Origin: Mauremys mutica
Lineage: Eukaryota > Chordata > Testudines > Geoemydidae
Direction of reading: 5' to 3'
NCBI RefSeq assembly: GCF_020497125.1
Contig: NC_059079.1
Coordinates: 49,983,114 to 50,047,113 of the forward strand
DNA: 64,000 nucleotides
Position 1 is the first letter of the stretch. Every line of letters begins with the position of its first letter. The translations under genes and the position numbers were made by a program. The notes beneath the pieces were generated by a model. It did not search any database. It was not told where the DNA came from and saw nothing but the letters and a program-made list of their open reading frames with translations. Shown piece by piece: positions 1 to 64,000 of the stretch.

Positions 1-1640
1 ATAGTTTTAGTAAAACTGCACTGCATTGAACTCTTTAAGGGTTAGGCACCTAAAAATAATTTTGAAGCAAAAAAACCAAATACATTTAGGTTTCAAATGA
101 AAACACCTATATTCAATTAGCAACCTAACAGAGAACTGCTACATTTCTAAAGATGTTACTGAGCCATATCACCCATTTTTACTGGGGAAGAAGTCATTTC
201 GCAAGTTCAGTAAACCAACTCTGATACTGAATATTTGCAAACACACATAATTCTCTGAATGAGTGTTCAGGGAATCATGTCATGTAAAATTTTTGCTATT
301 TGAAATGACAAAGTTTACTTTAAATGCTATAACTAGAATGGACAAGAAATGTACAAAATGAAATGTGTGCCCAAGTTACTAAAATGCTATGGTCTACATG
401 TCTTTGTATTGCAATCTCTATCGGGGCACTTGAGTTTATTGAAAAAGGTTGGAAGTTACTTATTGGACTGGCATGAATACTGATATCAGAAAATGTCAAA
501 GGTTTAAAGATGAGCTCGACATTCAAACTTGAAACCTTCTTTCCTGCAGGTTTCACAATAGCTGTAGAAATTGTTCAGCCTCTGGAAATGTCATAAATAT
601 ACCCAAATCTAGTTCATATAATACACCTAAATGATAGAAGAGAACATCCTTTCTTGATATTTTTCATTCTCAATTCAAATACATGCTCAGCTTTTCTGCA
701 AAGTGGTAAAACCAAGGACAAATGCTGAATGTGCACAGACATGGTTAGTTACAAACGCAAAGGACTTCTATGAGCACAGTGAGGAAGTACATGAGATCAT
801 GGTACAAATCTGTGGAAAAATTAAGGGCCAAATCCTTATCAACTGTAAATAAGTTTAGCTCCGAGAGTTACACTGATTTAGACTAGCTCAAGATCTGATC
901 CTTACACTCTAAAGCAAGAAAGACACTAGAGTAGCACCTTTACTTTTTAATATGCTTTTCACCCCTGCACACAGCAGAACAAACATCAGACCCAGGTGCC
1001 TTCAGTTAGTCTCTGATTTCCCAAAGTTCTGAGCAGTCACAAACTCTAGTGAAGTCAAGGGGAGCAATTGCTCAAGATCTTTGAAAGATCAAGCCATTTT
1101 TATTTAAGTGCTTAAATATGGTCCTTAGGGCCAACATTTTTAAACCAGCAGCCTAAAAGTCATTCTTTATTAATTAGTTTCCATTAGTTAACCACTGTCA
1201 TAGCAACAAGAAGATATAATGGCAGAATTGCATCTCAAATACTGAAAACCTTGTAAAAATTAAGTAATATGAGTAGTGCATTTTCTTTTAATTTCAGCTT
1301 CTGTATAGTTTCCCACAAAGCAGTAGACCCTGATGGATGTGATGATGTATTTCCTTTATATAGAAAAACTAGAGCTGGGTAAAAATTTACTGTCATAACT
1401 TTTTTTTCCCCCCACCACTGGAAAAGAGAGAAAAAAAAAGCAGATTCATGTTTACCAAAACATGTTGGAAATGTGCTGAATCTGGCACATTGTTTAGGTT
1501 AAAATTACCCCCCCCCACACACACACACATACCCAGAAATGTCTACGTGAATCCTTTCAATGTTATCAAAATAAAATGTTTGGATTTTTTGATCTACATT
1601 CACAATGAGGAGGAAGATGGGGAGTTTTGCCCTCACTTAT
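1..1640. other. no gene seen; AT-rich low-copy DNA
   Basis: No frame here has a recognisable domain or coding-like composition. Around 830-900 there is weak resemblance to the short ancient palindromic repeats found elsewhere in the window, and a C-run followed by (CA)n lies near 1511-1530. Nothing else is supported. Confidence 0.6.
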
Positions 1641-1644
1641 CTTA

Positions 1645-1766
1645 TAGCCCAGTGGTTGGGGCATTCACAAAGGGCTTGGGGGAGACAGATTTGAACCCTT
1701 GTTCTGGAGCAGAGACTTGAACCAATGTCTCCTCCCACTCTGGTAAGTGCCCTCACTGGTGTGGAG
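1645..1766. repeat. palindromic repeat with tRNA-like arms
   Basis: The left arm starts at agcccagtggttggggc and the right arm ends at taagtgccctcactggtg. The two arms are imperfect reverse complements. Each arm carries a sequence like a pol III A box (tggttggggcattcac) followed about 30 bases on by a B-box-like string (ttgaaccc, or ggttcaagtc on the other strand). Related arms lie at 1925-2015, 49375-49450 and 49555-49690. It could be a tRNA-derived foldback element or an old DNA transposon. The family name is unknown to me. Confidence 0.5.
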
Positions 1767-1771
1767 GCCAA

Positions 1772-1820
1772 GAATTAATTAATATAGGTTTGAAGGGATT
1801 AATTAATATAGGTTTAAAGC
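1772..1820 (+). repeat. two-copy tandem duplication, about 25 bp unit
   Basis: The unit attaattaatataggttt occurs twice in a row, separated by gaaggg, with one difference just after the unit. It is a small local duplication with no evident function. Confidence 0.7.
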
Positions 1821-4800
1821 GAGAACTTAGTTTTTCTTCGACACTGGACTATGGGATACACTGGGACAGGGTTCTCATTTTCTCCTAATGAAGCTTTACC
1901 ACATGGTATAAATAATTAAATATTCTTTAGACCAGGGGCTTGAAGCCAGGTTTCTCTCACAGTAACAGAATGCCCTAACCACAAAGCTAGATGGACAAAC
2001 ACTCTCCTTCTCCCTCCCTCTCCCCAATGACTGTACAAGTATTTGATACTAAGTTGAACAGCTTCAACAAAATACTTGAAAAATCATCGGGCTAGAGTCA
2101 GAGCAAGAATGAATTATTCTCTAATTCATGTATTAGCCTTGAGAACCACCTCACCTATTATAAATCTGGACAAGGTATTACCTTCTGAACTGAAGATGGG
2201 ATCCCTCCAACTTCATTATAGCTTCCTTCCACGCTCACCAAACAAATATTATATATTTTATTAATATAATATATTAATATACATTAGAGTGCTCTGAATT
2301 TCTCCCTTGACTCTGAAATTTTAGGCTGCCCATAGGGTTGCACACAAATGAGAAAAAGTAAGTGTCCTTCAAATAATATGATATAGCTAAAATATCTCCT
2401 GAAGTTCAGTGGGTGAAATTCATCCCATGCAAAAGGCCAGCACAAAGGACTAAGCACCACTCAAGTTCTCAAATAAGAACGGAAAGGGATTTATGTGCTG
2501 TAGTGGGTTTTGCTGGCCCCCTCCACTGGGGTAGACTTTATCCAACAGGATAAAGGCTCAGCTCATGTGTATCAGTCCCATAAGGATTATTGATCTAACC
2601 CCCAAATAGGTCCATTTCTGAATATTCATCATTCTTGTAAGGTAAAATAAGCTGATTCATTGTGCACTATTAGCAGTCTGTGCCACGTGGCTGGTTAATA
2701 GATCTTATCTTCTATAGAACAAATTTGCTTACTCACTCCCAAATTTGTTTATTCACCCACAAAAGAAATATAGAAAAAAAAATTAGATAACCACATGTAC
2801 AACCCATAATGTACACACAACAAGCACAGCACAGCTTCTGCAGCATGCCTGAAGCACACACACAAGTAAAAAAAATTGGGTAAAAAGCCTCTCTCCATGT
2901 TAGCTACAAAATTTAAGCAACAAGGTCTGTTACATGTGTAACCATTGTGAGAGAGTTCCTGATTCACATCAGAATAAGAGTTAGCATATTGAGGGGACAG
3001 TGAGTAGCTGAAATGGCTTGTAGGAACTTTTCCTTACTTTACCCTTTGGTTTTTCATCCAGAGATCAAACCTTCTCTCTGCTTCTCTTTATTTTGCTTAA
3101 GATAAGGAGCTGTTATGCTCTGTAAAATATTGCTTAGGAGGAATCATCCAATGAAGAGACAATTTTCTCATCCCCATGAATATTATTTTGGAAGACTTCA
3201 GGATTTTTAAAAGGCAGAGCACAAGAAGTAGTGAACCATCGGTGTGCATGAGGGATAGTGCTAATGAACAGAACACATTACTAGGTATATTCTTCCTAAA
3301 AAAAAAAAAAAGTCTCCCCTGAGCCAGGATAAACAAATGAATAAGAGCTATAGCAGAAAGGCATTCTGGGATTCTAGGAAAGCTGTCTGAAAGGGACAAT
3401 ACACTGCTTCATTGGACTTTCAGAACCTGAATCCTCACACAAACTTTATGCAAATGGAGAGCAGCATGTAGCCTGAGCACAGTAAGAAGCCTGATTTGGC
3501 TTCAGTGCTGCTGAAGCCATTGAGAGTGTTGCCACTAAACGCAATGGGAACACGAATGGGTCCCTAGCATCTGACTTTTTTATTTCAGTTTTTGAAAGTC
3601 TACAAAGAAGGCATCATCATTTGAAAAATATAAACCTACTGTGGACTTGTATAACCAAAGACAATAGTCCTCTATACAACATATGCACACAAGACAAGTT
3701 CTATCACGAGTGCGCAAAATATTCCACTTTGTTTGCACAACCTAGGTTCTACAACGTATGCAGGACTATTCTAGAACAAAACATTCACTGGTGTTTGTAA
3801 CATTTTGAACTCGCAATAAACACCTTGCTAGTACAAGGGCAACTGTGTTATAAATGGCAAGACAGGGTGCTGAACATGTGCTGCTTTGCTACTGTAATTA
3901 ACATTGGTAAGAATTGAAGTGGAGTGGAGGATCATGAGGAAGAAGAGACATTGATGTGCAAAGAACGATAGGTCATCCTCTTTATCGCAATAGTTCTCTG
4001 TACTTCAAACAATATTTTACTGAGATATTTATATTAAGCCAAGACAAAATTTTCATCTGGTCTGTAGTTGCTGTTGGGAAAAGTAAGATGGAATCTTGTC
4101 TCCTTGTCTCTTTCATAGTACCAACGCCAAAACATACTAAAAAGGAACTGAAATGCAAATTGAATTCTGAAATGCAAAGAAATATGGGAAATTCAAAAAA
4201 CAAAGTTTGGAAGAGCAAAACCATTCTTCACCACTTTCACTCTTACCCTGTTGTAAAAATCAAACTTTTACTGTTCTGGTTTCTAATGCAAATTGCACAT
4301 ACAAAACCTATTAGAATGTGTTGTGTCCAATCTGCTATGTGTGATGATAAAGATTTTACTCCTTATTGTGGTTATTCAATACTTTTAAACGGTATAAGGT
4401 GAGTATTGTGTGAGGTAAACTCTTCTCCCACACAAAAATTTACAAAATGTTTAAAACTCATCCATCACTAATTCCCCTGCCCCACCCCTTTCTCCCTCAA
4501 TCATTACAGAGCCGGATCTCTGAAGCAAGCAAGAGAGATTCCCTTATGTCTGGAAAAGGTTCCCAGGCTTGCAGCTGGAATCCTGCCCATCGTAATCAGG
4601 AGCCTGCTTCGTTCTCCTCCTTGTTCCCAAGTTACCAAAGAACTCTCTTCCCTGCCTTCAAAGGCTGACAATAATAAATCAGAGCTGAAAACAACAATCA
4701 GTTGTCATTTTAGTAGAAATGAATGGTTTGACTTTAATTACTTATGGGCTTTAAAAGGACTCTGTGGCCAAGAATGAGAGCAACAATGATCCTAACAGGA

Positions 4801-5734
4801 GCAAAAGGCAAAATGTTCCTCTGTTTATGGTATCTATTTTAATTACATGTGTAAGCAAAATCAAAGTCTTCCAAGTGCTACCATGGGTGGGAAGTACTGA
4901 AGTTAAGTTGTGTTGGTGTCTTCCGTGTGATCTAACAAGGCCTTTCTGACGCAGATCCTGGCTTCCCGGGGAATATCTTCCTGTTCTTTCAAGGCATTAA
5001 ATTGTAAACAACAGTGTTTTGTGCATTAAAATGACTTAACTTTGAGAACTCCCAGATGTGGAAAGTGAACTCAAAATCTTGCTCCAGGAAGGCTCAAGTG
5101 AAGCCATTTGTCAAAGTTCAATGTACTCCTGATCTATGCAGTGTCTCTATTCAGAGGGCACATATAGCATAATTATTTAAAAAACAAAATAAGGAGCTTT
5201 ACAGAGGGGAAAACACTGGAATATCAAACATTTCCAATATAAATGCTTTACTAGAGTTCAAAGATGGCCCTACTGATATATATACCCTGTCTTATTTATC
5301 CATAAGGAATTAAAAAAACCTGTCATACTTCAAACTTAATTAAAACATGTTCAAGGGCAAATAAATCTACATGAATGTAAACTTTAAGGGTTTCTCTAAT
5401 AACTCAGTAAAACCTGAGCCCAAAGGGATGCAATAAGAATTAATTAAAGTCATTCTTTACAAATAATTTACTAACAGGATCTTCTGAAAACTGAAGAGTT
5501 GGAAATAATTTATTGCTAGAAAGAAAATTAAATATTTTTCTAGGAAAGTTCCCATTCATTTTAATAGTATTACCATTCTCAAATCAATTATTGTTTCCTT
5601 GGTCCTTGTGTTTTCTCCTTAGCAGAGAACAAATGAAAAAGCAAACAAAATCACATTTGGTAACTTTGCCTTGACTCTTAAAAGGATGTCACATGTATTG
5701 TATAGACATAACAGCGACAAGGAACTCTTCAAAT
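1821..5734. other. no gene seen; low-copy AT-rich DNA
   Basis: Contains a single tRNA-like arm at about 1925-2015, an AT-rich tract at 2255-2285, and a mild resemblance around 2405-2570 to a palindromic ancient repeat. The longest frame (148 codons from 3956) has no recognisable domain and AT-rich composition like its surroundings, so I do not call it a gene. Confidence 0.55.
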
Positions 5735-6045
5735 ACCAGCGAGCAGCGAGCAGCGTGACCTGTGACTGTTCAGTTTCTTTACAGAGAAGCTGAACCTGCC
5801 CAGTTACTGTTGACTCTCCTGGTTTCTTTATTCATTAAATGTCGCCAGTCATTCCTTCCTCCGGGAAAGCAAGGGCAGACAATCATTTCGATCACGTTTT
5901 CCATGAAATGCCCTGGCACACGCCATAGCGTGGCAACAATGGACCCTATTTTGCCTTTTGTGTATGTCACCGTATGTGTACTGTATGCCGCTGATAGAGG
6001 CGGACCAGCAGCGCTACGCAGCAGCATGCTTATGCTTTTGCATGA

Positions 6046-6800
6046 CAGCAGCGATGGTTACCAGGCATACTGCACCGTCTACCATACCATGAACTGGTAA
6101 GAAGACGGTAATAAGCTGGTCATGGTTACCTGTCCTTTTGCACTGCGCCATTTGGTGCTGTCATAAGTGCCCCTGGTCGATCAGCCAGGGGCGCAAAAGC
6201 AAAATTTGGGAATGACTCCCGAGTCAATCCCTCCTTTTTGGGTATCTAAAAATAGAATCAGTCCTGCCTAGATTATGTGCAAGTGTACTAGAGAACCACT
6301 GTATCATACAACCAGAGACCACAGCTGCTCTCTGTCCAATCCTGCATAAATTTTGAGCTGAACGCTATTCACAGGGTGTGCTCCTGAAACAACCCCAGCT
6401 GTTCATTCCGTTCTTCCCCCAGCCTTCCTGGGTTCCAGTACCATTGTCCCCCCACTTGTGTGATGAAGTAATATAGAATGCATATAGACACAGGTAGTCG
6501 TTTGTGAGAAATGAGTGGAAGGAAGCCTCCAGCTGCAATGATAGTCCAGAGATGACATTAAGGGGTGTGGAGGAGGGAGCCACTCATCCCTCTGCTAGTC
6601 CAGGGGCAATTGAATCTTTTCTTTACAATGAAGGGTGGGGGCTGATGGATCTCAGCCCCCTGTTGCAATGATGAGGACGGTTACCAGCCATACTGCACCA
6701 TCTACCATGAAAAATTAGCAACAGGCGGCCTTGACCGACCGGTCCCAAGCAAGTTGGTACGGTTGTCATGGTTACCAGCCCTTTTGCACTGCCCCATGTG
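6046..6800. repeat. internal direct and inverted duplications of copy 1
   Basis: About 110 bases from 6046 (ggttaccaggcatactgcac ... cccttttgcactgc-like end) recur in direct orientation at about 6668-6800. Next to them, 5966-6012 is an inverted copy of 6889-6938, with the shared string atacggtgacat readable on opposite strands. This shows an internal rearrangement of the element. Confidence 0.65.
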
Positions 6801-7277
6801 CCAATAGGCTGATGATGAGGATGGATTTCCATCGTTTTGTACCATCAGCCATCCATAGCGTGGGGGGAGCAAGGATGTTGGTGTTGAGTGCTGCACCATC
6901 GCGTCTATCTGCAGCATTCAGTACAGATACGGTGACATGTAAAAGAGTCAACAGAGGATTGTTTTCCCTTTAACTTCTGGGGGTCGGGGGGGTGCGTAAA
7001 TTGCCGAGCTATGCCCCGTCCCACCGCGGACACTGTGTTTGACCCTAGAAGCATTTGGAGATCAGCCAAGAATGCAAATGCTTTTCGGAGACAGCAGGAA
7101 CTGTGGGATACCTTGCGTCCTCGTTCCCCCCTCCCTCCATGAGCGTCCATTTGATTCTTTGGCTTTCCGTTACGCTCGTCACGCAGCTGCGTGCTGAGTC
7201 TGTGCTATGCCGTCTGTCCGTTTATTTATTAAAAATACTTTGGACCAGGCGTAACGTAACATTTCTTCCCCTACTTA

Positions 7278-7595
7278 GATGCAGGAGTCTCCGAGCGAGA
7301 TCACCGTGAGGACAGGCACTGAAGGAGATAGAGAGCGCATGCTGCGTGAAATCTAGCACGAACCACGGACCTATGCAGCCGTGCTCTGGGAGGCAGTGCT
7401 CCCTGAATACCGCATGAAAGCCCTGCGCGGAAAAGTGTGCTATCACGGAGCACCCAATAAGGCAGCTCTCCCAGGAACCTCCTGCTGATGCTTATCGATT
7501 AACGGCAGGAGAGCTTCGTGGCGTTCTCCCAGGAGGATTTCTGTTCTATCACCATATATACAGAGACCTCCTTTTCACACACTTCAGATTCCTGT
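7278..7595 (+). pseudogene. opposite-strand exon of Harbinger-like element, copy 1
   Basis: A splice-acceptor-like tract (ttcttcccctacttag) ends just before an ATG that opens a frame on the strand opposite the Myb/SANT gene. The frame reads through ERML, then a TAG stop, then YAAVLWEAVLPEY, GKVCYHG and NKAAL. A second stop and a frame change follow, after which ESF and EDFCSITIY can be read. The same blocks in the same order occur in copy 2 at 42797-43132 (ERML, YAAMLCYAVIPDY, GKVSYHG, NKAVL, ESF, EDFRSIPI). I do not recognise the family. The gene is broken here by stops and a frameshift. Confidence 0.6.
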
Positions 7596-7634
7596 TATAT
7601 TAAGAATAAAAGTTAACATGGTTAAAGCACTTAC

Positions 7635-8133
7635 CGACTGCTCCTACCCCTGATTCAGGATCCGGGTTCCTGGCCGGGGAGGGTTGGTAGGGGATCTCCG
7701 TGAGGGTGATGAAGAGATCCTGGCTGTCGGGGAAACCAGCGTTGTAAGCGCTGTCGCCTGCCTCGTCCTCCACAAACCCTTCCTCATCTTCCCCGTCCGT
7801 GAACATCGTCGAGGAACTGTCCGTCGACACTGTCCCATCATCAGAGTCCATGGTCACTGGTGGGGCAGTGGTGGCAGGCTCCGTAGCGTCCGTTGGCCGC
7901 TTTGATTTTTTGGTAGCCTTGTCTGGGGTCCTTGATTTTCACGCGGCGCTGCGTTGCATGACGGCTGTATCCTCAGTCTGTATCATGGCTTTGGAGACCT
8001 TCTCGTAGGTCTTTGCATTCCGTTCGTTGGAGCGCAGCTCCGAAAGCACAGACTCCTCGCCCCACACACCGATCAGATCCAAGAGTTCCCGGTCAGTCTA
8101 TGCCGGGTCCCTCTTTCTATTCAGAGATTACAT
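7635..8133 (-). pseudogene. Myb/SANT-like transposon protein, copy 1, broken
   Basis: On the minus strand a degenerate start near 8133 leads into a trihelix Myb/SANT-like domain of the Myb_DNA-bind_4 type. Recognisable blocks are DRELLDLIGVWGEESVL, SELRSNERNAKTYEKVSKAM and, after a frameshift at the residues preceding VKIK, QGYQKIKAANGR. The C-terminal part continues with an acidic stretch and GFPDSQDLFITL. The equivalent of a conserved tryptophan near the start is a TAG stop. The exon ends at a GTAAGT donor (7628-7634). Copy 2 encodes the same protein. In related DNA transposons such proteins bind the element ends; that role is inferred, not shown. Confidence 0.7.
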
Positions 8134-8550
8134 GAACTCCTCTGCTGGAGAGCTCTGCATTGCTGCCGGTGCTGCGGAGCTCGCCCCGATGTGCAACCAG
8201 AACGTCAGATTCAAACAGCCCAGACAGGAAAATGAATTCAAATTTTCGCGGGTCATTTCCTGTGTGGCTGGGCAGAGAATCCAAGCTCGGGCTGCTGTCC
8301 AGAGCGTCAACAGAGTGGTGCAGTGTGGGATAGCTCCCGGAGCTACTAAGTTCGATTTCCATCCACACCTAGCCTAATTCGAACTAGCCATGTCGAATTT
8401 AGCCTTACTCCACCTGCCGGGGTGGAGTACCAAATTCGAACTAAAGAGCCCTCTAGTTCGAATTAAATGGCTTCCTGGTGTGGACGGTTGAGCGGTTAGT
8501 TCGAATTAACGCTGCTAAATTCGAATTAAAGTCCTAGTGTAGACCAGGCC

Positions 8551-8819
8551 ATACATAATGTTACAAGAACACAAGCATTCAAAAGTTAAGAAATGCCAGA
8601 ATTAAGAGGTGCAGTCTCCTCCTTACTGCTACCCCCGCCCCTCCAAACAGCTTACAGTCCCAGTCTCCTTGCCCAGCCAGTTTTAGTCCCTTCACCCCAA
8701 TTCTCAGTCTATTTCCCTCTTACACTCCACCAATCCCAGTCTCCCCTGCCCACTCTTCTCCTTCTGCCCATACCCTCTCCACAGGCTGGGGGAGGGTGGT
8801 GGTGGTTCTCCTCAGCATT
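8551..8819. other. pyrimidine-rich spacer
   Basis: From about 8600 the DNA is C/T-rich with repeated cccagtctcc strings. No gene is supported. Confidence 0.5.
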
Positions 8820-9425
8820 CTAATCAGAAACCTTTCTTCTCCACATTGCCTTTTGTGCTCTCAATGAACCCTCCTTCTAGACACAAGAAATCTCCTCGCT
8901 TTCAGTTCAGGTGCCCAAACTTTGACCCAGCCTGGCCTACAGCAGACCAGAGCCACAATTGCAGGGAAAGTCGTGCTCTGCCCCAAGTTGGAACATGCCC
9001 AGTGTGACAGAAGAATCATCAGGAAATTTAGTTGCTAAAATATTAGTGTCTACTTAGCATGTGCAAAAGATGCTTATTCAAAGGCTTATAACTTGACCAG
9101 ATTTTCACAGGGGTTGCAAAAGGCATATCCTTGACACAAAGGCCACCCCTTTGACAAATATCAAGTTGCTGATCCAAAATATGGGTGATACTAGAGCTTT
9201 TCAAATAAAGGTCACCAGAATTTTCTAACATGTGCAAAACGACTTATTGAAATGAATCTCATTCTCAGAAACACCTGAACAGTTTTGGCTGAAATTAAAA
9301 ACAAAACAAAAATCAGTCTGAGACAGACAACCAACATGGAAACTTTCTGTCCAAACAATTAAAGTTTGAAAAAGTTGTAAGCAGCATCTTACAATGGGAA
9401 ATGCCGGACAACATTAATAATAGGT
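8820..9425 (+). repeat. dispersed repeat X, copy A
   Basis: About 600 bases that align end to end with 32757-33385. Shared landmarks in order are tcagttcaggtgcccaaac, ttgctaaaat, a ttataactt.gccaaa-like block, ccttgacacaa, caagttgctgatccaaa-like and aagttgtaagca, ending in a gggaaatgccggacaac-like string. No coding frame is shared. I do not know the family. It is an interspersed repeat by virtue of two diverged copies in one window. Confidence 0.65.
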
Positions 9426-9971
9426 GGTGATTCCAGCTCCTCCTGTAATTTAAATATTTTAGATTATTTTACTGGAGACAGGCAAAGCCCGAGTGGCTGT
9501 CCTTTTACAAAACATCATTGGGTAGTTCAGATCCAAGTCCAACTATTTTTAAACATAAAATTTAGGTTGGTTTTGGCAAATAGAGGTGGTCATCTTTTAT
9601 ACCCTACTATTGCTGTTATAACTACATTAAGGGCAAGATTCCTCTTAGCTCGCAGAAGGCAGCAAGTGGCACGTAACATGTTCAGTCTTAATGGGGGCCT
9701 ATTACAGCAACCCTGCCTTTGATTAAAACATAAGAAAGCTCCATCTTCTATCCCTGACTTCATAAGTAGTGCTTCCCCAGCTCCCCCTCCTTTTTCAGTG
9801 TATTTTCACTACTGATGGTGTTAACTTATTCCTCAGCATGGGCTACCTACATCAACAGTCTACGCGAGAAGGGGGAAAAGCAATTTCTGCTTGTCTATCA
9901 GTTGCAGTTGGTTAGGGAACATGCAGAAAGGTGCATGGGCTAAGCCAGCACACTAGAATAATCTTCTAGTA
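9426..9971. other. no gene seen
   Basis: Low-copy sequence. Nothing identifiable. Confidence 0.5.
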
Positions 9972-9979
9972 GAATAGAC

Positions 9980-10368
9980 CAGTGGTTCTCAAGCAGGGGT
10001 ACACAGAAGTCTTCCAGGGGGTACATCATCTCATCTAGATATCTGCCTAGTTTTACAACAGGCTACGTAAAAAGCACTAGCGAAGTCAGTACAAACTAAA
10101 ATTTCATACAATGAAATATTTATACTGCTCTATATACTATACCCTGAAATGTAAGTAGAATATTTGTATTCCAAATGATTTATTTTATAATGATATAGTA
10201 AAAATGAGAAAGTACACAATTTTTCACTAATAGTGTGCTATGACACTTTTGTATTTTTATGTCTGATTTTGTAAGCAAGTAGTATTGAAGTGAGGTAACT
10301 TGGGAGTACGCAAAACAAATCAGACTCCTGAAAGGGGTAAAGTAGTCTGGAAAGGTTGAGAACCACCA
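9980..10368. mobile_element. hAT MITE, 389 bp
   Basis: Begins cagtggttctcaa and ends ttgagaaccacca, an inverted terminal repeat. Flanked by 8-bp duplications gaatagac (9972-9979) and gtatagac (10369-10376), 7 of 8 identical. The interior is AT-rich and non-coding. An 8-bp duplication and CAGTGGTTCTCAA ends are typical of the hAT superfamily. Confidence 0.9.
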
Positions 10369-10376
10369 GTATAGAC

Positions 10377-13300
10377 AAGTACCCGATTACTTCCTGTTAG
10401 AGGGAAAAGTGGAAGCCACGGAGGCAATTGTGACTTAGATTCACAATTTGTTCTCTGAACTGCTCCACTGGTGGCTTAGCTACATATTGCCCCTTACCAG
10501 GAGCTGGGAGTAATGTCTCCATCTAGCCCTAAATAATTAACACAGAAGTTCTAAAAGTATAATATAAACAAACAGCAAAAATGACAAAAGAATATTTTGT
10601 TTTTCACTCAGTTTAGGCAATGAAAATAAACTGGAATATTCACCAAATGCAATTCCATACAACTTGAAGTACTGTGCTACGAAAATACAGGCATCACCCA
10701 TTACAAAAACCAGACACAATTGGACGGAATCACAACAAACTGGATCTCAGACCAAATCCCAGACTCCTAGCATGTACTTGGGAATTTTATTCACTTTTGC
10801 TGACACCAGTTCAGATCCCCAGTTGGCAGCTACAATATGAGCATTCTTTAGCGTAGACAAGGTTCTAAGAGCATAGTCCACTGAAGTCAACAGGACTATT
10901 GCATCAGTACAGTGAGCAGCATTTGACCCTCTGCTTGCCGCAGTTATATACATTGTCCATTTTCTCCAGTGAGATTATACTCAAGCCTTGTCTGTTCTAG
11001 TGATGGCTTCCAACGTTGCCAATACTTTTCACCCAGACAATACATTCAGACTTTATGCAGGTAGAAGGTAAAGGATTTAAATCTAGTCCCCCATCCCAAT
11101 ACCTGGACATTGGGCTACAGTAGGTGGGTAGTTCTACAACTGCTATTCCTGCCTATGACTTAGATAAAGTTGTCACAGCCCCTTCAGTGACCAGTTGCAA
11201 AAGATTTATGACCACTAGATCCATACACACTCAGATCTGCAGCCTCTCCTTCGGCCTTCTCTGACTATAAACTTGCCTACCAGCCTACAATGGGGCTAGT
11301 GAGGTGACCATATTCAGGATGCAGAAGGATCCACCTGCAGTGCCCCCCGCCATGCTCTTATGACATAAGTGGTGCAGAGGGCCTTGCACTTACTTACTAC
11401 CCAATAGATTAATTTCACCTAAAACGCCTACTGAAATTCAATGAAAGAATGCAAATCTCTCTTCTCAAAAAGTTTTAGAATAAGAGAAAGAACAAGGAGT
11501 CAGTAGGAAAATCAATAAGCTTGCCACCCCCCAGTATAAAGGGTCCCTTCCATGATAAAATTATAGTACTATAACTGCTGCAATGCTGCTAACTTTTCAG
11601 ATGTGGAGCCTTACCATCCTGCTGATCTGCTCACAGACTCTCCCTTTAAGAGTTGGCACTCTCTTTCATGATATGTTAACTACAGCCAGGGAACAGGTGC
11701 ATGTTGTATAGACAAGTACCTAGGAGAATATCTGAACACATTGTTTCCAACAACTACTGCTGGGACAAATGCATAATAAGTTAAGCACAGTGAAGGAGTT
11801 CTAAAATTGCTAGTTAAAAAAGGAGCAATATACAACATGAGCAAAAGGACACCTTAAATGTATTATAAATACAGAAAAAAATCCCCCCCATTGGAATGAG
11901 GGGAAAAATAACTTTAAAAACCCTAAAATGCCATACCTTTCACACAAACATCCCCCCCAAAAAACACCACCACCAAGATGAAGTGTCAGCAATACAGAGC
12001 AACAATGTACCTGCTTTGTATCACTTTGTAGAAAAAAAATAATCCCTTTCAAGATGCTCTCTTCAAGTGTGAAAAATGTTTTATGCATGGTAATATTCTG
12101 TCTCCTTGAAGCATACAAAATGATTGTGCAGCATGTAGATGGAGTTAATTATTTTTTCTTTACTTTTAACATATATGATGGAGTACTTATGTTGAACCCC
12201 TATTTAGAGCATATATTATCTACATAGATAGCAGCACCTGCCATAAAACACTTGGCTAAATTCTTGGTCTTTTTTCACCCACTTTATGTTGTTCTTTTGG
12301 TTGAAAGGCAGCTTCATAGCCCACTGGGGATTGTCCAGGCAGCATAAAGCCAGAAAACCAACTCTACACCATCAGGTACTGGCCACCCCTCTTTAGTCAT
12401 AGGTGATGTTCAGGGAACATCTTGAGAGTGTGACCAGACCACTTTGCACTCCAGAAATCCTAGGCTAGTGCAGTGGTATGTCTAAGAGCAGAAGCCCTGA
12501 AGCACCTCCAAGTTACGTGGGTAGGAGAACTGACTCCCTGCTGTCCCAGAAGTAGGATGTGGGAACGTAAAGTTGATATGCCATCCTTTGAGTCCCGCAT
12601 CAAGCAGAGCTTGCCCTGACCTAAGAATCTCACACATCATTTCTCCTGCATTGTAACATGACATTACCTAGAGTTGTACTTGCCCTAATATTTACTTCTG
12701 ATCATTTTCAATTCAAGTTTTAAAATGATGGAAGTGACACAGCTAGGAGCAATTTCTCCTTTATAACATTGGTTGGGAATTAAGTTAACACACATCCGCA
12801 ACTAAACCTTACAAGCCTGGGCCATGAATAGCTCTCTCCTATAGATTTATTCCCTTTTGATGTTCTTAGTGAGCTGTCAATTTACTCACTGAAAAGTCTG
12901 TGGTGGGGGAGACATGGTAATTTGTGTTTTTTTATTGTTTGTTTTACATTTGTTTAACAGTTTGTCTGAGTTTGGAAGCCAAATTCAAGAAGTTTGCATT
13001 TCATAAAGGAAACGTGTCCTAACCAAAGAACCTCAGTAATACAGTCACATCGCAGCTTGTTTACAATGATAAAAACTGAACTCTCTGACATCTACTGCTG
13101 ACTTGCTGGGAATAGCTAAGAAGATTGCACGGAAATGGGCTATTAAAGAAAGAGCAACTCACTTTTAATTTTTGCTGGAAGAAAAGAAAGACTTTGCCAA
13201 ACTTTTGTAAAGTCAAACTTATAATTATCACTCACAAAAGGTAAATTTATTGCACTTAAAGCCAGTAAGGCATTTTTAAATTTAAATATATCACTTTCAT

Positions 13301-13854
13301 ACTCTGACATTGAACATTACAGCAGAATATTTAAAAATACCCGGCACAATTTGAAACAGGATGTGTCACCTCAGCACTATGTATTGATTGAACAAAAATC
13401 TCACTAACTGGAAGCTGAAGTGCTCCATCAGGCAAAGACAGCACCTACCAAGTGGGTTCAGTAGACTCACCTGTGCCACTAATGATAATAAAGTGGAATC
13501 CAGACACCACCATTGTGATAAGAATAATAAATGGCTATTGAATCTATCCTGAAAAATTCTGCCTTATACAGAACAAGGGGAATAAGTTATCCATAAACAA
13601 ATCACATCACATACATAACTACTCAGAAGCTCAGCACCTTCAGCATAATCCTGTTAAACATAACAATGTTAGCATTTAAATTTCTACCATTTTAAATCAG
13701 CTTTGGAACACAATCATGTGCAACCCCTGTTGAAATGAAAACAAAATTAAGTACCTTAACAAGGGCTGTTATGGGTGAAATTTGCACAACACTCTTTCCC
13801 CTCCCCCTCCCAGCACAAAGCCACTGGAATGGAGCTCTGTCACAATCTATGGAG
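10377..13854. other. no gene seen; low-copy DNA
   Basis: The longest frames have no domain. An A- and C-rich stretch lies at 11870-11970. The sequence around 11300-11395 resembles a short ancient repeat but cannot be named. Confidence 0.55.
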
Positions 13855-14408
13855 TCCAGTCCTTCAACATCAGGAATATGTTAGGAAGAACAGCAAGAAG
13901 TTCTTGCAGTTTTGGGCCCCACACTATAAGAAGGATGTGGATAAATTGGAGAGAGTCCAGCGGAGGGCAACAAAAATGATTAAGGGGCTGGAGCACATGA
14001 CTTATGAGTAGAGGCTGAGGGAACTGGGATTGTTTAGTCTGCAGAAGAGAAGAATGAGGGGGGATTTGATAGCTGCCTTCAACTACCTGAAAGGGGGTTC
14101 CAAAGAGGATGGATCTAGACTGTTCTCAGTGGTAGAAGATGACAGAACAAGGAGTAATGGTCTCAAGTTGCAGAGGGGGAGGTTTAGGTTGGATATTAGG
14201 AAAAACTTTTTCACTAGTAGGGTGGTGAAGAACTGGAATGGGTTACCTAGGGAGGTGGTGGAATCTCCTTCCTTAGAGGTTTTTAAGGTCAGGCTTGACA
14301 AAGCCATGGCTGGGATGACTTAGCTGGGTTTGGTCCTGCTTTGAGCAGGGGGTTGGACTAGATGACCTCCTGAGGTCCCTTCCAACCCTGAGATTCTATG
14401 ATTCTATG
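13855..14408 (+). mobile_element. CR1 LINE, 5'-truncated 3' end
   Basis: Encodes the ORF2 C-terminus in two frames: FLQFWAPHYKKDVDKLERVQ and RRATKMIKGLEH, then [19 protein letters not shown] and [19 protein letters not shown]. It then runs through the short CR1 3' UTR (ggactagatgacctcctgag) to the diagnostic terminal repeat gattctatgattctatg at 14391-14408. One in-frame stop (tatgagtag) interrupts the reading frame. This is the least decayed CR1 3' end of the short-UTR type in the window. Confidence 0.95.
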
Positions 14409-14587
14409 AAGTTTCAGATGAAACATGTTGTCTTCCATCTTTTATTTTTGACCAGACACCACTCCATATTGTAGAATTTTCCACACAACACTTAAACATT
14501 TAGTGACCAAACAGCATAACGGCAAGAGGATATTATGATAGGCTTCATACAGGGAACTCCAAAGAGGTTGCAAAGATAGAATTCATT

Positions 14588-15185
14588 TGTAACAGACTTA
14601 ATATTCACTGCTGGGGTCCCTCCTTGTGGCTAAGTCGGGCTTAGTTCTGCCAGGTCTGATGCCCAGTTTCTTTGCTCACTTGCACCACAATCCCTCTTGC
14701 TCTTTAGGAGTCTCAGTGCTTCCTCTTCATAGTTTGGCACCTTCTGGCCAGGTCACTGTACAGTTTTCCCCTTCTGGAGCATCAAAGTCTCACCAGATCA
14801 TCTGGCCAGATGTTTTTTTCAGGCAGTTTTCCAATTCAAGACTGTGCCACTCTCCCAGGCGCTGATAGAGGATCCCAGCCCTACCCACTACTCCAGGCTC
14901 CAGCCCAGGACCCTACAATTAGCACCCAAGTTCTGCACGGTCTCAACTCTTGCTGCCAATTCCCTGACCACCTTCCTACTCCACCATCCCTCTGGGTAAA
15001 CCCCTTCCCTCAGGGTCAGGATCCCAGGGCTTTTATTTCCTCACTGTGACTGCAGAGCTCCACACTGCAACACCAGTCAAGCCTAAATCTTCCCACAGGT
15101 GCAGCCTATTAGGTTAATTAGCCTCTTCTGAGCTACCTTCAACCCCCAAAAACGTGGTGTCAGATGAATACTCCATCCCACCACA
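14588..15185 (-). mobile_element. probable solo LTR, about 600 bp
   Basis: On the minus strand it would start TGTGGTGGGATGGAG and end TCTGTTACA, with an aataaaag motif (rc of 15031-15037) in the first third and no coding capacity. The GC level and C-rich texture differ sharply from the flanks. No target duplication is readable (tcatt against aaaaa), so the boundaries and class are tentative. Confidence 0.45.
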
Positions 15186-15888
15186 AAAAACATGTAGGAA
15201 AGCCCCTGAGTAGCAACATTATTTCAGCCTAGAGACTGGACTATAACCCTATAGCCCTGTTTGGGTTTGTATAATTTTTCCAGATCTCGAGGATTATATT
15301 AATACAGGGAATAGCAAACCATTAGGTATAAATTTAACAACATCAAATAATAAGTATTTAAAAGTCTAACACCAAACTTTTATTTAACTTACTGCTGATT
15401 TCCTTTCTCTTCAGCTTTATGAAGCATAGTTAATAAAAATGTTAAGTTCTTGGTTACAATACAATAGCCTTCAAGGAACACAATTGCAATTCTTAGTTGA
15501 GAGAAGCAACACACATAAGTGAGGATACAGCAGTAGGAAAGGAAAGTGCCTTTCTTGTCACAGATAAGGAATTTAAAAGACTGTAACCAGTGACAATAAA
15601 TAAAATAACTATTTAAAGCACTCTAAACTGAATGACTGCTACATGATGTGCTTCTTTCAAAGTTCCTAAAAATCCAGACAGATCAGTATCCAAAGAGGTT
15701 AATACCAAGTCTGACTGACCAAAGAAAGAAAACCTTTCTCCAAGTGGGAATTCACTAAACCTGAATTTTCAAAGCATTGCAGGAGTGTTAGCCAACAATT
15801 TTCATTACCTTTGAGGGAGGAAGAAAAAAGTTATGGGTAAATCCAATGTAGCTGATGGTGTAAGGTACACCTGCAAGCAATGCTAACC
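15186..15888. other. no gene seen
   Basis: AT-rich low-copy DNA. Confidence 0.5.
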
Positions 15889-15896
15889 TTCTAGTG

Positions 15897-16241
15897 TAGT
15901 GGTGCCCGAACTTTTCCTGTCAAGCCCCGCACCTTACCAGTAATGGAATTTGTCTGTGCCCCCCTCCATTACTGCAAAATTAGCTCAGCAGGGGAGCTTG
16001 GGCTGAAAGCAGAGCTGGGGGCAGAACTGGGGGGGAGGGAGGAGCTGGGGCTAGAGGCGGCCTGGGGGTGGAGCAGGAATGAAGGCAGGGCTAGAGTGGA
16101 GCTATGGCTGGGGCGGAGCAGGGTTGGGGATGCTCCCTTCCTGTCTCCCATAGGGGCTGGCCTGTGCCCTGCTGCACACTCCTCACAAATATTCCTCCAT
16201 GCCCCCTTACGGAGGCACACCCCATAGTTTGGGGAACATTG
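15897..16241. mobile_element. hAT MITE, 345 bp
   Basis: The ends are tagtggtgcccgaac and gtttggggaacattg, an imperfect inverted repeat. Exact 8-bp duplications ttctagtg flank it at 15889-15896 and 16242-16249. The interior is GC-rich with purine-rich runs (16000-16130), which create long chance frames on both strands. Confidence 0.9.
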
Positions 16242-16249
16242 TTCTAGTG

Positions 16250-17695
16250 ATTGGTCCACATAGAAAAACAACTAACTAGTGCTCCCAACTAATGAAATTA
16301 TTCACACCTTTCAAATAATACAGGTCTGTGCTGTGCTCAGTCTGGGAGGGCTTGAACCCTGATAATGATGACTCACATGGGAGGTTGTTAGCCTTTTCTG
16401 GCAACTACTGGATTGATAGCAATAATTGATGGAATCTTGCCAACTAATGGATTGCAGAATTACACTAATTTAAAGATTGGATGAACTCTTCAGAATCACT
16501 AAATTGTGTCACCATAGTGGGTGGAACAATTACAAAACGTGTACATGACCTATATTGGATAGGATTTCCTATTTGTAGGATGGACACATTCTTTATGGAT
16601 AATTAGGAACACAATTAAGCCAATTTATTACACAGCCCACTTTTCTTTAAACAAACAGTAGCTATAGTTTTTGTTTGTTTGTTTGTTTGTTTTTTAAGTG
16701 AAGCACACTGCTGAATTATTCAGACAATTTTTAGAGATCACCTTTACTACAGTTTGTGAAACAGATCTGTTTTTTTATTTTCTTTTTTGGAAATCCAATC
16801 AAGTACTCTGTGTTACTTGCTATGAAAGACATTGCTATAGATGTATACATATACATACATACACAAATACACACACTGTGCAGCTCTGCACACAAGGTCT
16901 TCATGACTATGTGCTGTTTTATTTGTTTTTATTATTTACTACCCAAAGTGCTTTACAAATGGAGGCCAAGTTTCTTCACTGTGCTAAGCTCATCTTTTTC
17001 TAGTCTTTGCTAGAATTCTGAACATTGCAAGCTTTGTACAATATATTCCTCTCTGCTACTGTGCTTCTCTTAGAGCAGGAAAATTTAGAGCAATGCCAGC
17101 AATGTATCTGCTAATGGCAGATTGATATGCCATAAAGAATATGGCTAAATGCTTTACATCCCACTACTTGGCATATAGTGTCAAACTATCACATCTGCCT
17201 AGGAGATGGAAAGCCTGACAAATGCAGCTAAGGGAGAATTACATATATTTCTCTAAAGCTGGGATTTTAATTGATGATTTCGTGGTGGGCTGATCTACAG
17301 CAGTCTACATTAAAATCTTTGCAAATAATTAATGTCACTAGGGATTATATTGGGATAAATCCACATGTGACTGCACAGGGAGGGGGAATAAAGACACTCA
17401 TTCCCCCTTGTGTGTGGCCCATGTATACATCAGCCAAGTTTGTAGCCCCTGTGGTCAGGTGAACACAGGAGCTGTGATAAAAAAGGAACAACATGGTGAA
17501 CAGGAGGCATAGGCATGACTTTATCCCTACGCATGAGCCACCAGATCTGGCTGGCTGGGGTAGGGTTAGGAAACTATGCTGCACCTTTTAAACTCCATAA
17601 ATACAGTCAGGGAGCCCCAGGGTGATGAGAACTCCAGGAGGTGGAATTTTTAGAAAACAACCCATTATCATGAGATTTGTGACGAAGTCACAAGT
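16250..17695. other. no gene seen; microsatellites
   Basis: A (TTTG)n tract lies at about 16670-16695 and a TA/CA-rich tract at 16848-16878. The rest is unremarkable AT-rich DNA. Confidence 0.55.
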
Positions 17696-17704
17696 ATTGG
17701 CAAG

Positions 17705-17828
17705 TATCAGCGGGGTAGCCGTGTTAGTCTTGATCTGTAAAAAGCGACAGAGTCCTGTGGGACCTTATAGACTAACAGATGTATTGGAGCATAAGGTTCC
17801 GTGGGTGAATACCCACTTCATCAGACGC
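17705..17828 (-). mobile_element. Penelope-type tail unit, copy A, with 9-bp TSD
   Basis: A 124-bp unit reading on the plus strand from tatcagcggggtagccgtg to acccacttcatcagacgc. It is flanked by exact 9-bp duplications attggcaag (17696-17704 and 17829-17837). A second copy lies at 21719-21841. The hammerhead-like core on the minus strand is the reason for the PLE assignment. It is non-coding. Confidence 0.7.
17786..17824 (-). ncRNA. degenerate hammerhead-ribozyme-like motif
   Basis: On the minus strand CTGATGA (17818-17824) is followed by a perfect 6-bp hairpin GTGGGT/ACCCAC with loop ATTC. Then comes GGAA where the hammerhead core needs GAAA, then a short hairpin CCTTATGC and TC at the expected cleavage position. 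The order matches a minimal hammerhead with a very short stem III. The GAAA change suggests this copy is inactive. Confidence 0.5.
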
Positions 17829-17837
17829 ATTGGCAAG

Positions 17838-19116
17838 ACACTCAACTCCCCAAAAGGCTCTTAAAAGTGAAAAAACATGATAGGCCATGGTGAATTAGTG
17901 ATAGGATTTGGGAATGAAATGCTCTTCCTTCTTTTATCTCCTATTCATTCTATTCCTAACTGAATTTTTAAGAGGGGTTTCCCCTCATTGTTTCAATGCA
18001 TAAGGTCTTATAAATATTTTAATTCTCCACTGCATAAAACACAATACTATAGGAGTGGAGTCAGAGTGATGTATGTGTGGTGTATATACAATAATTTACT
18101 ATCTTTTCAGGAATAAGATAGGAAGAACAAAGGGAAAATACTGTAGGATTTAAGAACACTTACCAGTGAGAAGAGCAAGTAACATAGTAAGCAGCAGTAA
18201 GTTACAAGATGGCCACTTAGGGGCATCAGCTGCTTGCCACTGCCAGATTTAAAGGGCCAGTACCAGAAAGGCATGATGGGAAAAAAAGAGCCTTTAAAAC
18301 AGAATCCCTGTCCAAAAGAGGATTAAAAAAGGTTAGGGAACTACAAAGAAAAGTACTATTGGGGCTTACACAGCCATTTAAGGGATTCATTTGTATTCAT
18401 TTTACATGGGAGTTGGGTGTCCAAATCCTTCAACAGTTTGGGAAATCCCAGTCTCTATTTAGAACATGTGACTTTCAAAAATACTCAGTGTTAGCCAAAG
18501 TCTGCTTCTGCTGAGTCAATGAGAGCAGAGTTAAGTAATTAAGTGCTGAAAATCTCCTCCCTGTCATGCAAACCACCACCATTTAGAGAAAGATTGTATA
18601 CTGTATATTTTATCTGATGATGAATCTTTTTATTGCATTCTGTATACGTTTGTTTTCATTAAATACACTAAAATACATATTACAAATCAATTCTGGAACA
18701 TGCAGCACTCTTACAAGTCAATTTTCTTCTATAAAATTATCTTGCAAATGCAGTCATCAGTAGCATGTATGTGCCCAAATTTAATATGCATGTGATGGAG
18801 AATGTTTGTGTAGCCATTATACAATTATTTACTTTTAAATGGAAAAGATAACAGAGAATCTTTCCTTCAGGGTTAGTTAAGTGTTTTCAATGTCTTTGGT
18901 ATTAGTATCTACTGCTTTTTTGAATAATGATGTATAAGGAAGCTCCAATACTATGACGCAAATTATAAGGTGCATATTTTTAACAATGAGGGCAATTAAC
19001 CATTTTATCAAGGGTCCTGGAGCATTCCCCATCATTGGCCATTTGAAAATCACATTTGGATGTTTGTCTAAAAGCTCTGCTCTAGGAATTATTTTGGGGA
19101 GAATCTATGGCTTGTG
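17838..19116. other. no gene seen
   Basis: AT-rich low-copy DNA. Nothing identifiable. Confidence 0.5.
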
Positions 19117-19187
19117 ACATAGTGTGACATAGGAGCTCAGACTAGATGATCACAATGGTCTCTTCCTGCCTTTGAATCTATGAAATT
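19117..19187 (+). mobile_element. CR1 3'-terminal fragment
   Basis: Only the last part of a CR1 3' UTR is present: actagatgatcacaatggtc, then cttcctgcctttgaatctatgaa. Confidence 0.75.
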
Positions 19188-19190
19188 CTG

Positions 19191-19744
19191 ATTTCTATTA
19201 TATGGGTCTAAAATTCAGGTAAACTCCTTTGAAGTGATTCCCATGTACACCTGTAAATGAGAGCATGATTTCGCTTTTGATATTTGAGTTCCAGCCAGTT
19301 ATTGAATGTCTCCTTATTTGAGTGATTGATGGGGTTCAGATTATTTATTTATTGTTTCTCATTCTAGCTGGTTATTTTTCTTCCCCCAGCTGTGCTCTGG
19401 GTGACTATTTTAAGAAAATCTTTGCTAGTTATTAGATTTCACAGAAAGAAAGTCCCTTTCAGAGACCAATTTGGTTAAATCCATAATTTCATTTTAATTT
19501 ATGAGTGACAGAAAATGTACACACCATGACTAAAACCTCTTTTTGCATATAACAGGATAAGAAAAAGGCATGCACTTCTCAATTAATCCAAAACCAAGAA
19601 CCACTCAGTCAGTAAGGCTGAGAATCTGCATGTTTCAGAAGCAATAATGTATGAAGACCCTTAAACATCACTCCCTCCTCCCCCCAAGCTGCTTAACTTG
19701 ATAGTTTCTTTCTAATTTTATCCAAACAGAACAACTCTTTGGCA
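19191..19744. other. no gene seen
   Basis: Low-copy AT-rich DNA. Confidence 0.5.
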
Positions 19745-19874
19745 AAGACCAAAATGAAAACCTCCCTCCAACCTGACAGTTCATCTTTCAGTATGACACA
19801 TTTTAGTGTCCCCATTAAGCAGTTCCTTATCCATCTTTCAATTCTCATATTAATCCCCATCTTCTCCAATTTAA

Positions 19875-20105
19875 CTAATAATTTGAAACTGTATCAAATG
19901 CCTTACTCAAATCCAGGTAGATTAAATTTGCAATTCTTTTGTCTAAAATATCAGTTACCTTTTGAAAGGAGACCAGGTTGGTCTGGCATGATCTGTCTTT
20001 TGTAAAATCATGTTGTATTTTATCCCAGTTACCAATCACCTCTAAGTCCTTAACTACTTTCTCTTTCAGAATTTGTTCCAAGACCTTGCATACAATTGAG
20101 ATCAA
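19875..20105 (-). pseudogene. CR1 ORF2 reverse transcriptase, N-terminal part
   Basis: A 76-residue open stretch with VCKVLEQILKEKVV, the NWDKIQHDFTKDRSCQTNL block and LDLSKAFDTV. The last block is the RT motif carrying the first catalytic aspartate of non-LTR reverse transcriptases. The palm motif with the FADD aspartates is absent, because the element is truncated shortly downstream. It resembles the frames at 61751-62301. Confidence 0.85.
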
Positions 20106-20456
20106 ACTAACAGGCCTTTAGTTTCCCTAATCACATTTTTTCTCTTTCTTAAAAATAAGAACTGTATTAGCAATTGGGCTTGCAATTTCATGTGCCACTT
20201 CCTTTAATATTCTTCAATAGAGATTGTCCTACCCCCCTGATTTAGAGTCCCATTAAGCTGTTTGAGTTCGACTTTCACCTCAGATGTGGTAATTTATACT
20301 TCCATATCCTCATTCCCATTTGCCACTGTGATTGGAATCCCAGAGGAGCCAACTGAGTTCACTCAATTAGGGTAAACGGCAAAGAATGGGGCAGACAATC
20401 CCCAAAGCTAGTTGTTATTTCAATACTTAGATTTACCAAGCCAGCACAAAACAGCT

Positions 20457-20462
20457 TTTATT
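20457..20462 (-). terminator. LTR polyadenylation signal
   Basis: AATAAA on the minus strand, about 130 bases before the LTR 3' end. This is the expected place for an R/U5 boundary. Confidence 0.5.
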
Positions 20463-20961
20463 ATACCTCAGTGGTTACTCAGAAGTCAACACCACAGTTC
20501 CCTTAAAGTAACCCAGCCTCAGACCTCCACCTAGACACCCAAGTAAAAATGATGAGGATTACTGAAAATCTTTTTCATCATATAAAAAAGTTCTACAAAC
20601 CCCAAAGGATTGGGCACATTACCTCCCAGGTTAACGAATATTCCAGATCTTACCCAAATACAGGCTTACAGCCAATTCTTATTAACTAAACTAAAATTTA
20701 TTAAAAAGGAAAAGAGAATGTATAGGTTAAAAGGTCAGTATACATAGAGACATAAATACAGTCTTGAGCTTCAGATTCATAGCAGAGATGGTGAGCGTTG
20801 TAGCTGCAAAGAGTTCTTTCAGAAATACTTCATAGGTTATAGTCCAATGTTTGTATTCAGGGTGGTCTAGTCAGAACTGGGATCTCAGTCCTTATGGTTT
20901 AGGCTTCCCTTGCATGAAGCCTCAAGCAGATCTGAGTTAAAAAGGATTGGGACCCAAATAT

Positions 20962-20969
20962 CTTTTATA
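20962..20969 (-). promoter_or_regulatory. LTR TATA box
   Basis: TATAAAAG on the minus strand, about 410 bases from the LTR 5' end and upstream of the AATAAA. It supports minus orientation of the LTR. Confidence 0.55.
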
Positions 20970-21718
20970 CAGTTTCAGGCCTTCTTTGACAACTTGGAAT
21001 CCTTCAGGGAACAATAGGCACTCATGTGGACTTTGAAGTGGACCCATTTCCTAAGCATCACTGGTAATTATTCACACAGATTAACATAAGGCAATTGCCT
21101 GTTTTTCTACCATCTGCAGATGATTTGCTATACATTTCAAAGAGAGATGAATACAGCGATATCTGATGTTTACAGTTTAAATGTTAAGATGTCCTTTTGA
21201 TCTCTGAATTAACAGAATACAGCATAGACAGGGAATATTTGATTACATTGTTTATCTCTACCAATATATATGTAAATACACAAAAACACAAACATTATTT
21301 ACCCATATGTTTTTTAAGGGTTGAATTTGAATAATTTACCCTGCAGGATGCTTAACCTTTCCGGCCATGCGTCACAGCCACCCTGCCACTACCCCTAAGC
21401 TTTTTATTAGCCTTATTAAAAACTGAGGCAAAGTATTTGTTTAGGTGTTGGGCCATGCCTAGATTATCTTTAATCTTCATCCCACTCTCAGTGTTTAGCA
21501 GTTCCACTTCTTCCCTTCTTTTCTTTTTATTTATATGGCTATAGAACCTTTAACTATTAGTTTTAATTCCCTTTGCAAAGTCCAACTCTGCTGGGTTTTT
21601 GGCAGTTCTTACTTTATCCCTACACTTTCTGACCTCCAAGGGGTAGCTTTCCTTGCTGATCCATCCCATCTTCTATTCCATGCATGTTTTCTGCTTTCAC
21701 TTATGCACCTATTTGAGA

Positions 21719-21841
21719 TAGTATCAGAGGGGTAGCCGTGTTAGTCTGGATCTGTAAAAGCAGCAAAGAGTCCTGTGGCACTTTGTAGACTAACAGACGT
21801 TTTGGAGCATGAGCTTTTGTGGGTGAATACCCACTTCTCAT
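21719..21841 (-). mobile_element. Penelope-type tail unit, copy B, in CR1
   Basis: Homologous along its length to copy A at 17705: tatcagaggggtagccgtg ... gggtgaatacccacttct. The CR1 sequence resumes right after it (catccagcttggtctgcaac). The GTGGGT/ACCCAC hairpin is intact, but the flanking CTGANGA and GAAA boxes are altered (AAAA in place of GAAA). No clear target duplication is visible. Confidence 0.7.
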
Positions 21842-22045
21842 CCAGCTTGGTCTGCAACCTTTCCCTATAATATTTTTCCCCTTGGTTAGGATTCAGGCTT
21901 CAGATAGTTTCTGAACTATGACAAAGACATTGCATGCCTCCTCCACATTCAGATCTTTGAGTTTCTCAGTCCAGTCAACTTCCCTTATTCCCTTTTTTTT
22001 AAAAGTTATCCCTTTTGAAATGAAGGGCCCTAGTTGTAGATTGTT

Positions 22046-22348
22046 TTAAATCCTTCCATTTAGTTTAAAGTGAATTAGCTCATGATCACTAGATCCACGG
22101 TTGTCCTCTACAACCAGTTCTTCTATGATGTCCTCAATATTCACCAATAACAAATCTAGAATTGCGTCACCTCTTGATGGTTCAGTGACTATTTGGTGAA
22201 GAAATCTGTCAGCTATCACATCCATGAAAATCTGGGCCCTACTATTATTAGTAGCACTTGTCCTCCAAACTATATCTGGGAATTTAAATTCTCCCATAAT
22301 AACATTCACTTCATTAACAACATTAAAGAGGTCTCTATACATATCCAA
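22046..22348 (-). pseudogene. CR1 ORF2 endonuclease, C-terminal part
   Basis: A 100-residue frame with VNVIMGEFKFPDIVW, SRGDAILDLLLVN and SSDHELIHFKL. The G(D/E)FNFPD and SDH blocks are the conserved C-terminal motifs of the APE-type endonuclease of CR1 ORF2. The SDH histidine is catalytic in that family. The expected aspartate in GDFNFPD is glutamate here. Homologous frames are at 32136-32630 and 60763-60987. Confidence 0.88.
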
Positions 22349-22899
22349 ATCTGATCCTGGGGTTCTGCGGCATACCCCAAGTATTAGCCCAGTGAAACCT
22401 CTCAGTTTTTTCCCCTAAGTTATTTTAGCTTAAATAGACTGTCTTATCCATTCCATCAATTCTAATTTCTTTACAGTTTATCTCATCATTAACCACTCCA
22501 CCACCTTTGCCTTTATTTTGTCTTTCCTGAAGAGCACATACTCTTCAATACTTTTACTCCAGTCATGACTACTATTCTATCCTCTTTCTGTTACTCCGAT
22601 AATATCTGGTTTTACTTCCTTCACCAGTAGTTCTAGTTCCTCCATTTTGTTACCCAGGCTCCTTGCATTGGTGTACAAATATCTTAATTGTTGCTGCTTG
22701 GCTTCACCCTCATTCCTCACCCAATTTGGGTAAAGTCAGTCATTCTACTACCAGTATCACAATCCTAACTGTTAGCTTCCTTGGTATCAGAAAGTGTCCT
22801 TTCTGCATTATTGTTTCCTTTCTTACATGATTTTCTTCCCTCTCAATGTTAAAAATCCAGCATGGAGATTATATGAATATCTCTCAGCTGCCTCCCTCA

Positions 22900-23365
22900 A
22901 GATCCTGGTTTAAAGCTCTTTTAATCAGTTTTGCCAATCTCCATCCCAGAAATCTATTTCCCTCCCTACTCAGGTGCAGTCTATCCCATAATATCAGTCC
23001 TCTGTCCATGAATGCATCATAGTGGTCAAACATCCAAAAAACCCTGCTTATAGCACCATTTCCTCAGCCACTTGTTGATCATCTTCTCATCTTGCCTTTG
23101 TTCTCTTCATCTAGGGACAGGTAGAATCACCTGAGCCTCCATTTACTTAAGTGTCTTCCCCATCTGGCATAGTGTATCTTGGTACATTCCAGTGAGAATC
23201 TAGCTATATCATTTGTTCCCACGTAAAGGATGATCAGTCAATTCTTTCCTGCTCCTCTTCAGTCTCAGGTCCACATCCTGTATCTTCGCTCCCGGCAGAC
23301 AGCACACCCTTCTGTTTTCCATATCAGCTCTGGTGACACATCTGCCTGTTATTCTTAATAAGGAG
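22900..23365 (-). pseudogene. CR1 ORF1 SGNH-esterase remnant
   Basis: Fragments readable on the minus strand in several frames are DSLLRITGRCVTRADMENRR, VCCLPGAKIQDVD, then a YVGTND-like string (from cctttacgtgggaacaaatg) and finally DRLHLSREGNRFL. The GTND block and the D-x-x-H block with its catalytic aspartate and histidine are hallmarks of the SGNH hydrolase domain found in vertebrate CR1 ORF1 proteins. Frames are broken between blocks. Confidence 0.65.
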
Positions 23366-23843
23366 TCCCCAGTCATGTAGATCTGTCTGTCCTGGTGATG
23401 CTGTGATTCTCCAGCATTCCTCTTGTTCTTTCTGGCTCCAAGTCCTCTTGTATTTTATTCTCCTTTGCAATCTTTGTATCCTCCTGGGGCTCTGAACTCT
23501 CAGGGTATCTCCACTGACTCTTCCCCTTTTCGTATAGGACTAGCCACTTTTCTCTTCCTCCTTGCCCTCCCACCTTCAGTTGCTGCCTCCAACTCCGCAA
23601 ACCAAGTGCAGATGCAGATGATGAAAGGGTGAAGGAGTTCTAACCCCTATACTGCCTGTGCTAGAAACAACTGCCATTTGTTTCCAGCACACAAATGAGG
23701 GGAAAGGACGGTTCTCTGTCTGCATTGCTGAGCAACCCCAGATTGGGCATTTGGAAAATGAGCCATCACCCCCATACCCTTTTTGTCATGATGTGTGTCC
23801 TAGGGAGAGCTCATTAAACCTTGACAAATCTGAGATTGTAAAC

Positions 23844-24604
23844 CAGGAATGGGAAAACTACAGCCCACAGGCCACATATGCGGGATCGTCCTTCCCGGTC
23901 CCTGAGCTCCTGGCCCAGGACGCTAGCCCCCAGCCCCTCCCCTGCTGTCCCCCTTTCCCCCGCACGTTTGCTCTGCCGCTGGCACAATGCTCTGGGCAGC
24001 AGGGCTGTGAGCTCCTGGGGCAGCGCAGCTGCAGAGCTCGGCCTGACCCAGTCTCTGTGCTTCGTGGTGGCAGTGGAAGCAGCAGCGTAACCCAGCTCCA
24101 GCAGAGCAGCGCGGCTGTAGCGCCGCCAGCCACCAGTGCTCCAGGCAGCGCGGTAAGGGGGCAGAAGAGTTTGGGGTGGTGGTCAGGGGGTGGGGGTGTG
24201 GATGGTGGTCGAGTGGGGAAACAGGGGGTTGAATGGGAGCAGGTGTCCCGGGGGGCAGTCAGGAAGGAGAGCGGGTTGGTTGGGGTGGCAGGGGGCAGTC
24301 AGGGGCAGGAGTTCCGGGGGCAGTCAAGGGACAGGGAGAAGGGGTGGTTGGATGGGCAGGGGTCCCGGGGGGCCATCAGGAATGAGAGGAGGGGTTGGAT
24401 GGGGCAGATGGCGTCTGGGGGCAGTCAGAGGACAGGGTCCCAGAGGGGCCATCAGGGAACGGGGGGGGTTGGATGGGGCAGGAGTCCGGGGGGGGGGGCA
24501 GATAGGAGGTGGGGGCCGGGCTACAACCCCCTCCCCTAACTGGCTCTCCATGCAATTTATGAAACCTGATGCAGCCCTCAGGCCAAAAAGTTTGCCCTCC
24601 TCTG
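23844..24604. mobile_element. hAT MITE, GC-rich, 761 bp, with minisatellite
   Basis: Ends are caggaatgggaaaactac and agtttgccctcctctg. Exact 8-bp duplications ttgtaaac lie at 23836-23843 and 24605-24612. From about 24165 the interior is a degenerate minisatellite of roughly 30-40-bp units (gggggcagtcaggggacagg-like). A 293-codon open frame from 23658 runs through it and is an artefact of composition. A related element lies in opposite orientation at 26397-27145. Confidence 0.9.
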
Positions 24605-24722
24605 TTGTAAACTCTTTGGGACATGGACTGTCAGTTACTATATTTACCTAGACCTAGTGCAATGTGATCCCAAATTGGGTTGGCCTCTAGACACTACTGT
24701 AACATAAATGTGAAATAACAAA
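24605..24722 (+). mobile_element. CORE-SINE/MIR-like 3' tail
   Basis: Reads ttgtaaactctttgggacatg ... ggcctctagacactactgta, ending A-rich. The same tail occurs at 45604-45725. The hAT MITE interrupts it at its very start. Confidence 0.6.
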
Positions 24723-25918
24723 AAGTCTACCAAGAGGCCTCTTATAATCCCTTCCCCTCTTAGCCCTTCTTTTGATCTCCTGCCCACCCACAGGGTATAT
24801 ACTACATTTCATCTTGTGACACTTTTAGTGGTATTTCAGCAGAAAAGTTTGCACTGCAGTCATTAAGGAGGTATACTTGAGGGGGAACTAAGATGTGCTT
24901 ACCACAGGCCAATGTAGTGAGAGCTGCAGGAAGTAAACAGATGACAAAAATCTCTGTTTCCATTTTGGGCAGTCTTTCTCAGATATTAATGGATCCTTCT
25001 AGTCCAATGGCAATTTGCAGATATTTATTGTGGGTGCCAAGCTGCTAAATGATCCATTTCCCAAGCGATCTGTGGAACTTGCAGAAAGCAGGATAAGATA
25101 GATATTTTATTTCTAGGGCAGCTCCATTACTATTGGTAATGAATTGATAGCTGCTATTTATCTTGGGCAGTTCTCACTTTTAGAGATCTGGGCTGTGGCA
25201 CAAAGATGTTCTGTCCGTCAGCAATGGCTCAACCCTACTACAACAAAGGAAAAATCTAACTGTTTTTCTGACAGACTACAAAAGAGTCTTGAATCATGCT
25301 GGTAGCTGTGCTTTTGTCCAATTCAAACAAAACATCCTTAACAGAAGATGAACTTAGGAGAAGAAAATACAATAATGTGCCCTCCACAGTAAACAAAAAG
25401 GATAATATATAAAGCAAATGTGTATTGTTGCAACATTTAACATGCTAGCTATAGGTCTTGGCTTTATTGGCTTAAACTGGAAGCAGATGGTCATAAGAAA
25501 ATAAAGAAGAATGAAAGTTACCCAAAAGTAGTATATCGTCAGTGAAATTGAACCAGATGCTTCATTGGTAAAGTAGAGTCAAGTCACCCCTTAGGATTAA
25601 AACCAGATATTCAAGGGAAAGAAGCATTTCTCAGAGTTCAAATGATTTTATTAAGTGTTCAGTTTATATTCCTACAGGAAATCAAAAGCCATAACTAAAG
25701 ACCCATAAACAAAGTCAATTTAAAGATTTTTGCAAATAACAGAAATACTTTATATGATATCAGAAGGCAACAAACATCTTCCCTAGTGTTTTTGTTTTTT
25801 TTTATTTGCTTGAATTTCTAAAAGCTGAGAATTAAACTACTTTGGAAGAATAATAAGCATTACCAGCCTGGATAGTATTGTGATTTTATGGGTATGTTGG
25901 TCTTGGGGCTATTTTACA
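24723..25918. other. no gene seen
   Basis: Low-copy AT-rich DNA. Confidence 0.5.
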
Positions 25919-26030
25919 TGACTGGGAGTGATCTGGGTTCTATGCCCAGTTCTGCGTGACACGGACAGTCACTTTTCCTATCTGTGCCTCAGTTTCACTC
26001 CCTGTGAAATAAGGATTAATAATAATTCAA
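25919..26030 (+). mobile_element. MIR SINE
   Basis: Shows the MIR core: ctgggagtgatctgggttct, then tgtgcctcagtttcactccc and tgtgaaataaggattaataa. It is diverged from the mammalian consensus, as expected for an ancient amniote copy. Confidence 0.85.
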
Positions 26031-26396
26031 ATTTGTTACTAAAAGACAGATTCTTGAGTGGAACTTGCTATAGAGCTGCATATAATATATAACAATTTCT
26101 AGCTAAAGCAATTCAATTAAGTTTGCATACTTTAAAATTATATAATACTTGGCTAATATGACCATGTTTTACATTTTTAAACTATGGTAGGTAGGAGTTC
26201 AATTGTTCCTTTGCCATACATCCCAAGCAAGGGGCAAGGTGTAGTTCCCATTCCCAGGAGCAGACAAGTACTTTTCCTGGCATTTCCATGGCTTTCTTTT
26301 GGTTTGAATGGACTTTGGATCAGGCCTAGAGCGTCAATGAGTCAAATTATGTATTGTTTTAACTCCCATCCAGTTCCAATGATTTCAAAGAAAAAT
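26031..26396. other. no gene seen
   Basis: Low-copy DNA. Confidence 0.5.
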
Positions 26397-27145
26397 CAGG
26401 AGTGGGCAAACTTTTTGGCCCCGAGGGCCACATCGGGGTTGCGCGATTGTATGGAGGGTCGAGTAGGGAGGGCTGTGCCTCCCCAAACAGCCTGGCCCCC
26501 GCCCCCTCACTGACCCCCTCAGAAGCCCCAACCCATCCAACCCCCCTGCTCCCTGTCCTCTGACTGCCCCACCCCTATCCACACCCCTGCCCCCTGACAG
26601 CCCCCTCAGGACTTCCACCCCCTATCCAACCACCCTTTGCTCCTCGTCCCCTGACCACCCCCTCCCAGGACCCCCCACCCCTAACTGACCCCCGAGATCT
26701 CACCCCCTTATCCAACCCCACCTGCTCCCTGTCCCTCCCAACCCCTATCCACATCCTCACCCCCTGACAGGCCCCCCCCCCCGGGACCCCAATCCTAACC
26801 CTCCTTGTCCCCCATCCCTTGACTGCCCCCACAGAACCTCCACCCCATCCAACTGCCCACTCCTCCTTGACTGCCCCCAGAATCCCCCGCTCCCTTACCC
26901 AATCCCCCCACTCCCTGCCCTCTGACCAGCAGCAGGAGCTCACAGCCATGACACCTGGCCAGAGCCAGCTGCGCTCCCCACACTGCCCAACAGGAGCAGC
27001 AGGCCAGAGCATGGTCCGGCTGCAGGGGAGGGGAGACAAAGGTGGAGGGGCTGGGGACTAGCCTCCCCAGACACAAGCTCAGGGGCCGGGCAGGACGATC
27101 CCACGGGCCAGATGTGGCCCGCGGGCTGTAGTTTGCCCACATCTG
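26397..27145. mobile_element. hAT MITE, GC-rich, 749 bp, inverse of 23844 element
   Basis: Begins caggagtgggcaaactttttg and ends tgtagtttgcccacatctg. The interior is a C-rich degenerate minisatellite, the reverse complement in style of the one in the 23844 element. The flanks agaaaaat and gtttaaat share only 4 of 8 bases, so the target duplication is not clear. Confidence 0.8.
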
Positions 27146-27957
27146 GTTTAAATCATAAGCACATAACTTGGCCTATAGTTATGTAGCCAAGTTCTAGCAG
27201 CCAGTAGTTCTGAAAAAAATGTGGTAACATCCTTTAGCACCCAGCATACCCACTGGAATATTAGACACTTTATTTGGGAATGCAGGTGGACACTTGGAGG
27301 GAATCAGTTCAGTCAGTCTCACTGCTTTATAATCCAAGCACTATCTACAGTATATCGGTAGAACAGCTGAAGTCCCTGTGGTGATGTGGCACCTATTGGT
27401 CTCAAAATAATTAGGTATAATTCAACAGTACCCCAACCCAAGAAACAAAGCATCAGAAGTTCGGTATCAGAGAGTAATAAAAAGCCAGATATCACTTTTT
27501 TCTAGTTTTTTTTTCCTTTGAGAAAGAGAGAGATATCTTTACTATTTAAATCAACAGTACAAGAAACAAATTGATTAACAAATATTCAATACAGAAGGTA
27601 CTGTAGTCATTTCATCACACTGATTTGGCTACCTCATGGACCTATTTTAACCTTTCCCTTTTTCAGAGGCTTTCAGGTACAGATGCTTACTCTCTCAGGG
27701 TCAGTTTCTGACACCCATATTTATAATGACCAGTACCTTTTTCCTTGAGGAGTCCCAAGGACACCAACAGAACCCCTCAGTGACGAAGGTACTATTCAAC
27801 AGCAGTTAAGAGTAGGAACTTCATGACATAGCTAGATAAACTTTGTCAAATAATACACTGCCAACATTAGTGAAACCACTGGACCATTCACCGAGGGTAA
27901 GAAATTAAACTTTTTCTGGGATACCAAGTACTGCTCATTTTCAATCTTAATGCGCTT
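27146..27957. other. no gene seen
   Basis: Low-copy AT-rich DNA. Confidence 0.5.
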
Positions 27958-28050
27958 AAAGAGATAAAGATAAGAGGTGAGCTAATATCTTTTACTGGAT
28001 CAACTTCTGTTGGTGGAAGGGATGAATTTTTGAGCTTCACAAATCATAAG
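27958..28050 (-). mobile_element. second Penelope-type tail family, fragment
   Basis: On the minus strand it reads accaacagaagttgatcc, then agtaaaagatattagctcacc. This resembles the common reptile tail family with the cttctgttggtccaa string. The part where a hammerhead-like core would lie is degraded (gaagctcaaaaattc). Confidence 0.45.
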
Positions 28051-28489
28051 GGTACATAGATCAAGCCTTACTGTCCAGAAGCCAATATTGTACTAGAACT
28101 TCTGATATTTTTGTAATGATCAGTGGGCATTTGATGGCAATACATACAGGTGGGGGAAGTCCTGTAGAATTTAATAGGGATAAATGAAATTAAGGTTTTG
28201 TGAAATAAAGCAGTGTTCATAAAAGAAGGTATTGTATCTATATATAGAATGGTACCTTTTCTATATAATGATGACACTATTGTGTAGAATTTAATAATTA
28301 TACCTGTTACAGAATTCTAGACTTTTGCACACATAAAATAACATGTCAGTTTGCAAGTTAGCAACATATTGCCGCATTACTAATGGATTCCATTACAGAA
28401 CACAGAGTAAATATGGATGCTCCTTTTTTTTTTTTAAAATACAGGCTGGCAATGTGGCCTATTCAGTCTATGAAAAGCCACGAGGGACA
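28051..28489. other. no gene seen
   Basis: Low-copy AT-rich DNA with a poly-T run near 28425. Confidence 0.5.
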
Positions 28490-29685
28490 CAAAGACATAT
28501 TAATCTTCTTCAAGGTACATCTACTTCTACAAGAAGATTTGGACAACCTTGAAAACTGGAGTAAGAGAAATGGGATGAAACTTAATAGTGCAAAGTCCTG
28601 CATATAACAACAAGAATTTTTGCTATCAGCTGGGGATGTATTGTTGGACATGACAGAGGAGGAGAAAGACCTGGGTGTATTGGTTGATCACAGGATGACT
28701 ATGAACCACCAATGTGATACAGCCATGAAAAAGGCTAATGCAATCTTAGGACGTATCAGGACCAGTATATCCAGTCGATATAGGGAAGTTTTACAAGGCA
28801 GTGGTGAGACCTCATCTGGAACACTATGTGCAATTCTAGTTTACCATATTTAAGAAAGATGAATGCAAACTGAAAAAGTGCAGAGAAGGACTACTAGGTT
28901 GATCAGAGGAATGGAAAGGAGACTTAAGGATCTTGGCTTGTTTAACGTAACAAAACCAGGGATGAGGGGAAATAAGATTGCTTTCTATGAATACATCAGG
29001 GACGGAGAGGAGTTATTTAAGTTAAGGGCACATGTTGACACAAAAACAAATGGATATAAGCTGGTCATCAATAATTTTTGGCCTGAAATTAGATTAAGGT
29101 TTGTAAGCATCAGAGGAGGCAAGTTCTGGAATAGCTTTTCAAGGAGAGTAGTGCAGGCAAAATAACCTAACTTACTTTAAGACTGAGCGTGATACGTTTA
29201 TGGAGGGGACGGTATGATGAAATTGCCTACAGTGGCAGATGGCCCATCTGCAACTACTATTAGCAAATATCTCCAATGTCCAAAGATGGGATACTAGATG
29301 GGAAAGTCTCTGAGTTACTAACGAGAATTCTTTCCCAGATGTCTGGATAATTGGTCTCATCCACATGCACTGGGTCTAACTCATTGCCATATTTGGAGTC
29401 AGCAAGGAATTTTCCCCCAGGTTAGATTGGCAAAGACCCTGGGAGGTTTCACCTTTCTCTGCAGCATGAATCATAGGTCACTTGCTGGTTTGAACCCGAG
29501 TAAATGGTGGATTATCTGTAACTTGAAGTCTTTAAATCAAGATTTTAGGACTTCAGTTACTCAGCCAGAGGTTATGGGCTTACTACAGCAGTGGGTGTGT
29601 GAGGTTCTGTGGCCTGCAATGTACAGGTTGTCACACTAGATGATCACTCTACTCTCTTCTGGCCTTAAAAGTCTATAAGTCTACT
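28490..29685 (+). mobile_element. CR1 LINE 3' half, long-UTR subfamily
   Basis: ORF2 C-terminal fragments are readable: EEEKDLGVLVDHRMTMNHQC, VQRRTTRLIRGME and GEELFKLRAHVDTKTNGYKL, broken by stops and frameshifts. A long 3' UTR follows (gaattttcccccaggttag, agatgatcactctactctct), ending near aagtctataagtct. It belongs to the same subfamily as the copies at 59585-60722 and 62330-63504. Confidence 0.9.
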
Positions 29686-30297
29686 ACTCTATTTACAAAT
29701 ATACTGCAAACTTATAGTGGACTTTCCTTTAGCAGAATGGCCCATCTTCCATCCCCTCCCACCTTAATTTTTCAAAGGTGAAATGGATATAAATAATGCT
29801 ATCTTTAATCCTTCTAATTCTCCAATCTTCAAACCAGAATATGTAAAGGGAAAAGATGCAGTGTAGGCAGGTGTGAGGAAAATGGTTATCAGTGGAGCAA
29901 TGCATGATCTAAATCCTGTACCAGGGTGAATTGGGTTTTGATTAGTATACAACTATGAATCCCTATACACTCAGGATCCTCAATGGGCTGTCCACATTCA
30001 AAACCAGCCGTTAGAGGGGTGGAATTGACACACACTCCAGAACAGAGCAGTCATGCTTCCAGGAATTCTCTAACTGCTTGACTCTTGGACACCCCTCTAA
30101 AGGGAATCCATGCCTGCTGGTGGGTCTTCCAAGAAAGATAATTTAGCATTAAAGTGTATATTAGCTTTCCCCAGAATTATTATATATCATAACACAGACT
30201 ACATTCAAAAAACATTATGAAGAAAGCCAAGTCAAGTGCTCAAAATTTAGGATATGCCAGATTTGAGGTTGCCTGTGCAACCTTAATCCCACCTCTA
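29686..30297. other. no gene seen
   Basis: Low-copy AT-rich DNA. Confidence 0.5.
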
Positions 30298-30378
30298 TCA
30301 TAGAATCATGGGACTGGAAAGGACCTTGAGAGGTCATCTACTCCAGTCCCCAGCACTCATGGCAGGACTAACTATTAT

Positions 30379-31073
30379 CTAGACCCTTTCTGACAGGTGT
30401 TTATCTAACCTGCTATTAAAATTCTCTAGTGATAGAGATTCCACAACCTCCTTAGGCAATTTATTCCAGTGCTTAACCACTCTGACAGTTATGAAGTTTT
30501 TCCTAATGTACAACCTAAACCTCTCTTGCTGCAATTTAAGCCCATTGCTTCTTGTCTTATCCTCAGAGGTTAAGAAGAACAATTCTTCTCCCTCCTCCTT
30601 GTAACTATCTTTTATATACTTGAAAATTGTTATGTCCACTCTGTCTTCTCTTTTACAGAATAAACAAAACCAGTTGTTTCAATCTTCCCTCAATCAAGCA
30701 TGTTTTCTAGACTTTTATTCATTTTTGTTGCTCTCCTCTGGACTTTCTCCAATTCGTCCACATCTTCCCTGAAATGTGGCGCAGAGAACTGGACACAATA
30801 CTCCAACTGAGGCCTAATCAGCGTGGAGTACAGAGGAAGAATTACTTCTTGTATCTTGCTTACAACATTCCTGCTAATACATCCCAGAATGATGTTCACT
30901 TTTTTTGCAACAGTATTACACGGTTGACTCATATTTAGCTTGTGGTCCACTACAACCCCCAGATTCCTTTCCGCAGTACTCCTTCCTAAGCAGTCATTTC
31001 TCATTTTGTATATGTGTAACTGATTGTTCCTTCCTAAATGGAGTACTTTGCATTTGTCCTTATTGAATTTCAT
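30379..31073 (-). pseudogene. CR1 ORF2 C-terminal region
   Basis: Two open stretches (30690-31073 and 30379-30639) separated by a stop and a frame change. They carry MKFNKDKCKVLHLGRNNQL, RNLGVVVDHKLNMSQPCN, LIRPQLEYCVQFSAPHF, VDELEKVQRRATKM and [19 protein letters not shown]. This is the conserved domain downstream of the RT in CR1. Confidence 0.9.
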
Positions 31074-31074
31074 C

Positions 31075-31636
31075 CTACTTAATAAGTGTACTCTCTATGC
31101 CATTATCTAAATCATTGATGAAGATATTGAACAGTCCCAGACCCAGAACTGATCCCTGCAGGACCCCACTCGTTATGCCCTTCCAGCATGACTGTGAATC
31201 ACTCTTTGGGAACGGTTTTCCAACTGGTTTTGCACCCACCTTATAGTAAATCCATCTAGGTTGCATTTCCCCAGTTTGTTTATGAGAAGGTCAAGAAAGA
31301 CAGTATCAAAAGCTTTACTAAAAAGTCAAGATATACCACATCTACCAGTCCCGCCCTATCCACAAGGCATGTTCCCCTGTCAAAGAAAGCTATCAGGCTA
31401 GTTTGACATTATTTGTTCTTGACAAATCCATGCTGACTGTTACTTATCACCTAATTATCTTCTAGATGTTTGCAAATTGATTGCTTAATTATTTGCTCCA
31501 TTATCTTTCTGGTTACAGAAGTTAAGCTGACTGGTCTGTAATTCCCCGGGTTGTCCTTATTTCCCTTTTCATAGACGAGCACAATATTTGCCCTTGTCAT
31601 CTTCTGGAATCTCTCCTGTCTTCCATGACTTTTCAA
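31075..31636 (-). pseudogene. CR1 ORF2 reverse transcriptase, catalytic block deleted
   Basis: Carries KGNKDNPGNYRPVSLTSV in the fingers and [20 protein letters not shown] in motif B. It then passes from GIESTLIK through a stop straight into the C-terminal MKFNKDKCK block. The KFADDTKLGG palm motif and about 35 following codons expected between them are missing, while related copies at 54538 and 62065 retain them. It cannot encode an active enzyme. Confidence 0.85.
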
Positions 31637-32135
31637 AGATAATCGCTAATGGCTTAGATATCTCCTCAGTCATTTCCTTGAGTATTCTAGATTGCATTTC
31701 ATCAGGGCCTGGTAACTTGAAGACATCTAATTTGTCCAAGTAATTTTTAACTTATTCTTTCCCTATTTTAGCCGCTGATCCGACCTCATTTTCACTGGCA
31801 TTTATGTTAGATGTTCAATCACCATCAAACTTCTTGGTGAAAACTGAAACAAAGAAGTTATTAAGCACTTCTGCCATTTCCACATTTTCTGTTATTGTTC
31901 CCCACCACCACCCCATTGAGTAATGGGCCTACCCTGTCCTTGGTCTTCCTCTTGCTTCTAATGTATTTGTAGAATGTTTTCTTGTTACCCTTTATGTCTC
32001 TATCTAATTTGATCTCGTTTTGTGCCTTGGCCTTTCTAATTTTGCCAGTACGTACTTGTGTTATTTGTTTATATACATCCTTTGTAATTTGGCCTAGTTT
32101 CCACTTTTTGTAGGATACTTTTTTTTATCTTTAGA

Positions 32136-32630
32136 TCATTTAAGATCTCCTGGGTAACTCAGGGTGATCTCTTCCCATCCTTTCCTGTGCAGTGGGATAG
32201 TTTGTTCTTGTGCCCTTAATAATGTCTCTTTGAAAAACTGCCAACTGGCTTCAATTGTTTTTCCCTTTAGACTTGCTTCCCATGAGATCTTACCTACTAA
32301 CTCCCCGAGTTTGCTAAAGTCTGCCTTCTTGAACTCCATTGTCTTTATTTTGCTATTCTCCCTCCTACCATTCCTTAGAATCATGAATTCTACCATGTCA
32401 TGATCACTTTCCCCTAAGCTGCCTTCCACTTTCAAACTCTCAACCAGTTCCTCCCTATTTGTCAAAATCAAATCTAGAACAGCCTCTCCCCTAGTAGCTT
32501 TCTCCACTTTCTGAAATAAAAAAACAAATAAGTCTCCAATACATTCCAAGAACTTGTTGGATAATCTGTGCCATGCTGTGTTATTTTCCCAACAGATGTC
32601 TGAGTCGTTGAAGTCCCCCATCACCACCAA
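32136..32630 (-). pseudogene. CR1 ORF2 endonuclease C-terminal region
   Basis: A 164-residue uninterrupted frame, among the best preserved pieces in the window. It has [51 protein letters not shown] and [12 protein letters not shown], then a basic linker. The SDH motif is intact. The N-terminal half of the endonuclease is absent because of 5' truncation. Confidence 0.9.
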
Positions 32631-32756
32631 GTCCTGTACTTTGGATGATTACGCATTATGATAGTCTTTGATTACATGATCACATACTATTTTTCCATAG
32701 GCTCCCTGTCTCAATTTACTCCCCCTGCTACCTCTGCAGGTTCATCACTCTTTGCA

Positions 32757-33385
32757 TTCAAATCAGGCAGCTTTCTCCTCCATTCTGCCTGGGCTCAGCC
32801 TTGACATCATTGGAAGTACTGGAGAACAATTCTCGCAGCTATCAGTTCAGGTGCCCAAACCCAAGCCCAGCAGTGTCCACAACAGCCAAGAGGGATTTTC
32901 AGGGAATTTCAGGGAAGACCCTGCTCAACCCTGGGCTAGAGTGTGCCCTGTATGGATATAATCTTTGAGGAATTTATTTGCTAAAATCTGTTAAGGCACT
33001 TCTGAGCCTGTGTGAACTGTGATTTTTCAAAGGGTTATAACTTAGCCAAATTTGGGCAGATTTACCCAGGAATGTCAGAGGCACATCCCTGACACAAGGG
33101 AAAAACATCTACAAGATTTCAAGTCTGTTTTCCAAAGCAAGGGGGTGCTAGTTTTGTTCAAAGAAAAGGCTGCAAGAATGTTATGTGGGCAAAACAAACT
33201 TATTTTTCATTATCCTTGTTCTTGGAAAATGGCTGAACTATTTTGATTTAAAATTTCCAGCAAAGTTCAGCCTATGGCAGATACCCAGAAGGGAAAATTT
33301 CAGTTCAAACTCTTTGGCAAAGTTATAAGCAACTGAAAGCAAGGTCTTATAAATGGGAAGTGGTGGACAACCTGCAATGCTAAAA
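32757..33385 (+). repeat. dispersed repeat X, copy B
   Basis: Aligns with 8820-9425 in the same orientation (cagttcaggtgcccaaac at both). It is non-coding and lies between two reverse-strand CR1 elements. The two copies differ at many sites, so the family is old. Confidence 0.65.
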
Positions 33386-33395
33386 ACCCCACTTA

Positions 33396-34270
33396 TTATA
33401 GAATCATAGAAATATAGGGCTAGAAGAAACCTCAAGAGGTCATTGAGTCTAATCTTCTGTCCTGATACAGGACGAAGTACAGCTAGACCACCCCTGACAT
33501 GTGTTCACCTAATCTGTTCTTAAAAACCTCCAATGATGTGGATTCCACAACTTCCTTGGGAAGCCTATTCCAGAACCTAATTACTCTTACATTGGAAAGT
33601 TTTTCCTAATATCTAACTGAAATTTCCCTCGCTGCAGATTAAGCCCATCACTTCTTGTACTACTTTCAGTGCACATGGAGAACAACTGTTCACCTTCCTC
33701 TTTCCTAATGGTCTCCAAATAAACTAAGGGCTGTTATCAAGTCCTCTCCCAGTCTTCTTTTCTCAAGACTAAACACCCCTAGGTTTTTTTTTTTGTTTTT
33801 GTTTTTTTAATCTTTCCTCATAGCCACGATTTTTAAACCTGTCATGATTGTTGTTGCTCTCCTCTGGATTCTCTCTAGTTGGCCACTTCTTGTCTAAAGT
33901 ATGACACCCAAAACTTAACAGTACACCAGTTGAGGCCGCATGAGATCCAAGTAGAGTGGGGCATTTACCTCCTGTGTCTGACATACAACACTCCTGTTAA
34001 TACACCACAGAATGTTATTAACCCTTTTCACAACTGAATCATGTTTTTGACTCAGCTTCAATTTGTGATCCCAGATTATTTTCAGCAGTATTAACATGTC
34101 AGTTTTATCAAGATATATCATGTATACTGCCCCCTCCCCCCCTTTTATCCAGGAACCATCTTAAAATAGGAAATTAGGTTGGTTTGGCATGATTTGTTCT
34201 TGAAAAATTCTTGCTGGCAAGTCCTTATAACCCTATTCTCCTCTAGGATGGTGCTTACAAATTGATTGAT
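33396..34270 (-). mobile_element. CR1 LINE, reverse strand, third subfamily
   Basis: The 3' end at 33398 reads agaatcatagaaatatagg. Its 3' UTR (gaagaaacctcaagaggtca) and C-terminal region differ from the other copies. RT-flanking sequence (ttggtttggcatgatttgt) reappears at about 34170 after an internal deletion near 34130. Confidence 0.88.
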
Positions 34271-34671
34271 AATGTACTATTTTATTATATTTGTGTTGTG
34301 ATAGTGTCTACAGGGCCCAGTCACAGATCTTTGCTTGGCACTGGGATAACATCAAACCACATCCTGGGCTCATCCATTACCTTATGTTTCTTCATGCATG
34401 GAGCCAAAAATCACAGAGTGGAAGAAGATTTACTGCAGGCGTGGTTGTTTCTTCTACACTGGGATGGGGAGACCCATGTTCAGAATTTGCCCTCTGCACA
34501 TGGATACCAATGGGCATGATCTGGCCCATAATTATTGCTAGATTGTAATTTTAATCTAGAATAAATTGCTTTCTCGGGATCCTTAAATTAGAAGGACATG
34601 ACAATGACAGATGCAATAAAAGATTGCAATACTGCCTCTGTACTAGGAAGAGCTTTGATAAATACAGTGGA
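34271..34671. other. no gene seen
   Basis: Low-copy DNA. Confidence 0.5.
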
Positions 34672-34762
34672 TCTGATTCTTCTCAAAAAAGGTTTACACC
34701 AGGTGTAACTCAACTGAGGTTAGCTGATTTACACTGGAGTAAGTGAGAGGAGAATCAGGCCC
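34672..34762. repeat. short palindromic MITE-like repeat
   Basis: Starts gatctgattcttctc and ends gagaggagaatcaggcc, an inverted repeat of about 14 bases. Inner strings such as ttacaccaggtgtaac are themselves palindromic. Confidence 0.55.
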
Positions 34763-35386
34763 TGTACTTATAAAACTACCGGGTAAAATTTACATCTATG
34801 ACACCTGGACAGTTTTTTGCTTAGGATAGCATTCTTGTAATCCCCAGAGGAGGTCTTCTCCTGAAATACCACTCTTCGCCTCTAGGGACTCACCCCTGGA
34901 CTACAGCAGCAATGGCTACATAGGTGCAGGACTCAGTTTCCCAGATTGTATAGTGTCCATGGAGAGAGAGAACTGGCTAGCATCACTACCAGAACCAATC
35001 ATAAGACATAATTCAGAGATAAAGTGTTTGGTTTTACTTTCAGTTTTGGCTGTTATTGGAGTAGAGCAGAGAGAGAACTAAGCATTGTAGTCAAGAAGGA
35101 CCCTTCTACCTTCCACATTCCTACCCAGGGGAAGACAATATTTGGGAGATTTCTAGGACATTGCTGAGATCACACTGCTGAGAGACCAGAAATCCAGGAG
35201 GCTGAGGAGAGAATTAAGGTCAGCCTACGAAGAGCCATCTTACCTGCATATTTGAATCCAGACCAAACAGCCCTGAGAATTACTATCCTTGGTGTGGATT
35301 CCTTGTAAGAACCCCATTTATTTATTTTGATATTGCATTTTAAGTTGGTCACCAATATCAGCGCTGCACCAGCCATCGAAAGCAGA
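34763..35386. other. no gene seen
   Basis: Low-copy DNA. Confidence 0.5.
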
Positions 35387-35505
35387 GGCCTGGTCTACAC
35401 TATACAGTTCGGTCAACATAAGTTGCCTTGTATTGACCTAGCTGTGGAAGTGTCTTCACTTAAATTTGGTTTACACTGAAGTAAGTGCTTCCCTATAAAC
35501 TTGGG
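35387..35505 (+). mobile_element. Harbinger-type MITE, left-end fragment
   Basis: Begins ggcctggtctacactatac and shares aagtgtcttcacttaaattt with the minus strand of the MITE at 63505-63881. Only the first third of the element is present. Confidence 0.65.
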
Positions 35506-37799
35506 ACATCTGGTCACCCTAGTGAACATGCTGCCCCTAACAACCCTAGTGGCATTATGCTATCCTGACCTAGGGCTGTTCAGGCATAAAGACTCCAGCT
35601 ACTCTTGCAGTAGCCCTGAATATGATCTAACCTAACACTCGTTAAGCTCTTAGTTATAACAGAAAAGCTCAGTGTTTGTAGTGAAGGGTTTTCAAAATAA
35701 TAAAGAAGATCTGTCCTTGTTCTGACTAATTATTTTCTTACAATTGTGTTCTGCTGTTCCATGGAGTGTTGAAATCTTTTGTAATGAGGGCCTTGAAGAT
35801 GAATCTGTTAAGGTTGCTGTGATTAAGACACTGATGATAAAATACATTTTGGAAATGAAGCCATATCTTTATGTTACATCAATGTATTAAAGTTTCCATT
35901 GGCATTTTGATTTCAGTTTTAGTGATTTTCATCCAAAAGCATATGTTATAAAAAAAATTGGAAACCAATTTAGTAAAGCCAAATGGTTCCAGTATATAAT
36001 AATACAGTTGGCAGTCTCAGGTCAAGCAATTAGTAATATATAACCCTGGCTAAGAATAAAAAGATGCATTACAGTAATAGAAAGAGTCAGTTAAATGCAT
36101 CTGATTTTAAAATGGTTCATTTAGTGAACATCTTACTGAAATATTAAAATGGTTGTAATCTGTGTGAGGACATTAAACCATCAATTGATAGCAAGGGTCA
36201 AATTTAACTGAGATTTCCTTCAATCCACAGAGTCAGATTTCAACTTAAATAACTTGCATGTCATCATAGAAAACTGTGGTGTTCTTGAGCCAAAACTAAA
36301 AGGAGAGACAGATAACAGGACACGATTAATCTTTCTCTGAATGGGTAATTAATCAATATGAGGCATCTCAAAACTTTGAAAGCTGTCAAGCCTTTTTTTT
36401 TAATTATTATTATTTTTTTTTATATAAAGCTCAGAAACTTTGAAAATGAAATGGAAAATTCAGCAAGGTCTTTGACATTGCTATGAATATTTAGAAGCAG
36501 AGTCAATTAAAATTGCATATAAAACTAAAGGGATACTAATTCTCCATGGCCAGTAATAATCCTTCAAAATAAGAACATGCAGTTTTGCTGTTTGTACACA
36601 CACGTGTGCTCTCTAGCTTTATTAGTCATAAATACCAGCTGTATCTGTTTCATATACAGTTCTTTGAATGCTTGTATCCAGGAAAGGAATTCTAAAGGAG
36701 GAAGGTCAATGGGTTTAACAAAACAAACCACAGATTATTTTATGATTTGTAGCTTGCACTATATTACATTGACCTATGCTGGAGACTTCAGGTAGAGTCA
36801 ATCCAAATCAGGTTTCAGAATCTTACACAGTCCTAACATTTGAAAACCATTTAGAATTGTGCTTAAGCCGTTAGTAAATTATCATACAACACTTTACATT
36901 TAGACAGATTTACAGCTTTGCAGTGTTTACAAATATTTTATGGTAAGGTTAAGAATATGGTTATCTTGCTAGTTCCAGTTAAAATAAAGATAAATGTATA
37001 ATTGAGTCATTTATTTGAGGCTAGAGTCTGACTTTAGGCACAGCCTTGAAAAAGATGTGGTGCATTAACTGCACCAACCAAACAGTAGCCCCTTGGAAGC
37101 ACAGCACCTCAGACACACACCTCTGAGTCACAATTCCTCCCCTATTTCCTCATTGTTACCATGGCACAGTAATTGATTCCTGATCTATACCAGTGAGTCG
37201 AGAGAGTGAAGCTAAGTCTCTGCCTATTCCCTGCACCATTGCCCTCCACAGCTGCTCTAGGGAGGACATTAGCATCTTATAGTCCTGCTTATTCTTATGC
37301 ACCTGGATCCAACTTCTGGGTAGTCTTCATCGGGGGGGGGGCAAGATAAGTTTTTACATTTTATTACTCAGTTTTGTGAGCACATGATTTAAGTCAAGAT
37401 CTAGCCCTTAAAGTTGTTTTTTCTTTTCCATATTTTTTGATTGTTTTGCTGGGAAATATGAGACCAAGCTCAGATTAAAATCACATGAAGGGGAAAAAGT
37501 TACCTATTCTTACATTATACAAGCCTAAAACGCATAGTGCAAAGAAACAGCTCCACTCTGAGATTCCAAAGGAGTGGACAATATGAATTCAGTCTCAAAA
37601 TCCTACATGGTATTAGGTAAAGGAAGACAATTGAGACAACTAATGCAGGCTATAGGAAAAAGATGCCCAGACTTTAGCAAACTATTATTGTCATACAATG
37701 GATCATTATTTTCATGTGATTCTAACGACTAGGGTAGTTTGATTCTGCATAGTGCCTTTTTATTAAGTGTTGAAATGCTAGTCCTGCAAGGTATTGCAT
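35506..37799. other. no gene seen
   Basis: AT-rich low-copy DNA with a T-rich run at 36392-36422 and a G run near 37332. No coding signal. Confidence 0.5.
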
Positions 37800-37940
37800 G
37801 TTCTGGCTCCAATTCAGCAAAGAGCTTGCTTAACTAGAAGCTTCTGAGTAGGTCTATTGACTTCAATGGGACAGTTTTTGAGCTTAAAGTTGAGTATGTG
37901 CATAAGTGCTCTGCTGGACCAGAGACAGACGGTCTTGCAG
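37800..37940. repeat. ancient palindrome-like repeat
   Basis: Arms ttcagcaaagagcttgctta and a reverse-complement-like cataagtgctctgctgg flank a centre with ttgacttcaatgggac. This is a form seen widely in amniote genomes. Its family is not certain. Confidence 0.5.
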
Positions 37941-38607
37941 GATTGAGTTCCTATAATGTATATTATAATCAAAACCAAAATAATCAAACAAAGGGGTGAC
38001 CACCTTCAAAATTTTGATTAATAATGTGACATTTTAAAAAAAGAAAGAGAGGTTCTCTTAAATGCTAGGGGGAGAGAGAGAAAAAAACAACAACACAACC
38101 CAAGAGATGGGATAATCCTGACCTTGGAAAGATTTTTCCTATTATGCTAGTAATGGCAGCCAGATAGAGTCCATCAGCATAATCTAAGAAAGAAAATATG
38201 TGCAAAATCCACTGTAAAGAAAGTTTACAATGTATACCATGTATATGCACTACGAAGGGAGAGAGAACAAAACATCTATCCATGATAGAACCTCATCTTT
38301 TCACAATTTGGCCATGTTTTCAAACTTTCTATCTCTGTGCACATAAAAATTGCACATGCATTTCTATCACATACACTCACAGGTGACAAATTTAACATGT
38401 AAACTCTACTTGTACAAAATGGGTTATGTGCTAGTAAATTCTGTCACGTGATCAGTCACAAGCACAGCGTGCAAAAATGTTTGCACCTCCAAGTCTGTAG
38501 TCATACAAATGCAAACCAGGCTGGGAACCACTTGAAAATTATCCTTTAATGTTCTATTTGTTAAAACTATTTGGGGAAAAAGAGACAGATGGGGCGGGGG
38601 AGGAATA
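37941..38607. other. no gene seen
   Basis: Low-copy AT-rich DNA. Confidence 0.5.
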
Positions 38608-38615
38608 TATTAAAG

Positions 38616-38933
38616 CAGGGGTTCTCAAACTTCATTGCACTGTGACCACCTTCTGACAACAAAAATTACTACATGACACCAGGAGTGGGGACAGAAGCCT
38701 GAGGTTGCCACCCAAGGTTGGAGGGCCCAAAGCCCAATCCTCACTGCCCCAGGTGGGGTGGTCAAAGCCGAAACCCAAGGACTTCAGCCCTGGGCAAGGG
38801 GCATGTAACCAGAGCCCCAGGCAGTGGGACTCGGGCTTCAGCCCCCAGCCAGTCTCAGGCTAGCCTTGGCAACCCCATTAAAATGGGGTCACGACCGACT
38901 TTGGGGTCCCAACCCACAGTTTGAGAACCCTTT
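38616..38933. mobile_element. hAT MITE, 318 bp
   Basis: Begins caggggttctcaaactt and ends near gtttgagaaccc, with exact 8-bp duplications tattaaag at 38608-38615 and 38934-38941. The last few bases of the right end have decayed to T. Confidence 0.88.
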
Positions 38934-38941
38934 TATTAAAG

Positions 38942-39650
38942 TAATAACATGCTTAAAAGATACTGAAGAAAAGCCATCTGCTTTCTGGGTTCATTTATTT
39001 TAAAAGCTATGATTCAAGGGAAGAAAGAATAATGTTAAAGTGCATTTCTGAGGCTGAAAGTATCATTATTTCTTGCATAGAGAAGATTTTACCTAATGGT
39101 CATAATATTTTGGGGAACAGATGGCTGTTTATTGTTGTCAAACCTTGGCTAAAACATGAAAAGGAAACAAACAAACAAAAAACAACAACAACGACAAAGA
39201 ACCTTCAATGAAAACATATTTTTGAAATACATTCAGCCACATTATACAGTGATCTAAATAAGTATTGTTGAATTTTCATTAGTTTAGAAATCCCTGAGGC
39301 CATGTGAACAGTGCTAAAAAAACCAGGGATGGAATTTTGAGCAGGTTTTCTGGTTATATCATTAATGTCATATTTAATTTATATTTGTGCCCTGTAATTA
39401 AGGCTTTTTGTTCATTTTCCATAATTAAAAGCATATTTATAACAGACTCAATGAAGCCAATTGTCAAGTAGGCATAATATTTGAATCTAAGACCTGAAGC
39501 ACTCTCTTACATGATCATTTTTAGCAGCCTTATTCCTACTGTTCAGGAAGAAGTAACAAAATAATAAAATCCCGAAGTCGGATAACTTCAAGCCTATAAC
39601 ATATCAGAAACCAATAATATATTTTACTATAATTATTACATATTCAATTC
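38942..39650. other. no gene seen
   Basis: AT-rich low-copy DNA with an aac-rich stretch at about 39170-39195. Confidence 0.5.
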
Positions 39651-39658
39651 ATTTAGAG

Positions 39659-39975
39659 CAGTGTTTCCCAAACTTGGGATGCCACTTGTGCAGGGAAAGC
39701 CCCTGGCGGGCCGGGCCAGTTTGTTTACCTGCCACGTCTGCAGGTCCGGCCAATCGCAGCTCCCACTGGCCGCGGTTCGCTGCTCCAGGCCAATGGGAGC
39801 TGCTGGAAGTGGCGGCCAGTACATCCCTCAGCCTTTGCCGCTTCCAGCAGCTCCCATTGGCCTGAAGCAGCGAACTGCGGCCAGTGGGACCTGCAGACGT
39901 GGCAGGTAAACAAACCGGCCCGGCCCGCCAGGGGTTTTCCCTGCACAAGCGGCGTCCCAAGTTTGGGAAACACTG
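39659..39975. mobile_element. hAT foldback MITE, 317 bp
   Basis: Starts cagtgtttcccaaactt and ends aagtttgggaaacactg. Exact 8-bp duplications atttagag lie at 39651-39658 and 39976-39983. Almost the whole element is an inverted repeat: for example ctggcgggccgggcc on the left pairs with ggcccggcccgccag on the right, and ccaatgggagctgctgga pairs with tccagcagctcccattgg. It could fold into one long hairpin. Confidence 0.93.
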
Positions 39976-39983
39976 ATTTAGAG

Positions 39984-40204
39984 CAATAACCTATTGTTTC
40001 ACCTCTGCTTCTGCTACACATCACTATACTTCAGCAAAGATCTGGACCTTTTCCATTAGAAATCCATGAACAGTAGACATACTTTTCATATCCAAATCTA
40101 AAAATCCTCCCACATTGCTCTTGTTTGGCTATTTAATTTACTTAAAAATATCACTAAGATGTTAAATTGTATTTAGAAAATTAGAGAGAGAGAGCATGTG
40201 TGCA
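39984..40204. other. no gene seen
   Basis: Short low-copy spacer with an (AG)n run at about 40182-40193. Confidence 0.5.
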
Positions 40205-40399
40205 ATATATGCAGCATATAGAATAATAAGATGTGAAGGGACCTCAAGAGGTCATCTAATTCCGCCCCCAGAACTCATGGCAGGACTAACTAGTATGTCG
40301 ACCAAACCTGACAGGTGTTTGTCTAACCTGTGCTTAAAAATCTCCAATGATGGAGATTCCACAACTTCTCTGTGCAATTTATTCCAGTGCGTAACTACC

Positions 40400-40710
40400 C
40401 AGGGGTCGGTAATCTTTCAGAAGTGGTGTGCCGAGTCTTCATTTATTCACTCTAATTTAAGGTTTCGCGTGCCAGTAATACATTTTAATGTTTTTGGAAA
40501 GTCTCTTTCTATAAGTCTTTAATATATAACTAAACTATTGTTGTATGTAAAGTAAATAAGGTTTTAAAAATGTTTAAGAGGCTCTATTTAAAATTAAATT
40601 AAAATGCAGAGCCCCCCGGACCAGTGTCCAGGACCCAGGCAGTGTGAGTGCCACTGAAAATCAGCTTGTGTGCTGCCTTTGGCATGCGTGCCATAGGTTG
40701 TCTACCCCTG
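40400..40710. mobile_element. hAT MITE in CR1, 311 bp
   Basis: Begins caggggtcggtaatc and ends ggttgtctacccctg. The flanks aactaccc and aactgccc match at 7 of 8, although the boundary cytosine at 40400 is shared. CR1 reads on across the site. The interior is AT-rich. Confidence 0.85.
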
Positions 40711-42177
40711 AACTGCCCTGAAAAAAAGGAAGTTTTTTTCCTAATGTCCAACCTAAACCGCCTTTGCTATAATTTAAGCCCATTGCTTCTTGTCCTATCC
40801 TCAGAGGTTAAGGAGAACAAATTTTCTCTCTTCTCCTTGTGACAACCTTTTATGTACTTGAAAACTCTCATCATGTCCCCTCTCAGTCTACTCTTCTCCA
40901 GACTCACAAACCCAATTTTTTCAATCTTCCCTCATCGATCATGTTTTCCAGACATTTAATATTTTTTATTGCTGTCCTTTGGACTTTCTCCAATTTGTCC
41001 ACATCTTTACTGAATGTGACATCCAGAACTGGACACAATACTCCAGTTGAGACCTAGTCAGCACACAGTAAAGCAGAAGAATTACTTCTCATATCTTGCT
41101 TACAACACTCCAGCTAATATAGCCCAGAATAATATTTGCTTTTTGCAACAGTGTAACACTGTTGAGTCATATTTAGCTATGATCCATTACAACCTCCAGA
41201 ACCCTTTCTGCAGTGCTCCTTCCTAGGCAGTCATTTCCCATTTTGTATGTATGCAACTGATTGTTCCTTCCTAAGTGGAGTACTTTGCATTTGTTCTTAT
41301 TGAATTTCATCCTGTTTACTTAGGACTAACATTCAAATTGGAGGAATAGTCTGATCCTCCAAAGCACTTGCAACCCCTCCCAGCTTGGTATCATCCACAA
41401 ACTTTAAAAGTGTACTTTCTAATGCCATTATCTAAGTCATTGATGAAGGCATTGAACAGAACTGGACCCAGAACTGATACCTGTGGGACCCCACTTGATA
41501 TGTCCTTCCAGCTTGACTGTGAACCACTGATGATTACTCTCTAGGAACAGTTTTCCAACCAGTTATGCACCCACCTTATAGTAGCTCCATCTAGGTTGTA
41601 TTTCCCTAGTTTGTTTATGAGACAGTCATGGGAGATAGTATCAAAAAACCTTCTAAAGTCAAGATATACCACATCTAGTACTTCCCCCATATCCACAGGG
41701 ATTGTTACCCCATCAAAGAAAGCTATTAGGTTGGTTTGACATGATTTGTTCTTGACAAATCCATGCTGACTTACTTATCACTTTATTATCTTCTAGGCCT
41801 AGTCTACACTACGATTTTAGGTCGAATTTAGCAGCGTTACCTTGATTTAAGCATGGATCCATCCACATGACAAAGCCCTTTTTTTCGACTTAAAGGGCTC
41901 TTTAAATTGATTTCTTTACTCCACCTCCGACGAAGGGATTAGCACTGAAAATCGGCCTTGCTGGGTCAAATTTGGGGTAGTGTGGACGCAATTTGACAGT
42001 ATTGGCCTCCAGGAGCTATCTCAGAGTGCTCCATTGTGACCACTCTGGACAGCGCTCTCAATTCAGATGCACTGGCCAGGTAGACAGGAAAAGGCCCGCA
42101 AACTTTTGAATCTAATTTCTTGTTTGGCCAGCGTTGCAAGGTGCAGGTGAGTGCAGATCTCATCAGCAGAGGTGATC

Positions 42178-42709
42178 ATGATGGAGTCCCAGGATCGCAA
42201 AAGAGCTCCAGCATGGACCGAACAGGAGGTACGGGATATTCTCGCCATATGGGGAGATGAATCCGTGCTAGCTGAACTCCGTTCCGGTAAACAAAATGCC
42301 AAAACATTAGAAAAAGTCTCAGAGGGCATGAAGGACAGAGGCCATAACAGGGATGCACAGCAGTGCCACGTGAAAATTAAGGAGCTAAGGCAAGCCTACC
42401 AAAAAAACAGAGAGGCAAATGGCTGCTCCGGATCAGAGCCCCAAACATGCTGCTTCTATGATGAGCTGCATGCCATGCTAGGGGGTGCAGCCACCACTAC
42501 CCCAACCCTGCGCTTTGACTCTGTCAATGGAGAATCATGCAACACAGAAGCGGGTTTGTGGGATAAGGAAGATAGCTCACCGCAAGGAAGCAGAGAAACC
42601 AGTTTCCCCAACAGCCAAGATATGTTTCTCACCCTGGAGCTGGAGCAAGTAACCCCCGGACTCACCCAAGGCGTGCTCCTGGACCCTGAAGGCGTAGAAG
42701 GGACTTCTG
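42178..42709 (+). pseudogene. Myb/SANT-like transposon protein, exon 1
   Basis: The open frame starts at 42151, but the ATGATG at 42178 gives MESQDRKRAPAWTEQEV and is the likely start. A trihelix Myb/SANT-like domain follows: EVRDILAIWGDESVLAEL, QNAKTLEKVSEGMKDRGHNR, then QCHVKIKELRQAYQKNREAN and FYDELHAMLGG. An acidic linker and SFPNSQDMFLTLELE follow. A donor-like gtgaatg begins at 42710, and phase fits exon 2. This exon is uninterrupted, but exon 2 is broken. It probably bound the element's own ends; this is inference from the family. Confidence 0.8.
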
Positions 42710-42796
42710 GTGAATGTACCTTTGTAAATATTACACATGGCTTAAAAGCAAGCATGTTTAATGATTAATTTGCTCTGGCATTCACAGCCAGTATAG

Positions 42797-43132
42797 CTAC
42801 TGGAAAAGTCTGTTAACATGTATGGGGATGGAGCGGAAATCCTCCAGGGACATCTCCATAAAACTCTCCTGGATGTACTCCCAAAGCCTTTGCATAAGGT
42901 TTCTGGAGAGGACGGCCTTATTCCATCTGCCATGGTAGGACACTTTACCATGCCAGGCCAGTAGCACGTAGTCAGGAATCACTGCATAACAAAGCATGGC
43001 AGCGTATGGTCCTGGTGTTTCCTGGCATCCAAACAACATCCGTTCTTTATTTCTCTGTGTTATCCTCAGGAGAGTGATATCACCTGGTTGAAATAGGGTG
43101 CTTTTATTAAGGGGACATTCAGAGGTGCCCAT
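42797..43132 (-). CDS. opposite-strand frame in the Myb/SANT intron
   Basis: A 111-codon open frame with blocks QPGDITLLRITQRNKERML, GPYAAMLCYAVIPDYVLLAW, HGKVSYHGRWNKAVL and FMEMSLEDFRSIPIHVNRLF. It lies in the intron of the Myb/SANT gene on the opposite strand. The same blocks occur at the equivalent place of copy 1 (7278-7595) in decayed form, which supports real coding rather than chance. I see no signal peptide, membrane segment or motif I can name. The upstream part of the protein was probably separated by the hAT insertion at 43331 or lies on another exon. Its function is unknown. Confidence 0.55.
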   Translation of the reverse strand: MGTSECPLNKSTLFQPGDITLLRITQRNKERMLFGCQETPGPYAAMLCYAVIPDYVLLAWHGKVSYHGRWNKAVLSRNLMQRLWEYIQESFMEMSLEDFRSIPIHVNRLFQ

Positions 43133-43330
43133 TCCTGCTCGGCTGTTTGGCTGTGGCTGAACACAAATGGTCCCCCGCTGTTAGCCATGCAGTGGTGGGA
43201 GGGGTGAAGCGTGAGTGATCTCTCACACCAAACCGGCAGGCCCTCAATACAAGAGGCAAAATGTGACCTTGTAACGAAAACACATGTGCTGTGTAATGTG
43301 AACAGCAAGGTTTAATATGAAAGAGTGTAC

Positions 43331-43722
43331 CAGGGCCGCCCAGAGGATTCCCGGGGCCTGGGGTCTTCGGCGTCGGGGGGCCCTGCTTCGGCGGTAATTC
43401 GGCGTCGGGGGGCCCTTCCGTTCTGGGACCTGCCAAAGTGTCCCGAAGACCCGCGGTGGGGACCCCCCGCCGCCGAATTGCCACTGAAGCAGGACCCGCC
43501 GCCGAAGTGCAGCCAAGTCTTTGGCGGTAATTCGTCGGCGGGGGGTCCTTCCACCCCGGAGTGGAAGAAGCTCCAGGGGCCCAGCCCCACAAGAGTTTTC
43601 CAGGCCTCCCAGAGCGAGTGAAGGACCCTGCTCCAGGGGCCCTGAAAAACTCTTGTGGGGGCCCCTGCGGGGCCCGGGGCCTGGGGCAAATTGCCCCTCT
43701 TACACTCCCCCGGGTGGCCCTG
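43331..43722. mobile_element. hAT-type MITE in Harbinger element, 392 bp
   Basis: Begins cagggccgcccagagg and ends ccgggtggccctg. Exact 8-bp duplications gagtgtac lie at 43323-43330 and 43723-43730. It is very GC-rich, with repeated gcggtaattcggcg-like strings and inverted segments (aaaactcttgtgggg against cccacaagagtttt). It gives spurious long frames on both strands. Confidence 0.92.
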
Positions 43723-43786
43723 GAGTGTACCCATTTTTCTCTAAAATGTGTCTTTTTAACTACCACTCTCCCTTTTCCTCCACCAG

Positions 43787-44230
43787 CTACAAATGTTTCT
43801 CCTTCACAGAGGCTAATGAAGATTAGAAGGTGAAAAAAAACGCACTTGGGATGAAATGTTCTCTGAGCTTCTGCTGTCCCCCCACACTGACAGAGCAGAA
43901 TGCGTGGAGGCAGACAATGTCAGAGTGAAGGAAAGCACAATATGAACGTGAGGAGAGGTGGCAGAAGAGAGTAAGTGGCAGGCTGAAGATGATAGGTGGC
44001 GTCAGCTTGCTGACAGAAGGCAAGAGTCAATGCTCAGGCTCCTGGAAGATCAAATTCATATGCTCCAGCATATGGTTGAGCTTCAGGAAAGGCAGCAGGA
44101 GCACAGACTGCCACTACAGCCCCTGTATAACCAACAGACTTTCACGGGGGGGCTGACGACATGTACCCAGAATCACCCGCAACAGTGTTTTTGCCCCATC
44201 AGACATTGGGATATCAACCCATAATTCCAG
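43787..44230 (+). pseudogene. Myb/SANT-like transposon protein, exon 2, frameshifted
   Basis: A pyrimidine tract ending ccaccag (43786) precedes the exon, which joins exon 1 in phase as ATNVSPSQRLMKIRR and then stops. Two frame changes later the reading continues as KKRTWDEMFSELLLSPHTD, then EESKWQAEDDRWRQLADRRQ, SMLRLLEDQIHMLQHMVELQ and EHRLPLQPL. The E/R/Q-rich, heptad-like pattern suggests a coiled coil for dimerisation. The frameshifts make this copy non-functional. Confidence 0.7.
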
Positions 44231-44900
44231 TGGGCGGTGGAGACTGCAGGAACTGTGGGATAGCTACCCACAGTGCAACGCTCCTAAAGTCAACACTAGC
44301 TTCAGTACTGTGGATGCAGTCCACTGACTTAATGCACTTAAAGCATTTTTTTTGTGGGGACACACACAATCGACTGTATAAAAACGATTTCTAAAGAACC
44401 GACTTCTATAAATTCGACCTAATTTCGTAGTGTAGACATACCCTAATATGTCTGCAAATTGATTGCTTAATTATTTGTTCCATTATCTTTCCGGGTACTG
44501 ACGTTAAACTGTCTGGGCTAATACCCTGGGTTGTCTTATTTCCCTTTTATAGATTGGCACTATATTTTCCATTCCTCTGGAATCTCTCCTGACTTGCATT
44601 ACTTTTCAAAGATAATCACTAATGGCTCTGATCTTTCCTCAGTCAGTTCCTTGAGTATTCTAGGGTTTATTTCATCAGGCCCTCGTGACTTGAAGACATC
44701 TAATTTGTCTAAGTAATTTTTAAAAACTTATTCTTTCCCTATTTTAGCCTCTGATCTGCCCCCTTTTTCACTGACATTCACTATGTTAGATGTCTAATCG
44801 CTACTAATCTTTTTGGTGAGAAACAAAGTCATTCAACACTTATGCTATTTCCAGATTTTCTATTATTGTTTTTTCCTCCCTCATTGGGAAATGGGAGGAA

Positions 44901-45245
44901 GTTCATTGACCCATAGTTCTCAATGAAAGGGCAGTATATATAGTACAGTAGAAAAAAGGATTTTGCCTATATGTTTTCCATAATATGCTCTTGATTTATA
45001 ACAGAAAATAAGTAAAAGATTGTGTTGTGAATTGTGATCAGCATGTATGCCACTAAAATGATGAGAGATGGGTGCTATTATTTAAAAAAAAAATCTGCTA
45101 GTTTGGGTGTTTCTTTTAAAGCCATTAACCACACACTGCATCTCCTAGCAGCTGAATCCCTGTGAAACAATGCGGTACTATTGATGTAGGACAATGAGGT
45201 CTAGGAATGCCCTTCTTCTAGCTAGCAGTGTGAGCAATGTAATCT
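44901..45245. other. no gene seen
   Basis: Low-copy AT-rich DNA. Confidence 0.5.
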
Positions 45246-45725
45246 AATGGACAGGGCAAAGAAAGTAAGCTAGGTTCTCTTACTGGCTCTGCAGTTGACT
45301 TGCTATATAACTCTAGCCAACTCAGATCACCTCTCCATACCTCCACTTGTCCTCTGATCCTTTTTTGGTCTGGTCTATTTAGACCAGGGGTTCTCAGACT
45401 TTTGAACTGGTGACCCCTTTCACATAGCAAGCCTCTGAGCGTGGCCCCCCCTTATACATTAAAATACTTTTGTATATATTCAACACCATTATAAATGCTG
45501 GAGGCAAAGCAGGCTTTGGGGTGGAGACTGAAAGCTCATGACCCCCCATGAAATAACCTCCTGACCCCCTGAGGGGTCCCGACCCCCAGTTTGAGAACCA
45601 CTGATTTAGACTGTAAACTCTTCAGGGCATGGATTATTTCTCACTTTATATATGAATACTACCTACAACAGCAGGACTTCAGTCTCAGTTGTAGCCCCTA
45701 AATGCCACCATACAAATAAATAATT
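45246..45725 (+). mobile_element. MIR/CORE-SINE with tail, split by hAT MITE
   Basis: A MIR-like body (taggttctcttactggctct, actcagatcacctctccata) at 45246-45376 and a tail (gactgtaaactcttcagggc ... caaataaataattaatta) at 45604-45725 flank the hAT MITE. The tail matches 24605-24722. Confidence 0.65.
45385..45603. mobile_element. hAT MITE, 219 bp
   Basis: Begins caggggttctcagactttt and ends cagtttgagaaccactg, with exact 8-bp duplications atttagac at 45377-45384 and 45604-45611. Confidence 0.95.
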
Positions 45726-48700
45726 AATTAACAAGATCAGATACTTATGTTTCAATTTGTACTTTATATAGTGGTGTTTTAGAAGCACAACCTTATAGCA
45801 GAAAAAAAGATTATGAGAAAGAAATATCTTAAAAACATGAGCTATATTTCCATAATTATACTAATGAAGTGGAGTTTCTTAATGCATTCAATCATAAAAA
45901 CAGATCCCAACTACTAGCTGCCTTCAAATGAGAAACAGGTTTCACACAGCTAGAGAGCAACTCAGACAAAAATTATAAATATTATAGAAGCAGGCCAAAA
46001 ATCAAAATTGGCTATGAAACCACATAAGACCTACATTTCCCTTTAGCTCACTGTATATCCCTATTCACATCTAAGATCACAGAAACACACAAAGGTCGGA
46101 AATTGTTTCTACCAGAAGCTGACATGATACAGCAATTAGGGCAAGAGGAAGCTTCCTTAATGGCCTGACAAAGCTTCAACATGTTAATTTTTAATGAATC
46201 CAAATGGCTTAAACAAGCCATGCTGGGATAGGTGAAGAGTTCCAGTTGTTACCTTTAAGAGTGCTAGCCTTTTTACTTGTCATTCTGCATTTCAAAATGC
46301 TGCACAACTTTTCTCAGATTAGAATTTAAGGCCACTCCTGACTTAGTTGTGTGCTGTTTTGTCTCCAAAAGTTTTGTCTGCATAAAACTGCCAAAATGTG
46401 TCACAGCTCTTTATAATAATGTGAAATCTGAGACAGCAGATCTTTGGGACATTGAATAGTGGTAAGAAAAACATTAAGGCCTACATTTTGAATAGCTTTA
46501 ACACAGCTGCATGGGGGAATAAGAGCTCCCCCACTTCCTGCACATGATCTTGTCATGGTTACCTGGATGATGGTTGCAGGGGTGGGGGAGCAGGGCCTAT
46601 ATATACAATATTCTCCTGCTTGCACAAGGAGAAGAAAGGGAGTGACAAGTGCAGGCAGTGAGCAGAATGATGGAGCCTCTGCTGTCCCCCACTTAGCCAC
46701 TAATTACCACCTGGTCTGGCACAACATGGGGATTAAGCTGTCCCCACCACCCACAAGGAGATGAAGAAATGTATATCCCCTCCAAAATAAAAGTGGATCA
46801 GAAAAGGTGCTGTGACTCTGATCCACAGTTCCTACTTAGCATTCCTCTTAGAGAGGCACAGCCATGGAACACCTATTACTCGGGGCCAGGAGCAAAGCTT
46901 CAGTCTAGTCTTAAACTCCTGTCACCTGTTTTGTGGTAACAAAGGTGTTTTTTCCCCTTATGGATTGCATGCTGGTATCTAAAGAAAATATTTTAGCCAT
47001 TTTAGGCCACTTTACCACAGAACCAGTCTATTTTCTGCGCTATACCAACCTCTCATTTTACTGTATGGAAGTTCAAGTTGTATTGGAAAACTGTGTTGTC
47101 ACAAAGAAAATGAGATGGGCAGCAGTGTCACACAAGGTCCAAGCTTAGAGCCCTGGAATTAAGGGTGCGATCCTACTTCTACTGAAGCCAATAGAAAAAA
47201 AGCTGACGTCAGTGGGAATGAGATTGGGTGCTGTAAAGTGGGAACTGGGTGCCTACTGTATCAGTCCAAAAAAATAGAAACGTGATTTTTTTATGAATGC
47301 TATTAATTTATTTTTGTTTAGCAAATCATTTAAACTGATTCTGATTTTCATCACATGTATTGATCGTTCAGCATTTTCCAGATAAAGTGAGAATAATTCA
47401 TCCAAACTGTTGATCATCTGAAAATTCTTCAGTTTGAAAGTTCACAATCCAGTATTTGGTTGGTCACATGAGGTGAACCACACACCGATGACATGAATTT
47501 TAAGATGGAAAAATATTTGTGTTAATGTTTATGAAAACATTGCTGATTCATGTGTATTTTCACAAATACCTTTGCAGGTTCTGAATATTGGTCAGTAACA
47601 GATAATGTGCCCCAGCAAATCACAAACCAAAGCAAACTTAGCATTTATAAATCCTTTTTGTTACTATTAAAGCAGCTCTGCCCAGAAGTATGACAGTCTA
47701 GTTCTCATATATGTACCAGAGGTTTGAAATGACTGCTTTAGAAAACCAAATGAACTTTCTCTCCCCAATCTCTATAATCTGTTGAAAGACCTAAAGTTGT
47801 ACACACTATCCCTTTCATTAATTAGTTGGACCTCTTCATTTCAGATGGAGTTTTGTTATTATGAATTTCAGGAAAAGGGGTAAGTCATAAGATGATTAGC
47901 TCATGCTCCTGTGGAAGGCAAACGAAGCTAATTAAAACTCTAGAAGTTGTGTAAGTCACTATCAGAAAAACAAATATAATGAAATGCTATCCTTACTTTT
48001 AATTATCTTTGTATTTGTGCATTTAATATAAAGCCTATAATGTAATACCACATGACATAAGCTATCTTTTGAAAAGCAGTTTCTGCCATTTCAGGAAGAA
48101 TGTGGGTATAGAGTCCTTCTGATTTAAAATTCATATATCATTTATAAGATAACGCTGTTTTTTATTAGTAACTAAAATACTAAACATTAGTTTTATTAGT
48201 AACACCACAAGAAATGGCTTATAATTTTTTACTTTGAACATTTAATACCTTACTTTCAAACCCCATCAATTTATGAGCTGATTCAGTGCCTAGGGACAGT
48301 CTTCATTTGAAAAACTCCTTTTGTTTAGAAACATACTCATCTGTATACAGCTGTGTCAGTATCAGTCTAAACAACAGCTTCTAATAGGGTTTTGTTAACT
48401 ACATGTTTTCTTGAAATAAAATTAAGCAGAATATTTATTCCAGTGGCACATGAGCCTTTTTAAAATGAATTAACACGATAAATTAAAATGAAGGGTCACC
48501 GACAAAGTATAGCTAATTTCAGACGTGCTAATTCAGTGGGATGTAAGGCTCCAGGCCCAATTTTCCTCTTGAGCTAGATAAAGGGCCAAACTCTGTTACC
48601 CTTGCGTTTAATAGCACCTTACTCCAAATATCCCACTAATATGTATAGGTCTACTCTTGGAGTAAAGTGCTGTTCACCATGAGTCAGAAATCTGACTCAG

Positions 48701-49340
48701 GCCTTGAGTCAGGAGTTTCTCAATTGGAGTCATGCTGACATAAATCACAGGAGAATCATTCCCTAGATTTTGTGTGTGTCAGTAACTACCTTGAAAAGAA
48801 AGAAGTATATAAATATTGTCATGGTCTTTCCTCCCAGATGCCTTGATACCATATCCATTCAGTGCTCTTTCAGAGAATGCAGTCGGAATATTTAAGGACT
48901 CCCAGAATAACATAACTATCTCTGGCTTGGTTTGGAATATGACAATATTTTCCTGGGGGTCTGGACCTGTGATTCAAACACACTTGTGTTTGCCCTGCTA
49001 ATAAATTCAGAACACTTATGCACTGATAATCACAGGTAATCTGCCTCCAAGAAATGCCCTAAAAGAAGTGTCTTAAATAAAAGGCATTCAAAGGGAATTT
49101 TATTATGCCACTTGTACACTTTCTCAACAAATAAAAAATACATAAGAAACACGAGTGAAGAATAGAATAACCCTTCTCATCAGAATGATTTAAATTAATT
49201 TGACTTTAACAGAGCTGCTCATGACCAGCACTCCTCAGGTTCTAGTCCTGATTTGACAGTTCCAGGGTACTCTACTCTAGGTGGTTTGTTTTAGGAGAGA
49301 GCTTTTTATTTCAAGTTTGTGTCCCCTAATCTCATCCAAT
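45726..49340. other. no gene seen
   Basis: AT-rich low-copy DNA. Short stretches at 47165-47235 and about 48580-48760 resemble ancient palindromic repeats. No coding or RNA gene signal. Confidence 0.5.
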
Positions 49341-49341
49341 T

Positions 49342-49346
<5 letters not shown>

Positions 49347-49373
<27 letters not shown>
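49347..49373 (+). repeat. (GA)n microsatellite, 27 bp
   Basis: An uninterrupted run of GA dinucleotides. Confidence 0.98.
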
Positions 49374-49374
49374 T

Positions 49375-49690
49375 GTCAGTCAGTCATTGGAGCATGGATT
49401 TGGGTCTCCCACATTGTAGGTGAGTGCCTTAAGCAATGGGCTATTGTCAGAGTCACTCATTTTCACTCTCTCTGTATTAAATACTTAATAGTCATTAGGC
49501 TAAAGTGGAACAGTGTTTACAGGAAAGTACAGAATACTCCATAAATCAGTTGTTATGGCACTCACCTGAGAGGGAGGAGAGCTGGGTTCAAATCCATGTT
49601 CAACATTTGGCAGAGGGGGCATTTTAGTCTGAGTCTCCAACATTCTAGAGAAGCATGTTAACCAATGGGCTAGAGGTTATAAGCATGGGG
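49375..49690. repeat. palindromic tRNA-like repeats
   Basis: One arm (tttgggtctcccacattgta to cttaagcaatgggctattg) lies at 49390-49445 and a two-armed copy at 49555-49690, with a B-box-like gggttcaaatcc in its left arm. Homologous to 1645-1766. Confidence 0.5.
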
Positions 49691-49724
49691 TGGTGGCCAC
49701 TACCACTTTTCTTTTGTGAGAAAA

Positions 49725-50035
49725 GGCTTAGACGCTTAACTCCAGGAGAAGAATCATGGCTGTGAACCCCAAGCAGAGGATGATACCTCCTCACCAGCCC
49801 AGACTTCGCTGCTTAACTCCATTTTGATGGGTGGAACCTAAGCCTCTCCTCAGCGTTTCCTATTGGTTCTCTTAGGTGGTTCCCCATTTAACATAGTGAC
49901 TTTTCTGAATCCCATTCTTAGAAACCTAATGCTCCTCATGCATGGAATAGGCAGTTGGGGAGCCTACGCAGGGGCTGTGGATTGCTTTAGGTGGCAGAAC
50001 ACGTAATGTTAGGTGATGTAATGGTAAGCGTAAGT
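49725..50035. repeat. dispersed repeat Y, copy A
   Basis: Shares with 51940-52330 the strings ttaggtgatgtaatg (there ttaggtgatgtgatg) and ggagcctacgc (there ggagcctaactc). This is an old, non-coding repeat. Confidence 0.4.
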
Positions 50036-50039
50036 CACC

Positions 50040-51090
50040 TTTGTGGAGCTAGCCCTATGTGGGGATCTGCAGAGTTCCATCTTGTTCTTCCTCTCCAATG
50101 TGTATAAGAATTTGGGAAGATTATTGAGCAAACATCTGCTCTAGTACCCACTACAATCACGCAGATGACACCCAATTCTATTCCCCTCTGTGACAGGGTA
50201 CAGCTCACCACACTGTTGCCTCCTGGCGGCTGTCACAGGAATTAGCTCTGCTCGCCAGGGTGCCCTCCTCCAGTGGTGCCTCACCACCATCACTTTTATT
50301 CCAGAACCCATGCCACTCCCAGGACTGAGGCATCCTCTTCAGTGCCACACTGTGGTCCCCCCTTCTGAGGGACCTGCAATCTCTGTCCAGACACTTCTGT
50401 CAGTGGCAACTGTGGTTCATTTTCCGTCAGTGGCAACTGGGCTGCTCCCCGTGATCTCCAGCACCCTCTTCTGCCCTTACCTGAGGTCTCAGCCTCAGCC
50501 TGAACGCCCAGCCAGCCAGGAGCTCTCTCTAGCTCCCGCAGTCCCTGCTTGCAGCACTGCACTGTCCCAGGTGTTGGCACACCTTCCTCCTGTTAGGAGC
50601 CTAGTCTTCTTCCCTGGAGCTCCAGTGAGCTACTCAACTCTGCTGTGCCCTGCAATCCTTCTTATATGAGCCTGCCGGGCCATGACTAGCTGCTCCTCTC
50701 AGTCCCTTTCTAATTGGCTGCCTCAAGCACAGCATCTCAAGGGCTGCTTTTAACCCCTTTTCTGCCAGTGATGGGCAGCTGGCCCATCAGTTCCTGTCTC
50801 ATCCAATGCAGCAGGTTGTGCTAAATGCTTTATCCAGTGTTTGGGGTGCAGCTGAGAATTAGATGGTTGAAGCTCACTCCAAATCAGACAAACAATGTTA
50901 GTAGTTTGGGGTGAGCAACCAACAGGTGTGGAGAGGATTCTATCTGTCTCATTGATAGAGGATGTATACACCTGTCAATTTTTTTTTACTGGAGTTCACA
51001 ACACTGGGGCTTTGTTATCCCCCAATCTGCTGTTGGACAATCTTATAGCAAAGGCAGCAGCAAGGAATGGTTTCCCTCTTTAGTTTTTTT
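50040..51090 (+). mobile_element. L2-clade LINE fragment, split by an LTR
   Basis: Before the LTR, a frame-shifted reading gives SSILFFLSNVYKNLGRLLS followed by ADDTQFY-like codons (gcagatgacacccaattcta), matching the RT motifs B and C of L2-type elements. After the LTR come RWLKLTPNQTN and FTGVHNTGALLSPNLLLDNL, corresponding to the thumb and downstream region. No CR1 in the window carries this version. Confidence 0.6.
50193..50789 (-). mobile_element. probable solo LTR in L2 LINE
   Basis: The sequence between the two L2 halves is GC-richer and non-coding. On the minus strand it starts near TGATGGGCCAGCTGCC, has a catataag TATA-like box (rc of 50661-50668) and ends near CTGTACCCTGTCACA. L2 continuity fixes it as an insertion. 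No target duplication could be read. Confidence 0.55.
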
Positions 51091-51939
51091 TGAGCTGGGA
51101 GGGATACAATGAATTTATGTGATGTCTAATTGGTTATTTTCTAATGTTGATGTTGGAGACTTGAGCCTAGGACAGGATTTTGTTTTTATATTGGACAGTA
51201 ATATTATTAAATACTGTATATAAAGCTAGTCAAAACTTTTTATAAACTGTGCTTTATTTACAAAATCTGTAGCTACAAGTTCTCATCTTTCTTTTAGCTG
51301 ATAGATTGAAAACTGAAGAAGGACCTGATTGCATTAAAATATCTTCATTATACATGCTTTGAAAAAGTGTATAGATGATATAATTTAATTGTTCATGATC
51401 CAGATTACAAAGAATATAAAACCAGACCATATATTTCCCCCCACTCTCGGCCATTGCTTCACCACCAGTAAATTAGAGCTCAGATTCAATGCTTTGTGAA
51501 AGAAAGTGGAAAGTAATGCAGTTTCTGCCCATATCTATATTTATTCATATATAGAACGTCACATAATGCCAGCTAAAACAGAAGGACATTGTTCAGTTAA
51601 TGGTTTACACTGACCTCATTAACTACAAGACTGAATTCCAGTCTAGTTTTACCAAGAACACATGCTATTGTTAATACACAAACCCTAATCAAGTTCAAAA
51701 GTGAAGGAAAAAGGGCCAGAGTTTTAAAAGCTAGCCTTCTTTTATTGGACCTCTATCTTAGAGGCACATTGTTATGCCTACAATTATACATATGTACAAC
51801 ATACATGTATGCATGTAGTTTGTTTAAATGCCTATCAGATTTTTTTTGGGGGGGAGTAGCTACCTCTATTAGGCAGACAATTAAGGATGGGACACACAAA
51901 AAGGTACTTAGATAACATTTTAGGCACCCATGCAATCCA
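51091..51939. other. no gene seen
   Basis: Low-copy AT-rich DNA. Confidence 0.5.
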
Positions 51940-52330
51940 AAAACCCCCCACTCTGTCGTCATCTAAGTTTGTAGGCACCTATATTCTCTCAGTGTCTAAG
52001 ATTTTGTAGTAAAAGTTCCCTAGGCACCTATGTTCCAGCCCCTGAGAACATACATTGCTCCCTCATTCTATGTGCAGAACTCCAAGAGAGTGGCATGCAC
52101 CCATCTCACTGAATCTTCTGTTGGCTAGCTTAGAGAGCTCCCTGCCTAGTCTGGTGGTTTTTGGAGATCACACTCTGAGGCACCTGTCTCTCCCCATGCA
52201 TTGTATCAGGATTCTAGGAGCCTAACTCAGACTTTCTGTATTGCAGTGTCATTCCTGTGGTTTTCTAGGTGCCTAAAATTTAGGTGATGTGATGCTGAGC
52301 ATTGCAATGTTTAGGTGACCATACCTGTAC
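51940..52330. repeat. dispersed repeat Y, copy B
   Basis: Contains repeated taggcacctat- and taggtgcctaaa-like strings on both strands. Related to 49725-50035. Confidence 0.4.
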
Positions 52331-53083
52331 CTGCATTTAATGGCTAGGCTAAAACAAGGGGAGGCTGATTTGTTAAAAATCTCACCCAAAATATCTCTAA
52401 AACTACTAAAGGGGAGATGATACAAGGCAAAATATTCAATAGATATGAAGAAAACGAAATTGATTCAGTGAGAGAAACTTTTCATTGGTTGCCAGTGATG
52501 TTAGATTGGGCAAAACCTACTCACACTGCTGCAATGCTTGCTGTCTAAAAATCACCATTGCTCAGGGTCACACAATCTAGCTGTATACTGTTTGGAAACA
52601 ACCTTCCTTTGGTGCAGGAGAGAAAGGAGGTGGGAAAATATCAGAGCTGGTTCCTGATTTTGAGAGCCTGCCACAGCACATCTTAGGTTTGCTGCCACCT
52701 AACTCTGTTTGATCTCTTGTTTCAGGGTTCTTAACAGACTCTGTGACAGTAGAGGATTGGCATAGTGTAACTCTGCCATATCCCCTATGTTAGAGGTAGG
52801 GGCAGAAGGGAACGGGTTCTGGTTGCCGGGCAGATGCATCAGCAGAATTCACCTACACCAGCGTAGTTTCTCTATTTCAGTGGTGCCAATGGGCTATAGC
52901 CTGATCAGAAAATCTAACACATCAACTTGTACACACTAACTCAACAACCTTGTGAGCAGGGCTTTCAACAAGATTCAAAGGAGGCAGGTGACAAAAGCCC
53001 ACATATAAAAAATGTATTAAAAAAATGGTGACCTTAACAGAGGGCTAAATGTTGCGAGGACGAGGAATGGAAAATTACATTAG
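52331..53083. other. no gene seen
   Basis: Low-copy DNA. Confidence 0.5.
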
Positions 53084-53149
53084 GATCATAGAATCATGGG
53101 ACTGTAAGGGACATCAAGAGGTCATCTAGTTCAGTCCCCTGCATAGAAG
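53084..53149 (-). mobile_element. CR1 3'-terminal fragment, antisense
   Basis: Reads atcatagaatcatgggactg, then agaggtcatctagttcagtc. It abuts the 5' end of the forward CR1 that follows. Confidence 0.8.
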
Positions 53150-54162
53150 AAGCCAGGGAAAAAGTAGTGAGGGGATCTGGGCAACATCTGAGATACCTAT
53201 GCACAATGCAAGCAGGAGGGGAAATAAACAGGAAAAAAATAGAAGTATTAGTCCAGAAGCTAACTTAGCATCAGAGAGTTGGTGGGATAAGTCTCATGAC
53301 TGGAATATTGGTATAGAGGGGTAAAGCTTGTTCAGGTGAGGCAGGCAGGGGAAAGGAGAGGAGGTGTTGTATATGTTCTTGATGTATTAATGCATTTGTT
53401 CTATATGCACCTGTTCTGACGTCCAGAAGGAGGCGGGGGGCAGAACAATTAAAAGTCTGAATGAAGTTAAAAAGGGGAAAAAATATGGGTGATGTCATGG
53501 TATGGGTTTACTGTGGACTACCTAATCAAAAGGAGAAAGAAGCAGAACAAATACAAGTAATAACCAAAACAAAAGACATGTTAGTAATGGGGGACTTTAA
53601 GTTCCCAGATATCTGTTGGGAAAGTAATTCAGCAAAACACAAATTTCCAATAATTTCTTGGAATGTACCGAGGACAACTTTTTGTTTCAGAAGGTGGAGG
53701 AAGTAGCCAGAGGCACAGCCATTTTAGACTTGATTTTGATTAACAAGGAAGACTTGATTGCAACTCCTGAAAGCAATGTGGATGCAAATGATCATGAAAT
53801 AATGATTTCATTATTCTAAGTAGAGGCAGGAGTAAAAGCAGCAGAATAAGGACACTGAACTTCAAGAAAAGCAGACTTTAACAAATTCAGAAACTGACAG
53901 GAAGAAAATCTAAGGGAAAATAGAGTTCAGACGAACTAACAGTTACCTCAAAGAAACACTATTAAAGGTGTAACAGCAAACTATCCTAATGAAAAGGAAA
54001 GATAGGAAGAACACTAAAAGGTCAATTTGGCTCCATCAGGAGCTCTTTAATGACCTGAAAAATCAAGTGAAAATCCTACAAAAAAAGTGGAAACAAGAAC
54101 CAATTCCTAAGTACAAAAGAATAGCACAAGGCATGTAGTGACCAAGTCAGAAAGGATAAGGC

Positions 54163-54186
54163 AAAAAAAAAAAAAAGAAAAAAAAA
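54163..54186 (+). repeat. A-rich tract in CR1
   Basis: A run of 14 A, one G and 9 A, probably slippage expansion in an old CR1. Confidence 0.9.
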
Positions 54187-54537
54187 GGAGTTACACTTAG
54201 CAAGGGACATAAAAGTCAATAAGAAAGGTGTTTTCAAATACATTAGGAACAAGAGAAAGATAAAAGAAAGTATAAGTTCCTCTACTTAGCAGGGAAGGAC
54301 AGCTAATAACAGATGACATCAAGAAAGCTGATTTCACTTCAGTCTTCACTAAAGAGATTGTAACCAGATAGTAAACTTTATTTCCTTATTTGAAAAGATT
54401 GCTGACTTAATGGGTAGAAAGGAAGCTATAGACATGATATATCCTGATTTTAGTGGGATTGTGTCAAAAGCCTTACATGATATTCTCATAAGCAATCTCA
54501 GGAAATATGGTCTTGATTAAATTACTATAAAAGGTAG

Positions 54538-54764
54538 GTGAAAAACTGGTTAAGAGACTGTACTCAAAAAGTAGCTATCAGTTGTTCACTGTCAAACTCT
54601 GGGGCCATATCTAATAGGGTTTCTGTTCTGAGTCTGGTAATATTCAATATTTTCTTTACCAACATGGATACTGGAGTGGAAAGTATGCTTATAAAATTTG
54701 CAGATAACAGCATGTTGGGTGGGGTTGCTAGCATTTTGGAAGACAAGTGTAAGCAGAGTCAGGA
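54538..54764 (+). pseudogene. CR1 ORF2 reverse transcriptase, palm region
   Basis: Carries KNWLRDCTQKVAI, a decayed motif B (SNRVSVLSLVIFNIFF) and ESMLIKFADNSMLGGV, where the catalytic pair of FADD reads FADN. The frame runs from there into the LTR, so its annotated end would be artefactual beyond 54764. Confidence 0.85.
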
Positions 54765-56016
54765 TGAGATCTACCCTGACATCTGGTGGTACATTATGAG
54801 GAGTGGGCAAAGGAATTTTAGGAATGTGCATTTGCATTGGTAAACCCACTCCACTTAGCATAACACACAGCAGCATGGGATGGTTATTTTCACACTGTGG
54901 AATCCCCAATTTCTTTGTTATTGGGGCAGGAAGGAAAAAAAGGGTCTGTTACCTTAATTATGTGAATGAGGAACTATGAGACTGCTTTATGACAGAAATG
55001 ACTCAACCTACATTAAATAGTACTTGCTAGACAAGGGACATCGGTTCCAAAACCCAGTGAAGGCAGAGAGGCTGGGGACTGGTGTGTGTACCTGATGGTA
55101 TGGGCCCCTTTTGAGGGCCTGGAACACCAATTGCACTTCCTCCTCTCTCCACTGTTAAAGAGCAGAGCTAATTTTGAATCCTTTAGGAGTGCATCTGGAG
55201 GTTGCTGACCTGAATTCACGTTGGGCCATGTGGCAGTTGGGCTCTCCTACTACAAGTTGAAATCACTAAAAGAGCTAAGCTTACTAAGCTGAGATCACTG
55301 AATGCTGTGTTAAGTAGTGGGAGAGTCTGAAGATCTATCACCAAGCAGCTGGCAGAGCGGAGCAGTCTGCAGCATGTTGGAGCAGCCCATGGAACAGTGA
55401 GCAGTGTGGAGCGGTTTGTGGGGATGGCTGACATGGTTCACGGGTCTGCTGGAGGAGCGGCACAGCTGGTGGAGTGGAGCCAGTCGTGGTGAAGGCTGCA
55501 GCAGAACTCCACGGAGAAGCGGGGCAGTCGGCCCTGGCCCACGTAAGGTGTCCCTAGCACCCTGTGTGTGCGACCCCCCCCCCATTTCCACCCAGGCTGG
55601 GGGGGGTAAGACGCTGCAGATAAACTTTTGAACTCTGGGGTGGCATTGACCGGAGACTGAGACTTTTGGGTTGTTGGACTTTGGGGTGATTGGACTTAAG
55701 ACCCTAAGGATAGTGCCAAATGTACTTGGAGGTGGGTTTTTGCTTATGGTTTGTGTATAGTCCTGTTTGTGGTGTCTCTCCAACGTGATGCCACATTGTT
55801 TCCCTCCTTTATTAAAAGGATTTTGCTACACTCAGACTTCGTGCTTGCGAGTGGGGAAGTATTGCCTCCTAGAGGCGCCTGGGGGGGTGGTATGTAATTG
55901 TCCCAGGTCACTGGGTGGGGGCTCGAGCCAGTTTTGCATTGTGTTATTGAAACGGAACCCCTGGATACTGAACCCGGTCCTTGTTGCTGCCAACTCAGAG
56001 GGGCAGAAGGGTTACA
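54765..56016 (+). mobile_element. solo LTR in CR1, 1,252 bp, 5-bp TSD
   Basis: Begins TGAGATCTACCC and ends GGGTTACA. The flanks cagga (54760-54764) and caaga (56017-56021) match at 4 of 5. CR1 ORF2 reads on after it (RIKKDLDKLENWF). An attaaa polyadenylation variant near 55811, followed by a G-rich block, suggests plus orientation. No internal region is present. Confidence 0.8.
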
Positions 56017-56805
56017 CAAGATTAGAATTAAAAAAGACCTTGATAAATTGGAGAATTGGTTTGAAATAAAGATGAAATTCAATAAATACAAGTACTAAAT
56101 TTAGGAAGGAGGGGGAAAAATCACATGTAAAACTATATAAAAGAACCTGATGGTGATAGTGGATCACAAATTGAATAAATCAATGATGTGATGCAGTTAT
56201 GACAAAGGCTAATATTCTGTGGTGTATTAACAGGAGGGTTGTATGTAGGACATGTGGTAGTTATCGAGCTCTACTCATCAATGGTGAGGCCTCAGCTAGA
56301 GAATGGTGTCCAGTTCTGGGTGCCATGCTTTAACAAAGATGTGAACAAATTGAAGAGAGTCCAGAGGACAGTGACAAAAATAGTACAAGTTTTAGAAAAC
56401 TTAATCTATGAGGAAAAAGTTTAAAAAAATGAGTGTGATTAGTTTTGAGAAAATAAGACTAAGCAGGGGGATCTGATAAAGTCTTCAGATATGTTAACTG
56501 CTGTTATTAAAAGATGACTGCCCTCCATTTCCACTGAAAATAGGACAAGAATTAATGGGCTTAGTATGCAGCAAGGGAGATTTAAGTTAGATATTATGAA
56601 AAATCTAACTATAAATGTACTTAAGCACTCAAATAGGCTTCCAAGAGAATGGATTGCAGAAACCCTGCCAATGGAGGCTTAAGAAGAGGTCAGATAAACA
56701 CCTGTGAGGTATGGTCTAGGTATACTCGGTCCTGCCTCAGGGTGGGGCTGGACTAGATGACCTCTGAAGGTCCCTTTTAGTCCCACATTTCTATGATTCT
56801 GTGTA

Positions 56806-59009
56806 ACCACATGATCTAATAACTATGAGTTTTGTTTTTCCTATCCTCTTGTTTGTCACAAACATGACAAAAAATTACATTATAGTTTTGTAAAGAAATA
56901 AACTGGACAGGGTTCAATAGAAATGGAGTCCAGGTTTGACACAAAGGTTCATGAGTCTTAATGAAGCTTTCAGTTAAACTGTTCTGCATTTCAAATTTGT
57001 AACAAAAACAACAACAAAAAAACCCAGACAAGTTTTGCATGATTTCGGGTTGAAAACAACTTAGGAGCCATACTAGAAGAAACTGTTTTAATATCATTAA
57101 ACTGTTCTAATACCATTTCAAAAAAATCTGATTAAGCCTCAGTTCCATCAAGTCTTTCTAAATCTTTCAGAATTTATACTGAAAATAGCTCTGTCCCTTC
57201 TCCACTAGCAATGTAGCCATTTTCAAATAACAGTTCAGAGGGAACCACTGATATTCATTTTCAGCAACAGTGCAGATTCACAGGGTAAATAGATTGGGCT
57301 TTACAAGGTCCCAGCATGATTTCCAAGCCTAATCTGGACAAGGATTTTATTCTGAGGATTATGTTAGCATGTCTTGTGCCATAGACTGTGGTACTCCCAT
57401 TGACTACAGGGAGCTAGGATTTCACCCTAGCTCTCTAGATGGCCCTACAGTATCATTTCTAACGTTTCTAACAGGTTTCAGACAAAAACATTCCTGCCCA
57501 AACCGGTTAAGTAAACTGCTAGAAACATAATACAACCACTTCCTTGCTAACACATTTCAGTCACACTTATATCTACGCTAGCCTTTCCCCCCCTAAAATA
57601 TATCCTCCTGTTTCTTCACTATGTTAGCAACGATGGGAGCATTAGAGTAGGCCCACAGCCCTGAACCAGTATTTTGTCTTGCCATCACCAAAGCAAATCT
57701 AGACAACACGGGCAAAACAATCCATCATATAATATAGTTGGGGGGAATGTTGTGTTCTTATACCATCTTCCAGCATGGTATGTTTAATAGTGTAAATGGG
57801 TCTTTGGGTGACTAACCTCTTCTCTTGTATGTTCTAAAATGAACTGCTCTGAACAAGTCATGTATAGCAAAACGTGCTTCTCCAAACCATATCTCCACAA
57901 CCCATTCAGCCTGTCAATAACACAGCTGGTTTAAGTAACCAGTCTTGTTATTGTCACTCTGGCACATTTTACAACTTCTTTAGGGTCTCAATATGTAATC
58001 TTTACAAACATTATAGAACACCTCCTCAAATGAGTAACCCTATTGAGGAAAGTGGCCCTTACCACAGGAATAATTGTTATTCAGTGTAATTAAGAGGTAC
58101 AAAAAAAAAGGCTTTTATTTTCTTAAATTATTAGATTCCTTATTATTCTGACCTATGAGCCTGTAGTTTTTAGATCAATAATTCTGTTTATTTTCATTAC
58201 ATGGGTTTGTACACATATTCCTCTATCCTGAGATGATCATAGAAGAACATTATTCTCCAAAAAAATCTAAAATAATACATTTCTAAAGTATTGAAGTAGT
58301 TTCCATTTGAGATTAAATAAATACTAGGAACCAAGTTGTAAATACATTAGATGTGTACTGTTCAGTAATTGCTTTACATAGTTTATGATAACCTTCTGTA
58401 TGCTTAGATTATAGTTTATTTTAATTCCCAGTTTATATAGCTACAAAACCTATTTGTATCACAAATGTTTAAAATACAGTAAGGTAGTGGGAGATTTACA
58501 AGAGTAGCTTACATTCTAATTAAGTGTCTTATGTACTTGTAGAAATTATATTTACTTTGTTTATTTAATATGAGATGAGGAAAAGCTAATATTAAGCCAT
58601 TATTCTTTTGATGTTATGAACCTGCAAGGCAAAGTGGCATGCTGTACACAACAGATTTATATGCACTAATTGTTAAGTACACTCTGCAGGATACAAGGAA
58701 ATGCAAAAAGGGCAATTTAAGATTTCACTATGTTTCTATAATGATAGGGCTGGGCGCCAAGTTACAAAACTTTCTCTTTTGCTCCTCCCTGCTGACCCCA
58801 AAGCCTTTACTTTCACAGGAACAATGGAGTTGAGCTTTTGATTGTTATTTGTGGCTCACACTAAAGTACAAAAATAATCTTAGTCTTACACCCTATATTC
58901 AGGCAAAAATACTATTGGGTGTATCTATACTACTCTTTTCATATTAATGTCCCACTATTGCTATTGCTGATACAGCTTCACCAGTGGTAAGAGATCTAGG
59001 ACATGTCTA
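56806..59009. other. no gene seen
   Basis: AT-rich low-copy DNA. At 58995-59015 gacatgtctacactacagac resembles a Harbinger MITE end, but no element follows it. Confidence 0.5.
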
Positions 59010-60722
59010 CACTACAGACTAGAGTACATTGAGAGGGAGGAAAATCAAGTAAGAAATGATAGAGGAATGGAGAAAAGAACAGTAATAGGTAGGGGAATGG
59101 ACATTAAGAGGAAGAATAGTGCTGATACCAGTCAGATAGATGATGCTGGTTGTAAAATGACTGTACCCAATCAGGCGAGGAATGTGGGCAAAGTCAAACA
59201 GCAACAGTTAAGATGATTTCACACCAGTTCAAGGGGCCTGGGTAAAAAAAAATGGAACTAGAATTACTGGTGCAAGAATTGAAACTATATATTATAGAGA
59301 CAACAAACATGGTGGAATAGTAGTGATGACTGGAACACAGGTATTGAAGGCTATGTGCTGTTCAGCAAAGACAGAAATAAAGGTAAAGGTAGTGGAGTAA
59401 CAGTGTATATTAATGATAAAATAGAATGTAAAGAAATTAGAAGTGATGGAATGGATAAGAGAGTCTGTTTGGGCCAAAATCACTTTGGGGAAGAAAGCTA
59501 CTAGAGGATCCCTTTATGTAGTGCTGGGGTGTGCTGTAGACCACCAGGATCAGAGCTGAATATGGATAGAGACCTATTTATAGGATGAAATTTAATAGTG
59601 AAAAGTGCAAGGTCGTGCATTTAGGAATTAATAACAAGAATTTTTGCTATGAGCTTGGGACTCATCAATTAGAAGTAACAGAGGAGGAGAAGGACCTCGG
59701 AGTATTGGTTGATCACAGGATGACTATGAGCTGCCAATGTGATATGGCCGTGAAAAAAGTGAATGCAGTCTTGGGATGCATTAGGCGAGGTATTTCCAGT
59801 AGAGATAAGGAGGTGTTAGTACCGTTATACAAGGCACTGGTGAGACCTCATCTGGAATATTGTGTGCAGTTCTGGTCTTCCATGCTTAAGAAGGATGAAT
59901 TCAAACTGGAACAGGTACAGAGAAGGGCTACTAGGATGATCCGAGGAATTGAAAACCTGTCTTATAAAAGGAGACTCAAAGAGCTTGGCTTGTTTAGCCT
60001 AACCAAAAGAAGGATGAAGGGAGAAATGATTGCTCTCTACAAATATATCAGAGGGATAAATACCAGGGAGGGAGAGGAATTATTTAAGCTCAGTACCAAT
60101 GTGGACACAAGAACAAATGGATATAAACTGGCCATCAGGAAGTTTAAATTTGAAATTAGATGAAGGTTTCTAACCATCAGAGGAGTGAAGTTCTGGAACA
60201 GTCTTCCAAAGGGAGTAGTGGGGGCAAAAGACGTATCTGCTTCAAGACTAATCTTGATAAGTTTATGGAGGGGAGGTATGATGGAATAGCCTAATTCTGG
60301 CAATTAATTGATCTTTGACTATTAGCGGTAAATATGCCCAATGGTCTGTGATGGGATGTTAGATGGGGTAGGATCTGAGTTACTACAGAGAATTCTTTCC
60401 TGGTGTCTGGCTGGTGAATCTTGCCCACATGCTCAGGGTTTAGCTGATAGCCATATTTGGGGTCAGGAAGGAATTTTCCTCCAGGGCAGATTGGCAGAGG
60501 CCTTGGGGGGTTTTCACCTTCCTCTGCAGGGTGAGGCACAGGTCACTTTCTGGATTCTGTGCACCTTGAAGTCTTTAAACCATGATTTGAGGACTTCAGT
60601 GGCTCAGACATAGGTTAGGGGTTTGTTACAGGAGTGGGTGGGTGAGATTCTGTGGCCTGCGTTGTGCAGGAGATCAGAATAGACAATCATAATGGTCCCT
60701 TCTGATCTTAAAGTCTATGACT
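59010..60722 (+). mobile_element. CR1 LINE, forward, RT deleted internally
   Basis: Endonuclease N-terminal sequence (DDWNTGIEGY-like, VTVYINDKIECKEIRSDG) reaches 59584. It jumps straight to the C-terminal ORF2 region, so the endonuclease C-terminus and the whole RT are deleted. The long 3' UTR ends near 60720 (cttaaagtctatgactat). Confidence 0.92.
59585..60163 (+). pseudogene. CR1 ORF2 C-terminal region, 192-residue open frame
   Basis: The longest clean CR1 frame here: MKFNSEKCKVVHLG, EEEKDLGVLVDHRMTMSCQC, VRPHLEYCVQFWSSMLKKDE, VQRRATRMIRGIENLSYKRR, LFSLTKRRMKGEMIALYKYI and VDTRTNGYKLAIRKF. It ends at a TGA where relatives continue in frame for about 40 residues (TIRGVKFWNSLPKGVV-like codons follow). 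With no RT upstream it is not functional. Its integrity suggests a relatively young insertion. Confidence 0.9.
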
Positions 60723-60762
60723 ATTTCATATTTTTAATTAAATAAATACTACTGGGAATTGT

Positions 60763-60987
60763 GTGATTATGGGAAACTTTAACTTCCCAGATTTAGATTG
60801 GAGGACAAGTGTTACTAATAATAGTAGGGCCCAGATTTTCCTTGATGTGATACCTGGCAGATTTCTTCACCAAATAGTTGCTGAAACAGCAAGAGGTGAT
60901 GCAATCCTAGATTTGGTATTGGTGAGTATTGAGGACCTCATAGAACAGCTGGTTGTAGAGGACAACTTTATTTCGACTGATCATTAA
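60763..60987 (+). pseudogene. CR1 ORF2 endonuclease C-terminus
   Basis: Carries MIMGNFNFPDLDWRTS, RFLHQIVAETARGDAILDL and LVVEDNFISTDH. The GDFNFPD aspartate is asparagine and the SDH motif reads TDH. Homologous to 22046-22348. Confidence 0.88.
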
Positions 60988-61433
60988 TTCAGATTAAGTT
61001 AAATGGAAGGATAAACAAAAATAGTTCTGCAACAAGGGTCCTTGATTTCAAAAGGGCTAACTTAAAAAAAAAAGGGGAATTAAGGAAGTGAACTGGACTG
61101 AATAACTCAAGGATCTGAATCCAGAGGAGGCTTGGAATTACTTTAAGGCAAAGTTGCAGATGCTATCTGAAGCCTGTATCCCACACAAGGGGGAAAAAAG
61201 TCATAAAAGAAGGGTTGCAGACCAAGCTGGATAAGTAAACATTTCAAATAGGTGCATAAGGGAAAGCAGAAAGCGTACAGGGAATGGAAGGTGGGATGGA
61301 TCAACAAAGGACAGTTATCTCTTGGAGATCAGAAAGTGTAGGGATAAAGGGAGAATTGCCAACAGCTAAGCGGAGTTGGACTTTGCAAAGGGAATTAAAA
61401 AGAAGAGTAAAAGATTCTAAAGCCATATAAAAA

Positions 61434-62301
61434 GTGGAAAAGGAGGAGATTAAAGATTATCCAGGGATGGCCCAACAGATAAATAAAAACTTTTCCTCAG
61501 TTTTTAATGAGGCTAATGAAGAGCTTACGGGTAGTGGCAGGCTGGCTAATTGCCACAGGGATATGAAGATAGAAATTACCACACCCAAGGTGGAAGTCAA
61601 ACTCAAAGAGCTTAATGGGACCAAATCAGGAGGCCCAGAGAGCCCCTAGCCAAGAATATTAAAAGGAATTGGCACATGAAATTGCATGTCCAAAATGAAG
61701 AATTCTCAATTAATCTGTAAACTCAGGAGTCATACCCTACGTCTGGAAAATTGCTTATCTACTTCCTATTTTTAAGAAAGGAGGAAAAATGTGATCCAGT
61801 AAACTACAGGTCTGTTAGTTTGACCTCAACTGTATGCAAGGTCTTGGAACAAATTTTGGAAGAGAAAGTAGTTAAGGGCATAGAGGTGATCAGTAATTGG
61901 GATAAAATACATGATTTTACAAAAGGTCATTCGTGTCAGGCCAACCTGATTCTCCTTCTTTGAGAAAATAACTGACTTTTTGACAAAGGAAATGCAATAG
62001 ATCTAATCCACTTGGATTTCAGTAAGGCATTTGATATATTCCACATGGCAAATTAATAGTTAAATTGGAGAAGATGGGGATTAATTTGGGAATTGAAAGG
62101 TGGATAAGGAACTGGTTAAAGGGGACACTACAATGGGTCACACTGAAAGGTGAACTGTCAGGCTGGAGGGAGGTTACTAGTAGAATTCCTCAGGGATCAG
62201 TCTTGGGACCAATCTTTAACATTTTTATTACTGATCTTGGCACAAAAAGTGGATGTGCGCTAATAAAATTTGCAGAGGACACAAAAAGTTGTGAGGTATA
62301 G
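61434..62301 (+). pseudogene. CR1 ORF2 linker and reverse transcriptase
   Basis: Three open stretches in shifting frames. The first has NKNFSSVFNEANEEL and VEVKLKELNGTKSGGPE. The second has CDPVNYRSVSLTSTVCKVLE and NWDKIHDFTKGHSCQANLIL. The third has WIRNWLKGTLQWVTLKGEL, SRIPQGSVLGPIFNIFITDL and ALIKFAEDTKSCEV. The catalytic FADD is FAED, so the palm motif is altered, and frameshifts separate the parts. Confidence 0.88.
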
Positions 62302-63504
62302 CCAATATAGAGGAAGACCATAATATCATACAAGAAGATCTGGATGACCATATAAACTAGAATAATAAAAATGGGATGAAATTTAATAGTGCAAAGTGCA
62401 AGGTCATGTATTTAGGGACTAACAAGAAGAATTTTTGCTATAAGCTAGGGATTTATCAGTTGGAAGTGACAGAGGAGGAGAAAGGCCTGAGAGTGTTGGT
62501 TGATCACAGGATGATCCTGAGACAGTGTGATGTGGCTGTGAAAAAAAGCTAATGCAATCCTAGGATGCTTCAGGTGAGGCATTTCCAGTAGAGATTGGGA
62601 AGTGTTTGTACTATTATACAAGGCACTGGTGAGATCTTTTCTGGAAATCACTGTTCAATTATGGTGTCCAGTATTTAAGAAAAACTAATTCAAACTGGAA
62701 CAGGTGCAGAGAAGGGCTACTGTATGATCTGAGAAATGGAAAACCTACCTTATACGGAGACTCAAAGAGCTTGTCTTGTTTAGCCTAACATAAAGAAGGC
62801 TGACAGTAGGTATGATTACTCTTATAAATGCATCAGAGGGATAAATACCAGACAAGGAGAGGAGTTGAGTTAAGCACCAGTTTGGACACAAGATCAAATG
62901 GATATAAACTGGCCATCAACAAGTTTAGGCTAGAAATTAGGTGAAGGTTTCTAACCATCAGAGGAGTGAAATTTTGGAAGAGCCTTCCAATGGATGCAAT
63001 GGTGGAAAAAAAACTAATTGGGTTCAAGCCTGAGATTGATACGTTTATGGAGAGGATAGTATGATGGGACTGCCTATAATGGCATGTGGCCCATGGGTGA
63101 CTGCCAGTAGCAAAAATTCTCAACAACTGAAGAGTAGACACTAGATGGGGAGGGCTCTGAGTTACTACAGAGAATTCTTTCCCAGGTATCTGCCTGGTGG
63201 GTCTTGCTCACATACATAGGGGCTCACTGATTGCCATATTTGAGGACGAGAAGGAATTTTCCCCTGGGTCGCCTTACTCTGCTGCATGTAGCATGGGTTA
63301 CTTGCAGGTTTAAACTAGTGTTAAATGTGAATTCTCTTTAAGAATGGTGAAGTCTTTAAACCATGATTTGAGGACTTCAGTAACTAAGTCAGAGCCTAGA
63401 GGTCTATTACAGAAGTGGGTTGGTTTGGTTCTCTGGTCTGCGATGTGCAAGAGGTCAGATTAGATTATCACAATGGTCCCTTTTGACCTTAAACTCTAGG
63501 AGTC

Positions 63505-63881
63505 TATGAGAATTATGTCGACCTAAATTATGTCGGCATACAGTTATTTAATTGCTTGTGTATGCCCACATGGCTCCTTGTGCCAGCGGTGCACATCCTC
63601 ACCACAAGTGCTTGTACTAATTGTAATGTCAGTGTGGGGCATTGAGGGACAGTTTCTGTAGACCAATAACAGTCTACATAAGCAATGCAGTGTCTATACT
63701 GACTCTGCGTGAACCTAATTACATCCACCATGAATCTACGCTGCTCGAGGAGCTGGTGCTACTAAATTGACATACAGAGACACTTACATTAGTGGGAGCC
63801 AAATTTAAGTGAAGACACTTCCACAACTAAGTCATTGCGAGGCAGCTTATAACAACCTAACCATGTGATATAGACCAGGCC
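63505..63881 (-). mobile_element. Harbinger-type MITE
   Basis: The right end ggcc at 63881 reads inward on the minus strand as GGCCTGGTCTATATCAC and is followed by tta, a possible TWA duplication. The left side has tatgtcgacctaaattatgt. Non-coding. It shares about 110 bases with 35387-35505. Confidence 0.65.
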
Positions 63882-64000
63882 TTAGTACAGACAAGGCTGC
63901 TGCAGATTCCAGAGATTTTAGCACCTTGTTGATTACTCTTGGTTGGAGAAGGTCTAGATGACTCAGAGGTAGATATGCCTATGGCTACCAATCTTGCAGC
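63882..64000. other. no gene seen
   Basis: Short low-copy end of the window. Confidence 0.5.

What the first reader, a model, noticed from the sequence alone, without database searches (positions are those of the whole stretch)
42178..43132. Opposite-strand protein conserved in the intron of a Harbinger-like Myb/SANT gene
In copy 2 a 111-codon minus-strand frame (42797-43132) lies in the intron after Myb/SANT exon 1. Copy 1 (7278-7595, opposite orientation) has the same blocks at the equivalent place: ERML, YAA.L...A V.P.Y, GKV.YHG, NKA.L, ESF and EDF.SI.I. Amino-acid motifs survive although each copy has its own stops and frameshifts, and in copy 1 an acceptor-like tract precedes the exon. 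This suggests the element family once made two proteins from overlapping, opposite-strand transcription units. The second protein is one I cannot assign.
Basis: partly seen in the sequence, partly recalled or inferred. Interest (0 to 1): 0.75.

Follow-up and report, generated by a model that had tools for sequence, protein, structure and literature searches.

The report
Hidden BEN-like gene in turtle transposon
A jumping gene in what looks like a turtle genome carries, on the strand opposite its known DNA-binding gene, a small extra coding exon whose predicted shape matches the BEN family of DNA-binding domains, and turtle gene models show that exon joined to ordinary host genes.

The parts
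41796..44443 (+). copy 2, Harbinger-type element (Myb on +), inserted in a repeat that I take for a CR1 LINE (recalled); TA on both flanks
   Evidence: TIRs GGCCTAGTCTACACTACG (41796-41813) and CGTAGTGTAGACATACCC (44426-44443); paralogous repeat without the element at 31322-31537
42178..42709 (+). copy 2 Myb/SANT exon 1 (donor TCTG|GTGAAT inferred)
   Evidence: PF13837 Myb_DNA-bind_4, E 3.4e-17; coordinates
43810..44224 (+). copy 2 putative Myb exon 2, degraded; assignment by recall, acceptor TTCACAG at 43809 inferred
   Evidence: frame 43952-44224; acceptor-like site; no Pfam match to the frame
42797..43081 (-). copy 2 BEN-like coding exon (start codon not preserved), including stop 42799-42797
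   Evidence: 73-77% identical to P0001 (Malaclemys) and P0002 (Chelonia); fold
42757..42762 (-). ATTAAA, poly(A)-signal-like, just after the BEN-like stop
   Evidence: sequence, position; function inferred
44147..44206 (-). possible trace of a transposase 5' exon, antisense to the putative Myb exon 2 (weak)
   Evidence: residues 1-23 of P0074 (Natator), E 4e-4 within the element; 2 of 139 proteins start M.DGAK (P0024, P0074)
8535..8550 (-). copy 1 TIR (Myb side)
   Evidence: exact GGCCTGGTCTACACTA
7635..8133 (-). copy 1 Myb/SANT exon 1, degraded; donor-like CAGTCG|GTAAGTGC
   Evidence: 65% DNA identity to copy 2 from the TIR into exon 1; PF13837 fragment below cut-off, E 0.0015; donor
7279..7577 (+). 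copy 1 BEN-like coding exon, broken by one stop and one 1-base gap; acceptor-like CTACTTAG ends at 7278
7605..7610 (+). AATAAA after the copy 1 BEN-like exon, before the Myb donor
   Evidence: position; function inferred
5837..5950 (+). copy 1 remnant of the transposase-gene start (ATG 5939), same strand as and upstream of the BEN-like exon
   Evidence: P0074 residues 15-53, E 3.7e-7 within copy 1; P0034 E 5e-4 and weaker others

Best explanation
The frame is a real coding exon of a turtle PIF/Harbinger-type (PHIS) DNA transposon. It is the 3'-terminal exon of the transcription unit that also holds the transposase and runs opposite to the Myb/SANT gene; it sits next to Myb exon 1, most likely inside the Myb intron, with its own splice acceptor, stop and poly(A)-signal-like hexamer. 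It encodes a domain of about 95 residues with a BEN-like fold, made either from its own ATG or as a tail on an upstream exon (5' leader or transposase N-terminus). Most likely it is an accessory DNA- or chromatin-binding protein of the element: spliced onto the transposase N-terminus in place of the catalytic DDE part it would give a non-catalytic DNA-binding product, i.e. a candidate regulator or repressor. Shown: homology, open frame, selection between copies, fold match of the prediction, strand and order in gene models. Inferred: splicing, translation, DNA binding, regulation.
Confidence: 0.72

Rival explanations
1. The exon is only the alternative tail of the transposase gene: transposase N-terminus spliced to the BEN-like exon makes a truncated regulator (as with splice-variant repressors of other DNA transposons, recalled), and there is no separate BEN-like protein.
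For: P0004, P0008, P0010, P0012 and P0015 join transposase parts to the exon; the exon is also joined in frame to host exons.
Against: P0001, P0002 and P0014 reach the exon with no transposase part matched; P0009 and P0013 are stand-alone predicted ORFs starting at or close to the exon start; junctions in the transposase differ between models.
Confidence: 0.35
2. The domain is a helical domain that merely resembles BEN by a common arrangement; function unrelated to DNA.
For: No sequence-profile support; helix 5 lacks conserved arginines; the tool's own note on middling Z for helical models.
Confidence: 0.15
3. The frame is a host gene fragment or host exon captured by one element family, carried passively.
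For: Found only in turtles among named hits; DNA transposons do pick up extra genes (TET/JBP and SET genes, PMC12730594 passages).
Against: Two diverged copies keep the frame with dN/dS about 0.32, and subfamilies at 46-50% amino-acid identity stay open, so it seems to have been kept by selection while the family moved; no close host relative was listed.
Confidence: 0.12
4. Conservation reflects a DNA-level feature (splicing enhancer or regulatory sequence) and the frame is accidental.
For: The exon lies beside the Myb splice donor.
Against: Codon-position pattern 30/19/37, excess amino-acid identity, relatives open over about 95 codons in several subfamilies.
Confidence: 0.04

Closest known systems
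PIF/Harbinger (PHIS) DNA transposons, Nuwa-like two-gene elements
   Same: GG-starting TIRs, DDE_Tnp_4 transposase in relatives, Myb/SANT second gene; Han et al. 2015 report NuwaII in one turtle (PMC4482050, passages)
   Different: Most groups are described with two ORFs (transposase plus Myb/SANT, or YqaJ in ISL2EU); here a third, BEN-like coding exon lies antisense beside Myb exon 1
BEN-domain proteins (BEND3, BANP, BEND6, NACC1, Drosophila insv and Bsg25A)
   Same: Five-helix fold with a loop between helices 3 and 4 (PMC11472053 passages)
   Different: Encoded by a mobile element; 6-20% identity in the BEN rows of the structural alignments; no Pfam hit; helix 5 not basic; the protein ends at helix 5
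C. elegans LIN-14
   Same: BEN identity not found by sequence homology but by AlphaFold, then supported by mutating arginines of helix 5 (PMC10080584, part 1 of 2 read)
   Different: Host transcription factor with arginines in helix 5 and tested DNA binding
TET/JBP-carrying fungal Harbinger elements (PHISTA)
   Same: Harbinger-type element with a protein beyond the usual pair; TA target duplication (PMC12730594 passages)
   Different: Enzyme gene, fungi, no Myb/SANT in the third protein; gene orientation not checked

Membership tests
PIF/Harbinger (PHIS) transposon | Myb/SANT gene | tested here: met
   PF13837 E 3.4e-17 in copy 2
PIF/Harbinger (PHIS) transposon | DDE_Tnp_4 transposase | tested here: inconclusive
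   Present in a relative that also holds the exon (P0010, PF13359 E 3.7e-7); the window copies keep only start-exon traces, no transposase body was found in them
PIF/Harbinger (PHIS) transposon | terminal inverted repeats starting GG | tested here: met
   41796-41813 and 44426-44443
PIF/Harbinger (PHIS) transposon | 3-bp target site duplication | tested here: inconclusive
   Copy 2 shows TA on both sides; a third base does not match (CTA / TAA), the paralog reads CTAG
BEN domain | five-helix BEN fold | tested here: met
BEN domain | sequence profile match | tested here: inconclusive
   No BEN match for 11 trimmed members at E up to 10 nor by profile in the PDB; the filters drop most weak matches, and sequence homology also failed for LIN-14
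BEN domain | basic, base-reading helix 5 | tested here: inconclusive
   Helix 5 has 1.5 K/R and 2.5 D/E per sequence and varies; the basic a3-a4 loop is conserved
BEN domain | sequence-specific DNA binding | not testable with these tools
   needs an assay

The most novel reading that the evidence does not exclude
Turtle Harbinger elements carry a third DNA-binding gene of the BEN type, antisense inside the Myb intron, so that the two genes interleave (transposase leader antisense to Myb exon 2, BEN-like exon in the Myb intron). Alternative splicing swaps the catalytic DDE domain for the BEN-like domain to make the element's own regulator, and the same exon repeatedly supplies host genes with a BEN-like tail (Rab-3C, CDK6, CENP-Q, glycine transporter), a route by which new DNA-binding fusions can arise.
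Probability: 0.3. Interest if true: 0.8.

Novelty: new variant of a known kind. Interest (0 to 1): 0.66.

Why it matters
Harbinger transposons are described as two-protein systems in which the Myb/SANT partner helps the transposase reach the nucleus and the element's ends. A third, BEN-like protein would add a chromatin-type DNA-binding factor to a DNA transposon, offer a possible mobile source of BEN-like domains in hosts, and give a concrete case of opposite-strand, intron-nested genes. The host gene models make exon capture directly testable in turtle RNA.

Tried and rejected
Own-genome search (genome search, where own) was unanswered 12 times, so no genome-wide copy set, consensus or dN/dS over many copies was made. 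A viral-contig scan with P0001 gave no locus (7 pattern matches, none confirmed). Pfam gave no family for the exon; the weak hits (DUF416, CDH, DUF6206, Gp_UL130, Sec-ASP3) occur in one or two members each. PDB sequence searches gave only weak, unrelated hits: chlorite dismutase and TmcAL, ribosomal eL34 and a putative transmembrane protein, none for A3. The idea that the exon is the ordinary C-terminus of the transposase was rejected: proteins that reach the C-terminus end ...REALKTSFMTGQATV or similar, and none of the 119 holds the exon. The transposase body was not found in either window copy (tblastn with 139 proteins); elsewhere in the window only short weak matches appeared. Three transposase models (P0083, P0098, P0127) have a shared tail that weakly matches the antisense of copy 1's Myb exon 1 (7837-7902, E 0.007-0.013); a strand-specific tblastn meant to test this did not run (wrong option).

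Literature: BEN with transposon (20 of 20 listed), with Harbinger (1 of 1), with transposase (12 of 12), with domestication or transposable element (15 of 6,035), with chordopoxvirus or chromatin (10 of 124); turtle Harbinger (2 of 2; 20 of 74; 11 of 12); Harbinger, Myb, third protein (15 of 295); host-transposase fusion (6 of 6). These listings showed no report of a BEN protein in Harbinger elements; most subscription papers and Repbase are not covered.

Full report
The window looks turtle-like: the nearest named relatives of the frame are turtle proteins. It holds two old Harbinger-type elements. Copy 2 (41796-44443) has TIRs at both ends and sits in a repeat, by recall a CR1 LINE, whose paralog around 31322-31537 lacks the element. 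Copy 1 (TIR 8550-8535, Myb on the minus strand) shows only one recognisable end.

Copy 2 has a Myb/SANT exon 1 (PF13837, E 3.4e-17). Copy 1 has the same arrangement in the other orientation: 65% DNA identity (438 of 677) from the TIR into Myb exon 1, and 68% (136 of 200) over a block that covers most of the frame. That this is an intron follows from donor-like sites in both copies and from a downstream Myb exon 2 in copy 2 that I recognise by recall; Pfam finds nothing in it. The two protein readings match far above shuffles. Over 78 aligned codons the differences by codon position are 30/19/37; without the codon that holds the stop (77 codons) NG86 gives dN 0.39 and dS 1.19, and a neutral simulation with the same number of differences and transitions gives 27.6 identical residues on average against 38 observed, P 0.0004. 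As a yardstick, 38 codons of Myb exon 1 give 9/7/26, with dN 0.27 and dS not computable (saturated). So the frame was under purifying selection between the two copies, more loosely than Myb.

A first protein search with the copy 2 ORF found three proteins; a profile with copy 1 added found 20 at E up to 10. Fourteen are named, all turtles (Malaclemys, Chelonia, Pangshura, Chrysemys, Lepidochelys, Mauremys, Gopherus); six are unnamed. P0016 to P0020 match over only part of the exon. Where complete, the frame begins M(N/S)DITLL or similar and ends near ...LFQ. Copy 2 seems to have lost the bases before DITLL, so the ATG at 43132 is probably not ancestral.

Five of the 20 join parts of the element's transposase to the exon; one (P0015, Chelonia) also continues into the antisense of Myb exon 1 and its leader. 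In copy 1 a remnant of the transposase-gene start lies at 5837-5950 on the same strand, upstream of the exon. The order on that strand is thus most likely transposase start, this exon, antisense Myb exon 1, TIR. A further trace suggests that the transposase leader starts antisense to the putative Myb exon 2 (P0074 residues 1-23 at 44206-44147, E 4e-4, the only one of 119 proteins; P0024 shares the first residues); I treat this as weak. Of 696 hits to the transposase-plus-exon query 120 were listed; 0 of the 119 new ones hold the exon, and 27 of those reach the transposase C-terminus. The exon is therefore separate from, or alternative to, the full-length transposase. The AATAAA at 7605-7610 in copy 1 and ATTAAA at 42762-42757 in copy 2, both on the exon's strand, and the acceptor tract in copy 1 fit a 3'-terminal exon.

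Four relatives are host gene models that end with this exon: Rab-3C isoform X3 and CENP-Q isoform X3 (Chrysemys), CDK6 isoform X2 (Malaclemys) and a glycine transporter 1-like protein (Mauremys) (host domains by Pfam). I did not see RNA evidence. They are what a working acceptor, stop and poly(A) signal would give when an element lands in an intron.

Known Harbinger-type groups are mostly described with two ORFs, a DDE transposase and a Myb/SANT protein, or YqaJ in ISL2EU; Spy has one (PMC4482050, abstract and passages). The Myb-like partner interacts with the transposase, both then go to the nucleus, and the partner of Harbinger3_DR recognises a subterminal motif (PMC9710019, passages). Extra genes in other lineages include TET/JBP and SET genes (PMC12730594, passages). 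A look-up in a survey of teleost Harbinger elements found 0 occurrences of third ORF, additional ORF or antisense (PMC9179366). My searches showed no mention of a BEN protein in a Harbinger element (listings only). I file the element as PHIS-type by TIRs, Myb gene and, in relatives, transposase, and the new exon as BEN-like by predicted fold only.

Noticed in passing
window 43330-43723: Nested MITE-like insert in the presumed Myb intron of copy 2, ends CCAGGGCCGCCC / GGGTGGCCCTGG, AGTGTA repeated on both flanks (coordinates).
   Followed up: partly
window 5945-6031 and 6871-6957: Inverted pair (72%) next to direct repeats at 6053, 6112, 6676 and 6758 inside the left part of copy 1, where the transposase body would be expected; origin unclear.
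   Followed up: partly
window 7030-7113 and 44182-44265: An 84-base stretch of copy 2's right end recurs (71%) in copy 1 but in the opposite orientation relative to Myb, so copy 1 may be a composite of two elements.
   Followed up: no
turtle proteins P0038, P0043, P0048, P0053, P0102, P0111, P0139: Gene models named MIX23, TTLL9, MCUR1, RNF144B, TCEA1 and HDAC8 match the transposase of this family; P0038, P0043, P0048 and P0053 share the leader LPEANP, which suggests exon capture from the transposase start too.
   Followed up: partly
turtle proteins P0083, P0098, P0127; window 7837-7902: Transposase models with a shared alternative tail that weakly matches the antisense of copy 1's Myb exon 1.
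   Followed up: partly
window 35387-35402 and 63866-63881: Two further TIR-like ends, perhaps of related short elements.
   Followed up: no
window 7279-7577 against 42797-43081: Third codon positions differ less in the BEN-like exon (37 of 78) than in Myb exon 1 (26 of 38) between the same two copies; perhaps exchange between subfamilies.
   Followed up: no
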